Assembly (NCBI GenBank): GCA_022385805.1
Contig: MU277705.1
Location: 62,001 to 126,000, forward strand
Length of the DNA: 64,000 bases
Direction: 5' to 3'
From: Pilatotrama ljubarskyi
Taxonomy: Eukaryota; Basidiomycota; Agaricomycetes; Polyporales; Polyporaceae
In this document: positions 1-64,000 of the stretch, one piece after another
How positions within the stretch are numbered: the stretch's first letter is position 1
How the letters are laid out: every line of letters begins with the position of its first letter
Notes under the pieces: generated by a model
What the model was told of the DNA's origin: nothing
What the model saw: only the letters and a program-made list of their open reading frames with translations
Databases searched by the model: none
Program-made: the position numbers and the translations under genes

Positions 1-622
1 CGACAACTACAACGTACGTCCACTCCTGCTGCGGCTGGGTTGTGGCCAAGGGGCTGTGACTGAATTCCGGGTTATAGTGCTTCGCCACTCAGGTCTACCA
101 GAACACGCAGTGCTAAGCGGTCCAATGGTGCGGTGACCGTGAGTGTCTAGAGTGGATTAAGAGCTGTATCTAGTTGCAAGGGATTACGCCGAATGCCTGT
201 ACCATGTCAATTATATTACGGGCAACTTGCGGTCAATGTGTGGTTCTCTCTGATGCGTCTACCAAACGGTTCCGGGATGGTGAGCTCGCCGGTCAGTTGT
301 GGTACCTGCTTCGAGAACTATTGAAGCTCGACTTGCGTCCTGCTCAATCCCAACCCTCACAAGCGGCCCTGTGTTGAACCATAAGAATCTGGAAGAGTCG
401 GCAAACGATTGTACGTAACGTCGTCGGAGTCAAGGTGCCACGGTTGTTCGGTGCGTGTTTCGTGCGAATGCAGGTTCCTCCCTTCTCCTACCGGCGAGCT
501 ACGAAGGCTTCAAGTTTAACTGCATCGTAGAGTGTACCGACGCAAAACAAGTCCCTGCCAAATAGCCACTTGTCTTGGCATTGGTACACAACTACTAGGT
601 GTGTTCCCTTTAAAGCATTCTC
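1..622. other. Leading region, no gene supported
   Basis: No open frame here shows family resemblance, a convincing splice pattern or an unusual repeat. It may hold the 5' untranslated region or an extra 5' exon of the DUF6697 gene that begins at 623. Confidence 0.4.
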
Positions 623-2599
623 ATGCACTACGATTTAGAAAGTCCCAGAGGCTCGTCCTCTCACATATGGTACAGTACATTCCAGCCGCTGAACGGTCCT
701 AATCCATCTCCATCCGCGTTCAAGCAGGTCATGGCGCTCGGTGTTGGAGAGGTGTTACTCAAGGAGGTGAGTATCCGACACTATAGTCTTCCTCCCTGGG
801 CAATGAGTGAGTACCTCGGAATGCTCATATCGTTCTGCAGGACCCCGACAAGAAGCATGATATCAAGCCTTCGGTGGCCCCGGATCTGTACCCGAAGTCC
901 CACCTGTCCGGAATGGTAGGTCTGGTCTGTCATCTATCATGGGCTCTTCTGTGCGTTCCGAAAGGCTGATAGTACGATATTCCCCAGATTGTCGATGAGA
1001 AGAAAGTTCATTTCGGCCTTCGAGTCTCTCAACCACCAGCCCCTGAAAACGCCTCGGCTGTAAGTGCTGCGGGAGATTGCCTCCGGACATGCTTCAATAA
1101 GCGCTAACACGACTTCCAGGGCCCTGATGTCCCCAGCAATCTCAGGGATGACAGTGGCAATGGGCAGGAACCGCCAGCAGGACCTCTCCCTGCTGACGCA
1201 ACAAGTACGCGTCGCAGTCAGGACGGACGTTTACTCCCGTCCGTCGAGGTGGTCCTTCCGAGTTACGCCCAGGTCAAAAGGATGAGGATTCAGGCATCTC
1301 GGGCGCAGGAAAGCGAAAACGAACGGCGTAGGTCAGGCTCAGCAAACATGTCCTCGGCCGACCGACCTATGGTCTCGGTTAAGGCGGAGCCTCGCGATGA
1401 TGCCGATTCGAAACCGCTTCTGGACCTCGACAAGCTTGACCCGCTCAGGATCAAAGAGGTATTGCGTGCTGCCGTTGAGGATATGAAGAACGTAAGTGAG
1501 CACTCGGGGCCTGAACTCGAAAAGTGCATCGAACGATTGAAGACCAAGCCATTCCATATACAGCCCGACATCAAGGTAAAGGCAGAGATGCTCAGCGACG
1601 AAGCGCTCCTCGACGCTCTTACGTGGGAGGGTATGAACTATCGCTATCCTATCCCGGTCCCTCCGGAAATCGCCAACTATCCGCTACGTCGCGACTACAT
1701 ATCCAATCTCTACGGAGGGAATATACAGGAAACCGCGCCCAGACCCAGGAAAGATCTCCTTGAGTGGCATGGTTTGGACGACTGGTTCTTTTTGAGCCTG
1801 GACTACAATCCGCACGCACCCCAGAAGCCCGGTTTTTCTGGCTTATTCTTCGGAGGGAATCACTCGGGGGTGCATGTTGAGCGCACTTTCGTGAGGATGG
1901 CACCAGGGAGGTGGGTCTATATGGGGCAGTACAGGGTCGAACCAGGCAAGGCTCTGAGCAGAGAGGCGTGGCATACCCTCACGCCCAACGTAAGCATTCA
2001 AAGGGCCTCCGCAATGCTTGCCAGGTGTGTCCCGCTTGCTCATTCTATCGCAGGTGCGACGCACTTGGGCGAAGGGTATCCTCGGCAAGGAATGGGGCGT
2101 TGACCGGTGTATCAACATTTGGTTGAAACGAGGAAAGGAAATCGACTGGGAACCTAGCCAGGACGAATGGGAAGATGCAGCACTGAGGATTAAAGAGATC
2201 AGGAACGCCCTCTCTGAGGACGACGTGATTGGGGCATTTGACCGCGGAACAGAGGTGCGCGGAGGCGCGAGGCGGGATTTCCTTCACTGACCCTATAGTA
2301 TGTAGGTCCTCTGGACGAGAAGAATGACCTGCGTCGGGTACGATGAGGAGTTTCAGCGCGTGCTCGTCCGTAACGCGGATCGATTCCTGGAAGCGAAGAC
2401 TGTCGGGGGTGCTAAAGGAGGCGCAAAGGGGAAGAGCTCGAAGAGAAAGGCGATTGAGGTTGAGTCCGACTCGGAGATGAACCACCGCTCGATGCAGGGA
2501 TTGGAAAATCGAAGCCGACGACAGCTCGAGCCCGCCAGCCCTCGAGACGCAGACGATCTTGAGAACCGTTCCTTACATAATCTGTCTTCTAGTACATGA
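623..2599 (+). CDS. DUF6697-type conserved protein A (551 aa)
   Basis: Function unknown; the family (DUF6697) is a basidiomycete domain. Exons 623-766, 841-915, 988-1059, 1120-1989, 2054-2254 and 2306-2599 join in phase with canonical GT-AG introns of 51-74 nt. The first 240 residues are polar and probably disordered, with a charged stretch around VKAEPRDD. The family domain follows: GLDDWFFLSLDYNPHAP, then GLFFGGN, then GRWVYMGQYRVEPG, and near the end the motif CVGYDEEFQ. The tail is Lys/Ser/Arg-rich (GGAKGKSSKRKA), which could act in nuclear import (inference). The same ordered motifs recur in the gene at 23626-25491, so this is one of two family members in the window. The ATG at 623 is the first that keeps the frame into exon 2; an additional upstream exon is possible. 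Confidence 0.8.
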
Positions 2600-2729
2600 T
2601 AAACCTCTACTGTGATACTCAATGCAGACACCTCTACGAGAAAACAGTCAGTTAGATTTCCTCTCGGCCAGAAACCCAATGTGTTTCACAACGCACGTCT
2701 ATCTCGTCATCGATCCTTTGCATGCTTCG

Positions 2730-3900
2730 TCAAGCGAAGTACGTGGGGAGGATGTACTTCAGCTTCTGCCTGTCCTCGTCCTTCTGCTGCTCCGAGCGCG
2801 GCATGATCGAGAACTTCATGGAACCGATTTCCTCCGTCAGCAGGTCACCCTGCGCGGCAGCGTCGTTCAGGTCTTCGAGGACAGAGGCCGCGACGTGCCT
2901 CGACAGCTTCGCGTTCGCATGCAGTGTCTTGAATACCTCCGCGGCGGTGACAGTAGCCTCGTTCTCGCGCCACGAGTCGTAGTCGGTGACCGTCGCGATG
3001 AGCGCGTAACTGAAAGTGAGGTGAGCACTGCGCAGCGTCCATGGGACTGTCGGGCCTACCCAAGTTCAGCCTCCCGGGCGAGCTTCGCCTCCGGCAGAAC
3101 GCTCATATTGATGATGTCCCCTCCCCACATGCGGTACATCTTGCTCTCCGCGCGGGTGGAAAACTGCGGGCCCTCCATGCAAACGATGCACTTGTCCGTA
3201 TGCAGCTGTGGCTTCATGCCGCGAACGGCGTACTCGTCCTCCTTCGCCTCGTCCAGAACTTTCCTCACGCGGTCCTCGAGCCAGCGCACGAGGCGCATCG
3301 CGAAGGGGTCGCCGAAAGCGGCGTGAGCGACGATGCTCGTGCCCTCGAAGAAGCTCGCGGGGCGCACGCCCTTGGTGCGATCTATGATCTGGGTAGGGAG
3401 CACGAAGTCTCCCGGGGCGATCTCTTCCCGGAGGGAGCCGACGGCTGAGAAGGCGAGGATCGCCCGGACGCCTAGTGACTTCAGCGCGGCAATGTTTGCG
3501 CGAGAGGGTACCGCCGAGGGCGGGATAGAATGCCCAGAGCCGTGACGTGCAAGAAAAGCGACCTTGGTACCGGTAGGCAGGGCACAGATGGCGATGGGTG
3601 AGCTGGGGAAGCCCCAAGGCTGGAATAGGAGAACGTCAGAATTTATGGCATTAGCGCTCATCAACGAGGAGGCATGCGCACAGTCTCGTGGTTCACATGT
3701 TTCCTACGAAGTCACGGTCAGCGTCAAAAGTCGTCGCACGGCAACAATGGATGTCGTACAAGAAGGTGAGGTTGTCCAGATGATACAGGCCGCTGCCGCC
3801 GATCACGCCAACCAGAACTGCAGTGGGCGATTGTCAACTCAGTGTACAGCCCATGGGACGCGGCCGGAGACTCACCATTCTCGTCTTCTGAAGAAGCCAT
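2730..3900 (-). CDS. S-methyl-5'-thioadenosine phosphorylase (314 aa)
   Basis: Cleaves 5'-methylthioadenosine with phosphate to adenine and 5-methylthioribose-1-phosphate, the entry step of methionine salvage in cytosol and nucleus. Exons in order of translation are 3876-3900, 3760-3817, 3682-3703, 3060-3619 and 2730-3009, all phase-consistent. Family signatures are all present: phosphate-binding GVIGGSGLY (about residues 12-20), [34 protein letters not shown], the methionine region INMSVLPEA and VTDYDSW with the substrate-binding aspartates. Length fits fungal members (human 283, yeast Meu1 337 residues). The third exon is only 22 nt, and without it the conserved link between [10 protein letters not shown] and PWGFPSS is lost. 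The start MASSEDEN is the only ATG that splices in frame to the Rossmann-like strand. Confidence 0.93.
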
Positions 3901-5514
3901 TGTGCTTGGATGCGATGGCCTACACCTAGATGAACGTAAACTTCGAGTCGCAAGGTTCACAGCAGTCCGCAGGCGCACAGATCGATTCAAGGTGATCATT
4001 TTCGGGCGCTTATGTGTATCTACTAGCGCCACCTGCGGCAGCAGCGCGCTAACCGCTGTAGCCGCCTGCTCAAGTTGTCTTCATAGACCGGCGCTGCGGA
4101 TGTTCTGCTTCGCATCCTCATGCCATGAGATGTGGACATCATTGATCCTCCTTGAGAATACAGGTAGATGAGCTCCGGCCGAAGACGCCTAGGCTGTCAG
4201 CTATCGAACCTGTGCACTCTGCTGGCGTGAGGTATGCGGCGGCGGTTGGTACTACTAGCTGTACCCAGCAGGCTACACACTTCGTTCCTCCCGGTATGCA
4301 TGTTCTCTTGTGTCATTGTATTAATAACATACAGTATTCTACGCTACGGTACGGAGCAGCAGCGTGATGAAGTAAGCCAAGTTATTCCCCCTGGCATCGA
4401 TGTTGGCTGTCTATGCTGAAAAGCTCGGTCAATGCCTCGCTCCGGGACTCCGCAGTGATAGAGACATACCGTAAAACCCATCATGCTGGACTGCTGCAGG
4501 GATGAATGAGAGGGCTTCGTCCGAGACGACGGCGTGACCCCGCGAAGGAATGCAGTCGTCTGTTGCGCAGATCACCCACGCGCCACACGGTGTCATGTCT
4601 CGCTTCACAGGTAAAAAGTACGCCTCCAGCGGCGCGAAGGAGTGAGCGAGAACGTCAGACCAGCGGCAGTCTATGAGATGATCTGGTTACTCCGTCCCGC
4701 TTCGCGGTGCCGCCGATCTTCCCGTGCTGGTGCGCTGGTAGCCCACCCACTCCGCATGGGAGCTCGAGGCCCTCTCGAACTTCTACTGTCATGATACGTC
4801 ATCATGAACGCGTTGCGGGGATGCTGTGAGGCAAGTTTGTCCATGCCGTAGTTGAGTGCTGAGTTGGATGAGGGAACGGGGGCCCACGAATAGACTTAAT
4901 TGTGTACGAATCTTACATTGCTTCTTTTCTCGCTGGTATGCGTCCTAGAACTGGTGAACCTGAGGCGAGGATGTGCATCAATTAGGTGACCCGTGAGCTA
5001 CGGGACAAATGCGCACCTCAGGATGGGATAAGTGATTTGACCGATATGTTTAGTGCCAGCAGACGTGATTGCGCAGCTTGCCATTGAATGAGAGTGCAGA
5101 GGTGTAGCGTTCCCGTGTATCCATCGCGGCGAGCTGAGCCAGTAGATATATACTACAGCCCGTTCCTTGCTTTGCATTGTTCTTGGGAGGATAATCCTTA
5201 CATACGTTCCTTTCTGCATGTTCTGAAGCTAATACATAAGCATACTTTGTCGGAATTTGAATAGCACGAAGGCGTTTCCATCTGCACGGGTATCTCAAGT
5301 ATGAGATACTGACAAAGCATAGAAAGGGTGGTACGGGCGAACGCTAGTAGCGCCGTACAACTTGGTGTGGTGTCTCTTTCGTTGCGAGCTGAAACGATAA
5401 GTGCCTTGCGAAACAATCGCGGCTATGATGATCCATTCGAACTTGTAATCACCAGCAAATCGGCGTACATTCAAGTTCCCGCCTACGCCACTTCGCCCTT
5501 TGAAGGACATCGCT
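3901..5514. other. Intergenic stretch, no gene supported
   Basis: About 1.6 kb. Only short frames without recognisable motifs or linked splice sites. I see no RNA gene or repeat. Confidence 0.4.
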
Positions 5515-6695
5515 TCACGCGCTCTGCTTCTGCCCCTTGAGCTTCTGTACGTACTCCTTCACGAGCGAGCTGTCCTTCACCCACTCTCGGTACGTCTTCG
5601 CCTGCGGGTATATAGACAACGTCTGCTTCTGGTCCTGCACATAACGAATATCAGCATCTTGATCAGTATGGAGGTTATAACGATCACATACCCGCACGCC
5701 GCTCTCGGGGCCTGCGCGCTTCACGAACTCCCAAGAGAGATACATGAGCTCGGCGGCGGGATGGTCCGCGTGGCGGGACGCCTCAAATTGCTCGGGAGTG
5801 AGCTCGACTGCGAGGGACGCCTTCTCTCCAGTCACTTCGGAGAACTGCTTCGCGATGTCGCGCAGCGTCAAGTATTCGACGGCGATCTTGATCTTGGCGC
5901 CTGCAAACCAAGATGCCTCTCAGCATAACGAACCGGTGACCATACTATGGCAAGAGAATCTCACCTGCAAACTTCTCAGGCTCGCGAAAAGCGGGGACAA
6001 CCCAGCCGCCCAGATCGGCGACGCTGAACGCGAAGATAGGCACGTCGGGGAGAAAGCCGACTGACCAGTTGAAGCCCTTCTCCTCGTCATAGCTCGGCGC
6101 AAAGAAGCTGGTCCAGAAGTTCTCTGCAGGATACGATTCCATTGTGAGCCAGTTTCTCTGTCTGTAGGAAGTAGGATCAAGCGCTCACCATAGTACATCG
6201 GGATATACACGAAGGTGTATGGGATCCCGCTCGCAATGACACGGTCCTCGATGAGGGCCTTGCTCCGCCACGAGATCGCAGCGCATTCGCCTTCGCGACC
6301 CTCAACCGTGCTCCACACGAGGTGCTTCACGCCCGCGCGAACCGCAGCGTCGACTATGTTGCGTCCGTGCAGCTGCTCGCCTTCGAACCCATGCACATAA
6401 AACTGCGTCACGCCGAAGACCCCCCATGCACCTGTGAAAGCCGCAGTCGTCTCATCGAGTGAGAAGAGGTCAGCTTTGACGACCTCGACACCGCGCGCGG
6501 CCAGGGCCTGTGCTGCTGGGGAAGAGGGATCGCGCGTGATTGCGCGGACGGAGAAGGTCTCCGGTTCTTTCAGGAGAAACTCGACGACAGACGAGCCTTG
6601 TCTGAGTCATACAAGTCAGCTGTAACTGAATGTGCACAGCAACAGACGAATACGCACTGCCCGGTCGCTCCAGTTACTGCGATGAGTTTAGGCAT
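5515..6695 (-). CDS. NmrA-like family NAD(P)-binding protein (312 aa)
   Basis: Atypical short-chain dehydrogenase of the NmrA/HSCARG type; such proteins bind NAD(P) and act either as redox sensors of transcription or as reductases, and the sequence does not decide between these. Exons in order of translation: 6658-6695, 6189-6601, 5965-6123, 5692-5900 and 5515-5634, all in frame. The N-terminus MPKLIAVTGATGQQG is the glycine-rich dinucleotide loop. Later family landmarks are AITRDP, VEVVKADLFS, WGVFGVTQFY, AGVKHLVWSTVEG and GIPYTFVYIPMYYENFW. The Tyr-x3-Lys pair of classical reductases is not evident, as is usual in this family. Length is typical (about 300). Its neighbours give no pathway clue. 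Confidence 0.9.
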
Positions 6696-8634
6696 GACGG
6701 CGCGGGGGTCGCTGCTATGTAAGGTGTTGGGATGCGAAGGTGTATGAATGGAGATAGGAGAGGTTACTCGCGGTGATATAGATCAATGAAACACACCTGG
6801 GAAGGTTTTGCTCAAGTCGTACTCGATTCTGAGAAAACCGATTAGCCGTACTTGGTCTGGTCGCGGTGCGCTACTTCGTGCCGAGCGCTTCGTCCCTACT
6901 TCATGTCAACCTTCTCCGGCAGGACCCTCACATGATAGTCCAGTATACGGCCACATAGGCATCGCAAGACTATGAGGCGTCCTCTGCCACCGCCCTTGCA
7001 AGGCGAGCGACTTGTGAAGGATCGAGCAGCTGGATGCGGGGTTGCACAATGCAGCGCGGCCAGCGGACTCGGCGTCGCACTCGGGCCGACTCAGGCCGAC
7101 TCGTGCCACGAAACCGCCACAAAGCACCCGGAACCTCCTCCGCGTGTGGCTACTCGAGCTGCCCAGCATTTCCGGTCGTCATCGTGAAAGCCTGAGTACG
7201 ATCGTGGTTAGTAGAGAATGCTTATCCATCGTCATCTGCGCGTGATGCATACAACCTCACATGCTGCAGCTGGCGACTCGGGGCTCCGGGACGCGGTTGA
7301 GATATCGCCAGACTGGTTGCCCTAGCCCTCCGAGTCGCTATATGAAATCGACGGGAATTAGACTGCACCTCCTCCGTTTTGTACATAGCAGAGTGTGGTC
7401 TCGAGGAGAGCCGAGCACAACGTTAGGAGGGTAGAACCTGGTAGAAACGCGTGCGACGCGACGCATCGCGGACGCGGCTCCAGAACTTGTGGCCGATGGG
7501 TTCCCGCCGCACGGGATCTGATTAGCGCCAGGTACGCGGCGAGGAAGTCGGACTAGTGGTGCAATGACATGCGCAGCTTCCCATAGCTCTCGAAGACGGC
7601 TCAAGGTGGCTTATAGGGGTTTGTGGCACGTATAGAAAACAATGCAAGCCGGAAGGGAGCGTTTGTAGGCGGAAGAGGAGGTGAGCTCCTCCAGCGAGCC
7701 GGGCCATGGACTCAGAGGACAAGACGAGAGAAGACGCAGACTGCACCGCCACCGCATGGGCGCCTATAGGGTGGCTGGATGCTTCGGAGGCATATGGTGC
7801 GCATCAAAACCTTCGTGGCGACACTTCGCTCCCGCTTTCACCCTGTTTCTCGGTCGCGACCACCGTCTCCATTGCTCGGCTCGCTCTGATATCAGCCAGT
7901 TATTCTGCCAGAAACTCTCCCAGGGCCCCGGACGACAATAAGATATATCATCAGTGAATTTCGCGTCTGCGAGGGTGTCTCATCCGTCCAAGATTCCTTC
8001 GGAATTGTCACGTCCAATGTGGGCACCACTCTAGGTTGCCTTTGGTCGTCGACACATCCTACGAACAAGCCTGGAAGTACAAGGTCATCTCCCCCCATGA
8101 TTTGAGCGGTTCGGACGACTTAGAAAGTACGGTGTAGGTGTTGTAGGGAGGCTGCAGCACATGTGAAAGGTAGGTGTAGCTTAGCCGGGGTTCTGGCACC
8201 GTTCTGCTTTATTGCGGTCTTACGGTACCATGGCGCGTGTCCATCAGGAACATCATAACATCCGACCTCCCCGCTTCTCTCGGCCGTTCGCCTGTGCTAC
8301 TGTCAATTAAGACTCCTAACTTTACGCTGCAGTGTGGAAAACCTGCGGCCTCGGCCCCTTGCTCTAGCTCGTTTCTGGCTATCTCTCGTGTCTTCCTCCG
8401 TCTTCTCTAATTTGCATCCGTCAAGGACATCGACGACCTTGGCGCCCTGAAAACCTCATCAGACCGCTTCGCGACCCTGTTCCAACGCCGCGCGTGTCCG
8501 CGCGAAGAAAGGCCGGAGAATATAACCGCGCCCTTGGCGCGAAGTAGGAAAACTGCTGGGCTGCGTGTGCTGGACTTGCTTTGCTCCCCTCTTCCATCCT
8601 CCCTCTCCTTCGTGCACGAGTTCTCGCCGTCACT
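6696..8634. other. Intergenic stretch, no gene supported
   Basis: About 1.9 kb between the NmrA start and the DUF6533 start. Small frames exist on both strands but none shows motifs or splice continuity. The last 300 nt are pyrimidine-rich (many ctc/ttc runs up to 8634), as often seen upstream of fungal start codons. Confidence 0.4.
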
Positions 8635-10034
8635 ATGTCGGGCATGTACGAGGTGAACCAAATCGCTGCGGCCTCTATAGGCGCAGATCCCGTCACCACC
8701 GAGGCCATCGCGACTGCCTTTGGTCTGCTCCACGTTCTGCAAGTCTATACGTCTTCCATGGTACGAGCCATAGCCGGTGAATGCGGTCCAATTCTCAAAC
8801 TGATCCATGCATCTGCCGTACTAGATGGCTGTAGCTGTTTGGGACTGGCTAGCGTGCTTGAAGGGTGAGTATATTCGTTTTAGGGCCATAATCATTGACT
8901 CACAGTCACTCTTAGTGGAATGGGACGTGATTTGGAAGGCCCGCTGGTCACCGGTCAAGATCCTCTACCTGTGGATCAGATACTATGGTGTGTTTTGCGT
9001 AAACGCAAAGCCGAAGCGGATGCTCACCCGCCGGACAGGTCTGCTCACTTACGCCCTGAACCTGTGGCTATTCAACGCGAACTTTACGGTCGAGCAGTGT
9101 AAGACGCTCCACTACCTGATCGCTGCGACATGTATGTGGGTAACGGTGGGATCCGGTATGTCCCTCTGCTACACCGTGTTGGCTGCTGTGGTGACAGTCG
9201 CGACTGCAGAGACGATTCTCGCAATGCGTACGCACGCATTCCTCGGACGCCAGCTGTGGACCGCCGTCGTGCTGAGCGCCATGATCGTCGGCGAGATTGC
9301 GTTCTTGCTCTACGTATCTATTGCGGGTGTGCACCAAACCGTCATCCCAGTCGTCACCCGAGGTCCCTGTACGGCGAGCGACGCCCCCGGCAAGCACGTG
9401 GTCTCCGGCTTCTGGCTCGCGCCCGTGGCTTTCGACCTCTTCTGTACGATCCTCATGCTCTGGAAGGTATGTCACACCGCTAGCATCTTCGCTACAGTTC
9501 CGGCCACTCAGTCCGGTGATAACATAGGTGTCGACACTACGCGCGCGGGGCTCGCGCCTGGTGAAGGTCTTCGTCAGCGAGGGACTCTTCTACTTTATAC
9601 TCGTCGCCGGCGTGAACGTCCTCAACGCCATCTTCATGTTCCAGTCGAACGCGAACATCCAGAACATCAACTGTACGTCTATCTTCTCTCCCCCATCCTG
9701 CACCCTCTTGTTCACCGCGGCCACTCCGCCCTCCGCAGGCTTCCTCGCGCTCATCCTCACTCAAGTGCTCTGCTGCCGCCTCGTGCTGAACCTGCGCGCC
9801 CAGGCACGCACGGGCGCCGTGTACACGTCAGAGGGGCTCAGCCTCCCATCGACCGCGACGAAGGCGACCGGGCCCGTGTTCGCGCACCCGGGGAGCTCGC
9901 AGACTGAGACGACGAACACGGTGAACATCCCGCTCGAGCGCTTCAACAAGACGTCACAGTGGGACGATTCGCAGTACGACCATGGCGTGAAGGTCCACGT
10001 CGAGGTCGAGCGCGACGTCGAGGTGGGGCGCTGA
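8635..10034 (+). CDS. DUF6533 seven-helix membrane protein (362 aa)
   Basis: A member of a large Agaricomycete family of unknown function, predicted in the plasma membrane, with GPCR-like topology. Exons 8635-8742, 8825-8864, 8916-8987, 9039-9466, 9528-9672 and 9739-10034 are phase-consistent. The N-terminal DUF6533 part includes VWDWLACLK, EWDVIWKARWSPVKILY and YLWIRYYG. Hydrophobic helices follow at LHYLIAATCMWVTV, MSLCYTVLAAVVTVATAETIL (ending before RTHAFLGR), VVLSAMIVGEIAFLLYVSI, WLAPVAFDLFCTILMLWK and LFYFILVAGVNVLNAIFMF, then FLALILTQVLCCRLVLNLR. The last 70 residues are polar and probably cytosolic. Start chosen at ATGTCGGGCATG because it precedes the first helix and splices in frame. 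Ligand and signalling partner cannot be read from sequence. Confidence 0.88.
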
Positions 10035-11458
10035 GCGCTCCTTGAGTCAGGAAGGTGGTGGATGCCGTAGTACGGGGATGCAGGCGCCGCGCGCGGGCGC
10101 GGGGCATGCCGCTCTTTTGTGGAGACCGTTCGTTCAACAGTATAGATGTAGTGACTCGACAGGTGACGGCCATCTTCGCTGCTCTTGCTCAGTAGGATCG
10201 TTTGTGCGATCGACAACGAGCCTCAAAGTCGCTTCAGAGCCTCAAGTTCCAAGCGTCGGAACTGCGTCAAACCGAAGCCATCGGCTCCGATGAGCGACGA
10301 GAAGCGATAAGCGGGGCCGCAGCCCGCGGTGAGCTTTTTCCCTTGAGCTCAAGTCTTGCTCGCATATCGCATTCGCTTGTACATTGTTATAGTACAAGAT
10401 TGACCGATCTACACCACGGATAGAGTATACATCGAAGCGCCCGCGCCACACTCGCCAGAGGATATGCGCTGAGCCACTTAAGTTCAGTCGCTCTTCGCAG
10501 TGCTGATACCGTAAGTGGGGTGCAAGGCGGCACCCTGAGTGACAGCCGGGAAGGGTAGCGGTGACGGGTTCAGCAGTATGACGCTGCATATGTAGCTCGG
10601 CTCGGGCGTTACACAGGCGCAGATCAGCGTCACTGGAGGTGTCGGGAGTATCGTGGCTGCGATGATGGTGGACAAAAGTACTCCACCAGAAGCTGTCAGG
10701 TGTCCCAGTGAGTGATGTAGCCGCCTTAGCACGGTTGTATGTGTCACTCACCGACGGAGCACTGTGGGGTATTGCATATCTCTCACAAGTTACGGGCAGC
10801 TCGCGCGTCCATCATTGAGTCCTCTGCGGCCGACATGACACCCACGAGTTCCCTCGCGTGATATGCTGGAGCCATCCGCTACCGCTATTGAGAGCCACCT
10901 AAGCTGCCGCGCAAAGGATTCAGGCATACCAGTGATTTCATTTGGATGATCGATGTGCATCGGCACACGCCGTATCATCCAGATGCATTGTGGATGCCCG
11001 CCGTGAGGTATTGTCCTCCCCATGCCCTGAGGCTCACGACATCTTATGGTCGGCCGGAAGTCCCCCCTGTTGGCGCTCAGGCATGAGTTATGGATCATCG
11101 ATCATCCCTTGGGCGCCAGTGTTGCGACTTACTTGGTCCTCAAGGTACCTTGTCCAGCGACCGATGAGTTTACTGGTGCTCGAAGCGTGCACTGGGGGAA
11201 TGCAGAGTCCGGATGGGCGACGCATTGCAATAGGGCCTTGGGTATGCTGGGGCGAGATCACTATGGTGTTGTCCAGACTCATGAAGGAATCCAGGGGGAC
11301 CTGCTTTTGATTCAGGCGACACACAATGGACCATTGTGCCACACCATACGATGCCCCTAGAACGGTGACGAGTACGCAGACATGGGTGCCAGGAGACGAA
11401 TGTCACTCAATGGACCTTGTCTAGAACTCTCATACTTGGCCTGAGTCCTCGGAATATA
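10035..11458. other. Intergenic stretch beside the transposon
   Basis: About 1.4 kb without a supportable gene. A small hydrophobic frame at 10484-10747 (-) has neither a convincing signal peptide nor a family match. The stretch ends at the TA dinucleotide used as the transposon target. Confidence 0.4.
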
Positions 11459-11490
11459 CAGTGACGGCCAAAAGTCACGCCCCACCCCCC
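11459..11490 (+). repeat. Left terminal inverted repeat of the Tc1 element
   Basis: Starts CAGTGACGG directly after the TA target and ends in a run of six C. It is the inverted copy of 13019-13050 with two mismatches (AC here, GT in the partner, both transitions). Confidence 0.95.
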
Positions 11491-11714
11491 CAGCATAATC
11501 TTGTCACCCGTATAATTTCAGTAATTGCCCATGATTTCTCACGCATCTTTGCAGATATGTAGGCTATGCTGTAAGCTATCACATGGTCCCACTCTTAAGG
11601 TTTGAGAGTCTCTGTATCCTCTGATTTTGGCATATATGTGTGGTGAGATGCACTGGGACCACTTCACATTCAACCAAAATGATGTGATTACTTTGTAAGG
11701 AGGATACAAATCAT

Positions 11715-12202
11715 TCAGAAACGAGTGTGTTTACCACATTTGCGGCGAAGAGTTGAGATACGTTCAGGAAGGGAATCATAAAGCTTCTGAATGAAAGAGA
11801 TATCAAGTCCATACCACTCCTCCTGAACCATTGTCCATAGCTCATCCAGGTTGCGAGGAAGAGGCCGGCGAGCTCACACACGGCGCTTGATCTCACGCCA
11901 GACATGTTCTATGATGTTCATGTCAGGAGACGAGGAAGGCCAGGGGAGAACGAGGATGTTGTGGTCAGCGAACCACTTCTCGGCGAGCTTGGAGGTGTGC
12001 TTGCGATCGTTGTCTTGCTGAAAGACGAAGGAGCGGGGGGAAAGGTGATAGTCTTGAAGTGTACCCAGGAGTGACTCCTCGAGGATGGTGCAGTACTTCT
12101 TTGCGTCCATGGTCCCGTTGATTCTGTGCAGCCGTCCGACACCATCCGAGGTGATGCAGCCCCAGACCATCAAACTTCCTCCCCCTCCCTGAACTGTCTT
12201 CT
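11715..12202 (-). pseudogene. Tc1-family transposase, C-terminal half, disrupted
   Basis: Cuts and pastes the element by the DDE reaction. Visible from the gap edge at 12202: GGGGSLMVWGCITSDGVG, then QQDNDRKHTS with the second catalytic Asp, then WPSSSPDMNIIEHVW with the catalytic Glu. I count 34 residues between the Asp of QDN and that Glu, the DD34E spacing of Tc1 elements. A TGA at 11874-11876 interrupts the frame right after EIKRRV; the same frame continues with family-like sequence (NLDELWTMVQEEW) to a TGA at 11715-11717. Such a TGA could come from CGA by a C-to-T change (inference). The N-terminal half with the helix-turn-helix and first Asp lies in the assembly gap. Confidence 0.85.
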
Positions 12203-12722
12203 NNNNNNNNNNNNNNNNNNNNNNNNNNNNNNNNNNNNNNNNNNNNNNNNNNNNNNNNNNNNNNNNNNNNNNNNNNNNNNNNNNNNNNNNNNNNNNNNNN
12301 NNNNNNNNNNNNNNNNNNNNNNNNNNNNNNNNNNNNNNNNNNNNNNNNNNNNNNNNNNNNNNNNNNNNNNNNNNNNNNNNNNNNNNNNNNNNNNNNNNNN
12401 NNNNNNNNNNNNNNNNNNNNNNNNNNNNNNNNNNNNNNNNNNNNNNNNNNNNNNNNNNNNNNNNNNNNNNNNNNNNNNNNNNNNNNNNNNNNNNNNNNNN
12501 NNNNNNNNNNNNNNNNNNNNNNNNNNNNNNNNNNNNNNNNNNNNNNNNNNNNNNNNNNNNNNNNNNNNNNNNNNNNNNNNNNNNNNNNNNNNNNNNNNNN
12601 NNNNNNNNNNNNNNNNNNNNNNNNNNNNNNNNNNNNNNNNNNNNNNNNNNNNNNNNNNNNNNNNNNNNNNNNNNNNNNNNNNNNNNNNNNNNNNNNNNNN
12701 NNNNNNNNNNNNNNNNNNNNNN
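12203..12722. other. Assembly gap (520 unknown bases)
   Basis: A run of N inside the transposon. Any frame crossing it is meaningless. The gap probably reflects repeat collapse during assembly, so its length may not be real. Confidence 0.98.
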
Positions 12723-13018
12723 ACGTTTAAGGCAGGATAGAGCAACCATGTGTGAAGAGCAGAAAGAATAGAGGATGAGGATGAAGATTCTGAGGTGCAA
12801 TATGTACAGTGACTGAATGGTAGTGGATTAAGTTGAGGGTCATGGCTGAGTGCTGTGCTTCGCTGGCAGGCGCTAAAATAAGCGCCCGTATTTCTCGCGC
12901 TCCATTAAGAGCTACACCCTCAATAATCAGTAGCAAATCAATAACACCCAGTATACAATCTAGATATCATATACACATGTGTGACTAGCCTGGGCTTGTA
13001 TACAATCCTGTGAAAGTA

Positions 13019-13050
13019 GGGGGGTGGGGCACGACTTTTGGCCGTCACTG
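13019..13050 (-). repeat. Right terminal inverted repeat of the Tc1 element
   Basis: Read on the minus strand it begins CAGTGACGG at 13050 and ends in a run of six C. The TA target duplicate follows at 13051-13052. Confidence 0.95.
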
Positions 13051-13290
13051 TATGACTGACTTTGTTTGCCACGACGACAAAGACAGTCTACCGCATAGTG
13101 CGCAAGAAAGAGTCGTTCGAAGATGATGACTCGGGGACGCTGGTCTACCAAACATCCGCGCCACATGCACCCATAGACTATTCAAAGGGCTGCGAAAGGA
13201 CCTTTTCCTTTCGTGCAATCACCTAGATCAACCTATAGCGTAGAGCCTTCATCCATGGATAAGCAAGAAAGGGCGATTGAGAAGATTCCA

Positions 13291-14741
<1,451 letters not shown>

Positions 14742-16457
14742 ACCGGAGCTTGTGCGACAAGTGGGAGATAGAACCTCAGCGGGCTTAGCGTGGTCAGCTG
14801 AGACCCGAGGTCTCTCTTATGCGGGTCGGAGACAGCAGCGTTCACATCTCTAGAGAACAGAGGCGGTCTGATTCAGTTCAGTCATGAAGGCGATGAGGCA
14901 TGCGGGCATCTGTTGGGCCGAGAGAAGCAATCGCAGGTGGTAATTCCATGACTCCTCATCTCTGGAACATCGTTGACGGATGTCGCGATACAGTACTAGT
15001 ATGTCCTCTTACCGCGAACTAGTGGCTGACGGTGTAGAGTCCGAAATGAGCTGTGTTCTCATCTTGCCACTAGGCGCCGGGACTGGGAGCGGCGGTCAGT
15101 ACAGGAGAGGTTTCCTATAGAAACAACTCACAGTTGCTTCGACGGCGCAAATCTCCTGGGAAGCTAGATAGTGATTGTTCGAGGGAGATGTTATCAGTAC
15201 CGCAATGTCAAGTATCATGAGTACTGTGACTGTTGGGCATGGACATCCTGGAGCCGTCTGCTATGGTTCATCATCGCATTGCCTCAGGATTCTGGACAAC
15301 CAGATGGCTCCCAGACAGGAGCACGCTAGACAGAAGTGGTTTGTCCATGCAGCCCGGTATCTCGCAGTCGGCCCCGGGATCACAACACCGCTGGTTCCAG
15401 AAGCGGAGCAAGACCGATATGAGAGATTCGATATGCTGGAGGGTATGGCGGAAGAGACACAGGATGGGAGCTCCAGTTAGGCTTGGAGACAATGGACGGT
15501 TGCTACGTTTGCTCCGACAGCGTCTCGTATGCACTTCTATCCATCTTGCCTCTCGATATTGATCAGCGTTCGACAAAGTTGATGAGGACGAACCGCATCC
15601 ACAGTTGTGCGCCAGTATACATCCCAGGCACTGGCATAGCATTTCATGCCTACGGGGGAGACGGATACCGACGGAGATTGTAGTAAGTGGCAGGAAGAAA
15701 CAGGGGTAGCGTTGAGAAAACGTTGAACCTCTCTGGCATCTGGCCAGCGCATCCGAGCGCCTGCGGGAAAAAGCGCCGCGTACGCGGTCACGTGCACACC
15801 GCGTACATCTGCCATGACCCGGCCAGCGGTCCTACGAGAACTTCGACTGTTTAATGCTTGCCATGAAATCGAGGATACAGTATCGATCGCATAGAATGGT
15901 TAGCAGTGGACCTTCAAGATATCTCTCAAAGCCAAGCTACTCACCAGGCCGCCGTCTTCGGCACTCTGCGAGAGCGGGCGATGGAAGGATCCAGTGGCTT
16001 CACGTTGCTTCCTCACGTCGCAGATCGTCGAAGTGCATGTGTGCATGACTGCGACTCTGGCGGCAATGTATGTGGTGAAGAGAACTCCGGAACCGCAGGA
16101 TATAAAATGAGTAGACATGTTCTCGCATAGATCGGACGGTTGCAAGGCGATGCAATCCCGGAGGTCCCTGCATTTAGCAAATATTGACATCCAAACGATG
16201 ATCAACACTCGAATGCGAGATCGGCCTCGACCTATGAAGCCATGATAGACATCCGTGCATGAACTTGTCATCTGGGCAGTCGCAGCGTCGGTAGATCTCC
16301 CGTGCTCTAACACGGCTCACCCACAATGTGCTAGCGGTACCAACGTATTGCCGGAAGTATACTGTATTACCAAAAACAACTGCATGACACGCTACCTCAA
16401 TCATACATATTCCAAGGCAATGCAACATACTCAACTTTCACGTCCGTAACGCCACAT
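14742..16457. other. Intergenic stretch, no gene supported
   Basis: About 1.7 kb upstream of the peroxidase start. No clear TATA box; CATAAGAG about 75 nt before the start is a weak candidate on the minus strand. Frames on both strands up to 137 codons have no recognisable motif. Confidence 0.4.
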
Positions 16458-17420
16458 CTAATGGCCCATCGTGAGCCGTTTCATGTTCCCCGACAGCTGG
16501 CCCATAACCCGATCGAACTCGCTCTGGAAGCGGCGCACGCCGCACTTCGCGCCCTCGACATGCTGACAGAACGCGCTGAGCGTAGAAAACTCCGCGCCGC
16601 ATCCATACCAGGCCCGCGGGCAGCGGTAGAGCTTCTCGGCGTGCGCGGGGCTGTCGAGGTGCTGGTTCAGCGCAGGGAGAGTCCGGAAGGTGCGATGACA
16701 GAGGTAACACTCGTAGTCTGTGCCGTTCCAGGCGCGTTCCGTTGCCCACGTGCGAGTGACAATTGATGAGCCGCCTGTCGACATGGGGGCAGGCCCGCCG
16801 ATCATACGAGTGGGGTTGGTGATGATGTTGGACCGGTCGATCTGCGCAACGAAGCGGTTCACCTGGTCGCGCGTTACACGCGAGACGCACGCGCCCGACT
16901 CGAAGTGGAGGACGAGGGCGGCCGTGGAGACGAAGGACCGACCGCAGCCTTGCATCGGGCAAAAAATGGTGCGTCCCTGGTGTATCGCCGAACGGCGGTG
17001 GTTATCAAGGTTGTTCGCGTTTTGGAACATCTTCTTGCACGGGACGCAGTATCGGTCGGCGTGCTTCTGACGACAGTGCTCGTGCAGGCCAATCTCAAAG
17101 TCGAAGACCTGGAATACAGTAAGGAATATCTCAGATACACGCTACGGGGCGCGACGTACCGAGCCGCAGGCAGTGCAGTAGTAGTGCTGGTCGTTGTAAT
17201 GATCGCGGAGTGCGGTGAAGTCGTCGAAATGGCGACGGCATTTCTGGCAGTACGGGTGGCGCGGGCTCTGCACATAGTGCTGGTGAAGACCGGTCGGAGA
17301 GGAGAAGGCTTTATCGCAGGGCTCGCAGCGCCAGATGCCATGATAAGTCTCCTCATGGTCCCAGCGGTCGTCGTCGCTGTAGAACCACTCCGCGCAGTAC
17401 CTGCAGTCGTAGTAGATCAT
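16458..17420 (-). CDS. C2H2 zinc-finger protein with eight fingers (303 aa)
   Basis: Probable nucleic-acid-binding protein; targets unknown. Two exons, 17160-17420 and 16458-17108, with a 51-nt intron. Eight Cys/His units run almost end to end: DCRYCAEWF, RCEPCDKAF, YCQKCRRHF, YCTACGSVF, YCVPCKKMF, FCPMQGCGRSF, ECYLCHRTF and RCPRAWYGCGAEF, each followed by a His pair or a His/Cys pair. Units 6 and 8 have longer Cys-Cys spacing and end in Cys (HFESGAC, HVEGAKC), so they are C2HC variants. A spacer of about 55 residues separates units 6 and 7. There is no activation domain or other domain. Such stand-alone finger arrays are common in Polyporales genomes, generally without known role. Confidence 0.88.
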
Positions 17421-17991
17421 GGCTGGTCAGTATGACGAGTCCTTCGTGCCGAGCGTGTACTAGAGGATGTGATCGGGCAGGACTCCTGGCGAAGATAATG
17501 AGGGCAGGAACGGAGAGCGAGATAGCGGTCGTGTCGGCCCACCCCTGATACTTATAAGCAGCCGCGGGCGTCTGTAAGAGCGAGTTCGAATCCGATCCGG
17601 GGCCAAAGTAAGCTATGCGGCTATCATCCCTTCCTAAAGTTTGAATCCGCCTAATTGTTGCATACAATGGAGAGCCCGGCGGCGGAAGAAAGCGGGAGAG
17701 CATGAAGCAGAAAAATGTACTCACAATTTGCACGATTCGCGATCATGTGACCGGTGATCAACGCGTTTCCTCAGCGCGCCGCGCACGGCTTGCCACCGGC
17801 ACCGCTGGAGCGCGTCTGACAACGCTTCAGTTCTATTACTGTCCAACTGTGTGTCACGCTCATATGCACGTCCAGGTACACGGGTCATGGGCTATTACCT
17901 ACATAACATGGCAGACATACAACAGACGGGGACGTTCGACCTGACGTAGCATACAATCGCATAGCAACTGCTATTTTCCTACCCGCAGATA
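17421..17991. other. Intergenic stretch, no gene supported
   Basis: 571 nt between the starts and ends of two minus-strand genes. A tRNA-like GTTCGAATCC at 17584-17593 has no matching stem, so I assign no tRNA. Confidence 0.45.
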
Positions 17992-20900
17992 TCAGGCCGC
18001 GCTACCATGGTGGCTACCATGGCCGTTCTGCATCGGCAAAACCGGGCCCAGAGCCTGCCGCAACAACAGCTCGACGCGCTCCCGGTCCTCGCTCTGTCGC
18101 CGCATCTCGTCGCGCCACCGCGCCTCCCGCTGCTCGTATATCGCAGAGAGCGCGCCGAGGCTCCCGAGCGCAGCCTCAAGCGCACGACGGAGGTCCATCT
18201 CCCCGGGAGAGCTCGCTCCGGGGGAGCCATCCGCGGAGCCGTCCGAGTGCGAAGAGAGTCGCTCCACAAGGGACATCCGCTGCGTCTTGCGCGCAGCGCG
18301 ACGCTGGGAGGCGAGAGTGGAGAAGGAGCGGCGTATGTTTGCAAGAGCGGGCGAGCGCGCAAGAGCGGGGTCTTGCCGCAATCCGCGCGACGTGAGCGCG
18401 TGAAGCTTCGTAGAGTGAGAGGGAGCCGCGAGCAGGACGAGCGTCGAGTCGGTCTCTCTATCCAGCGCTTGGAACTGTAGCCTGTGTCAGAACACGAGAC
18501 CAGAGCATTAGGCGCCTCGCTACTCACCGCTTGAACAAGCGCATCCCAGCGCGTATCGAACCTCCTCCGCCTCTTCTGAGGGTTGCTGACGAACGACGGG
18601 TGGAACTCCAGGTCCAACAGATCCTCCTCCTCTCCTTCCTCCTCCTCATCCACCCACTCACCATCATCTTCTCCTCCCGGAATTACACCACTCTCGTCCC
18701 AGGCGCCTACCCCGTTCCCGTTTCCATTTGTGCCACCCGCCTCGCGGACGTACTGGTCGACATACTGGTCCTCCCCCGCCGTGCTCGTCTCCTCCCCGGC
18801 CGACAGCTCCGGGCTCGTCTCCCGGGGCTGCGTGCTGTCCACGCGCGGAGGCGGCTTGACGGCGCGGCGCGCCTGGCCCGCAGGCTGCGGCACACGCACA
18901 TGTCCATTCTGCTCGCGCCTGCGCAGCCCACGCCCGCGCATAGGCGGGGGAGGCAGGTTGACCGGCTCGTGGCTTGGGCTCGAGCGAATGCTCGCCGCGG
19001 CCATGTGCGCGCTCAGCCCTGCGGTTCCGGCACCGGGAACGAACGCCCAGGGGTTGTACCCCGGGCCGGGGTAGGGCGTCGAGGAGGGCGAGAAGGCGGA
19101 CTCGGAGGAGGGCGGCGCGAGCCCATTATTGAGCGCGTAGATCTGCATCTGGAGCGCGAGCTGCTCGCGGATCACCGCAGGGTTATTCATGTCGTAGTTC
19201 GTCGAGGGCGCCGGCATCGGGCCTGAGACGGTCGAGCGCCGGATATGCGTAAACGGGTAGGGGTAGGGTGACCCGATTTGACGCGGCTCGACGTCGGAGG
19301 GCGTGGCGGAGATGAGCGGGGAAGGCGAGGGTGCGGCCGTGTGAGTTTGGGGAGTGGGCGAGACCGGCGCGCCGGGGCGCGCGCTGGCCGAGCGCAGGAA
19401 CGTCTGCAGATAGGACGAGGTCGGGTCGTCGAACAGGCTCTGGAGGTCGTCAGACTGGTGCTCCGAGCCGGGCCACTGGTAGCCAAGTCGCTGGTCAAGA
19501 ATATGGTTCAGCGCCTGCAACCGCGGGTCGTACTGTGGGTGCGGCAGCTGCTGGTGCTGCTGGGAATGCTGCTGCGGGGTGGGCCTTGGAGGCTCGGATT
19601 GCACCTGCTGCTGGGGAGACTGCGATGCGCGCTCGCGCTGTCCGTTCGTGGGCGAGTCGCGGTGATCTCCCCGGAGGCCATGGATCTCTCGTTCGAACAT
19701 GGCGGGGTCAAAGCTCCGCATGCCGAGCTGGTCCGTGGTGCCCCCGCGAGGCTTCATGCGGATCGTCTTCTGGTTGTCGGCGAGCGCCTGGCCATACTGA
19801 GGACTCGAGCCCGGGTATTGGTTCGTGGGGCCCACAAAGGATCCATCGCGCGGCCGTTCAGGGAGATTCGTGGACGGCGAGCGCGGCGTGAAGCCGGCCT
19901 CCGAGTCTTCGCTGCTCTTGTTCTGGTGCAGGCGATCATCGCCTTCTTCGTCATTCAAAGTCTCCTCATCGTCTTCGTCTCGTTGTTCATGTCGTGCGTC
20001 GTAACGGGTACCATGTCCTTCCGGGTATAGGTCTGACGAAGGCGTGGGCGAGCTGTGGTGCCGATCGGCATACTGGGGCTCATCGTGCTCGAACTCGTGC
20101 CCTACGTCTTCTTCGGGCTCCTCCTGCACGGGTAAAGAGCGATCAGGCGGACGCGTCGCCACCGATTGCAAGGGGGGCGTGTGACTGTTGGCGAGCTTCG
20201 ACGTCGCGGGCGGCGTCGACCGCGTGGCCGCCGCGTCTCCTGCTCCCACGTTCGGGACAGGCTTGCGCGTCGGGGGCTGCGCCGTGGGCTGCTGCTGCTG
20301 CTGCTGCTGAGGGGGCTGGTACGACTCCTGGATGTACTGAGTGTACGCCGCGGTGCGCTCGCCGGGGGACGCCATCGGCGTCTGGTACTGCGGCGAGCCA
20401 CGATACTCAGGCGTGCGCGCGTGGCCCTGAGCCTCGCTGACATGCTGCGACGAGACCGTTCCAGAGCGATCCCGCGTCTTCGGGCTCTCGCGTGCACCCT
20501 GCGGCTCACGCTCGCGCTCCTTCTGCCGCTTCGCAGCCTGCCCGACGCTACCGCTGTCAGAGTCCTTGGGCGAAGCACGGTCGGTGGCCCGCACGCGCTC
20601 GACCGCGGGGTCTTTCGCGGGAGCGGTGACGGACGCGGAGACGGAGACAGGGATCGAGTCGTGGCGGGCCTTGACCCGGCTCGACGCCGCGCCGCCTGCA
20701 TAGGCGACGCCGGCGGTGCCTGGGGCGTGTGCGGCGTACTTCCCGTGCTCGCGCTCGAACTCGGCCATGAGCTCCTCGGTGACGGCCCAGTTGTCCTCCG
20801 AGCTGTGGTACTGCGACAGGAACGGTGCGGTCTGGAGCCGGTTGACGGGACGCGGGTGGTGCTGGTTTGGGAGCTGGGAGATAACAGGCTGGCTGTGCGT

Positions 20901-21200
20901 GTGCAGGAGAGGCGGAGGAGTGCCCTGGCGCTCTGCTCCGTGCTCAGACTGGGTGCCGACTTTGCTCGCCACAGGCGAGATGCGGGAGGTGGGCTGGGGA
21001 GAACGTCGGGACTGGTGGGAGGAGGTGGACGTGGTCGGGCTGGGCTGCTGCTGTGCCTGGGGGTACATCATCTGCCCGTTCTGGTTGGCGAGGAGCTGTC
21101 CGACTGAGGGCACGGTGGGCATGGAGTGCGCTTTGATCGCCCTCTGTTTCTCGCGGAACGAGGGCGAAGGGGTCATCTCGCGGGGCGTTATGTTCTGCAT
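17992..21200 (-). CDS. Large disordered Ser/Pro/Gln-rich protein (1051 aa)
   Basis: Unknown. Exons 18528-21200 and 17992-18474 join across a 53-nt intron with a GT donor and the acceptor CTACAG. The first 700 residues are low-complexity: many SP and TP sites, a run of eight Gln near residue 300 and an acidic patch EEEEGEEEDLLDLEF. Just after it lies a basic motif KRRRRFDTRWDALVQA that resembles a nuclear localisation signal followed by a helix. The C-terminus has a likely coiled coil (IYEQREARWRDEMRRQSEDR). Composition suggests a nuclear regulatory scaffold or coregulator (inference from composition only). No catalytic or DNA-binding domain is visible. The start MQNITPREMTPSPSF is the first ATG of a very long open frame. 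Confidence 0.7.
20288..20310 (-). repeat. CAG/CTG trinucleotide run coding polyglutamine
   Basis: Seven consecutive GCT/CTG units on the plus strand encode part of the glutamine run of the 1051-aa protein. Such runs vary in length between strains. Confidence 0.8.
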
Positions 21201-23625
21201 TGGACCTAGATGACGGGGGAGAGCGGATGAGCGATGTGGGAACGCGACAGGAGAAAGAAGCGTCGGACAAGAAGTCGGGATCCGGCCTCAAATAGGACCA
21301 AATGCTTGATAGGCTAAGTCGTGAAGACGTAAGGGCACACAATAAGCAGATCGTCGTGCAGGAGAGGGTATACAATATCAGGACGATCCCGCTCGCGGTT
21401 CAGCCACAACAAGATCGATGCACCGGGTACTTGAAGGAAGAGGTCGGGCAAGCGGGAGGACCGAAGGGTGGCACCTAACGCAGAACAAAGACTCATGTGC
21501 AGGAACCGGACTGCGACTGACCTTGCTGGCTGAGGTGTGCTTGTTGCTTCCGGTTCAGACTGCGCTGCGGAGATTGACTGGGCATAATCTACGGGGGACT
21601 CTGGGAGGCCAAAGTCGCTGGAGGGGGGGATGAGAGCGATGGCACGTCGGAAAGGATAAACACGGGGAGGCGAGGAGATCGCACCTTCATAGGATGTGAT
21701 CCATTGTACTCGCGTTTCCAACGTGGCTGGCGAGTGTGCGGGTACAAGGCGTCCGCCCAGGTCCACAACGAGGTGGGAGGCCGTGTATGGAAAGTCATGG
21801 TTGCCTCGAGGCTGATTACCGCCACCTCGCTCTCTTCGGACCGGTCCCTATATCCAACCCTGCGAGCGGCGCGTGCTCGCCATTCTCCTGCGCTCATATC
21901 CGCTGCCCTGTTCCTTGCTTTCGCATGATTGAGCAGGACACTTGCCGCCGTTGGCCGAGCACATCCAAGTATGCGACAGATACGCGCCGCGCCCCACACG
22001 CTTCCGCGGGCGTCGTACTCCCAGGCTCCAGGGCACGCTCTCTGCGCGTTGCACGATGATGCACTGGTCGGGGCGTGCAGCCTAATCTTCAGATGCTTAT
22101 TCGCCGGTGATATCACTGATAGAAAAGACGGAGAACGCCACCAGAAGCGACACGCTCGGCGGGGGCGCGACTGCAGCAAGTGCGCCTCGCAGCTTTCTCG
22201 ATCCGAGATGACTCGAATTCAATCGATGCGCAAGCGAGGACGGTTGGCAAGTGAAGTGATCCATGAGGGGGTACAAACACGCGGCGACAAGGGTGCAGAA
22301 GAGCGAACGAGTACTCTCGAGGTGGTGGTGGTGGAAAAGCAACGGAGGTAACGCACAGTGATGAGTGGCACTACGACGTCGCGTGCATTCTCGGTGCTGC
22401 TAGAAGAGGTTACACGAGCAAAACCGGTGCAAGACCGGCCTCTACACACAGCGAAGGCAGCAGGCAGCCACCGAGAATTACACCCTTGCTTTGAGGGGCA
22501 GGGACGGGGCGCTGTTGACGCACTTCGGATCGAGAGACAACCTGCTCCACGAGGCAGCAAATGGCAGGGCACGGAACCGAATGTGTGCAAGGTTTGGGAC
22601 GTTGTGTCCGATGAGCACTAACTGACGTCTCGGAAGTGCTACTTGAGAGGACTGCCTACTCGGCCACCGAAGATGCAGCTATTAAAGACATCCGTGAGCA
22701 TTATAGAAGCCCTTTCAGCCGTCCTGGGAAGCTCCGACGAGGCCGCGGCGAGAAGCAGTGTCGACAGAACAAGCAGAGAATGCGCATATGAGAGCAGAAC
22801 GGCGACTTCTAGATTCCGAGCAGCACACATAGCATGATGCCGTAAAACGGACTTACCTCCGGGCTTGCATGACCATGAGAGCAGGGCCACGCCCGAGTGC
22901 AGGCTAGAAGCAGGATTTGGGTGCCTAGTAGCCAAGGCTGAGAGCGTCTTCAACGTAGTAGGACTCCGTGAACGTTGCTAGAAGACTCTCCACTTGCGTC
23001 GAGGGCGATGGGACGTCGCCAGTTCCCCAGATAGCCACCAGTGTCTTGCAGGGTTCCGGGAGGTCGGCGAACTGGCCAGAGCAAGGCGACATGCCGGAAC
23101 AGAGGCTGCATCCCTCCACACGCTTGGAGGAGAGCACACCCATGAGCACAACAGCATGACGAAGAGACCATTGACAGAGCGGAAATGAGGTGTCCAGTTA
23201 CTAGCCGCGACGATGCATTGGAGAACCACGGACGTGAATATACACATGGCCGTCGCGCACCTGAGTACACGGGGAACGGTGCAATCATTTCTACCTCATG
23301 CACCCCGACAAGTCCGCCTGTAGTATGAGAAGACGCTAGCTCACCTAGCTGCAAGAAGACTCCGCCTCGAGGTGTTTCCGTCCTCTGTCGACGTCGATGA
23401 TCATGATGAGCGTGAATGCCACTGAATCATTAATGGTGGTCAGGCCGCTGGCAGCGTGCGAATCGGGGCAAGGGATCTGATCGAGATCCCGCACTTGACA
23501 TCGAAAACGTCGGCCGCGGCAGCCACTGCTACTCGGTCTCGATTACGTCCACGTAGCCGGCATGTTGTTATGAGCGAGCGCGGACGAGGCAGGCGTACGC
23601 TTCATCTTTCAAGAGAAGCACCATC
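21201..23625. other. Intergenic stretch, no gene supported
   Basis: About 2.4 kb. Minus-strand frames at 21314-21766 and 21589-22179 are long enough to notice but overlap each other, lack motifs and have no linked splice sites. A minus-strand run of hydrophobic frames at 22640-23350 might be a decayed membrane-protein gene; I cannot connect the pieces. Confidence 0.35.
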
Positions 23626-25491
23626 ATGAAGTCGGACGTAGGTACCCTTGAGGACCTCCTCAAGGCCAATGCCGCGCATATCGCAGAACTGAAGGAGAGG
23701 GTCGCTCTGCTCGAGGGCAAGCTGCTTCTGAAGTCCTCTGTAGAGGAAGATTCTAAGGGTGCTGTGGTAGGTGACATTTGTGCCTCAGTCGAAACTCTAT
23801 GCTCATGCCACCGTACCAACATAGACTAGCTCTTTGCATGCACGCTCGGCCGCTTCGACTATGATTGATCTAAAGACCGTCGCCTCGCTAACAGCGGGCA
23901 CCAGAGACCAGCCATGGGAGCTCTCCGACTCCGATGACGAGCAGAAAGGATCCAAAGCCTCTACGAGTGCATCTCACTCAGCCAAGGCCGCTCTCGTTGA
24001 GCCAAGCTCTCGCAACATCGACGCGGACGTGATCGAGTCAACAGTCTCTGATTCTGAGTTCATGCTGGCTGAACAGGAGAACGTCCCTGTGACAAACATG
24101 CGTAAGCGTGGTCGTGCGGGATCGCTACCCTCTCTAGGAGCGCCTTCAAGTGTTAGCATTGGAGAAAGTGCTGGTCTTTCTGCCAGCTCATCGCGGAAAC
24201 ACCGCAAGTTGAATCATGCAGGTGCGTCCCGCAGTTTACTGAGTGTAGAGGGGGCTAAGCAAATATGCTTTGCTTGCAGATGACCCGGACATGAAACCAT
24301 TCTCTGGTGGGCCCAAGTCAGAACATGTCGAGTCCGTGCTCCCGGATATCGAACCGGTACATCATACTCGCACCAAGAAATATGCGAACTTGTTACCAGA
24401 GGTCAGTAGGGCTCTAGGATGTGGAACGTGCGCTGAACCATTGTTGTTAGTCTCACCTTAAGGTAGAAGAAAAAGTCGACCAGGTTCACGAGGTACATGA
24501 GTTCGATCCCGAACTCGAAGCGCCCCCAGTCGCTCCCAACAAAGAGGAGGAACATCTTCCTAATTCTCTAGACAAGCACCAAGTTGCATTGGCCAAATTG
24601 GCGAATGTTCGTGTGTCTCATTCAAGCTCAGGCGTTTCACTGAAAAAAAGCCCGCTTCCATGCAGCCGAAAGCAGAGATCAAGAAGGAGTTTCTGTTGAA
24701 GGACGAGGATGTCCTCCAGCTTCTCCACCCCGACGCCCTCCAGCCATACCCAATCACCCTCTCCGGAAAGCTCCGTTCCGTCACTGTCACCCGGCGCCAG
24801 CTTTCCAAACGTTACGGCGGCAGCGAGATGGATACTTTTCCCAAGCCCGGCGCCAAGAAACGCACAGAACATGGATACGACAACTTCATGTGCATCAACC
24901 TTCTCTGGAACCCGAACGCTCCGCAGGTTCCGGGCCACGGCGGGCTGTTCTTCGATACTTCTCTCCCCGGGGATCCATGGACGCGCAGCAAGTATCATTC
25001 GGAGAGGCAGGTCCTCTTTGTGAGGCTGGGGGATGCAAAGTGGTTGTACCTGGGGCTGTACGAGGTCAGCCCAGCACCGTCGCTGACTAGTGCGCAGTGG
25101 CGAAGTCTTCCTGACGCGGTAAGTTGGAGTCGCATGTATCTTCCCACTTCCGGTCGGCTCATGTTTTGTAGGTGCGCGCCGTGTGGACGAAGAACATCTA
25201 CCAGAAAAATTGGGGTAAGAGCACCCGGGCCCGCATACACCTTCGCCGCACTCTTGGTCGCGAGCCCACCCACGACGATGTGGAACGTGCGCAGGGCGAC
25301 TTCAAGGACGTCACCGAGGAGCAGATTGGGGAGGCGTTGGCTGCCGGCCATGAGGTATTCGAGTATCACTACGTTGGGAAGAGGAAAACGTGCTGACAGG
25401 TGTTTGACAGTGTATCTGCACGTGGTCGATGAAGTGTGTGGGCTATGATGAGGAGTTCCAGCATGAACTCATCGATTTGGCGAGGAACTAA
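23626..25491 (+). CDS. DUF6697-type conserved protein B
   Basis: Paralogue of the gene at 623-2599; function unknown. Supported exons: 23626-23766, 23825-24221, 24280-24401, 24463 to about 24650, then to 25118, 25172-25354 and 25411-25491. It begins with a likely coiled coil (LEDLLKANAAHIAELKERVALL), followed by a disordered acidic/Ser-rich part. The family domain shows YDNFMCINLLWNPNAP, GGLFFDT, AKWLYLGLYEVSPAP and, at the very end, CVGYDEEFQ as in protein A. The intron before the last exon sits at the same codon (GAG) as in A. Between 24580 and 24660 the frame must shift: either a poor-donor intron from about 24583 to 24626 restores it, or one A is missing from the A7 run at 24643-24649, or the gene is broken. 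Confidence 0.72.
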
Positions 25492-25848
25492 GTCGTTTGG
25501 TAGATCGCACCTCCCATGACCCAGAAAAGGCCTTGCAGTCTCCATTTCGCCTGTATTGAACCGGGAGACTTGTGGGCTGCGATGATTTTGTCCCATAACT
25601 GATGCATCTCCCTTTCCCGAAGGCGAGCTACCGGGTGACACTTCAAAAGGAGGCCGGCCGCTTACCTCACGAGGTCCCTGGCAGCGCGCAAGGACAGGGC
25701 TTTCTCTGTATGAGGCAACGTTGCTGGTGTGTGGATCCGTCTGGGGCGGAGTCAGTCGGCGTTGGATTCTGAGCGCACCCCGGAGCTTTTCCTGAATGCC
25801 ATGCCTATCGCAACACGTCGCACAGATCTCCTTGAGACTTTGGACGCA
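25492..25848. other. Short intergenic stretch
   Basis: 357 nt with nothing I can support. Confidence 0.4.
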
Positions 25849-26129
25849 CAGTGGCGCCAGTGGATCGGCGCAACGCCGTCTTCGACATATCGCTTCACCC
25901 CGTCTGGCACACGGTTGAACCCAAGATCCGGGACATGCTCAGAGACTGGGGAGTTCGTACTCATGCAGCCATCGAGGCGGCTCCCTTTTGGACCAATGAC
26001 CAGGGCAGAAAGGGCACGCTTGGACCAGTGGTCGTTCGGACCACGACTGCCGCCGACGCGCACCTCGCCCGGTCCCCCGACATTCTTGCCCTTCTCGAGG
26101 ATAATGGTGTGCAAGGACCAGTAGAGTAG
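25849..26129 (+). pseudogene. Possible fragment of a recurrent Agaricomycete unknown family
   Basis: The frame reads DISLHPVWHTVEPKIRDML, then GTLGPVVVRTTTAADA, then SPDILALLEDNGVQGPVE and a stop. From memory this resembles a domain common in Agaricomycete hypothetical proteins, where a strand-rich PVVIWV segment is followed by a helix ending in LL..NGV. In those proteins the sequence continues beyond this point, so this copy appears truncated, and I find no convincing upstream exon. The resemblance is weak evidence; it may be a chance frame. Confidence 0.3.
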
Positions 26130-26468
26130 TCGAGGGAGCCGTTGATAGGCTATGAAGCCTTGCAGCCGAGCGTGTTGCCAAAAGGTCATCTCATGAGGGG
26201 GAAGTACTGTACATTAGGGACACTCAGTGCGTGGATCGTCGAAGCAAGAGACGACGTGACATTACTTCTCCACGCGACCGTCGGACGTTATACGTACATA
26301 CCTCGAGCAGGGCTCGCTCTCTCCCCTTCGGCTACCGATAGCAGAAGATACGCTTGCAAACAGCAAAATCAGAGACCCGATCATGATACGCAGTCTAACT
26401 CATCCATGCACGACAAGAAGCGAACGAAGCACTACACTCGACAAACCATCTAGCTGCTGCACCGCCCA

Positions 26469-28464
26469 TCAATCGACATCCTCCAACCCGCCAAACCCAC
26501 CGCCGCCTCCAAATCCGCCGCCGAACATCTGCCCGAACGCACCCCCGAACAGGCCCCCGCCCTGCGCGCCAGGACCTCCCCCGCCCCCTCCTCCGCCTCC
26601 TCCGGCTCCAGTTCCGGGTGGTGGGGGAATTTGGCCCGTGTAGAAGTGGAAGAGCGGTGCCGGGGCGGGGGCGGCAGGTTCGAGCGGCGGGGGAGGCGTT
26701 TCGGGCCTGCTCCCGGGCTCGTCGTCTTCGTCTGCTACCGTGGGGGGCGCGTACGTGGTGGCACCGGGTGTTGTCGAGGTGGACGCTGCGGGAGGGGGTG
26801 TCCCTGTCGACGATGAGGACGCGGGGGTGGAGGAAGAAGACGAAGCGGCGAGCCCGCTCGCCGCTTCCGCAGCCGCGCGGCGCTTCTGCTCGGTCTTGGC
26901 GAGCGCGACCTTGCGGCGCTGCACCTTGACGAACGCGGAGAGGGCGTCGACGGCGTCGACGAGGTACTGCTTGCTCGGCTTGTCCGCAAGGCGGCCAATT
27001 AGGTCCTCCACGACGTCGCTCGCGCGCAGGAACGGCATCATCTGCACGACCTCGCGGTACACCTTTAGGAGGACGACCGCGCCGGCCTTAATCGTCACCG
27101 CCGTGTCCGTCCAGCCCTCGAAGCGCTGCTTCAGCCGCGGGCGGAACTCGTCCCGCAGATCCTCCATGTCCGGGTCGGACGGGTCGAGGTCGAGGTACCC
27201 GAGCGGGTCCGCGTCCTCGGTGCCGTCCATGGCGGGGACGATCGGCAGGCCCATGACCATGGCCGCGATCGCCATCGGGTGCGGCGCCTGCAGCCCGGGG
27301 GTGGAGACCGCGTCGACCCAGCGCTCGACGCGGTCCTGCCGGCCGGGCGCGGCGGTGCGCAGCTTGACGATCTGCTCGATCTCCGCGCGGTTCTCGGGCG
27401 CGTCGAGCTGCGAGAACGGCCCGTGGAGCGCGGCGTGCACGCAGCGTGCGGTGTCGAGCAGCTCGCGCTCGAGGAGGGCGAGCGCACGCACGTGGTGCGC
27501 AGGATTCGTGGCCATGCACCCGACGGCAACTTGCAGGATGGGCACGTCCCGCGGGCGGATCAGGTGCGCGTGCGTGCGGAGGAGCGCGGCGATCGCGTCC
27601 GTGTTGTTCTCGCGCGCGTAGATGTCGAGCGCGGCGGCGAACATGTCGGGGCACGACGTCGCCATCTCGTCGAGGAAGCGGAGCAGCGCGGCCTCGGTCG
27701 CGCCCGGGTCGGGCGATTCGTGCAGGAGCGCGGTGTAGAGCGCGAGCGAGGGCGCGACGTGGAAGACGGCGGTCATGGCGGCGAGGACGTGCCGCCGGAA
27801 GAGCGGGAGCTCGGCGAGGATGCGCGGGGACCAGTGCTTGGCGCGCACGGGCGTCCCCATGACGGTGACCTTGGGGAGCCAGTCGGCGTGCGAGATGGGG
27901 CCGTCGAGCGCGCTGTCGTCGTCCGTGTACGCGTCCTCGTCTTCGTCGATGTCGGACTCGCTCTCGATCGCGAACGGGTCCGCTTTGTAGTCTGGATCGG
28001 TGTCGTGCACACCTGTCGCTGCAGCGTAAGCGGCCCGCTTAGAACAACGGAGGGTTCGCGGGACTTACAGTTTCTACCTCCGTAGAGGATCCTCTGAAGG
28101 GCGTTCCAGCCCATGAGGTCCTCGATATCGTCGAGCATCTCGGGGATCTTCTTGGTCTGGCGCGGGCTGCCGAAGGCGAGGAGGCTGAGGAAGAGGTCGC
28201 GCCAGATGAACTGGAGAACCTCTTCGATGTTGTGGGCGCCGCTGAGTTCCCACGATTTGACGACCTTGCCGGATCTTGCCTTGAGGGTTATCGGGACGAA
28301 CATGCTCGAGAACGCACATCGGCAGCTGCAGATAGTGGTCAGAGCGTGACCCTTGCGGGGAGTATTGAGATGGCGAAAAGCAATGTCGCTGTGCGGGTAC
28401 TGACGCAGCGCATACACCGAAGAGTGGGGTTCGAGCGGTCGCCCGCGCAAATCGGACACAGCAT
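26469..28464 (-). CDS. Unknown helical protein with Gly-rich tail (615 aa)
   Basis: Exons in order of translation: 28418-28464, 28069-28325 and 26469-28012, phase-consistent. The N-terminus MLCPICAGDRSNPTLRCRC has four or five closely spaced Cys that might bind a metal, though it is not a standard MYND or RING pattern. A helical body follows (VVKSWELSGAHNIEEVLQF, IWRDLFLSLLAFGSPRQ), then an acidic stretch (DIDEDEDAYTDDDS), then more helices with ARM/HEAT-like texture. The last 120 residues are Ser/Pro/Thr-rich and finish in poly-glycine (LFGGAFGQMFGGGFGGGGGF). I do not recognise a family with known function. The GC content at third positions is high, as in neighbouring genes, which supports it being a real gene. 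Confidence 0.72.
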
Positions 28465-29110
28465 CCGAAGACTGTCGATTATTCCAATTCGATCGGGGCC
28501 CGATGTGCCGTTAAGGTCACACTCCTGGGTGACCACCTGGCGGCCGCCCCGGCCAAGCCGCTGAGCGGTAACCCCGGCGAGTGCTCTCCGCGCACGGAGG
28601 TACGCTCGCTGCACGGAGGTCTCATGCAACTCGGAGGTGGCGCTCGCTATGGGGCAGCTTCAGCCGGCCAAGATGCGAGCGCGCGAAAACTACTCGTCGG
28701 TATAACAATATGTGAGGCTTCATAAGTACTTCGCGCGATGCACGCGACCCCGTGCGAGGGTCATGCAGCGAAATTCGAGGCTCGCGGAGCCGCATCTGTC
28801 GCGCGAGCCCGGAGCTCCGGCAGTTAGCAAGTATGTCCCCGCAGCTCGCCTCTGAATTGTTCATTCTTTTTCACTGCAGCACATATATGCGAACCCATGA
28901 ACAAGGCCACGGAATAGCGCAGTTCGTGCGCCCCATCTCTACCGCTCGCGTCGTGCTCCAGCCAGACAGCACGACGGGAGCCAGGGCACAGTCACACTCG
29001 CGACTTGTTTTGGGACGTTGTGACAGCAGACGCCCGTGATGCGCCAATCGAGTTGGGACAATCGAGTGTAACCTCCCCGCAGCCTCCATGTGCAGACATA
29101 ATATGGTTAC
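28465..29110. other. Intergenic stretch, possible extra 3' exon
   Basis: On the minus strand a frame at 28871-29020 (SRECDCALAPVVLSG) could be joined to the next gene upstream, because that gene's terminal GAG is followed by a perfect donor gtgagt at 29102-29110. I cannot prove the splice. Confidence 0.35.
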
Positions 29111-29601
29111 TCACCTCGCGCGCCCGTGTGCAATCTGATCTAGGACGTTGACGACAAAGAGCAGACATCGATGTGCGAGCATGAAGTCGACGTGATGCTC
29201 GTAGACTATGCTCCAGATGTCGTTGAGCCAGGTGATGACGCTCTCGACCGTCTGCTCGACGAGCTCGGTGCGGCGAGAGCGCTCCTTGACGAACGAGCGT
29301 TTTGAGTCGCGGTGGAGTTCGTCGAGCAGGGCGTTCACTTCTCGCTGCTTGGACTTGAGGTCGAGGACGGGGATGCGGGCGTGGCGGCGCTGCATCTTGG
29401 CGGCGGACGCGAGGACGCGCCTGGCCTTGGACTTGGGGACATGGTCGAGCAGGGGGATAAGCTGCTTTTCGACGATTGCGTGTTGTACATCTAGCGGAAG
29501 CGATTCGTAGATGGCTGCGAATCTGGTCCGAGTGAGCATTGGGGATGCTGGTGAGAGGGGCGAGGAGAGACGCACCGTGCGCTGGAAGGTCCTCCGCTCA
29601 T
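29111..29601 (-). CDS. Conserved basidiomycete unknown protein (145 aa or longer)
   Basis: Exons 29576-29601 and 29111-29522 give MSGGPSSARFAAIYESLPL and onward. The body is helical and basic: PLLDHVPKSKARRVLASA, KSKQREVNALLDELHRD, RSFVKERSRRTELVEQT, SVITWLNDIWSIVYEHH, LAHRCLLFVVNVLDQIA. It resembles small conserved hypothetical proteins of Agaricomycetes as I remember them. The annotated stop (TGA at 29111) overlaps a perfect splice donor gtgagt, so the true protein may continue in a further exon downstream. It is transcribed away from RFC1 with 314 bp between the two starts, so they may share a promoter region. Confidence 0.68.
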
Positions 29602-29915
29602 CGCGTCGCTGTTCTGTGGTTTTATGTGTCGTGAGCGTCGATTCCTGGAGGTAGCTGTTCCGGAGAGAAGCGTGCGCGAGGAGGGAGAGGGTGCTGCTGT
29701 GGCTGAGGGTGGCGGCAGGAGCAGAGCGGAGATGTCACGCTGAGTCACGTTCGCGTTTGGTGTGACGTTGCGCGGCGCGTCGCGCGTGGCTGAGCACGCG
29801 TCTGAGTCTCTCGATCTCCTCTCCAGTCTCCTCCTCCGCCACCGTCCGCTCAGGCTTACCCTCCTCTCTCTTCTCCTCCGCTCCTAGTCCCATCAACTCA
29901 CCGACACAAGTGAAT
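29602..29915. promoter_or_regulatory. Divergent promoter region between unknown gene and RFC1
   Basis: 314 bp separate two opposite start codons. The RFC1 side is strongly pyrimidine-rich (29815-29885, repeated ctcctc/ctctctt), a common fungal core-promoter feature. No clear TATA box. Confidence 0.5.
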
Positions 29916-32900
29916 ATGCCCCCCGCAAAGACGAAAACACCAGCGAAATCCTACGGCAAGGACATCCGCGGCTTCTTTGGCGGCGGAGGTGCGCAGACGG
30001 CTGCAGGGAGCTCGCGGACCCCTTCTCAGTCTGCCACCGTGCGTTCTCATTGCCACTATAACACATACGCGGATAGGCTGACAGTCCTACAGCGACCCGC
30101 CAACGGAACGGCCAAGACGAAGACGGAGATCGTCATCAGTGAGTGACCATGCCGAGCTCGCGGCGGCCTCGCTCATGACCCAACGCGCAGGCGATAGCGA
30201 GGGCGAAGCAGACAAGTATGTTCGCATACCTCGAACGTTACTTATCCCGACCTCTGACGCTCTTTGCCAGGCAACCGAAGAAGAATTCAACAGTCCCCAC
30301 GTACGTCGCTTGCTCGTCTTGTCCGCCGCGTCCCGTCTCCCCATCCCATGGCCGCGCCCTGCGTTCTCTCGCGTTAGCCACCCCATCACGCTTTCTATTT
30401 CGTGCAGTTGTGAATGCCTGTATGACTAACTAACGACCTGCTCGATGAACAGGAAACCTGCCCCGGCGAAAGCCGCTCCAACGGTAAGCTCAGACTGCCA
30501 GACCGGCGCCTGTACCTGCCGCCTCACTCCTCCCTCCCACAGCAGAAGCTCAAGAGCGAAGAGGTCATGGAGATCGACGACTCCGACTCCGACCAGCCCG
30601 TGCGCGCACAACCCGCCAAGCGCAAGAAAGCCGCGGTAGTCGAGTCCAGCGACGAAGAGGAAGCCGCCAAGTCCCCGCCTAAGAAGAAGCAGGCGACCGC
30701 GATCGCCTCGTCATCAAAGCCTCGAGCGAGCACGTCTGCTAGCAAGCCCAAGCCGGAACCGGCAGCGAAAGAGTCGAAGAACGCGAAGGAGAGCACGCCC
30801 CGCAAGGTCCCTGTGCCCAGGAAGGTGGCCACGGCTCGGAAGAAGGCAAGGGACGACGACTTCATTGTGTCCTCCGACGAGGACGAGGAAGACGACGACT
30901 TCGAGATGGACGAGGACGAGGAGGAGGTCGTAAAGAAGGGCACGGGCAAGAGCAAGGCGAAGGCGCCTGCGAAGAAGAGTCCCGCGAAGCCGCCCCCCGC
31001 GAAGCCTGCGCCCAAGTCGAAACCGGAGAAATCAGAAAAGGCGGCCAAGGCAGAGGAGAAGAAGCCCGCCAAGGCGGAGGAGAAGAAGGCGGCGCCCACG
31101 GAGGACAAGGCGGAGAGCCAGCCTGCCAAGAAACCAAAGTACGCTCTATTCGTGGTGCGCTATTTACTGGGTATGGCTAACGTCGTGGTGCAGCTGGTAC
31201 GCGATGAAGGCGGCGCGCGCGGGACCTTCGAACCCCGGCTCAAAGGAGATCCCTTTGCCGAAGGATCCCAACTGCCTCGCGGGCCTCAGCTTCGTCTTCA
31301 CGGGCGAGCTGAGCAGCCTCTCGCGAGACGAAGCCGTCGAGCTCGCGAAACGTTACGGCGGGTGCGTCCCTCTCTTCCACCTTCCCTTCTCGCACTCACG
31401 CACGCCCGCACGCCCGACCCTTACAGCCGCGTCGTCGGCCAGCCCTCCTCGCGCACGTCGTACGTCGTCGTCGGGTCCGACGCGGGGCCAAGCAAGCTGA
31501 AGGCGATCGAGAAGAACAAGCTGAAGACGCTCGACGAGGACGGCTTCCTGCAGCTGATCGCGACGCGCGTCGTCGACGAGGGCTCGCTCGACGACAAGAC
31601 GCGCAAGAAGATGGAGAAGGAGCGCGAGGCGATCCGCGAGAGCGCGAAGGAGATGGAGCGCCGCGAGAAGGTCGCGGCCAAGGAGGCTAGCGGGCATGTG
31701 TGAGTGCCGTGTTCCTCGTCGAGTAGGGTTGGTTGTGCGTGTATGAGAGTGCTGATGGTTGTGTAGGGCGAAGCCGGCTGCGGTCAATCAGCTGTGGACC
31801 GCTCGGTATGCGCCGCAGACCCTGAAGGAGATCTGCGGGAACAAGGGCCAGGTCGAGAAGCTGCAAGACTGGCTGAACAGCTGGTCCGTCCCCTCCGTCT
31901 ATACTCTTTCCCGTTGTCTCATTTATCTCCGCAGGTCGTCGAGCCTGAAGTCGGGGTTCAAGAAACCGGGCAAGTATGGGATGAACATCTTCCGCGCAGT
32001 GCTCATCACCGGACCGCCTGGGATCGGGAAGACGACTAGTGCGCACTTGTGCGCGAAGCTCGCGGGGTTCACGCCTATCGAGCTGAACGCGAGCGACGCG
32101 AGGAGCAAGAAGCTCGTCGAGGTGTGTCTGCGCGGAATGTTTATACGGGGACGAAGTGGGCCTGATGCGTAAGGTGGGGTGGACAGAATAGCACAAATAT
32201 CATGAACGCGTCCTTGGATGGCTGGATGCACGGCGGACACGTGAGTGCTCGCATTCTGTCGGTCACAAGGAGGATGGTGAACGGATGGACTTTGTTCAGA
32301 AAACGAACGCGGCAGGGGTGACGATCACTGACAAGTCGTGTTTGATCATGGACGAGGTCGACGGTATGTCCGCGGGTGACCGAGGTGGCGTCGGTGCGCT
32401 CTGCGCTCTGATCAAGAAGACCAAGGTACGCTGACGTTGTTGTGTCGTACGAGTTTCTAGGAGCGTTGACGAGGATGTATGATGCGTAGATACCTATCAT
32501 TTGCATTGCGAACGACCGGGGGGCGCAGAAGCTGAAGCCGCTAGCCAACGTCACATACAACCTCACTTTCAAGCGGTGGGCTCCCTGCTTCATATGTCAT
32601 AGGGACTTTGCTCACAATTTGTTAGCCCCGAGCCGGCTGCTATTCGCTCGAGGATACTCAGTATCGCGTTCAAGTAGGTTCTCTTTCCTCAACGCGCAGC
32701 GACAAGTGCTGACCATGGAGTGTTGCCTTGCAGAGAGAAGATGAAGATTCCGGCGAACGTCATAGACCAGCTCGTCCAAAGCTCACAGTCCGACATCCGG
32801 CAAGTCCTCAACATGCTCTCCACTTGGAAGCTCTCGAGCAGCACGATGGACTTCGACGAGGGCAAAGCGCTGTACGTTCCCGTCCTTCCCGTCTGCTTGA

Positions 32901-34289
32901 TCTGCGTGCGCTCCGTGTTTAAATAGTTTTATCGTGCCCAGCGCAAAGATGAACGAGAAGTACTCGGTGATGACGCCGTTCGGGGTGATCAACAGAATGC
33001 TCGGGCCGCAGATGTTTTCGCCGACGTCGCGCGAGAGCCTGGGCGACAAGATCGAGCTGTACTTCCACGATCCGTCTTTTGTGCCCTTGTTCATGCAGGT
33101 GCGCCCCGCTCGTCCCCGCTCCATGCAGATCCCTTGCCAATCGCAGGTCTTCATGTAGGAGAACTACTTGAAGACGCAGCCCTCGCGGCTACGGAACTTG
33201 GACGGGCCCGAGAAGACGCTGAAGCACCTTGACCTGATGTACAAAGCGGCGGAGTCATTATCTGACGGGGACGTCGTCGACAGTCTCATTCATGGGTGCG
33301 TCGTGTTCGCGATGGAGGCATGGACGCAGGACTGAAGACGACTCTTACTCAGCCCGAACCAGTACTGGTCACTAATGCCACTGCATGCCGTTCTCTCTAC
33401 TGTCCGTCCAGCGTCCTTCCTATACGGAATGGGCGCAGGGTACGGTGGACCGAACGCAATGAGCTTCCCTCAGTATGCGATTCCCATCGATCCTCTCATC
33501 CGTCCTTGACGTGCTGACCGTTCGTTATAGATGGCTCGGGCAGAACTCGAAGCAGAACAAGCTGAGCCGACAATTGACAGACGTGCAGGCGCGGATGCGC
33601 CTTAAAGTCTCGGGCGACAAGTCCGAGATTAGGCAGTCGTACATCCCCGCGCTCTTCCCGCACGTTGTGCAGCCGCTCATGGAGCAAGGCGTGGTATGTT
33701 CTCACTCTGCGCTCACATTCGGCGTGGGTGAGATTGCTGATGATGCTGGGTGGCAGAGCGCGGTGGACGACGTGATCGAGGTCATGGACGAGTACTTCCT
33801 CACGCGAGAAGACTGGGACACGATCGTCGAGCTCGGCGTTGGCGATCGTGCAGATGCGATCGTGACCAAGAAGATTTCGACGGCGACGAAGACGTCGTTC
33901 ACGAAGAAGTACGTGCTTTATAAGCGGTCGGCGGTATCTCGCGTCCTGAACGATCGTCAATTGTAGGTACAACTCGCGCGACCACCCTATCGCGTTCCAC
34001 AAAGCCGAGCTGCTCGGCAAGGTGCCGAAGAAGCTCGCTGCCGCAGGCCCAGCTCCGGACCTCGAGGAGGCCTTTGACGTGAGTTCTCCTGGTCTCCAGA
34101 ACAGCGAAGTACACGTGCTGACGGATTCGGCAGGTGGAAGACGAGATTGTCGAGGAGGCCGAAGAGGAAGAGAAAGAGGATGTCGATGACGCGCCCGAGA
34201 ATGACAGCCTCATCAAGGCGGCGAAGCAGAAGGGCAAGGGCAAAGCTGCTTCTGGCACTGCGAAGGGTAGGGGAGCGAAGAAGAGCTAG
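29916..34289 (+). CDS. rfc1: Replication factor C subunit 1, large clamp-loader subunit (1014 aa)
   Basis: Loads PCNA onto primer-template DNA in replication and repair, as the large subunit of the five-part RFC complex in the nucleus. I resolve 22 exons with all phases consistent. The N-terminus has DIRGFFGG, like the DIRKFFG of human RFC1. A long Lys/Asp/Glu-rich disordered part follows, then a BRCT domain at about residues 300-375 (LAGLSFVFTGELSSLSRDEA, SYVVVGSDAGPSK). The AAA+ domain carries Walker A GPPGIGKT (496-503), the ELNASDARS region and Walker B LIMDEVDGM (565-573). Sensor region CIANDRGAQKLKPL, then SDIRQVLNMLS, and the collar domain (LYFHDPSFVPLFMQENY, PNQYWSLMPLHAVLS, YIPALFPHVVQPL) follow. 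The basic tail KGRGAKKS resembles other RFC1 tails. The length fits the family (yeast 861, human about 1150). The start is the first ATG before the DIRxFF motif. Confidence 0.96.
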
Positions 34290-34814
34290 ACTCGGGTTAT
34301 CTTACGTACAGCTGCTTGTATCGCAGTTCTTCTTGTATACCAAACAGTTTCTTTGAGTGGACATGCGTCCAGCTCAGTATATGGTAGCACTACTAGGTTG
34401 GGCCGTCAACGGATTCGCGATTGCGTTCCGGAAGCACTCTCGCCCGTCACCGTGTCTGATCCGCAAGGGATTCTCCTATATTCAAGCGAGTTCAATAACA
34501 TCGAACTGGGCATTATACACAATGGGACAGTGTTCATTTTTCAGACGCAATAGCTACTGTACACGTTGGACAGACACGGTAGTAGGGAACGGGGCGGCGA
34601 TCTCCTCAACAGAACAAGGCAGAGCTCGTAGTCACATATGGCGAGGGGTTTGGCTCAGGAGAGGGTAGCAGGAAAACTTGAGACTAGAGGGGGACCTTTA
34701 GCGAGGGTTTGCAGACATGAGGGGCCAGAACTCGTTTCCTCGAATTTTGTTCCTCGACGTCCGCCAAGGCTACTTGATTCGAACCGAGACTAGCATACCG
34801 ATCCGCTTAGGACC
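34290..34814. other. Convergent intergenic region
   Basis: 525 nt between the 3' ends of RFC1 and the repeat-protein gene. Presumably it holds both transcript ends; I see no conserved element. Confidence 0.45.
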
Positions 34815-36645
34815 TCAGGCGCGGCTGCGGGATCCGGAGCCGTGGCGGCGAGCCTCCAAGCCCTGAGAGACGGTCAGTTGAAAATGAAGACCGGGATCAA
34901 TGAGTAAACATACGCTGCGGCGGCTGTTCGGGCTCTCGTTGCGTCCGCGGGAGTTGGAACCATGACGGCGAGCGTCGAGCTGTCAGGGCAGGTCAGTACG
35001 ACGTCGATAGAGATTCTTACTGAGAACATACATCGCGGCGTGCGTGGCTATTGCCTCGACCGCGGGAGTTGGAACCGTGGCGGCGAGCTTGAAGGTCCCT
35101 GGTGATGCGAGAGCGGCTTCCGCTTCGGCCGCGGGAGCCAGAGTCGTGACGACGAGCTTCCAACTAGGCATATCGAGTCAATACTCCCGTATGCTGGGAG
35201 ACATTCCATGAAACATACATCGCGACGACCACGAGAGCCGCTGCGTCCCCGAGAACCGGAGCCGTGGCGGCGAGCTTGGAGCTATTGGCACTTCGTTAGC
35301 AAGGCTAGTCCTGAAGCCAGTTGTTGCCGATGCACGGAAGAACTCACATCGTGACGAGTCCTACTCTCGCCACGGCTTCGGGAGCCAGAGCCGTGGCGGC
35401 GCGCCCCCAGGGTGTTTCCGGACCGACTGCCGCTACGTCCGCGAGAGCCGCTGCCGTGGCGGCGTGTCTGCAGCTAAATTGTACATCAGTGGCAGTCGTC
35501 TACCTCGGTTCCGAATGAATGTGTACATACCCCAGAGGCCCTCCGGCTCCCACTGCGGCCGCGTGAGCCAGAACCATGACGACGGGTCTCCAGTGCCCTG
35601 GTAGAGCGGCTTGCGCTACGGCCACGAGAACCGGATCCATGGCGGCGAGCCTCGAGCGACCTAGTGCTACCAGAGCGACTACCGCTGCGCCCCCGAGAAC
35701 CTGAGCCATGGCGGCGCGCTTCCAGGGACCTCACGTTGGCGGAACGACTCCCGCTACGCCCGCGAGAGCCCGATCCGTGGCGGCGAGCTTCGATGGCCCT
35801 GACATTCGCGGAGCGATTGCCACTCCGTCCGCGCGAGCCTGAGTCGTGGCGACGCGCTTCGAGCCCTCTGACGGTGGCAGACCGACTTCCGCTTCGACCA
35901 CGCGAACCAGAACCATGGCGGCGAGCCTCAAGCGACCTGACGTTGGCAGAGCGGCTACCGCTGCGCCCACGAGAGCCTGAGCCGTGGCGCCGAGCTTCGA
36001 GGGACCTGACATTGGCAGAACGACTCCCGCTCCGGCCTCGAGAACCGGAGCCGTGGCGACGGACTTCAAGGCCTCTCACAGTAGCAGAGCGACTGCCACT
36101 GCGGCCGCGAGAACCTGATCCGTGACGGCGAGCCTCGATTGCCCTCACATTTGCAGAGCGACTACCGCTGCGGCCACGGGAGCCCGAGCCGTGGCGGCGA
36201 GCTTCAATGGCCCTCACGTTGGCTGAACGACTGCCGCTGCGGCCGCGAGAGCCTGAGCCATGACGGCGAGCCTCCAGTGTCTGTGGGAGCCGACTCAGCT
36301 GTTCGTACTTTGCACCCCAATAATGATATGGTTTTACCTCACGGCGGCCCCTGCTGTCGCCACCGCGTCCACGGCTTCCAGAATTACCGTGGCGTGGGTC
36401 ACGGGCGAGAACGCGCACAGAGCTCCGACCCCGAACCGCAAAGTCAACCCCAGTGGCGGTGATTCCTTTGTCGAAGAGGGCATCCGTGCCGGAGACAATG
36501 TCAGAATCAGGAAGCTGATAGGTTGTAGTTTAGAGACTATACTGAGTTACGGAAGCATTTAACCAACACTCACAGGAATGGCAGAGACCGCAGAGGAGAG
36601 AACGGCGGTGATGACGAAGACGACGAAGTTCTTCTTGAACTGCAT
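34815..36645 (-). CDS. Secreted Arg/Gly/Ser tandem-repeat protein, candidate kexin-processed peptide precursor (477 aa)
   Basis: Unknown protein. Exons in order of translation: 36574-36645, 36338-36514, 35531-36280, 35348-35473, 35219-35281, 35032-35163, 34914-34979, 34815-34862. All are multiples of three, so every intron is phase 0. Residues 1-22 form a signal peptide (MQFKKNFVVFVITAVLSSAVSA). An acidic pro-region follows (LPDSDIVSGTDALFDKG). From residue 84 come 18 modules built on ARRHGSGSRGRSGSRS with a short linker ending in [LI]-[EQD]-A. The first 11 are near-perfect 23-residue units in one exon; the last seven are degenerate and separated by introns, several just before the ARR motif. 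Each module has Arg-Arg at a fixed place, suiting Kex2 cleavage into about 18 basic peptides (inference). The protein has no Cys in the repeats and almost no aromatic residues. An uncleaved secreted RGG/RS-like polymer is the alternative. Confidence 0.85.
34820..36279 (-). repeat. Coding tandem repeat, 69-bp unit, 18 copies
   Basis: The period is 69 nt in the main block (about 35,590-36,279) and is broken by introns further toward 34,820. Copies differ mostly at third codon positions (for example CGTCATGG against CGCCACGG for Arg-His-Gly), so the protein repeat is better conserved than the DNA. Confidence 0.93.
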
Positions 36646-36762
36646 GGTGAGTTGGACGGTGAGGGAGCTGAAGGCTTTTGAGAGCTGAAGTGGGTTTGTT
36701 TCTGGGACTGGGAGCAAGCTCGATGAGGCTGGCGAGGAAATGAGGAGCCGACTTGTAGGTCG

Positions 36763-36770
36763 CTTTTATA
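36763..36770 (-). promoter_or_regulatory. TATA box of the repeat-protein gene
   Basis: TATAAAAG on the minus strand, 118 nt upstream of the start codon at 36645. Clear TATA boxes are uncommon in this window and usually mark inducible or strongly expressed fungal genes. Confidence 0.6.
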
Positions 36771-38824
36771 CCCTGGAGGAACTGCTTCCTGGGTAGACGG
36801 AGCATGAACGTCTTCTCCAATATGGCCTTCACGCCATCATCCCTAGACACGGCGGACGGTCTTGGCAGTGAGAATGTTCAAGTTGAGGGGTGCTGTGCGC
36901 GGCGCAATGTCCTGTCAATAAAATGCCTCCCTCACCCATATTGGTCTTGGCCCGGGCTTGGTGCGATATCGAATGCACGTCTAAGATTAGATCTCATTTT
37001 CGTCGGAGACCTTCCTGTGCGTGACATCCTGCTTAGGGAGGCAAAGACAGGCTCTCAATCTGATGTCGAAGCTGTGCAACCCAAAGCCTTCCTCAGTACG
37101 CAGGAGTCGATGGTTAGTCCGGTCGACTGGGGTACTATCGTGCTCAATGTATGCAGTGCGACCCATGCCTCTGGCAGTGAGAGTTTTCACGCTGGAGAGC
37201 CAAGGGATTTTTTACCGATCCATGAGTATTTCGTTGGCTTCGAGATGCGTGCGCACCTCAAGCCGGTCTTGTGCGTTTCGCAATCGCTTGGCGCCAGCCG
37301 AACCCCCTCCAGAGGCCCGGGGAGTCAAATCCGCAGATTGGCAAGTTGGCGTGCTTGGCTCCAAAAAATGACATCGAAGTTCCCGCTGCGCGAGAAGGGT
37401 GGGATCTGGCTGAACGAGCGGCGAGGCTGCGTTGCTTCTTCCTTCCCGCGGAACTCGCCTGGTCACGCTTCGTCACGTAGAATGGTCAGAACGGCGACGC
37501 TGTAGAGACCGTTGCATTAGATCCCTCCTTGCATAGAAGCTATCCCTGACGGCCGCTCGGTTGGTATCGCTGTATGCAGCTCAAGTACCTTACGTGAGCA
37601 CCATTGCCCAAGTGCAGTGTCTCGATGGCAGCCACTCACCGAGTCGCCACTCCAATGAGCCCTTCGATCAAATTCCGAAGGGTCGGTTCTCGAGTCGATC
37701 CAACACACGACGGCCATGAAATCCTGGGAGTCAAGCCGCCGGATCCGGCTGCACGGATGGGTCCGTACGCCGGCCCGCCTCTCATGAGGCTGCTCGGTGC
37801 TGCGCATTCTCAGGCCTGCGATACGTCAATATCGAACTGCATGTGGAACAAACGGGTCACGGTGCAAGTTCTAGCCGCAAGGGGATGATATTCTCGACGT
37901 TCGTGAACTGCGCCTTTGCAATGAGCACTTCAGATGCTTGGCCGCAGCTACGGACACAGTAGGCCCAGCTTTTCGGTGGGATTAGCCTGGCACTTACCAC
38001 GGTGTGGAACTGCACCTCCCATACATTGCCTGAAGACAACGACCGAAGTGTACACGCCCGCCACTTGGTAGACTCCGGCGCCGTGGATATGGGTGTGGGT
38101 TCCCTCGCTTGCCTTGTGCAAGTATCGCTTGGAGACACATGGTGAAGATTTCGACATAGAGTATCGAGAGATCAGAGCTCACCAAGAGGTCGTGTCTAGA
38201 AGGGAAGAGAGCAGCTCACGTTTTCTCGACAGTCTTGGACGAGACACGTGAGTGGCATGACAAGTTGCGCCCCTATAGGATTACGGAGCATGAGCGCAAC
38301 TTTGGGAAGTGGGCGTGCAAAGCGAGTCATACCTGCATTCCTTGTCTTGAGTTAGTCGATGATCGCATGCTCAAGCTACCTAAGCCAGAGTAGTCAGCAT
38401 CAGCCAGAGCTTGGAAGGAAGTGTCTTCGCATACGCACACCGTCAGCGACATCTTGGCGAGCCACAAGTACAAACGTGAATGAGCGAAGACTCGGCAGGA
38501 CTGGGATGCCACTCCAATCCTGCAGCATGCTATGTTCTTCCTTCCTCGTACTCATTGCTAGACATTTGATCAATACAACATGGTGCGCGCTGGTATACAT
38601 TGCGAAGACGGAAAACGTGAACGTGCCAAGATATCAAAGTCGTCAATAACGTGGGTATGCGGGTATGCATGTGCAACAGCGTACAAGGAGCCTCGCGAGT
38701 CCGTTTCCTGCATTTTCTCTCTGGATCAGTCATCAAACGAATCCGCCAAGCACCTGGTGGCAAAGGCTCACCATACAACATCTATCGGCCGCCACGTCAA
38801 GCTAAGCCCTCGCCCACCAGCCTG
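36771..38824. other. Intergenic stretch, no gene supported
   Basis: About 2 kb. Several frames of 60-230 codons occur on both strands but none has motifs, secretion signals or a linked splice pattern. I found no maturation enzyme here that would go with the neighbouring repeat precursor. Confidence 0.4.
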
Positions 38825-40845
38825 CTACAGCTTTGGGGTGAGCGTGCCCAGCGCCCTCACCTTCTCTCCCGGAATGTACACCCCCTCGCCCTTCTCCAAG
38901 TCGACGTTCTCCAGAATGACGCCCGCAGGCCCTGGTGACCCCCTCTCGCCCATCCCCGTCAATCCCAACCCCAGCCCGGCTCCACCGCCGACCATCGAGT
39001 CCGACGCGTGCTTCCCGAATGGCGTCCGCGGCCGCTCGCGCTCCCTCCCGCGCTCTCCATGCTCGTCGCCCTGTCCCTCGCGCCGGCGGAAGCGGCCGCG
39101 CCGGTCGCGCCGCACCGCGATGCGCGAGTACGAGCTGAAGGTGCGTATTATCATGAAGAAGTTGAACAGCCCGAACGCGAACAGCGCCGAGATGGCCACG
39201 CGCACGCCCATTGCCTGCCTCGTGTCCAGCGGTGCAGGCGCGCTAGCGCCCTGGTCTGCGGCGGAGCCAGTGCGCCAGACGAAGCTGAGGATGGCGACGC
39301 AGAAGGAGATCATGGACCATGCGAGCCAGATGGCGGGCGTCGCCAGGAGGACCCAGATGTTCCAGAAGATGGCGGTGCGCGACTTCTGCGCCTCCTCGGC
39401 CCAGCGCGAGGCGCGGTCCATGCTGCGCATGGTGCCGAACTGGACGATGTAAACGCACCCGTAGGAGAGCGACATGAGCGCGAAGATGAGCGATATGAGC
39501 GACGACCAGCGTGTGACGGGGTCCGCCGCGGCGTCTTCGATCTGGAAGATGGTCAGGATAGTCCTTCAGGTTTGTCAGTAAGGGACGCTTGATAAGACCG
39601 AGCATAGATTCATACGTGCAGAGGAGCGCAGAGACGACGTTAAACGTCTTCCACTCGCGCATGAGCGAGTCCACGAACAGCTCCCACGAGTTCTTGAACC
39701 TCGCTAGCGCAGGCGACACGATCGGCGGCGTCCACTCCTCGGGGAACGGCATCCCCGCCAATGACGGGCTCTTGTGGCCTCCAGCGGGCGTTGCGAAGCC
39801 CGTGGCGATTGCGGCGTCGACGGACGGGTCGTGCGCGAAGTTCCCACACGCGTCGATGAGACGCTGGATCTCGGGCTTGCTCACCTCCGCGTCCTCGAAT
39901 ACGCGAGCAACGCGGTGCCAGTAGAGCGCGGGGAGCCATAGCAGGAACCAGAGGTACATCTGGCGGGGGAGCGTGTCTGAGCAAAAGAGACTCATGTCCG
40001 ATATCGCGGAACGCCATCGTTGGCGTGGCCGACGCCCATGTTTGAGCTCATCTTCGTCGACATCCTTCGCCGTAGAGAAAAGCGACAGGAGACCGGGGAG
40101 GCATGAGCAGAGGCCAGGAGCCCGTCTGGCGTGTATCCGCCCAACTGGGACTTCGTGCGTAGGCAGACCGTCGGCCGGTCCATTGTCTGCGCGGCTGGGG
40201 GAACTCTCGCGACGCAAGCCGAACCAGCGTATATGCGAGCGAAACGGGTCTACGGGTATGAACGGTTCGTCTCGTGTATGATTCCGATGAAGGTTCCAGC
40301 CTTGCAGGATCCTCAGCGGGGACGCCGCGCGCGACTGCGCAGGCGAGCGCGACGGGGGTGTCTGGAAGGTATCCCGCGCATTGACCACAGGGGAGAGGTT
40401 GTTGCTTGGGGGCTTGTTGCTCTGGCTCTGGCTGTGTCCTTGTCGCGAAGCAGGCTGGGAATGGCTGAATATGTGACCGCGTGCCGAGCTGTCACGCGAA
40501 CGGAGAGAAGGCGAAGGAACGACGGAGTCGCTATGCTGCACCAGCCGGCCTGTAACAGCTGCGAGAGGATGCCGTTAGTCTTGCTCTCGACTTCATCAGG
40601 AGAACCCGTGCAGGACAAGAAGTCTGACCAGACAAACTCCGGAAGCGTGGGGGACAGGTCCAAGGGTGCTGTGTATATGCGTCGTGTGCATGATGCGAAC
40701 GAGAGGTAGGGAACGGAACAAACGAGCGTATGCTCTCGTCCTCTCGAACCGCTGCCAGAGTCGCACTCTCGGATATCTCCGAAAGGGAAAGACTCTGAGC
40801 GCGGTCATCGCTCGAGGACGTATCCCAGAAGCTGAAAGAACGCAT
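38825..40845 (-). CDS. Multi-pass membrane protein of unknown function
   Basis: Secure exons are 39616 to about 40541 and 38825-39563 (48- to 52-nt intron, in frame), giving at least 554 residues. Probable N-terminal coding continues to the ATG at 40845 (MRSFSFWDTSSSDDRAQSL; then LSPTLPEFVWSDFLSC), but the junctions between 40541 and 40760 are not resolved. The first half is Ser/Pro/Arg-rich and disordered. Hydrophobic segments follow: MYLWFLLWLPALYW, VVSALLCTTILTIF, LISLIFALMSLSYGCVYIV, AIFWNIWVLLATPAIWLAW with SFCVAILSFVW, and ISALFAFGLFNFFMII. The C-terminus is basic and then Gly-rich. The topology resembles conserved fungal membrane proteins without known role; no transporter motif is visible. 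Confidence 0.75.
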
Positions 40846-41350
40846 AGGACGCAGGGAGATGAATGTCGGTCAAGAGTGAGCAGGGTGTAGAGTCGAGAAT
40901 GACAGCAAGTGCTGGGCCAGATGGGCCGCTATATACGTCGTCCCGCCTCAAGGACATGACGCAAAGCGCAATGAACGGCGCTGTTTCCGAAGTGCATAGG
41001 AAGATGTCAGGGTGCTGAACACCGTCAGCAGTGCTTAAGTGAGCGGGGAAGCTGTCGGTAGAGACTCGACGCTGGACAGACGGAGGCTTCCCGGTGTGAT
41101 CATCCCTTGCCAAGAGGCGAGGGATGAGCGCACGGGCGAGGGGCGACCGAACCGCATATTCCAGAGCCATGACGTATGCTACTCAGGGTTACAACAGCAG
41201 CGCAGGGCATATAAGGCTGCCTTCCACCCGCTACGCAATCATTCTAAGAGAACGCCACGCCGACGAAGCTGGCTTCTCTTCATGTGTGGAACCTGCCCGG
41301 AGGGTTGAACTCCAAGACACTCTGAGTATCTTGCTCACCTTGTCTGATGT

Positions 41351-41836
41351 TCTGCAGCGTTGCAGGAAGCGATCGTTCGCTTTCGTTTCTCTGCCTCGGG
41401 GTATCACGCCCGATAGATGAATCGGACTCGCTCAGCCGAACGGGTCCGCCACCCGAGATGGAGTGGAAGGACTGGAGGGCAGGCAAGCTTCCGCCCGAGG
41501 GCGATTCGAGAGATGTCAGTGAGGCCGATGTGTCGATGCTCCGCTTGATGGCGCGACTGGGCGTGCGCAGCCGTTCGAAGACGGGAGGAGATTGGGTGGG
41601 GAGAGCGGATAGCTTGTCGGAGCTCGTGAGCGCAGACGAAGAGGACCCGGACTCTGACCTCTGCGCTTTCAGCCGACGTCACCAGCTATATGCTATTGCA
41701 CACACCCTTGAGCTGCTTCTCCGAGTCCGACGATGGGAACGGCACCGAATTTGACCGCTTCGAGGTCAAGGAGGGACGCCTTACGGGTGCATCAGGCGCG
41801 TCTCCTACCTCAGGAGTCGTCGACATAAGTTGCTGA
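41351..41836 (+). CDS. Possible exons of an acidic, disordered unknown protein
   Basis: The frame DESDSLSRTGPPPEMEWKD and, later, SELVSADEEDPDSDL has natural-looking composition and codon use. A second open piece ends at a TGA at 41834-41836 (FDRFEVKEGRLTGASGAS). A splice between them near 41670-41720 would be needed. No start codon or family is assigned; this may equally be chance. Confidence 0.3.
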
Positions 41837-42409
41837 TACTGAGCCTCTAACTTCAAAACGAGGTCGTGCGTGCGTCAAGGTCGTCAGGGTCGTGGTGGAG
41901 GCCACCGTTGTCGCGAGCGGCGGCGCCGGCGTACTGGTGGAGAACGGAACCCGACCGTGGAGGAGGGCCTGGGGGGGATAGTGGGGGTATCGGAATAAGA
42001 GGAATGGAACTGAGCTCGGGGCGGTCGAGGAAGGTCGAGCTCTGAGCGAGAGAATGCTGTGTCTGTCAATCTCCCCACGCGTGCCCAATATGGAAGGTCG
42101 ACGCGTCGGTGGCTGGGCATTTCGACGCGTCTCAGCGCCACAGACGCGTATACCCCCGTGCGCGAGCGCACATGAAGAGCATATGTACGGATCTGCGCGC
42201 GACTCCAGGCATAGGAGTCCGACCATTCCCAAGTCAGTCGAATTGATATCAATGTTCGCGGTTATTCGCCAATTCATGCATAGACATACTCGTACATACA
42301 GGGTCATACTGATGATACATGCAAATGGAGTGATGTTACAACATCCGAAGAAACGTCCCTATGGGACCAGGACCGCCGACGCCGAAAACCGCGCACAATT
42401 AAAGCGCAT
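41837..42409. other. Intergenic stretch, no gene supported
   Basis: 573 nt downstream of the alcohol oxidase gene. Nothing recognisable. Confidence 0.45.
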
Positions 42410-45237
42410 TTAGTGGCGGGCTTGCTGAGTAGCGGGCTTGCCGGCCGGGATCGGCGCGTGCGGGACAGGAGCATGCGGGAAGCGCAGCTTAAGGCCTAAG
42501 ATAGCAATGCAGGTCAGCGATCCGCGTCTGCACATGGCGGGCATCCCGGACGTACCAAGCTCCTCCGCAATCAGGTCGGCACCCTTCTCACCGACGAGGA
42601 GGGCAGACGAGTACGTGTTTGTGCCGAGGTTATCCTGCGCGCACTCCGGTCAGGCGCGTCCCATCTACCGAGCTCCACGCGAAACACTTACCGGGCAGAT
42701 ACTGAGATCGACGCACTTGAGATTCTCCGTGCCGTACACATTGAGGCGCTTGTCGACGACTCCGCCCTGCTCGCGCGGCTTCATCGCGCACGTGCCGAGC
42801 GAGTGCCAGGTGGTCTCGACGTGGTCCGCGATCCAGTCGTCGATCGCCTTGTCGTCCTCCTCGGTGTACTTGATGTTCTCGTGCACCTTGTCCGGGTTGA
42901 AGGGCTCCGACGGGCGGTGCCACGTGCCCATGTGGATGCCCACGGTGAGGCCGTCGGGGTAGATCTCCTTCGCGGTCTTGATGTCGATGTCGCGGCACGC
43001 GGCGGGAGAGGCGGGGTGGAAGTGCGGGTGGTGGGAGGTGAGCTCGCCGCGGAAGGCTGTCACGCGTCTGTCAGTCACGACGCTGGCGAGATACGAAGGC
43101 CCGGAACCGACCATCCATGCGGCGCGCGACCTCGCGAGTGACCTTGTAGCTCCAGCGGATGGGCGCAAAGTCCGCCTTGTTGTTCATGAAGCCAGAGTCG
43201 AAGAACGGCTGCTCGTAGGGGTTCTGCGACTTGATGTGGATCTACATAACCGGTGTCACCCAGAAATCCAACTGCACGCGCCGCCAACGCCAGCTCACCT
43301 TGCCGCGCGACGCCGGATACTCCAAGTACTGGAACATTGTGATGTACTTGCCGGGCGGGAGGAGCGTGTGGTCGGCGTACGCGCCCGCGACGATCGAGCC
43401 GAACATAACGGGCTTGTCGGGCTTGTCCTTGAAGTAGCGGTTCCAGAGCTCGTTGAACTCGGGGCCCATCTCCTTGAGCTCCTCCTCCGTGGGCCGGATC
43501 TTGAAGCCCGCGTCGATGGCGTTCGACGAGAGGCGCGCCTTCTCAGGGCTCGTCTCCCATTCGGCGAAGAGCTCGCGCTGCACGTCCTTGTTGCCCCGCA
43601 GGAACTCATCAAGAGTTTGCGACTCGTTCGAAACGCGGTAGACTGCGCCATAGGTCAGCATGCGATCACGCTTAGCTACTACAGACAGACGTACTGGATA
43701 GGGTGGTGTAGTGGTCCTGGTACTCCTCACCGACGCCGGGGAGATCGCTGACGACCGGGATGCCGAGCTTCTTGAGGAGCTCGCCGTTGCCGACGCCAGA
43801 GCGCTCGAGAATCTATCCGCGACAACTTGTCAGTCATCGCGCAAGACAGCGGTGGGCGGACGTTTTCACCTGAGGCGTCCCGAGGGTGCCTGAGCTGAGG
43901 ACGACCATCTTGCGCGCCTTGACACTGGTCTCCTGGACCTGCCCGCCGTGCGTGCGGTTGCGTGAGGGGACATAGGCGACGCCGACGGCCTTGTTGTTCC
44001 CGTCGAAGATGACGCGCGAGACACGCGCGTTGCAGCGAAGGAAGAGGTTCGTCTGTACGTCCATGACGCTGTGGACGTAGGCTGAAGTGCGCGCTCAGCG
44101 AGGGTCAAACACGCCGCAATGACAGGAGCTCACCAGTTGCAGCATCGCTGCGGCGGCCAGTATGGCGGTTGATGTACTTCGCCCAGATCTCAGCACCGTG
44201 GCTGGTCTTCAGGTCTGTGAGTGGAGGTCAGTACATGCGTACATGCTGAGCGCACAATGCGACTAACCCTGAATATCATCTGCATTGACATCAGCATCTA
44301 TCTATGATGCTACCAGAGTAACACTCACCGCTGTAAGGAATGCCAATGGCGTGCGCAGCACGCAGGAAGTCCTGAGCGACCGGGGTGATCTGTCCACCAT
44401 TGCTGATGGCGATCGGACCGTCGTAGCCGTGAGTGTCGTTGTTCACCGGCTTCTGGTAGTTCTCGAGGCGCTTCATGAGCGGAAGGAGGTCGTTAGCGGT
44501 CCAGCCCTCCATCTTGAAGTCGTCTGTGGTAAGCCGAGCATAGTCAGCACGGCCCTCGGGTGGGAACACAAACACGGATGCTTCTTACCCCAGTCGGAGG
44601 CAGAGGCGCGTGTGTACATCTGGAAGTTGATGCTGCTGCCACCGCCTGCGTCCCGTAAAGTCAGCAAGGTGACTTGATCGAGGGAGATTTAGCCTCCGCA
44701 AAAATCATCCGCACCGAGGATGTTCGCGCAGGGGACGATCGAGCGACGGCCGCGCAGGTGGGAGGACTGCATGGTGTCCGTGTAGAAAGTAGCCTTGTCG
44801 TTGCTACACTGGGGTGAGCATGTCATCCAAAGTCGCTCATCGAACTTCCACTCACATTCCATCTCGCTGCATATTTCGAACGTAGATGCCGGGACTAAGC
44901 CATTATGAGGAACCTGTAACGAAGACAACGCCCACCGAGGTCGACCTACCGGTATACCCAAGGGTCATCGCGGTTGTTCGCGCCGCCTGCAATGTACAGC
45001 AGTTAGGATCAGGACCTGTTTGCGACAACACCGAAGGCGTTCACTTACCCTCAATGAGCATAACCTTGAGGTTAGGATCGGCATAAGCGAGACGTCCGGC
45101 GACGACGCAACCGGCAGGGCCTCCTCTGCAACGACGGCGAGCCGAGTGAGCATCAGAGCTTGAGGTCAGGAGGCAGAGCCAGAAGGCGCATAGACGCACC
45201 CTGCGACGATAACATCGACTTCCTCTGGGTGACCCAT
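42410..45237 (-). CDS. Alcohol (methanol) oxidase, GMC family (652 aa)
   Basis: FAD enzyme oxidising methanol and short alcohols to aldehydes with release of H2O2 (EC 1.1.3.13 type). In wood-decay fungi such as Gloeophyllum it is thought to use methanol freed by lignin demethoxylation. Sixteen exons, all phase-consistent, including one of 12 nt (44268-44279, between GIPYS and LKTSHG). The N-terminus [19 protein letters not shown] is the dinucleotide-binding fold. GMC landmarks: [31 protein letters not shown] and the catalytic pair His561 (WHSLGTCAM) and Asn604 (LGTNTYSS). Length matches the Gloeophyllum enzyme. No signal peptide and no canonical peroxisomal C-terminus (it ends QQARH), so location is open. 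Confidence 0.96.
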
Positions 45238-45330
45238 GCTGTTTCAGTACAGGAGGAGGGGCAGGTGAGCAGCGGTAAGAATAGAGATGGGAGCCTCGAC
45301 TGAGGTTGGGGCCTCTCAATTCTTTCGAGG

Positions 45331-45340
45331 GGCTTTTATG
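45331..45340 (-). promoter_or_regulatory. TATA-like element of the alcohol oxidase gene
   Basis: CATAAAAGCC on the minus strand about 95 nt upstream of the start codon. Confidence 0.45.
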
Positions 45341-47941
45341 TCTTCGTCAAAGGGGCCTGTTATCTCTCGTCCGCCGACGAGGTTCCCAAGAGGTCATTCG
45401 CGAAGTCATGGGCCCTCCCACCACAATCACCTTCGCATAAGCATGGCCGTCAGCTGGACCGAGGGACTTAAGAGGGTTTAGACCAAAACTCACGAGAATC
45501 GCCCGTTTTCTACGCAAATAGGTTAGGGCCTGAGAACATGACCGCATCCTCGGCGGGCAACGCCCGTCCTGCTCGCGCTTCTCAATATGCGGAAGGAGCC
45601 TTCATTGGCGCCCCGAGATACTGAGCGTACCCGGTTGGGTTCTATCGGCGAGCAAACGTCTGAAGCTACCCACGATTGCTATTGGACTTCAGTTGCTTGC
45701 CTGAATGGCGCGCGGGAATCTCGACGTCTACGATGCTTCCCAGTTGCATCGCAAACGGCTCTGTCATGCTGCAGGCAGGCAGCTCTTCGCAATGAGGATC
45801 TGGAACGCGCCAAGATGCGTCAAGTGTTGCAAGCTACGGCCGCCGGATGGAGGCTGTGGAAACAAGCTGAGACGCCGAGGAGACCGACTACTAGCATTTC
45901 GACCAACCGACGGGATGCAGTAGCCAGGTGGTGCAGGAAGACGATCATGAGGCAAAGGCAGATGACCGGGGGAGCGACGCAAGTTGCTTCCGCATTCAAA
46001 TGAAGCTGATCGGTATCTAGCGTACAAGATTCAGAAGGGGAGCGGGGTAGGATGAATGTGCGAAAAACCGACCTAATGCATTCTTACCCCGCAGTCACAG
46101 TCGTCTCCGGAGTGCGCCCTGAGACAGGGCCGCTCTTCCGAGCGCAGCTGAGCCTCCTGTTTGGAGTGGTCGACCGAACCTCTCCAGTTAGACTGCCGTC
46201 CTTCGCGGCCAGCTTGCCGATACGCAGTCTAGTGACCGTAGGCCCCACTTTTTGAGCAGATCCACACCATAGACGGCCAAGTCAAATACGCAGTATGCCT
46301 CGACCAGGACTATCTATAGGTCGCGATTCAGGGGTCATCATTCCCAGAGGACGCCACGTATTACATACCGGAACGACCGTGGCTACTGGCCAGCGCAGCT
46401 GACCGTCGGATTGGCTAGAGTCTGCGAACTCAATCGCTAGCGGTCGCTTGTGAGAACTGATACGAAGCCGTGTTGAGCCAATCAAACATGCGCTTGAACA
46501 TGTCGAAGAATTCAGACAGGGTGGCTGCGTATGAATTGGCCGACAACGCTGGTGAGAGTGGCGGCAAGAAGTACATCGTTTGAGAGAAGATACATTAGCG
46601 CCCAGTTTCGCAGCCACCTGACCTTGACCATCTCCACTCCACCACCGGCTCGCACACAGCTGTCCCACTCTCAGCCTCGGCGGGCTGAACAAAACGGCCC
46701 ACGGCATGGCTCAGATGGAGATTGATCATATGCTGCCCTGCTGAGCCCGCGGACCTATTCTTCACTCGCCGGCGCGCGGTGTCTTCACAGCGACAGAGCG
46801 GAAACTTGACCACCTGGGTCCAACCCGTGACAGACCCGCAGTGCCGGCGGTCATGTTCCACCCTCATTCTCCTCTTGGTCGAGCTAACTTACAGTAACGG
46901 CTGCGGGCTTCCGGAAGACCCTGGACGGCAGGCTGCATGATCACTCCATAGTCTGTTTATCGGAACAAACCGCCAGACCGGGAATCCAGGTGCAGCAATA
47001 CACTGCTCACATGTCCTCACCTCCTCGTGCTCGGGAAAGACTGTTCTCGTTGTCCGCGGTAGTTGAGGAACTTGGGAAGAACCCTGCGACGACCGCACTG
47101 CGGCTTTGGCGTTGCGGGACAGGTTGCCCCAGGAGATTGCGGGGTCGCGTGTGCACTGGCGGACAACACGTTCGCATTAGCGCGTTACAGTGTTTGTCGT
47201 ACTAGCGAGTCCCCCGACGAAGTCATGACGCACGCTTTAAGCTGTACACGGCTCGTAGGACAGCGCTGGAGATGGCGGCAGTCCCACTATCCTGGTCGAA
47301 CCGAGAACGGCGTCGTATTGCGCTCCTCACACCAATTGCTTCACTTTACAGTCGAGCGCGACGTCGCGCTTGCTCTCGATGGCAGTCAGGTACGCCCAAC
47401 CAGTATTGATCATTGTCTGCGGATCAGCCACTACTCGTTTCGCCGAATCATCACTCACTCACTCACTCGCCTTCGAGGTAGACCACAACTGAGGGCGCTT
47501 TGTTTCCGAGTCGCAGGACGCTCTGGGACGCCCTCAGTCTCGGCATTCGCAAGTATTATAATTTGGATTCGGGATGCCTCATTCAATCCCAGTACAGAGT
47601 CGGAGTACATTTCCTCACTATTTCTTCGTGATCCACATGCAGGCTTGGCATACTTCCAGACATGATGCTTGCTCTCGGTGTGTTCAAATAGAGCCTCATG
47701 AATCCCAGTCGTAATGTGCTCTTTTCATGTTTTGAATTCTACGCTTGTTTCTCGCGAGGTCCAGATCGCAGAAAGGAGACGCCGGTGATTGCCGCAATAG
47801 CGCTTGCGTCTCGTACTTAGTCACGTAAGGTTCACCTTGGACCTGAACGTTAGACGACTGCACGCGCAGCACGCTCAACTCAACCCGAACCAGCGTGGTT
47901 AAGATATTTGCTGTGATATCCTCCCCTTGAACACCCCACAG
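45341..47941. other. Stretch that probably holds the unresolved 5' part of the polymerase gene
   Basis: 2.6 kb. RNAi polymerases normally have several hundred residues before the first exon I can place (47942), so 5' exons are expected here, yet no frame aligns convincingly. A short (ACTC)n microsatellite lies at about 47451-47470. The rest shows nothing recognisable. Confidence 0.4.
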
Positions 47942-50881
47942 AACTACTGGTGCATGCTCAATAAAACAACAACGCGGATATACACGGCGAGGTGCACTGA
48001 TGGCATACACTTGAGCGATGTAGCGATCCAGGAACATCCGTCATCACGGGCAACCCGACTTGTGGACGACGCGACGCGTTTCCTACTCGTTTCCGTGGCA
48101 AAGAAGGCCGAAGACCGGGTACTTCGTGGGACGCTCTCGCGTTGGACGCGCGAAGGCGTTCAGATTAATGGCCTTCGGTCAGTTGGACAAGGGAGAGCTT
48201 CTGTCCGGCTGCGCATTCATCTAATAGTCATACGTTATAGGTACCGCTTCCTTGGGTTCACCGAGGCACAGGTGAAGGCTGGAAAGCTCATGTTCTTCCG
48301 CGAGGATCATGAGTGGACCGTTGAACGCCTACTGAGCGACTTCGGTGACCTTACTGCTGTGTACCTCAACTCCGGATACGGGAAATACTGCGCACGCCTT
48401 GGACTATCCTTCTCCGCCACGGTAGGGTCGCTTGATGTATGCCAATTACAGTGCAGGATCTAGAAGGAATGTACTCACCGCTCTCACAGATACCGGCCGA
48501 GGCTGCTCTTCGGATACCCGATCTGAAGGCGCACGACGGTTCTTTGCACACTGACGGCTGCGGGATGATCCGCGATACATTCGCTGCACAAGTCTGCAGG
48601 AAGTATGGACTGCCCTCTGATACTACAGGCTTGTGCTCCCATTTCTCAGTATAGTCCCTGTCATAATCTCCCTTCTAGTCTTCCAGATCCGCCGCGGAGG
48701 CGTCAAGGGACTGCTCGTGCGATACCCAGACAACAAGTTCGAGCGGCTCTGCGGAACACAGTCGCCAAGCCACTTGATAGCTTATCGACCCTCCATGCAC
48801 AAGTACGAGGGCGGCCCGACTGTACTGGAGATTAACAATCACAACGCTTCTCCTGTGCCCGCTCGCCTTAACATCCACTTCACCGTCCTGTTGTTGTCTT
48901 TGGGAGTACCGCCCCAAGCCTTCCAGCGCCTCCTGCAAGACACCTTGGATGTCATCGGATGCATCGATACCGACAGAGAGAAAGCGCTGCAATACATCAA
49001 GGGCGAACTCGATGCAGGTCTAGAGGATGACTACAATCAGAGCCGTGAGAGGCCGTCTAGCACTCTGCTATGTGACGGCGTACTCACGACGACCTTCGCG
49101 CCCAGTATACGCTATGCTGCTGGCACAGCAGGACCTCTTGGAGCCGTACGTGAAGTTTCGACTTCGGCAGTTCCAAAAGACGCAGTACGAAGGCTTGAGG
49201 AAAAAAATGAACCTACGGGTTATGGACTCCTGCTATTTGTTTGGTGTAGTCGACGAAGACGGCGTACTCGGTCCGGACGAGGTGTACATCAAGCTCCCGA
49301 ACCGCAATGGCGTGCTTGTACGAGACGTCATAGTCGCCAGGCAAGTGTCGCCTTCACAGGATCCCAGCTTGCAGTATCTGATGCAACTTCCAGGAATCCC
49401 GCCTACTACCCCGGAGGTAAGCATGGCACGCGTATATTCTCATCTGCAGCTGACGTGCTTTGTAGATATCCGCAAGCTACGAGCTGTAGATCATCCAGTA
49501 CTGCGGCATCATCGTGACTGCATTGGTGAGTTTGACGGGTCATCTGTCCGTTAGAGCCAATGTTTAGCCACATCGCAGTCTTCTCTCGTAGCGCAGCGCA
49601 CTCGGTCCCAGACACAATCGCGTCAGGGTACGGTGATTCCTCGTGACTTACAATTTGGCATTGCTTAACAGTTTGCCGTCTCCCAGTGATCTTGACGGCG
49701 ATACGTACTTCGTCGCGTGGGAGCCGACCCTGATCCCTCCAGGGGAGATACAGCCTCTCAACAGAGCTCCTGCTTTGTCCGCAGCTTCTCACGGCGTCAC
49801 TGCGCAACAGGCCGGCCTACGCAGGCCTTCCGACATGCCTTCGGCAGCTGTTAACACCTTCGTGAACATGAAGTTCAATCGCTTGTTGGGACGCATGGTA
49901 AATGAATGGAAACGTCAAGTCGAGACGACCCCACTGCTGGCGAACGCGGAGTTCCCACGGCAACTGGTCCCTCTCATTGAGTCTGCTTTGGTATGTGCAT
50001 ACTCACCTCGGCGTGTATACCTAATCACTCACCTCCGATCAGGACATCATGAAGACCGGAGAGGACTTCGCGAAGCTCGAAGCGGACTTTCGTGCGCTTT
50101 GTGCGAGTTACTCGGTTGTGCACCTTGACCGTTTCGTCAGCCCGCTCGAGGTTCTCCGACGGATGATACCAGAGGTAGAGGCCTCTTCCCCGAGGGCGCT
50201 AGAGTGCGACTCTGCCCTTGTTCTGAGGGATGAAGATCCCCGGTTATGGCAAGAGTACATCGCCGAGGCCAAGAGGGTGATGCCACGCTATAACCAGGAG
50301 CTTTCTGGCGCTATCGAATTAGACCGTGAGAGTTCCAGCTGTAGGTCCTTCCTTCGACGTACCTCCCCACCGATCGTGCTCAGTACTGCTTTGCGCAGCC
50401 GACTTCTCGTCCCACTCACGCCCGGATCCGTACGATCGGGAAACCAAACATGCGGATCGACTGAAGCGGGAGTATCAGAGTCGTTATTTTGGAGGTCGGC
50501 CTTCCGTTCATTCCGGCCGTCGTCAAATCATTGACCTGTGTGCCGGGATCGCGCAATAGGAGGAACGCGCCAGGAGTACGAACGCCAGCGACTCAGGGCC
50601 TCCGCTTGGTGCGTGAAACCTCGCCATGCGTTAAGGAAACAGCTAACGGAGGTTTCGGCAGGTATTACTTCGGCTACAGTCGCAACAAACCCTCTTTTGC
50701 ATGGCTTGGAGAACGGTATCTAAATGAGATGAAGGCTTGTGAGTCATGCGCTTGCGGTCTCTCTTCTTTGTATGCGGGCGTCGCTCAGACCGACGACAGT
50801 GTGGTCAAACGGAGGCCGACCCGTGGTATACGTGGGCGCGCGCAAGGGCCGACCTTCCTTGCTTGCCCCTCTTGGTCGTAA
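47942..50881 (+). CDS. RNA-dependent RNA polymerase, RNAi type (5' end unresolved, at least 762 aa)
   Basis: Makes double-stranded RNA from single-stranded RNA in quelling and small-RNA pathways (QDE-1/RDR family). Placed exons: 47942-48177, 48241-48421, 48457-48628, 48679-49044, 49106-49340, 49394-49416, 49466-49525, 49579-49627, 49687-49990, 50043-50340, 50399-50494, 50560-50608, 50662-50881. Landmarks: YRFLGFTEAQVKAGKLMFFRE, YGKYCARLGLSFSA, VKGLLVRYPDNKF, RVMDSCYLFGVVDEDGVL, RNPAYYPGDIRKLRAVDHP and the catalytic SGDLDGDTYFVAWEP (consensus DxDGD). The C-terminus reads RLRASAWYYFGYSRNKPSF, then AWLGERYLNEMKA. The two metal-binding Asp regions are intact, so the enzyme looks active. The final 48 codons after MKA may be replaced by another exon. 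One or two introns appear to use GC-AG. Confidence 0.88.
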
Positions 50882-50948
50882 CGATTCTCAGGCCACACTT
50901 GTCGACCAACCGGCTGCGCCTCGGCCAACTTCGCATAGCAACGACAAT

Positions 50949-51941
50949 ATGGAGGTTTATACAGATCGTGACGACGAGCTTCTGCTCCATAAGCGCAGCC
51001 CGCTAGCTACTAGGTGCAGATCAGGCCACCGTGCTCAAACCACACAGGAAGACCACGAGGGTGCTGGCGATCACGCCCATGTACGCCGCCGTTGTGCTCG
51101 AGAGCAGTCTCTTCGTATCTCCGTCGCCTCCAATCCAAGACCAACGGAGCCGGTCGCGACACGTTACACTCTCGCATGTTCCAGACATCCTTCAGGTCAT
51201 GAATGGCGGGTCACGGTCGCCAACGCTACCTCAAGACGCTACTTTTGCCTATGCGGTTATGAGATACGCGAGAAGAAGGGCAGCAGCTACTGGGAGACGG
51301 TCAGCGCCACTGTCTCCGAGCCCGCGCCCCGAAGTCGCCGTGTATCTGACGAAGCCCCTGAGGACCTCCCGAGCCGTCTCCGACCAGTGACACGTTCTCA
51401 GACTCGTGTGACGCGATCCAGTACCTCGACATCAACGAGCGACTTGGAATCCACGCATATGGGGCAGCCCATTGAAGAACACGCCGACAACACGGAGGAG
51501 AGCGACGCCGAGGATTCGATGTCCATTTATGAATCCGCCGTCGAAGATGAGAGCCCCACGGCGACGGCGAGTGTGCTTGGAGATCTCCATTCTCCGCGCC
51601 GCTCCTCCGGCGGAACGACCAATTCGGACGCGCCAAGTTCTCTGGATGACCTACCTCATTTACGGCGACTGCCCCATCGCATGAGTACCAAGACCCACAG
51701 GTCTCCTCCCGCGCCTGGGGCCACGGAGGTTCCTCCAGCTGAGCGTCGGCTCCTTGTATCGATGAACCCCAAGCCGACACATCCAGTCGCTACGTCTGTG
51801 TCTCACTGTCAAGCTGCTGCGGCTCATCACTGGAAAGTCTGGGGCAATGCGACCTGTCGCCGCTATACTTGTGCAGAATGCGCGTACGTGGTGAAGGAGC
51901 AAAAGTCGGGCGCACCAGAGGTCTGGATCTCCGTCAAATGA
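50949..51941 (+). CDS. Unknown protein with a duplicated Cys/His module (about 330 aa)
   Basis: Not a family I can name. Two copies of a module of about 60 residues: the first has SNPRPTEPVATRYTLACSRH, then HEWRV, NATSRRYFCLCGYEIREKK and WETV; the second has MNPKPTHPVATSVSHCQ, then HHWKV, NATCRRYTCAECAYVVKEQK and WISV. Conserved are one Cys, one His about 10 residues on, and a C-x(1-2)-C pair, enough for a zinc site (inference). Between them lie about 130 acidic Ser-rich residues. It starts only 68 nt after the polymerase stop on the same strand, and the frame is open further upstream, so it may be a spliced C-terminal extension of the polymerase. The ATG at 50949 is provisional. Confidence 0.62.
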   Translation: MEVYTDRDDELLLHKRSPLATRCRSGHRAQTTQEDHEGAGDHAHVRRRCAREQSLRISVASNPRPTEPVATRYTLACSRHPSGHEWRVTVANATSRRYFCLCGYEIREKKGSSYWETVSATVSEPAPRSRRVSDEAPEDLPSRLRPVTRSQTRVTRSSTSTSTSDLESTHMGQPIEEHADNTEESDAEDSMSIYESAVEDESPTATASVLGDLHSPRRSSGGTTNSDAPSSLDDLPHLRRLPHRMSTKTHRSPPAPGATEVPPAERRLLVSMNPKPTHPVATSVSHCQAAAAHHWKVWGNATCRRYTCAECAYVVKEQKSGAPEVWISVK

Positions 51942-52303
51942 TGTAGTGTGCTGATGAGCATGAGGTCTGTGTTCCTGGAGTCGGGTGTCTGAACGTCGAC
52001 CTCTCCCTGTGGTGTCCTTTCATACTCTACTATGACCAATCACTCGCTCACTATGTCAAGTTTCAGTATTGTCTCCACTCGTCGCGGTCATACATTATGG
52101 TGTATTGCTGCAGATGTACCGTGACATGAATTCGAACCATATCTCGTCCTTCTCGTCCTTCATTGTGATGCGAGACCTTGCCTGCTGAAACTGGAAGGAC
52201 GAGTCTCCTTGCTATTGCAAAACGGCTATTGTAGGGTCCTCAGTGATGCGGGCATATGACGGCTACACCTCTTCACCCACCTTCACCGAGTCCACGGACG
52301 CCG
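51942..52303. other. Convergent intergenic region
   Basis: 362 nt between the 3' ends of two convergent genes. Nothing recognisable. Confidence 0.5.
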
Positions 52304-54430
52304 CTATGCAGACTCGGACTCAATGCTGCCCTTCTGCCCATCTGCAGTGTTCCCGGTAAAGGACCGGGAGCCCTCGCGCAAACCGTAGGTCTCGTCAGTG
52401 TGTCTCACCATGGGCACCTCCTTGAGCAGGAACAGCGTCAGAGTCCCCGCACCGCATATGCCGACCATGCTTTTCCAAATGACAGACATGCTCTCCGCGA
52501 AGGCTTCACGAACCTCTGTTTGCAGGGGCTCGTCGAGGTCGCCGATCACGGGAATGATTGCATAGGCGATCTCGACGCCTGACGGGAATTGTGCAGTGAA
52601 GGCCCACGGCAAGCGACTCTTGAGCTGGTTCTGAAGGATTGTACCGGATATCGTGATACCCCAGGTCTTCAGAAGCAAAATTACGTATGCAGCACTCGAC
52701 GGAGAAGACTACGTATTCCACACACCTGTGCAAAGGTACGACAGAACATGAAGAAGCCGAGCGCAGCCGCATTGCGAGAGACCGGTAGAGGTGCGAGTGC
52801 GGCGAATATAGTTGATGCGTACTGTCGGATCGTCAGGGACACTGAGAACCACTCCATGGAAGGTGATGGTGGTATACTCACAATTACACCGGTTCCTGCA
52901 GACATCAGGAATTGGAAGCCGATCCACTGTGGGCCCGAGCTGTCCGCTCGTAGAAGAGAGAGAAGGCCAAATCCAATAATGGAGATGATCCACCCGACAA
53001 CGTTGACGGGTCGGTATTTGTGCATAGCCTTTACGAGAAACCCACAGAACAGTGAGAACGATGGTATGACGAGTGCCGTCGGCAGTGTTTGGACGCTTGA
53101 ACGCAGAGGAGAGGCCCCGAAGCATGCTTGAAAAAATGTCGGTAGATAATCTGCACGGGGCAAGACGGTGAGAACCGAGGTCTGTGAGTTGGAAACAGCG
53201 CAGAGGACGTACATATCGCAGTGATGCTCGTGATCCCATGGATGAAGGTGGCGAGGTAGCTACGTTCACATGGAGCTATCAGTCGCAGAAACGGGATGAG
53301 ATGGGAAAGAACAAACGCACGCAGCCACGCTCGTCCGGTTAGCGATGACTTCCAGAGGCAAGGTCGGCTCCGCAGGAACGTAGAACTCGTATATGAAGAA
53401 AGCTCCCATTAGAACGAAGCCGATAACTAAAGGTGCAAACACGTGGGCTGAGTTCCACGGGTACTGTATTCCTCCCCAGGTGAGGCCGAGAAGGGCGAGG
53501 GTAGAACCAGTTGCCATCAACATGTTGCCACTAACGCGGGGAAGTGAGAAGGGCCCTATTGCGCTTGCACAGGGAAGGGAAACTCACATCCAATCGACTT
53601 GCGAGAGTTTGTACCATATAGAAGCCCGTGGAGCACGAAGGCGAAGGAAGATGGTCACGAGTGCAAATGCCAGTGCAGTGAGGGGTAGATTGATGTCTGC
53701 CGCATAATGTCAGAGCTGAAAGACCGGCGGCGATGAGAGCAATACTGACAAAACAGCCATCGCCACGAAGCGTTCTGCGCTAGAGATGCGCCCTATTCCA
53801 CGGGGACTGAGTACAATCGCGAAGTTGCGTATATAATTAGCGCTCCACGTACTATGACTGGTCCTATGCCTGACGCCACAGCGTATGCCAGGACGATCAT
53901 CCCTTGGTAGATGCCACGCTCCGCAAGCGGGACTAGGTCGGATATGACTATCTCGGACACGTTAAGAGTGGATCCGCCTGCGACCCCTTGAATTACTGCG
54001 ATAGTCGACATCAGCACAGGAGAAAGACAGGAACGTCACCGTAGTCTCAATACTCACCGCGTGCAGCAATGAGCATATTTATGCTCTGTGAGGCACCCGC
54101 TATGGCACTGCCAACAGCGAATAGCGCGATGCTTGCGAGTAAAACTGGCTTCCGTCCAAAGATATCGGCAAGGCGGCCTGACAACAACAGGATGGCGGCG
54201 CTGGAGAGGCTGTATGCCGAGCCTATCCAGACGAACTTGTCGCCACCATTCAAGTCATCGGCGATGGTTGGTAGAGCAGTGGGAACGGCGGTCAGGTCAA
54301 GAGCAGTGAGAAATATGGACACGAGTAAAGCTACGAAGGTTAGCCAAAACAGTGACCCTTCGGACGGCCGTTTCGGAAGCAAGTCGGCCTGTGAGAGTAC
54401 AATACTGTCGGCAGCGCTGGACTTTGACAT
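52304..54430 (-). CDS. Major facilitator superfamily drug transporter
   Basis: Proton-driven efflux pump of the plasma membrane, likely of the 14-helix DHA2 type; substrate unknown. The N-terminus has a short polar head, then LFWLTFVALLVSIFLTALD and LTAVPTALPTIADDLNGGDK, the DHA2 signature region. Motif A is GRLADIFGRKPVL. Downstream: VIQGVAGGSTLNVSEIVISD, YQGMIVLAYAVASGIGPVIG, SLAQNASWRWLFYINLPL, LALLGLTWGGIQYPWNSA and a polar tail EVPMVRHTDETYG. There are several short introns; the junctions I tested (around 53680-53850) keep frame and restore the WRWxFYINLP motif, so the gene looks intact. Nothing nearby suggests a biosynthetic cluster. Confidence 0.9.
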
Positions 54431-54488
54431 GGGTACGGCTCAGTCTGCGAGATGGGTGAATGAAAAAGTGAACGGCACGCCCGCCGCG

Positions 54489-54498
54489 GGGTATATAT
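54489..54498 (-). promoter_or_regulatory. TATA box of the MFS transporter gene
   Basis: ATATATAC on the minus strand about 60 nt upstream of the start codon. Confidence 0.5.
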
Positions 54499-56102
54499 GT
54501 CTTGGGACCCTATTGTGACTTTCCTGACGCGGACCGTGGTGACTGCGTAAGACCTACGCCCTGGTCCTCTCTTCGTTACCTTCCGCCGCACCTACACATA
54601 ACCTCCATCGTCGGGGTGAGACCATGCACTGCCGGACATACGCCAGCAACTACTGCGCGAGCCGCTCGCAGGACCTGAGTTATGCTGGGAAAAGCTGATA
54701 CATCGCGAGGACCCTGGGCAGTATGGGCTCAGTGCGCGTCTCCAAGCTGGATGGAGCCGGACCGAGCACCACGCATGCGTGCTCGAGCACCCACAACTCT
54801 GAAACGCGGATATGTTTTGTGTGAGCAATACACCGCAGAAGACCTGATGGAGACCAACCTCAGACCCGGCGGAGCCGCGAATGCAGTCCCCTGCTCCTGT
54901 ATTACGCCTGCGTGCTGGCGATGATGATCGATGAACCCTCGCCCTTCCGATCATTCTATACTCCGCCCGAATCAGCTGGAGCACCTGGTATCGAGAGAGT
55001 TTCACAGCTGCAGTGAGGATTCTCTGGTTGTGAGCGGCTATCACGCAACAGTAGGCTTGGAGGTGATCACTTACTCACACACTGGCACGAGCCAAGTTAC
55101 GAGCAGGCCGAGTTATCGTGCCGCTATATGAACCGAGCGCTAGCTGCGAGACGGCGTTAGCATCGTCACTGCCAGGAGAAGTGAGCCTGGCGGACGTCCA
55201 CGTCAACGGAGTACTGTACGAGACCGTGAATATCCGCCACGGGTACGCTATTCTTACACCGTGAGCGGTCATCGGCCCTTCAGTATTGCAAAGGAAAGCG
55301 CCAACCTGTTCTGTCGCCCAGGACAGTCTCAGTCCAACGGCTGAGAACTTTCTTGGGTGAGAAGGCTCCCTCGTTTCTCTTCCGTAAAATCAGCGGAGAC
55401 ATGGCTCTGGGAAACCCATTGGGATCCTTAGGCTCAGAAGAGCTGCTGTACGTTACGATCTGGTATGTGCGAGGACATGACCTTGGTTTATGCGAACACC
55501 GCACTCCTTCGACGAAAACGTGCGACCCTATCGCGGAACGGGAGTCACAGCGCAGCGCCCCAGTTCCCAGAATGATGGTGTGCCTGATTGCGGTACGCAG
55601 ATGGAACGGCAGCGTGTATGATGGACCCCAGGCTGCCCTCTGGCAGTGCGCATAACGCGGCACAGTCTAAATCCAATGGCTGAAACCCGCTAGGCATCTC
55701 CAGCACTGAGGCTGACCCATATAGCTCCCTGTAAGTGACTGTGTATGAGCGTCGAAGATATACACGCTAATTTGCACATACATATTGGTCCGACGGTCAC
55801 CGTTCACCTGTGCCAATCATTCATCAGCTGCGAATGGGCGTTATATAACGCGTTTGTTTTTTTGAGATCCTTGGCAAGATCGTTGTAACTTAGCAGAGAT
55901 GTCAGTGAGTGAGTGATCAAACGCTCCAACGCCACCAAGAGGTTTTGTCGGAAAATGCCATAGAAGGTGCGCTGGTTCGATTGCACCGCTGACCATTCTT
56001 TTACACACCGGCGTGCTGGGTGGCTACTGAACAACATACGAAAGATACTCGCGCAAACACGACCCTTCTACAATGGGCATACCGGAAGGACTCTGCAAGA
56101 AG
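54499..56102. other. Intergenic stretch, no gene supported
   Basis: About 1.6 kb. Minus-strand frames at 54592-55044 and 55280-55663 lack motifs. Nothing else seen. Confidence 0.4.
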
Positions 56103-59100
56103 TCAAAATGGCGAGGTGATCAGCGTAGTTGGCATCCACTTGGATAACATCTTCTTGTCGTGCTGCTCCAGTGCCTGCGTCAAGCGCTGGCTGAGCTCTT
56201 CGTTCGTCTTCTTCCAATCTTCGCCTTGATGCTGAAGGCCTCGCCCGACGGTGGCGTACTCTGCTTCGAGATCGACCAGTCTGTTAAAGTGGGCAATGCT
56301 GCAAGAACGGTGAGTCAGCTGACATATCTGACGCCTTGGGTGGTCTACCTCTCCGCATGCATCGCGTGTAGGTCTTCAACAGCGTTCCGCAGGAGGTCGC
56401 TGCGGCCGATGCGAGCATGATAACGCACTCCTTCCAAACCATGCTCTATCTTGCGGGCGATGACCTACAAGCGAATAAATCATGTAGCTATAGGTATGGT
56501 CATGAGGGAGACTTACATCGTTGAGCCGTCCCAAGACTTCCACGACGCGCGCCGTTGGTTGGTCGTTACGGGGCTTCAAGTTCCATAGGTCCATGTTCTC
56601 CTCCTTGGGGACGTCAACCATGCGGTGGAGCCCCTTGAGGGCGTTGGAAGTCGACCCTTCTGAGAGGCGTGAGTTTGGAGAGGTTTTTGAAAAAATGGAG
56701 CACTCTACGTAGATGATCCGTCCGACATGGCCTGTCTGCAAGGCGTCGAAGGCCGTTGATGTCGCGATCCTCTTGCCCACTCTCGTGACAACCTTTCCTC
56801 AGGTATGCAAGGATATCGCCATGCTCGTTGTCGGCTGTGAGTATTTTGCGCTTTGGCTCACCGCTCGGCATAGTCGCGGACGTTGTCGGAGATGGCTTCG
56901 CAATCATTCCCTCATGGCCAAGTGTACGGCCATAGGGCCGTTTTGTCAACTTCGGAGGAGAATCGCAGGTCAGATCGATTGTCTCGACCTCCCTCTTGAC
57001 TTCAACGGGCAATGGCATTGACGCCTGTTAGTTACATACCCACCGTGAGAAGATGACTGTTCGATCCTGGGATGCGTACTCACCGCTCTGGAAGTAGAGG
57101 CATTGTCGCGGCGAGAGTCCCGCCGGGGATCGGACTACGGAGGCGGCAGAATGAGATAAAGCATACCACATATAAAGCGTGTCGTTCACCTCAAGGATGA
57201 CAACTGGCAGGGTGCGCGGTACCGCTTTCTCAGGTCGCTCTGCGACTGTAGTGCGTCCATCGGGACGCGTGGCCGGAAGTGGTTTCGGACTCGCTGCGAA
57301 GACGATGCCCGGGGAGGTGACCTGTTCCTGCACCCTTGAACCCTCAAGCTTGGCAAGAATGGCGCCGCTAGTCTCCGTTCGTCCACTGTCGTCCGCCACT
57401 ATGGGAGGACCCTCAACACCGGCTGACAGATCCTCCTTGTTCTCAGTGCTTGCGCATTTGGTAGGAGTACTATGGATAGTTGCGTCCCATGACGTTATAT
57501 CCGATCTCTTTGCTGCGGGCTTCTTGGCGACACTTGTCTCTGCGGACAGCTGGGGGCATGTCAAAGGGGATTGTCCATATGAAGTGAAATCGTACATACC
57601 TCGCCCTGGACCGCTTGCAGCTGCTCTGAAGTCGACGGGTCGTGAGTCTTCGCCTCCTCCGACTTGGCGGCTAGCGTCACGACACTCTCATCGGATACCT
57701 GTAGAGTGCATGCTGAGCAAGGAGGACGACCAGCGAGGCGTGAATCATACAGGAGGGACGACGTCGTAAGCTTGGCAATCGTCAGCAGGCTCAGGAAGGT
57801 CGTGGATGTCTGCAAGGGCGTCTCCCATGTCGACCACCTCTACCGCAGATACGTTTTCCGCCTTATCCCGCATGTCGCGCCGCGAGCGGCGAGGCTGCGG
57901 CTTTCCAGCCGCGGCAGGAGGAGGGAGCTCATTTGCGAGGCCGAGGCCGAGACCTCCACCAGTAGGAGCCTTGTTCTCTTTCACTTGAGCACCGCGGGCT
58001 CTGGCTCGCGCCCTTCGAGTGGGCGCTATCGCGACGGATTTCCCCTCGACCTCGTCGTATCGCGCTGTGGATGCGTTTACAATTTCCACTGCCTTCGCGG
58101 CGACGTCCACCTCTCCTCCTTTGGGTTTGGGCTGAGGCTTTGAGCCTCGCTTTCCCTTTGGAATGGACGGCGACGACTTCCCTGTCGCGGTAGACGTATG
58201 AGGAGGGCTAGGCAATGCATCGTAATCGACAGGGGCCAGTCTCGCCTCCTGCATGAGCGCAGATGTCTCGACTGGGGAAGACGCACGGCCCTTCTTCGCG
58301 TGATACTTTCTGGTCGCTCGCGTGGCGGCTGTACGACGAGGACGAAGGCCTTGGGATTCAGACCGCTCGTCGACGACTCCCTCCCGAGGTTTACTGTTAT
58401 CCTTACCGCTCGAAGGGGCAGTTACGACTGCTGTGATCGACTTTCGTAAGCGTTTGGTAGCGCGGACTTCGTCATTGTCGGCAGATTCGACGGGCACTGG
58501 TTCCTGAGGGTTCTCGGGCTCGGCGATCTTTCTCTTGGCTGCTCTCGGCTTGCACGGTTCGCCGAGCGCAACCTGAGTCTGATCTCTCTTGCGGAGAGCG
58601 GACTTGATGGACTTCTTTGCGGCAGGGGTAGGAGAGCTAGAGGCTGGCACTGAATGCCCTTTTAAACTCGATGTCATCGTTTCGAGGGAATGCTACATAC
58701 CCAGATCGCTCAGGATGTCGTTGACATTGACGGCAAGCGCTTTAGCGTTCTTCATTGGGGCAGCAGAGACCGAGGCAGAATACGCAGAGCCAGCATCCAG
58801 AGTCGCCAATTTGTCCTGAACAGAGGGTGCAGTCTTTTTCACCATTACGCTTTTGAGAGCAGACTTCGGGACGAAAGCAGGAGAAGAGAAGGGCGCATTG
58901 AAGTCAGGGGCAGGGATATCGGAAAACCTCAAGACCTTTTCGTGAGCATTCGAAGAGACGAGCGTGGCATCACCAGGCGCAGGAGAGGGAGTGGCAAGAG
59001 CAGCAAGCGCGGGATCTTTGGCAGACAGGGGACCAGCAACAGCGGGAAGAACAAGAGCAGGTGGAGAAGCAAGAGCGAGCAGAGGCTGGGAGTCGATAGT

Positions 59101-61521
59101 CCGTTCGCGCAGAAGAGCAGCTTTCCTCCTCGTACGTCGGGATACAGAGGAGACAGGCGCGGCAGGTGGTTTGTCGTCAGAGTCAAGCACAACCTTTCCA
59201 ACGGCGCCGCGCGCGATACGCGTCGCAGAGCTGCTAGTAACAGTGGACTTCGTTAGGACAGGTTCGAACGAGATCCGACCGCGACCGAGGCTGATGCTAG
59301 TACCAGAGCGCCGAAGAGCCGTAGACCGTGGATGAGGGCTGTCGCAGTCTGAGATGTCCGACAGCTCCTCGTCGCTGAGTCCGAAGGCCGCAGCACGGAT
59401 GAGATGACTACCGGAGCGAGAGAGAGAAGCAGAACCCGTAACAGACGTGAGAGATTTGTAAGAGTTCCCAGTAATGGCAGTTCGGTGAGATTGTGCTTGG
59501 CACTCCGGCGGCGCAGAGAACGGTGAAGGCTTTGTTTGAAGTCTATCTCCCTTGTCCTTCACCGAGGCATCTGACACAAGGCCGTGAGTGGGCAGTGCAG
59601 CAGTGACGTCCTCAAGGAAACTATCCGTGTCCCCGGCAGATACGATATCGTCGCTGGGATCCTCCGTCCTGTAGACTGTCCCGGGAGACATGTCAACGTC
59701 TCGGTAGGGGTGCAGCTAGCGTGAGACAACGTACATTGTGATACGTTGTCGATGCGCTGAAATGCGGGAGATCGTCAGATATCCCTCGGGCTCGCAAGTA
59801 ACAGGATACGTACCTCTTCTTGACTGAGCTCGATGACGGGCCTTCCGGCGCTATCGAACTCGAGCATAGCTGGGTATGCTGCAAGCGAGAGCTTGGGCAT
59901 CGGTACTGTTTTGAAATCATCGGAAACAAGTTCAGCCTTCATGCACGTATGCACGCCTCAGATCAGTGTTGCGCCATAAGTGAAGCTGGCATGACTCTCA
60001 CCAAGCCTCTGCTTCTTAGTGCTGCCATCAAACCGCTGAATTGATCGCATGCCACGGCGAAGAAGGCATCGAGAGGCGATACCTCCTTGCTGTCACCCCT
60101 CGCTCTGACATGTTCCTTCCCGAGCCTAGGTGGCCCGTCCAGCAACAGCACAACTTCGACCCCGCCAGTGTCGGCCCGACTGATGCCGATGAGCTTGATG
60201 GCCGTATATGCGATCTCGAGTGTTTCATACTGATCGTCCTGTTGACATCTAGTTCAGCGACTATGGAATGTCTCGACGTGCGGCAGAAACCGGGATGTTA
60301 CTTACACCGAGTAATACGTTGGCGAGGAAGGCCTTATCGTCCGCATATAGCCGGTCTGAAGGGTACGTGTTGCCGCATGCAAGAACTTCTACAATGATGA
60401 ATGGTTGTGGACTGCGGTCAGGTACCAGCGTGAGTGTTCGCTCTCCGTGAGCATTTTATTGACGCACTAGGCGATGTTGCCCTGGGCAAGCAGATCGACA
60501 ATTCTCAGCGCAGTCTCTTCCCAATCACTCGTCGTTACGTTCTCAAGCAATTCTGCGATCCTGTTTGCGGTGGTGACAGACTCTGGCGGGGCGCATGCCT
60601 TGAAGACAGAGTGAATATATGCGGTACGCTTTGAACGTCCTGAAGCAGAATTGTGCGTAGAGGGAAGTGCTCGGGCGAAGAGATTCAGGAGGCCTTCTAG
60701 AGCTAGATAGTCTGCGAGAAATGACTATGTGAGAGGCCTTCGACTTTTAGGAGGATGGAGACGTACCTCTCGTTCTCCAGATACAAGAGCCGAGACGCTC
60801 GCCGCCAAGGATGTGCCTGTCCCTCAGCTTCTGTTGGTTTGGCTGATGTGAGGCGGCAGAGTCCGACAATATGTTGTAAGCCTGTAGATGAGGCGCATGC
60901 ATTGAGGGTGTTCTGGAAAGTGATACCGTGCACTTACTGTACACCGCAAGTCCACGCTTGTCTTCGGCGCGGTTAGAGAAAGGCATACTTCACACAAGGA
61001 GGGATACAGCGCGTCTGCGATGGCATCCTTGGCCTCCTTGGTATCACGAGCATCCAGATAGTCCTACACGTCGCGTTCGTTCGCGGCATATACGGCGTAC
61101 GGGAGGGTTACGAAGACTGACCAGAACACCTGCGAGTAATGCATGCAATACCATCTCCCATAAGCCTTGTTGCTCTCGTTGCATGTTCCCAATGGTCGGT
61201 AGAAGTCGCTCATGGTATACAACCTGAAAGATGGCCGAGGCTAGGCGCAAGGCCGGAAGCGTGATGTGATCGTACAGGGTACGCAGGGACTCTCGTAAGA
61301 GGCCCGACAACTTGTGGACGATCTGCTCAGATATCGATTGAAGTTTCTAAGATATTTCGTGATTAACAATCGAGGACGAGTGTACGATGAAGGTTCCATA
61401 CGAGGAGTACTAGGTGCGAAGAAATATGACCAGCGATCTCAGCGACGCGATCCGCCTTACTCGACTTGCTCTTAGCGGCGGCGGCTTCCACAGCTTGCAG
61501 GGTGGCCAATACAATGTCCAT
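56103..61521 (-). CDS. Very long unknown protein, helical N-terminus and disordered nuclear-type C-terminus
   Basis: Unrecognised. From ATG at 61521 (MDIVLATLQAVEAAAAKS) a chain of in-phase exons can be followed to the TGA at 56103-56105, so this is one gene of roughly 1400-1500 residues. The first part is a string of amphipathic helices (QIVHKLSGLLRESLRTLYDH, GLWEMVLHALLAGVL, DDQYETLEIAYTAIKLIGI, VVLLLDGPPRLGKEHVR, FFAVACDQFSGLMAALRS), like an alpha-solenoid. After about residue 560 it is Ser/Ala/Pro-rich with basic patches (RRTRRKAALLRER; KKSIKSALRKRDQ; KRLRKS). EVETIDLTCDS resembles a SUMO-interacting motif. The C-terminus is again helical (ARVVEVLGRLNDVIARKIEHG, FNRLVDLEAEYATVG). A chromatin or nuclear-scaffold role is inference. 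The alternative is two genes split near 59700, but the 35-nt intron there keeps frame. Confidence 0.65.
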
Positions 61522-61800
61522 GGCGCAAAACCTTCAGGTTAAAGCAGAGCAAGGTAGCAGTATCACCAGAGAGTAGTCCAGGACGAGTAGGATGACGACG
61601 GACGGAGATGGTCGCGGAGAGGAGACAAGTCGCGTCGAAGCGCTTCGGTGGCGCACGGGCGCGCGTCCACAACGCGTCCGCTTAGGTAATACAAGCAGCC
61701 CAAGCAGCAACAAACATCGTGGGCAAAGCCTCGCCACGACGGGTTTGCGACGAGCCGTCGCTTCCTGACTTTCTACAACCATCATCTCCCACCTCTCGAT
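61522..61800. promoter_or_regulatory. Divergent promoter region between unknown gene and RNA14
   Basis: 279 bp separate two opposite start codons. No TATA box on either side. Confidence 0.5.
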
Positions 61801-64000
61801 ATGTCGGAACCTCCGCCCACTGAACCCAAGCCTGAAGAGAACGCTGCGTTGACTGTTGAAACAGGCGACAAGCCCGAGCTGTCTCAGGACATCCTGAACG
61901 CCTTGCGCCAGCTACAAGCCGCGCCACAATTCTCGCCAACACCTACTCCCACACAGCCCAACACTCAAGAGTCAGTACGCGTCAAGCAGGAACCCACTCC
62001 GCCACCTCAGTCTGAATGGGACCGACTGCGTGCCGAGCTGCGAGAAAAGCCGGTCAATGCAGATGGATGGCTGCGACTGGTCGAACTCGCCGAAGACTCG
62101 GGTGACATTGAGAAGATCAAAGACACGTATGAAGGCATGCTCGAAACGTACCCTAACACTGTCAGACTCACCGTGTGCACGTTCACCTGCAAAGTTCACT
62201 GTCTGACTGCCAGTATCTAGCCTTCGGTGCAGATTGCGTACTTGAAGCATTTCCTGGACGACCCGTCCCAGTTTGGCCAGGCTGAGGCCCTCTTCAGACG
62301 CTTTCTGCTGAGAACTACGCCTTCTGTAGAACTCCTCAAGTTCTACCTGACGTATATCAGGTGCCGTGGTCTAAAGCATCGCATTCCGTTTGATTTGCTC
62401 AAACCGCAAGCAGGAGAGTGACAAACGGTCCAAATGCTCGCGAGGTCATCCGAAAGTGCTATGACTTCGCCCTCGGCCATGTTGGACAGGACAAGGACAG
62501 CTTCGACATATGGCAAGAATACATCAACTTCCTGAAGGCCGGAGAGGTAAGTGCTTATCTCGGATACGTCCACCTGTTTCGCGACTTCGTTTCTCTATTC
62601 GCTCGACGCCTCTTCTTGATGCTTGCCTTCCCTTACACGTCTGGATGATCGCTACGCGATCGGTGCAAAATACCGGGTGTTGTTCAACGGGCCAGCTGCA
62701 TATTGGCGCCTATCTCGCATATCCCTGCAGAACGGGTAGACTGCCTTCTGTGCGCTGGAGCAAATGAGCTCTAGCAGGTGGGTAACCTCCTGGGGCAGAT
62801 CTTGTCCGCTAGGCTCCCCACTCGTTCATCTCTCTGTGTCGTGATTGCATGACGCGGGATGTCTTCTGTTGCACCCGATCGTGCATCCAGCGTCACTGAT
62901 AATGTACGGTGCTTGCTTCGCGTGCGTGTGAGCTGTCGTCTTGCTGTCGTCGTCACTTGGGATATCATGCGTCTGTCCGCTTTATCCGTACCTCGCCATC
63001 TGGATGGCACTATGCGGCATCTGTCGATGCCGATGCTTCTGGCGATCTCCAGAATGGTAAATCGCGTCGCCACCGCAGCCGACCGCAATGGCTCGGTCAT
63101 CTTCACTCGCTACTCTTCAGCACTGCGATAGCGAAAGCGTCGTTGATTGTGCTTGTGGGCGCACAGACTTGTCGACGGCAAGCCTGTGCGTCCACCGCAA
63201 TCGATGCTCCGTGAACTCCGGCCTGAGGCGAGCCCTGCGCACAGTGCGAAGCGGGCCTCACTGCACAAGTAATATGGCGACGTGGATCGTCGTGCCTGAG
63301 AAATTACCGGATGTTATATTCGCTCCGATTGGTCTATGGCTTGAATACTGTTGCTAGAGATCACTGTACGGCTTTGTAGCGCTCGCAATTCGTACTCTTC
63401 CTCACGGTCAACTCCAGCGTGCCATAGTGGGAAGCTATAGCGTCTGCGGGAGTGTCGTTCGAGACACCTGTTCTAGCGCATCCTAACGTAGTCTGTGCAA
63501 TACTGACTGATACCTCTAGACGAACACGACATGGGAAGAACAGCAGAAGATGGATGCAGTGCGGAAGGCATACCAGCACGCCGTGCAGATCCCAATGGAA
63601 AATGTGAAACGACTCTGGGAAGAGTACCAAGACTTTGAAAACGGTCTGAACAGAATCACGGTGCGTCCCGCAACCGTGACTGCAAAACCGGGTCCACTAA
63701 TTCTCTGCGTGTTATAGGCCAAGAAGTTTATCTCCGATCTGCAAGAAGCGCACATGCAAGCGCGCACTGTCCTCAATCAGCTGCAAGAACATCTCTCGGT
63801 TCTGTTCCCGCCGCCCCCGCCACAGAAGGGCAATCGCCCGTCCATCTGGCTGCCCCGTCCGCCGACGCACAATCAGGCGGACAGGGCGCTCATTTCGCGC
63901 TGGCGGCTATACCTCAAGTGGGAGGAGAGCAACCCGCTGGAGATTGAGGAGAAGGACCGCGCGACATTCCTCCAGCGCATGCAGAGTGTCTACCGGAAGG
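61801..64000 (+). CDS. mRNA 3'-end-processing protein RNA14 / CstF-77 (partial, runs off the window)
   Basis: Scaffold of cleavage factor IA / CstF in pre-mRNA cleavage and polyadenylation, nuclear. Exons 61801-62160, 62221-62360, 62414-62546, 63520-63660 and 63718 onward, all phase-consistent. The first 75 residues are Pro/Thr-rich and disordered; then HAT repeats of the Suf domain: WDRLRAELREKPVNADGWLR, YLKHFLDDPSQFGQAEALF, FALGHVGQDKDSFDIWQEY, KMDAVRKAYQHAVQIPMENV, KRLWEEYQDFENGLNRIT, RWRLYLKWEESNPLEIEEKD. The third intron is 973 nt, against about 50-60 elsewhere. The 3' end lies beyond base 64000. Confidence 0.95.

What the first reader, a model, noticed from the sequence alone, without database searches (positions are those of the whole stretch)
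34815..36645. Secreted 18-repeat basic protein that looks like a kexin-processed peptide precursor
Seen: a signal peptide, an acidic pro-region, and 18 modules each with Arg-Arg at the same position, preceded by [LI]-[EQD]-A and followed by HGSGSRGR-like sequence. Established: fungi encode secreted precursors (for example Ustilago Rep1 and the dikaritin RiPP precursors) in which Kex2 cuts after dibasic sites between repeats. Inference: cleavage would release about 18 nearly identical Arg/Gly/Ser peptides of about 20 residues. The cores lack Tyr, Cys and Trp, unlike dikaritins, so a cyclised RiPP is unlikely; an antimicrobial, signalling or cell-wall-binding peptide is more plausible. I know of no named family with this core.
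Basis: partly seen in the sequence, partly recalled or inferred. Interest (0 to 1): 0.9.

Follow-up and report, generated by a model that had tools for sequence, protein, structure and literature searches.

The report
Mushroom precursor of repeated arginine-rich peptides
A wood-decay fungus carries a gene for a secreted protein made of 18 near-identical arginine-rich units that is probably cut into small peptides, and relatives of this unnamed and unstudied gene occur in mushrooms of at least five orders.

Summary
On the minus strand, 36645 to 34815, eight exons joined by seven short phase-0 GT-AG introns encode 477 residues with a signal-peptide-like start and 18 RR-H[G/D] modules. Among nine 23-codon modules pS is 0.66 and pN/pS 0.106, so selection keeps the protein sequence. 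The window matches Pilatotrama ljubarskyi; the deposited model of this gene (P0009) skips most of the repeats and reads another frame. Relatives occur in 11 further named genera; five Agaricomycete orders in all. [quoted passage not shown] No UstYa match lies on its contig, so a dikaritin is unlikely. Caution: relatives have two dibasic sites per module; the one closer to published Kex2 preference, RR|[DE], precedes only 3 of 18 modules here, and cleavage is unproven. Best reading: an unnamed, conserved KEP family releasing linear, hydrophilic, cationic peptides that act at the hyphal surface or on neighbours. That function is inference. Novelty: new member of a known kind.

The parts
36763..36770 (-). 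TATAAAAG, putative TATA box 118-125 nt upstream of the ATG
   Evidence: only exact match on either strand of the window, 0.26 expected by shuffles, 20 of 100 shuffles had one or more; role inferred
36574..36645 (-). exon 1: start codon and signal peptide MQFKKNFVVFVITAVLSSAVSA-IP
   Evidence: splice model; M-x-F-[KN]-x-x-F start in 13 of 30 sequences examined
36338..36514 (-). exon 2: pro-region (first part acidic, then VRGRSSVRVLARDPRHG) and a first, diverged unit ending RGRR-E
   Evidence: RGR[SN][PS] motif in 19 of 30 sequences
35531..36280 (-). exon 3: TLEARR then the main repeat array
   Evidence: AlphaFold2 of this exon alone, mean pLDDT 39.9
35642..36262 (-). nine successive 23-codon modules, HGSGSRGRSGSRSANVRSLEARR type
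   Evidence: 69-nt period, pN/pS 0.106; end coordinates counted from the exon 3 start
35348..35473 (-). exon 4: two modules
35219..35281 (-). exon 5: one module, ends RGRRD
35032..35163 (-). exon 6: two modules, ends HARRD
34914..34979 (-). exon 7: one module, ends NSRRS
34815..34862 (-). exon 8: last half-module HGSGSRSRA and stop
34863..36573 (-). span of the seven introns: 36515-36573, 36281-36337, 35474-35530, 35282-35347, 35164-35218, 34980-35031, 34863-34913; 51-66 nt, GT-AG, phase 0; the last six all lie just before the [LI]-x-[AT]-RR element of a module (with one extra residue, T or G, in two)

Best explanation
The gene encodes the precursor of a KEX2-processed repeat protein (KEP), one member of an unnamed family conserved across Agaricomycetes. 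The signal peptide takes the chain into the secretory route; the unfolded chain is cut in the Golgi by kexin after Arg-Arg; a KEX1-type carboxypeptidase trims the C-terminal Arg. The products are linear Arg/Gly/Ser peptides that start His-Gly (HGSGSRGRSGSRSANVRSLEA type here; HGSGSRGRGDSRG or HGDSHG in relatives), with an acidic [DE]-L-[ED]-A spacer removed where both sites exist. They most likely act outside the cell as soluble cationic peptides, at the hyphal surface or matrix or on neighbouring organisms. Shown here: gene structure by computation, repeats, purifying selection, family conservation, presence of a kexin gene. Inferred: secretion, cleavage, trimming, activity. The confidence is for the KEP part; for the surface/neighbour role alone I would give about 0.3.
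For: Splice model with seven phase-0 introns. pN/pS 0.106 among modules at pS 0.66. Relatives with the same start, RR-H-G cores and, in 19 of 30, the RGR[SN][PS] pro-motif. Arg precedes the core His at 91 of 92 sites in 30 related, partly near-identical sequences, RR at 69. Cutting at KR/RR after the signal peptide gives 24 fragments, longest 60 aa, ten of them 23-aa units covering 48% of the protein, which meets the repeat criteria quoted in PMC6339444 and PMC7329392. Kexin gene in the genome: P domain, open frames, best PDB match yeast kexin E 4.9e-71. S10 carboxypeptidase-family genes present, none identified as KEX1. Exon 3 predicted without fold, mean pLDDT 39.9 from a single sequence. 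Vogt 2022 saw RR-cut peptides from a Coprinopsis KEP made in Pichia.
Against: No RNA or peptide evidence. RR pairs are fewer than composition alone gives (21 against 28.0 +/- 3.9). At RR|H sites P4 is acidic in 45 of 55 and P1' is His; Bader 2008 reports acidic and small residues at P1', P2', P4' of cleaved yeast sites. RR|[DE] precedes only 3 of 18 modules here. In Mycena the core His follows Pro-Arg, not RR. Only one P-domain match was found here, whereas Vogt 2022 states three kex2 genes for C. cinerea and other agaricomycetes. No function is shown; the six kep knockouts and the synthetic peptides of Vogt 2022, other KEPs, gave no phenotype or antibacterial effect.
Confidence: 0.65

Rival explanations
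1. The protein is secreted but stays mostly uncut: an unfolded, strongly cationic repeat polymer that coats the hypha or binds acidic matrix, the RR being part of the charge pattern.
For: Precursor net charge +90 by K+R-D-E; RR not enriched over composition; unsuited P4 and P1' at RR|H and few RR|[DE] sites; within this gene Arg 6 and Arg 8 of the core are as constant as the RR.
Against: RR before the core His is kept where the core shrinks to HGDSHG and the spacer changes (LEARR, LTKRR, LGKRR, ELDARR); most relatives examined keep two RR sites per module; unfolded chain and RR make cutting likely.
Confidence: 0.22
2. A RiPP precursor whose cores are cross-linked or otherwise heavily modified.
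For: Dikaritin precursors share signal peptide and dibasic repeats (introduction of PMC9769878); 14 UstYa matches exist in this genome.
Against: None of the 14 lies on contig C36; no Tyr, Trp or Cys. The search is exon by exon, so a divergent enzyme could be missed; only 20 of 200 ORFs of the window were tested against Pfam.
Confidence: 0.05
3. A host- or prey-directed effector or toxin released as many copies.
For: Some KEPs act so (candidalysin, Ustilago effectors).
Against: Family occurs in genera of different habits (lifestyles recalled); cores are Arg/Gly/Ser with almost no hydrophobic residue. Not tested.
Confidence: 0.05
4. Not a repeat protein at all: the deposited model (BV20DRAFT_1054009, 223 aa, mostly another frame) is right and the repeat frame is chance.
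For: P0009 maps to this gene piece by piece, three residues unplaced.
Against: It needs an 821-nt intron, against 51-66 nt for the seven. In the array the coding-strand repeat frame gives pN/pS 0.106 and no stop, the other two coding-strand frames 7.1 and 4.1 with stops. The repeat frame is the one conserved in relatives.
Confidence: 0.03

Closest known systems
KEX2-processed repeat proteins (KEPs; Le Marquer 2019, Umemura 2020, Vogt 2022)
   Same: signal-peptide-like start, at least three repeats between dibasic sites, linear unmodified products expected
   Different: this core (His-Gly, Arg/Gly/Ser, no aromatic residue) is not described in the sections read; the basidiomycete motif named there is XSDW and the widest type G-1 is called Tyr-rich; the supplementary tables were not open to me
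Ustilago maydis Rep1 repellents
   Same: basidiomycete precursor cut by Kex2 into many similar peptides that act on the hyphal wall (passages)
   Different: Rep1 peptides are 37 aa long and form amyloid-like fibrils; these cores are shorter and almost without hydrophobic residues
Dikaritin RiPP precursors (ustiloxin type)
   Same: signal peptide plus dibasic-flanked repeats
   Different: no UstYa match on the contig, no Tyr or Trp
Ascomycete alpha-pheromone precursors
   Same: repeated peptide released by kexin
   Different: no X-A/X-P STE13 dipeptide follows any of the 23 RR here (contexts)

Membership tests
KEP | signal peptide for secretion | tested here: inconclusive
   typical start by eye, conserved start in 13 of 30 sequences; SignalP was not available
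KEP | Le Marquer: KR/RR cutting gives at least 4 fragments, at least 3 similar, repeats at least 15% of the protein | tested here: met
   24 fragments, ten of 23 aa = 48% of 477 aa (criteria). I did not run their FIMO pipeline
KEP | Umemura: at least 3 tandem repeats of at least 8 aa between Kex2 sites, none over 100 aa | tested here: met
   18 His-starting fragments of 9-23 aa, longest fragment of any kind 60 aa (criteria)
KEP | actual cleavage by kexin | not testable with these tools
   kexin gene present; site context partly unfavourable
Dikaritin | UstYa/DUF3328 gene near the precursor | tested here: not met
   14 matches in the genome, none on contig C36; exon-wise search
Dikaritin | aromatic core residue for cross-linking (recalled) | tested here: not met
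   0 Tyr, 0 Trp
Alpha-pheromone type KEP | STE13 dipeptides X-A/X-P after the Kex2 site | tested here: not met
   23 RR contexts printed, none followed by X-A or X-P
Rep1-type repellent | surface-active, amyloid-like peptides | not tested
   cores are Arg/Gly/Ser, net +2 to +3 by K+R-D-E for the Polyporales types, which makes it unlikely; no assembly test

The most novel reading that the evidence does not exclude
A family-wide way to make free peptides with an N-terminal His-Gly: kexin cutting after Arg would expose His as residue 1 of each core (Arg precedes that His at 91 of 92 sites). An N-terminal histidine is a natural copper chelator, known from the histidine brace of LPMOs (abstract starts seen). 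Some cores carry a second His (HGDSHG in Psilocybe). The precursor would then be a multi-copy source of small secreted metal-binding peptides in decay mushrooms. No metal binding was tested, and this species' own cores have a single His in most modules.
Probability: 0.08. Interest if true: 0.8.

Novelty: new member of a known kind. Interest (0 to 1): 0.45.

Why it matters
Umemura 2020 states that most KEP types occur in a single genus, and for mushrooms Vogt 2022 found no function for any KEP examined. A KEP family found in five Agaricomycete orders, with no second copy seen in this genome and with strong purifying selection on the module, is a good candidate for a general role in mushroom biology, testable with existing peptidomics and knockout protocols. 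It also shows how such genes escape surveys of predicted proteomes: the deposited models of this gene and, by my reading, of P0001-P0004 and P0030 leave the repeat frame part-way.

Tried and rejected
Paralogues in the same genome: queries with the N-terminal part, the repeats and P0004 found only this locus (the tool calls such counts lower bounds). P0020 gave one weak hit on C19 and missed this locus (E 2e-4, 51% over 49 aa); the ORF list around it shows a His-rich frame against a longer Ser/Thr-rich one and no signal peptide or LEARR element, so I took it as chance.

Pfam: no family at E <= 0.1 for the window protein and P0001, P0004, P0006, P0015. PDB: nothing at E <= 1 for a 67-residue repeat query. 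Rfam: nothing at gathering score in the window. AlphaFold2: exon 3 only, single sequence, mean pLDDT 39.9, so no fold search was made.

Literature by motif: searched core strings; 438 and 556 papers matched at least one term, 20 of each were listed, and the listed rows are accidental matches. In those 40 rows EARRHG, ARRHGSG, HGSGSRG, HGDSHG, RRHGD, HGDSRGR and GDSHGRR occur zero times; the unlisted rows I did not see. One search listed 15 of 18 papers, one search listed 4 of 4. The metalloprotein paper PMC12537917 holds no mention of Kex2 or propeptide in its main text (passages).

The antisense ORF 35580-36122 (+) as the real gene: rejected, it mirrors codon wobble (antisense frame 1 pN/pS 0.18 with one stop in eight units, against 0.106 with none in nine).

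Full report
Gene model. The minus strand from 36645 to 34815 carries one spliced open frame of 1434 nt including the stop, 477 residues, in eight exons. The seven introns are 51-66 nt, GT-AG, phase 0. A TATAAAAG lies 118-125 nt upstream of the ATG on the same strand, the only exact match in the window with 0.26 expected. The protein starts MQFKKNFVVFVITAVLSSAVSA-IP, has a pro-region that is first acidic and then basic, and 18 modules with RRH[GD]. It has no Tyr, Cys or Trp.

Not chance. Nine reference-length copies stand at exact 69-nt spacing; the eight others are 64-78% identical to the reference copy in DNA. The protein of the nine 23-codon modules is nearly constant: pS 0.66, pN 0.070, ratio 0.106, no stop. 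The other two coding-strand frames give 7.1 and 4.1 with stops; antisense frames give 5.0, 0.18 and 3.1. The 0.18 belongs to the antisense frame that shares the wobble position, which explains the 181-aa antisense ORF. RR pairs as such are not in excess for so Arg-rich a chain: 21 in the array against 28.0 +/- 3.9; 84 of 2000 shuffles had as few or fewer.

Species and annotation. The window is G000:C36:62001-126000 of a 33.1-Mb, 173-contig genome without a name. P0009, Pilatotrama ljubarskyi BV20DRAFT_1054009, comes from a contig of 288,519 nt, the length of C36, and its pieces map exactly to this gene apart from three residues at exon joins. So the organism is, by inference, that species. The deposited model shares intron 1, skips 35616-36436, then reads other frames with breaks near my introns 3-7. 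It misses most of the array and misreads the rest. By my reading P0001-P0004 and P0030 also leave the repeat frame part-way.

Family. The full protein found five relatives, a five-sequence profile 17 hits, a nine-sequence profile 25, each at E <= 0.001 and each with only the ~8000 candidates sharing most words scored. In all 30 distinct proteins, one of them (P0009) this gene itself. Named sources give 12 genera, Pilatotrama included: Cubamyces, Trametes, Lentinus, Steccherinum, Sanghuangporus, Gymnopilus, Psilocybe, Mycena, Paramarasmius, Sphaerobolus, Ramaria. Nine species were looked up and fall in Polyporales, Hymenochaetales, Agaricales, Geastrales and Gomphales. Weak members: Gymnopilus P0005 (1.3e-4; not in the other two lists) and Paramarasmius P0030 (1.4e-4). 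Of 30 sequences, 13 have the start M-x-F-[KN]-x-x-F, 19 have RGR[SN][PS] in the pro-region, and 13 have an RR-flanked spacer of the [DE]-L-E-A kind; fragments and broken models account for part of the misses, but Steccherinum, Sphaerobolus, Psilocybe and Mycena lack the pro-motif as I searched it. Several relatives show what I read as a retained intron directly after RRD, the place of an intron in this gene.

Anatomy of the module. In Lentinus the unit is RR|HGSGSRGRGDSRGRR|DLEARR, in Psilocybe RR|HGDSHGRR|ELDARR, in Sphaerobolus RR|HGGDSHGRR|DLEARR. The general plan is thus a His-Gly core and an acidic spacer, each followed by a dibasic. In this gene the nine 23-codon modules lack the second dibasic; RR|[DE] occurs three times and RR before something other than His five times. 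Over 30 sequences Arg precedes the core His at 91 of 92 sites, as RR at 69 and PR at 20; the sequences are related and some nearly identical, so the counts are not independent. Mycena has PR at both of its sites.

Processing. A kexin gene exists: one P-domain match, on C9, open frames that read as kexin, best PDB match yeast kexin at 4.9e-71. Sixteen S8 matches in the genome were not sorted into kexins and others. S10 carboxypeptidase matches are many, none identified as KEX1. Vogt 2022 (PMC9769878; abstract, introduction, two of three parts of the Results, discussion) saw RR-cut products of a Coprinopsis KEP in Pichia, native KEP peptides in four mushrooms, no phenotype of six kep knockouts and no antibacterial activity. 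Bader 2008 (PMC2515848; passages) reports acidic and small residues at P1', P2' and P4' of cleaved yeast Kex2 sites. In 14 sequences, at RR not followed by His, P1' is Asp or Glu in 25 of 37 and P4 is Arg, His or Lys in 34 of 37; at RR|H, P4 is Glu or Asp in 45 of 55. This counts against simple full processing in this species and is why I keep the uncut polymer as a serious rival.

Not a dikaritin, not an alpha-pheromone type. None of 14 UstYa matches lies on the gene's contig, there is no Tyr or Trp, and no X-A or X-P follows RR. AlphaFold2 of exon 3 alone gave mean pLDDT 39.9, so a folded repeat domain is not indicated, within the limits of a single-sequence model.

Neighbours. The next gene upstream on the + strand looks like replication factor C subunit 1 (BRCT, AAA/Rad17 and RFC1 C-terminal matches). 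Twenty ORFs of 200 were tested against Pfam; no peptide-modifying family appeared among the matches.

Comparison with print. The repeat criteria of both KEP screens are met (Le Marquer 2019, PMC6339444, abstract, four sections and passages; Umemura 2020, PMC7329392, abstract, two sections and passages). The conserved basidiomycete motif named in the sections read is XSDW, and Umemura's widest type is called Tyr-rich; neither fits. I saw no paper that names these cores in the listings; supplementary tables were not open to me.

Verdict. Real, conserved, unnamed, of a known kind. The function is open. Occurrence in fungi of different habits (recalled) argues for the fungus's own surface or matrix, or for defence, over a host-specific effector; this is inference.

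Noticed in passing
window 17982-21287 (-) and 26472-28064 (-): Stop-to-stop frames of 1102 and 531 residues with high GC3 (0.78, 0.87) and no Pfam match at 0.001.
   Followed up: no
window 12203-12722: Run of N, an assembly gap or withheld stretch; the flank to its left looked transposase-like by eye, not tested.
   Followed up: no
G000 contigs C15, C19, C40, C20: 14 UstYa exon matches: six on C15, five on C19, two on C40, one on C20; possible dikaritin-type clusters elsewhere in this genome.
   Followed up: no
window 35580-36122 (+): 181-aa open frame antisense to the array, a by-product of the repeat's codon pattern.
   Followed up: yes
window 48621-49514 (+): Match to eukaryotic RNA-dependent RNA polymerase PF05183, E 8.9e-15.
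   Followed up: no
window 1108-2100 (+) and 24564-25445 (+): Two matches to DUF6697, E 2.7e-28 and 7.4e-29.
   Followed up: no
G000:C36:159835-164843: Four S10 carboxypeptidase exon matches on the gene's own contig, about 34 kb beyond the window end.
   Followed up: no
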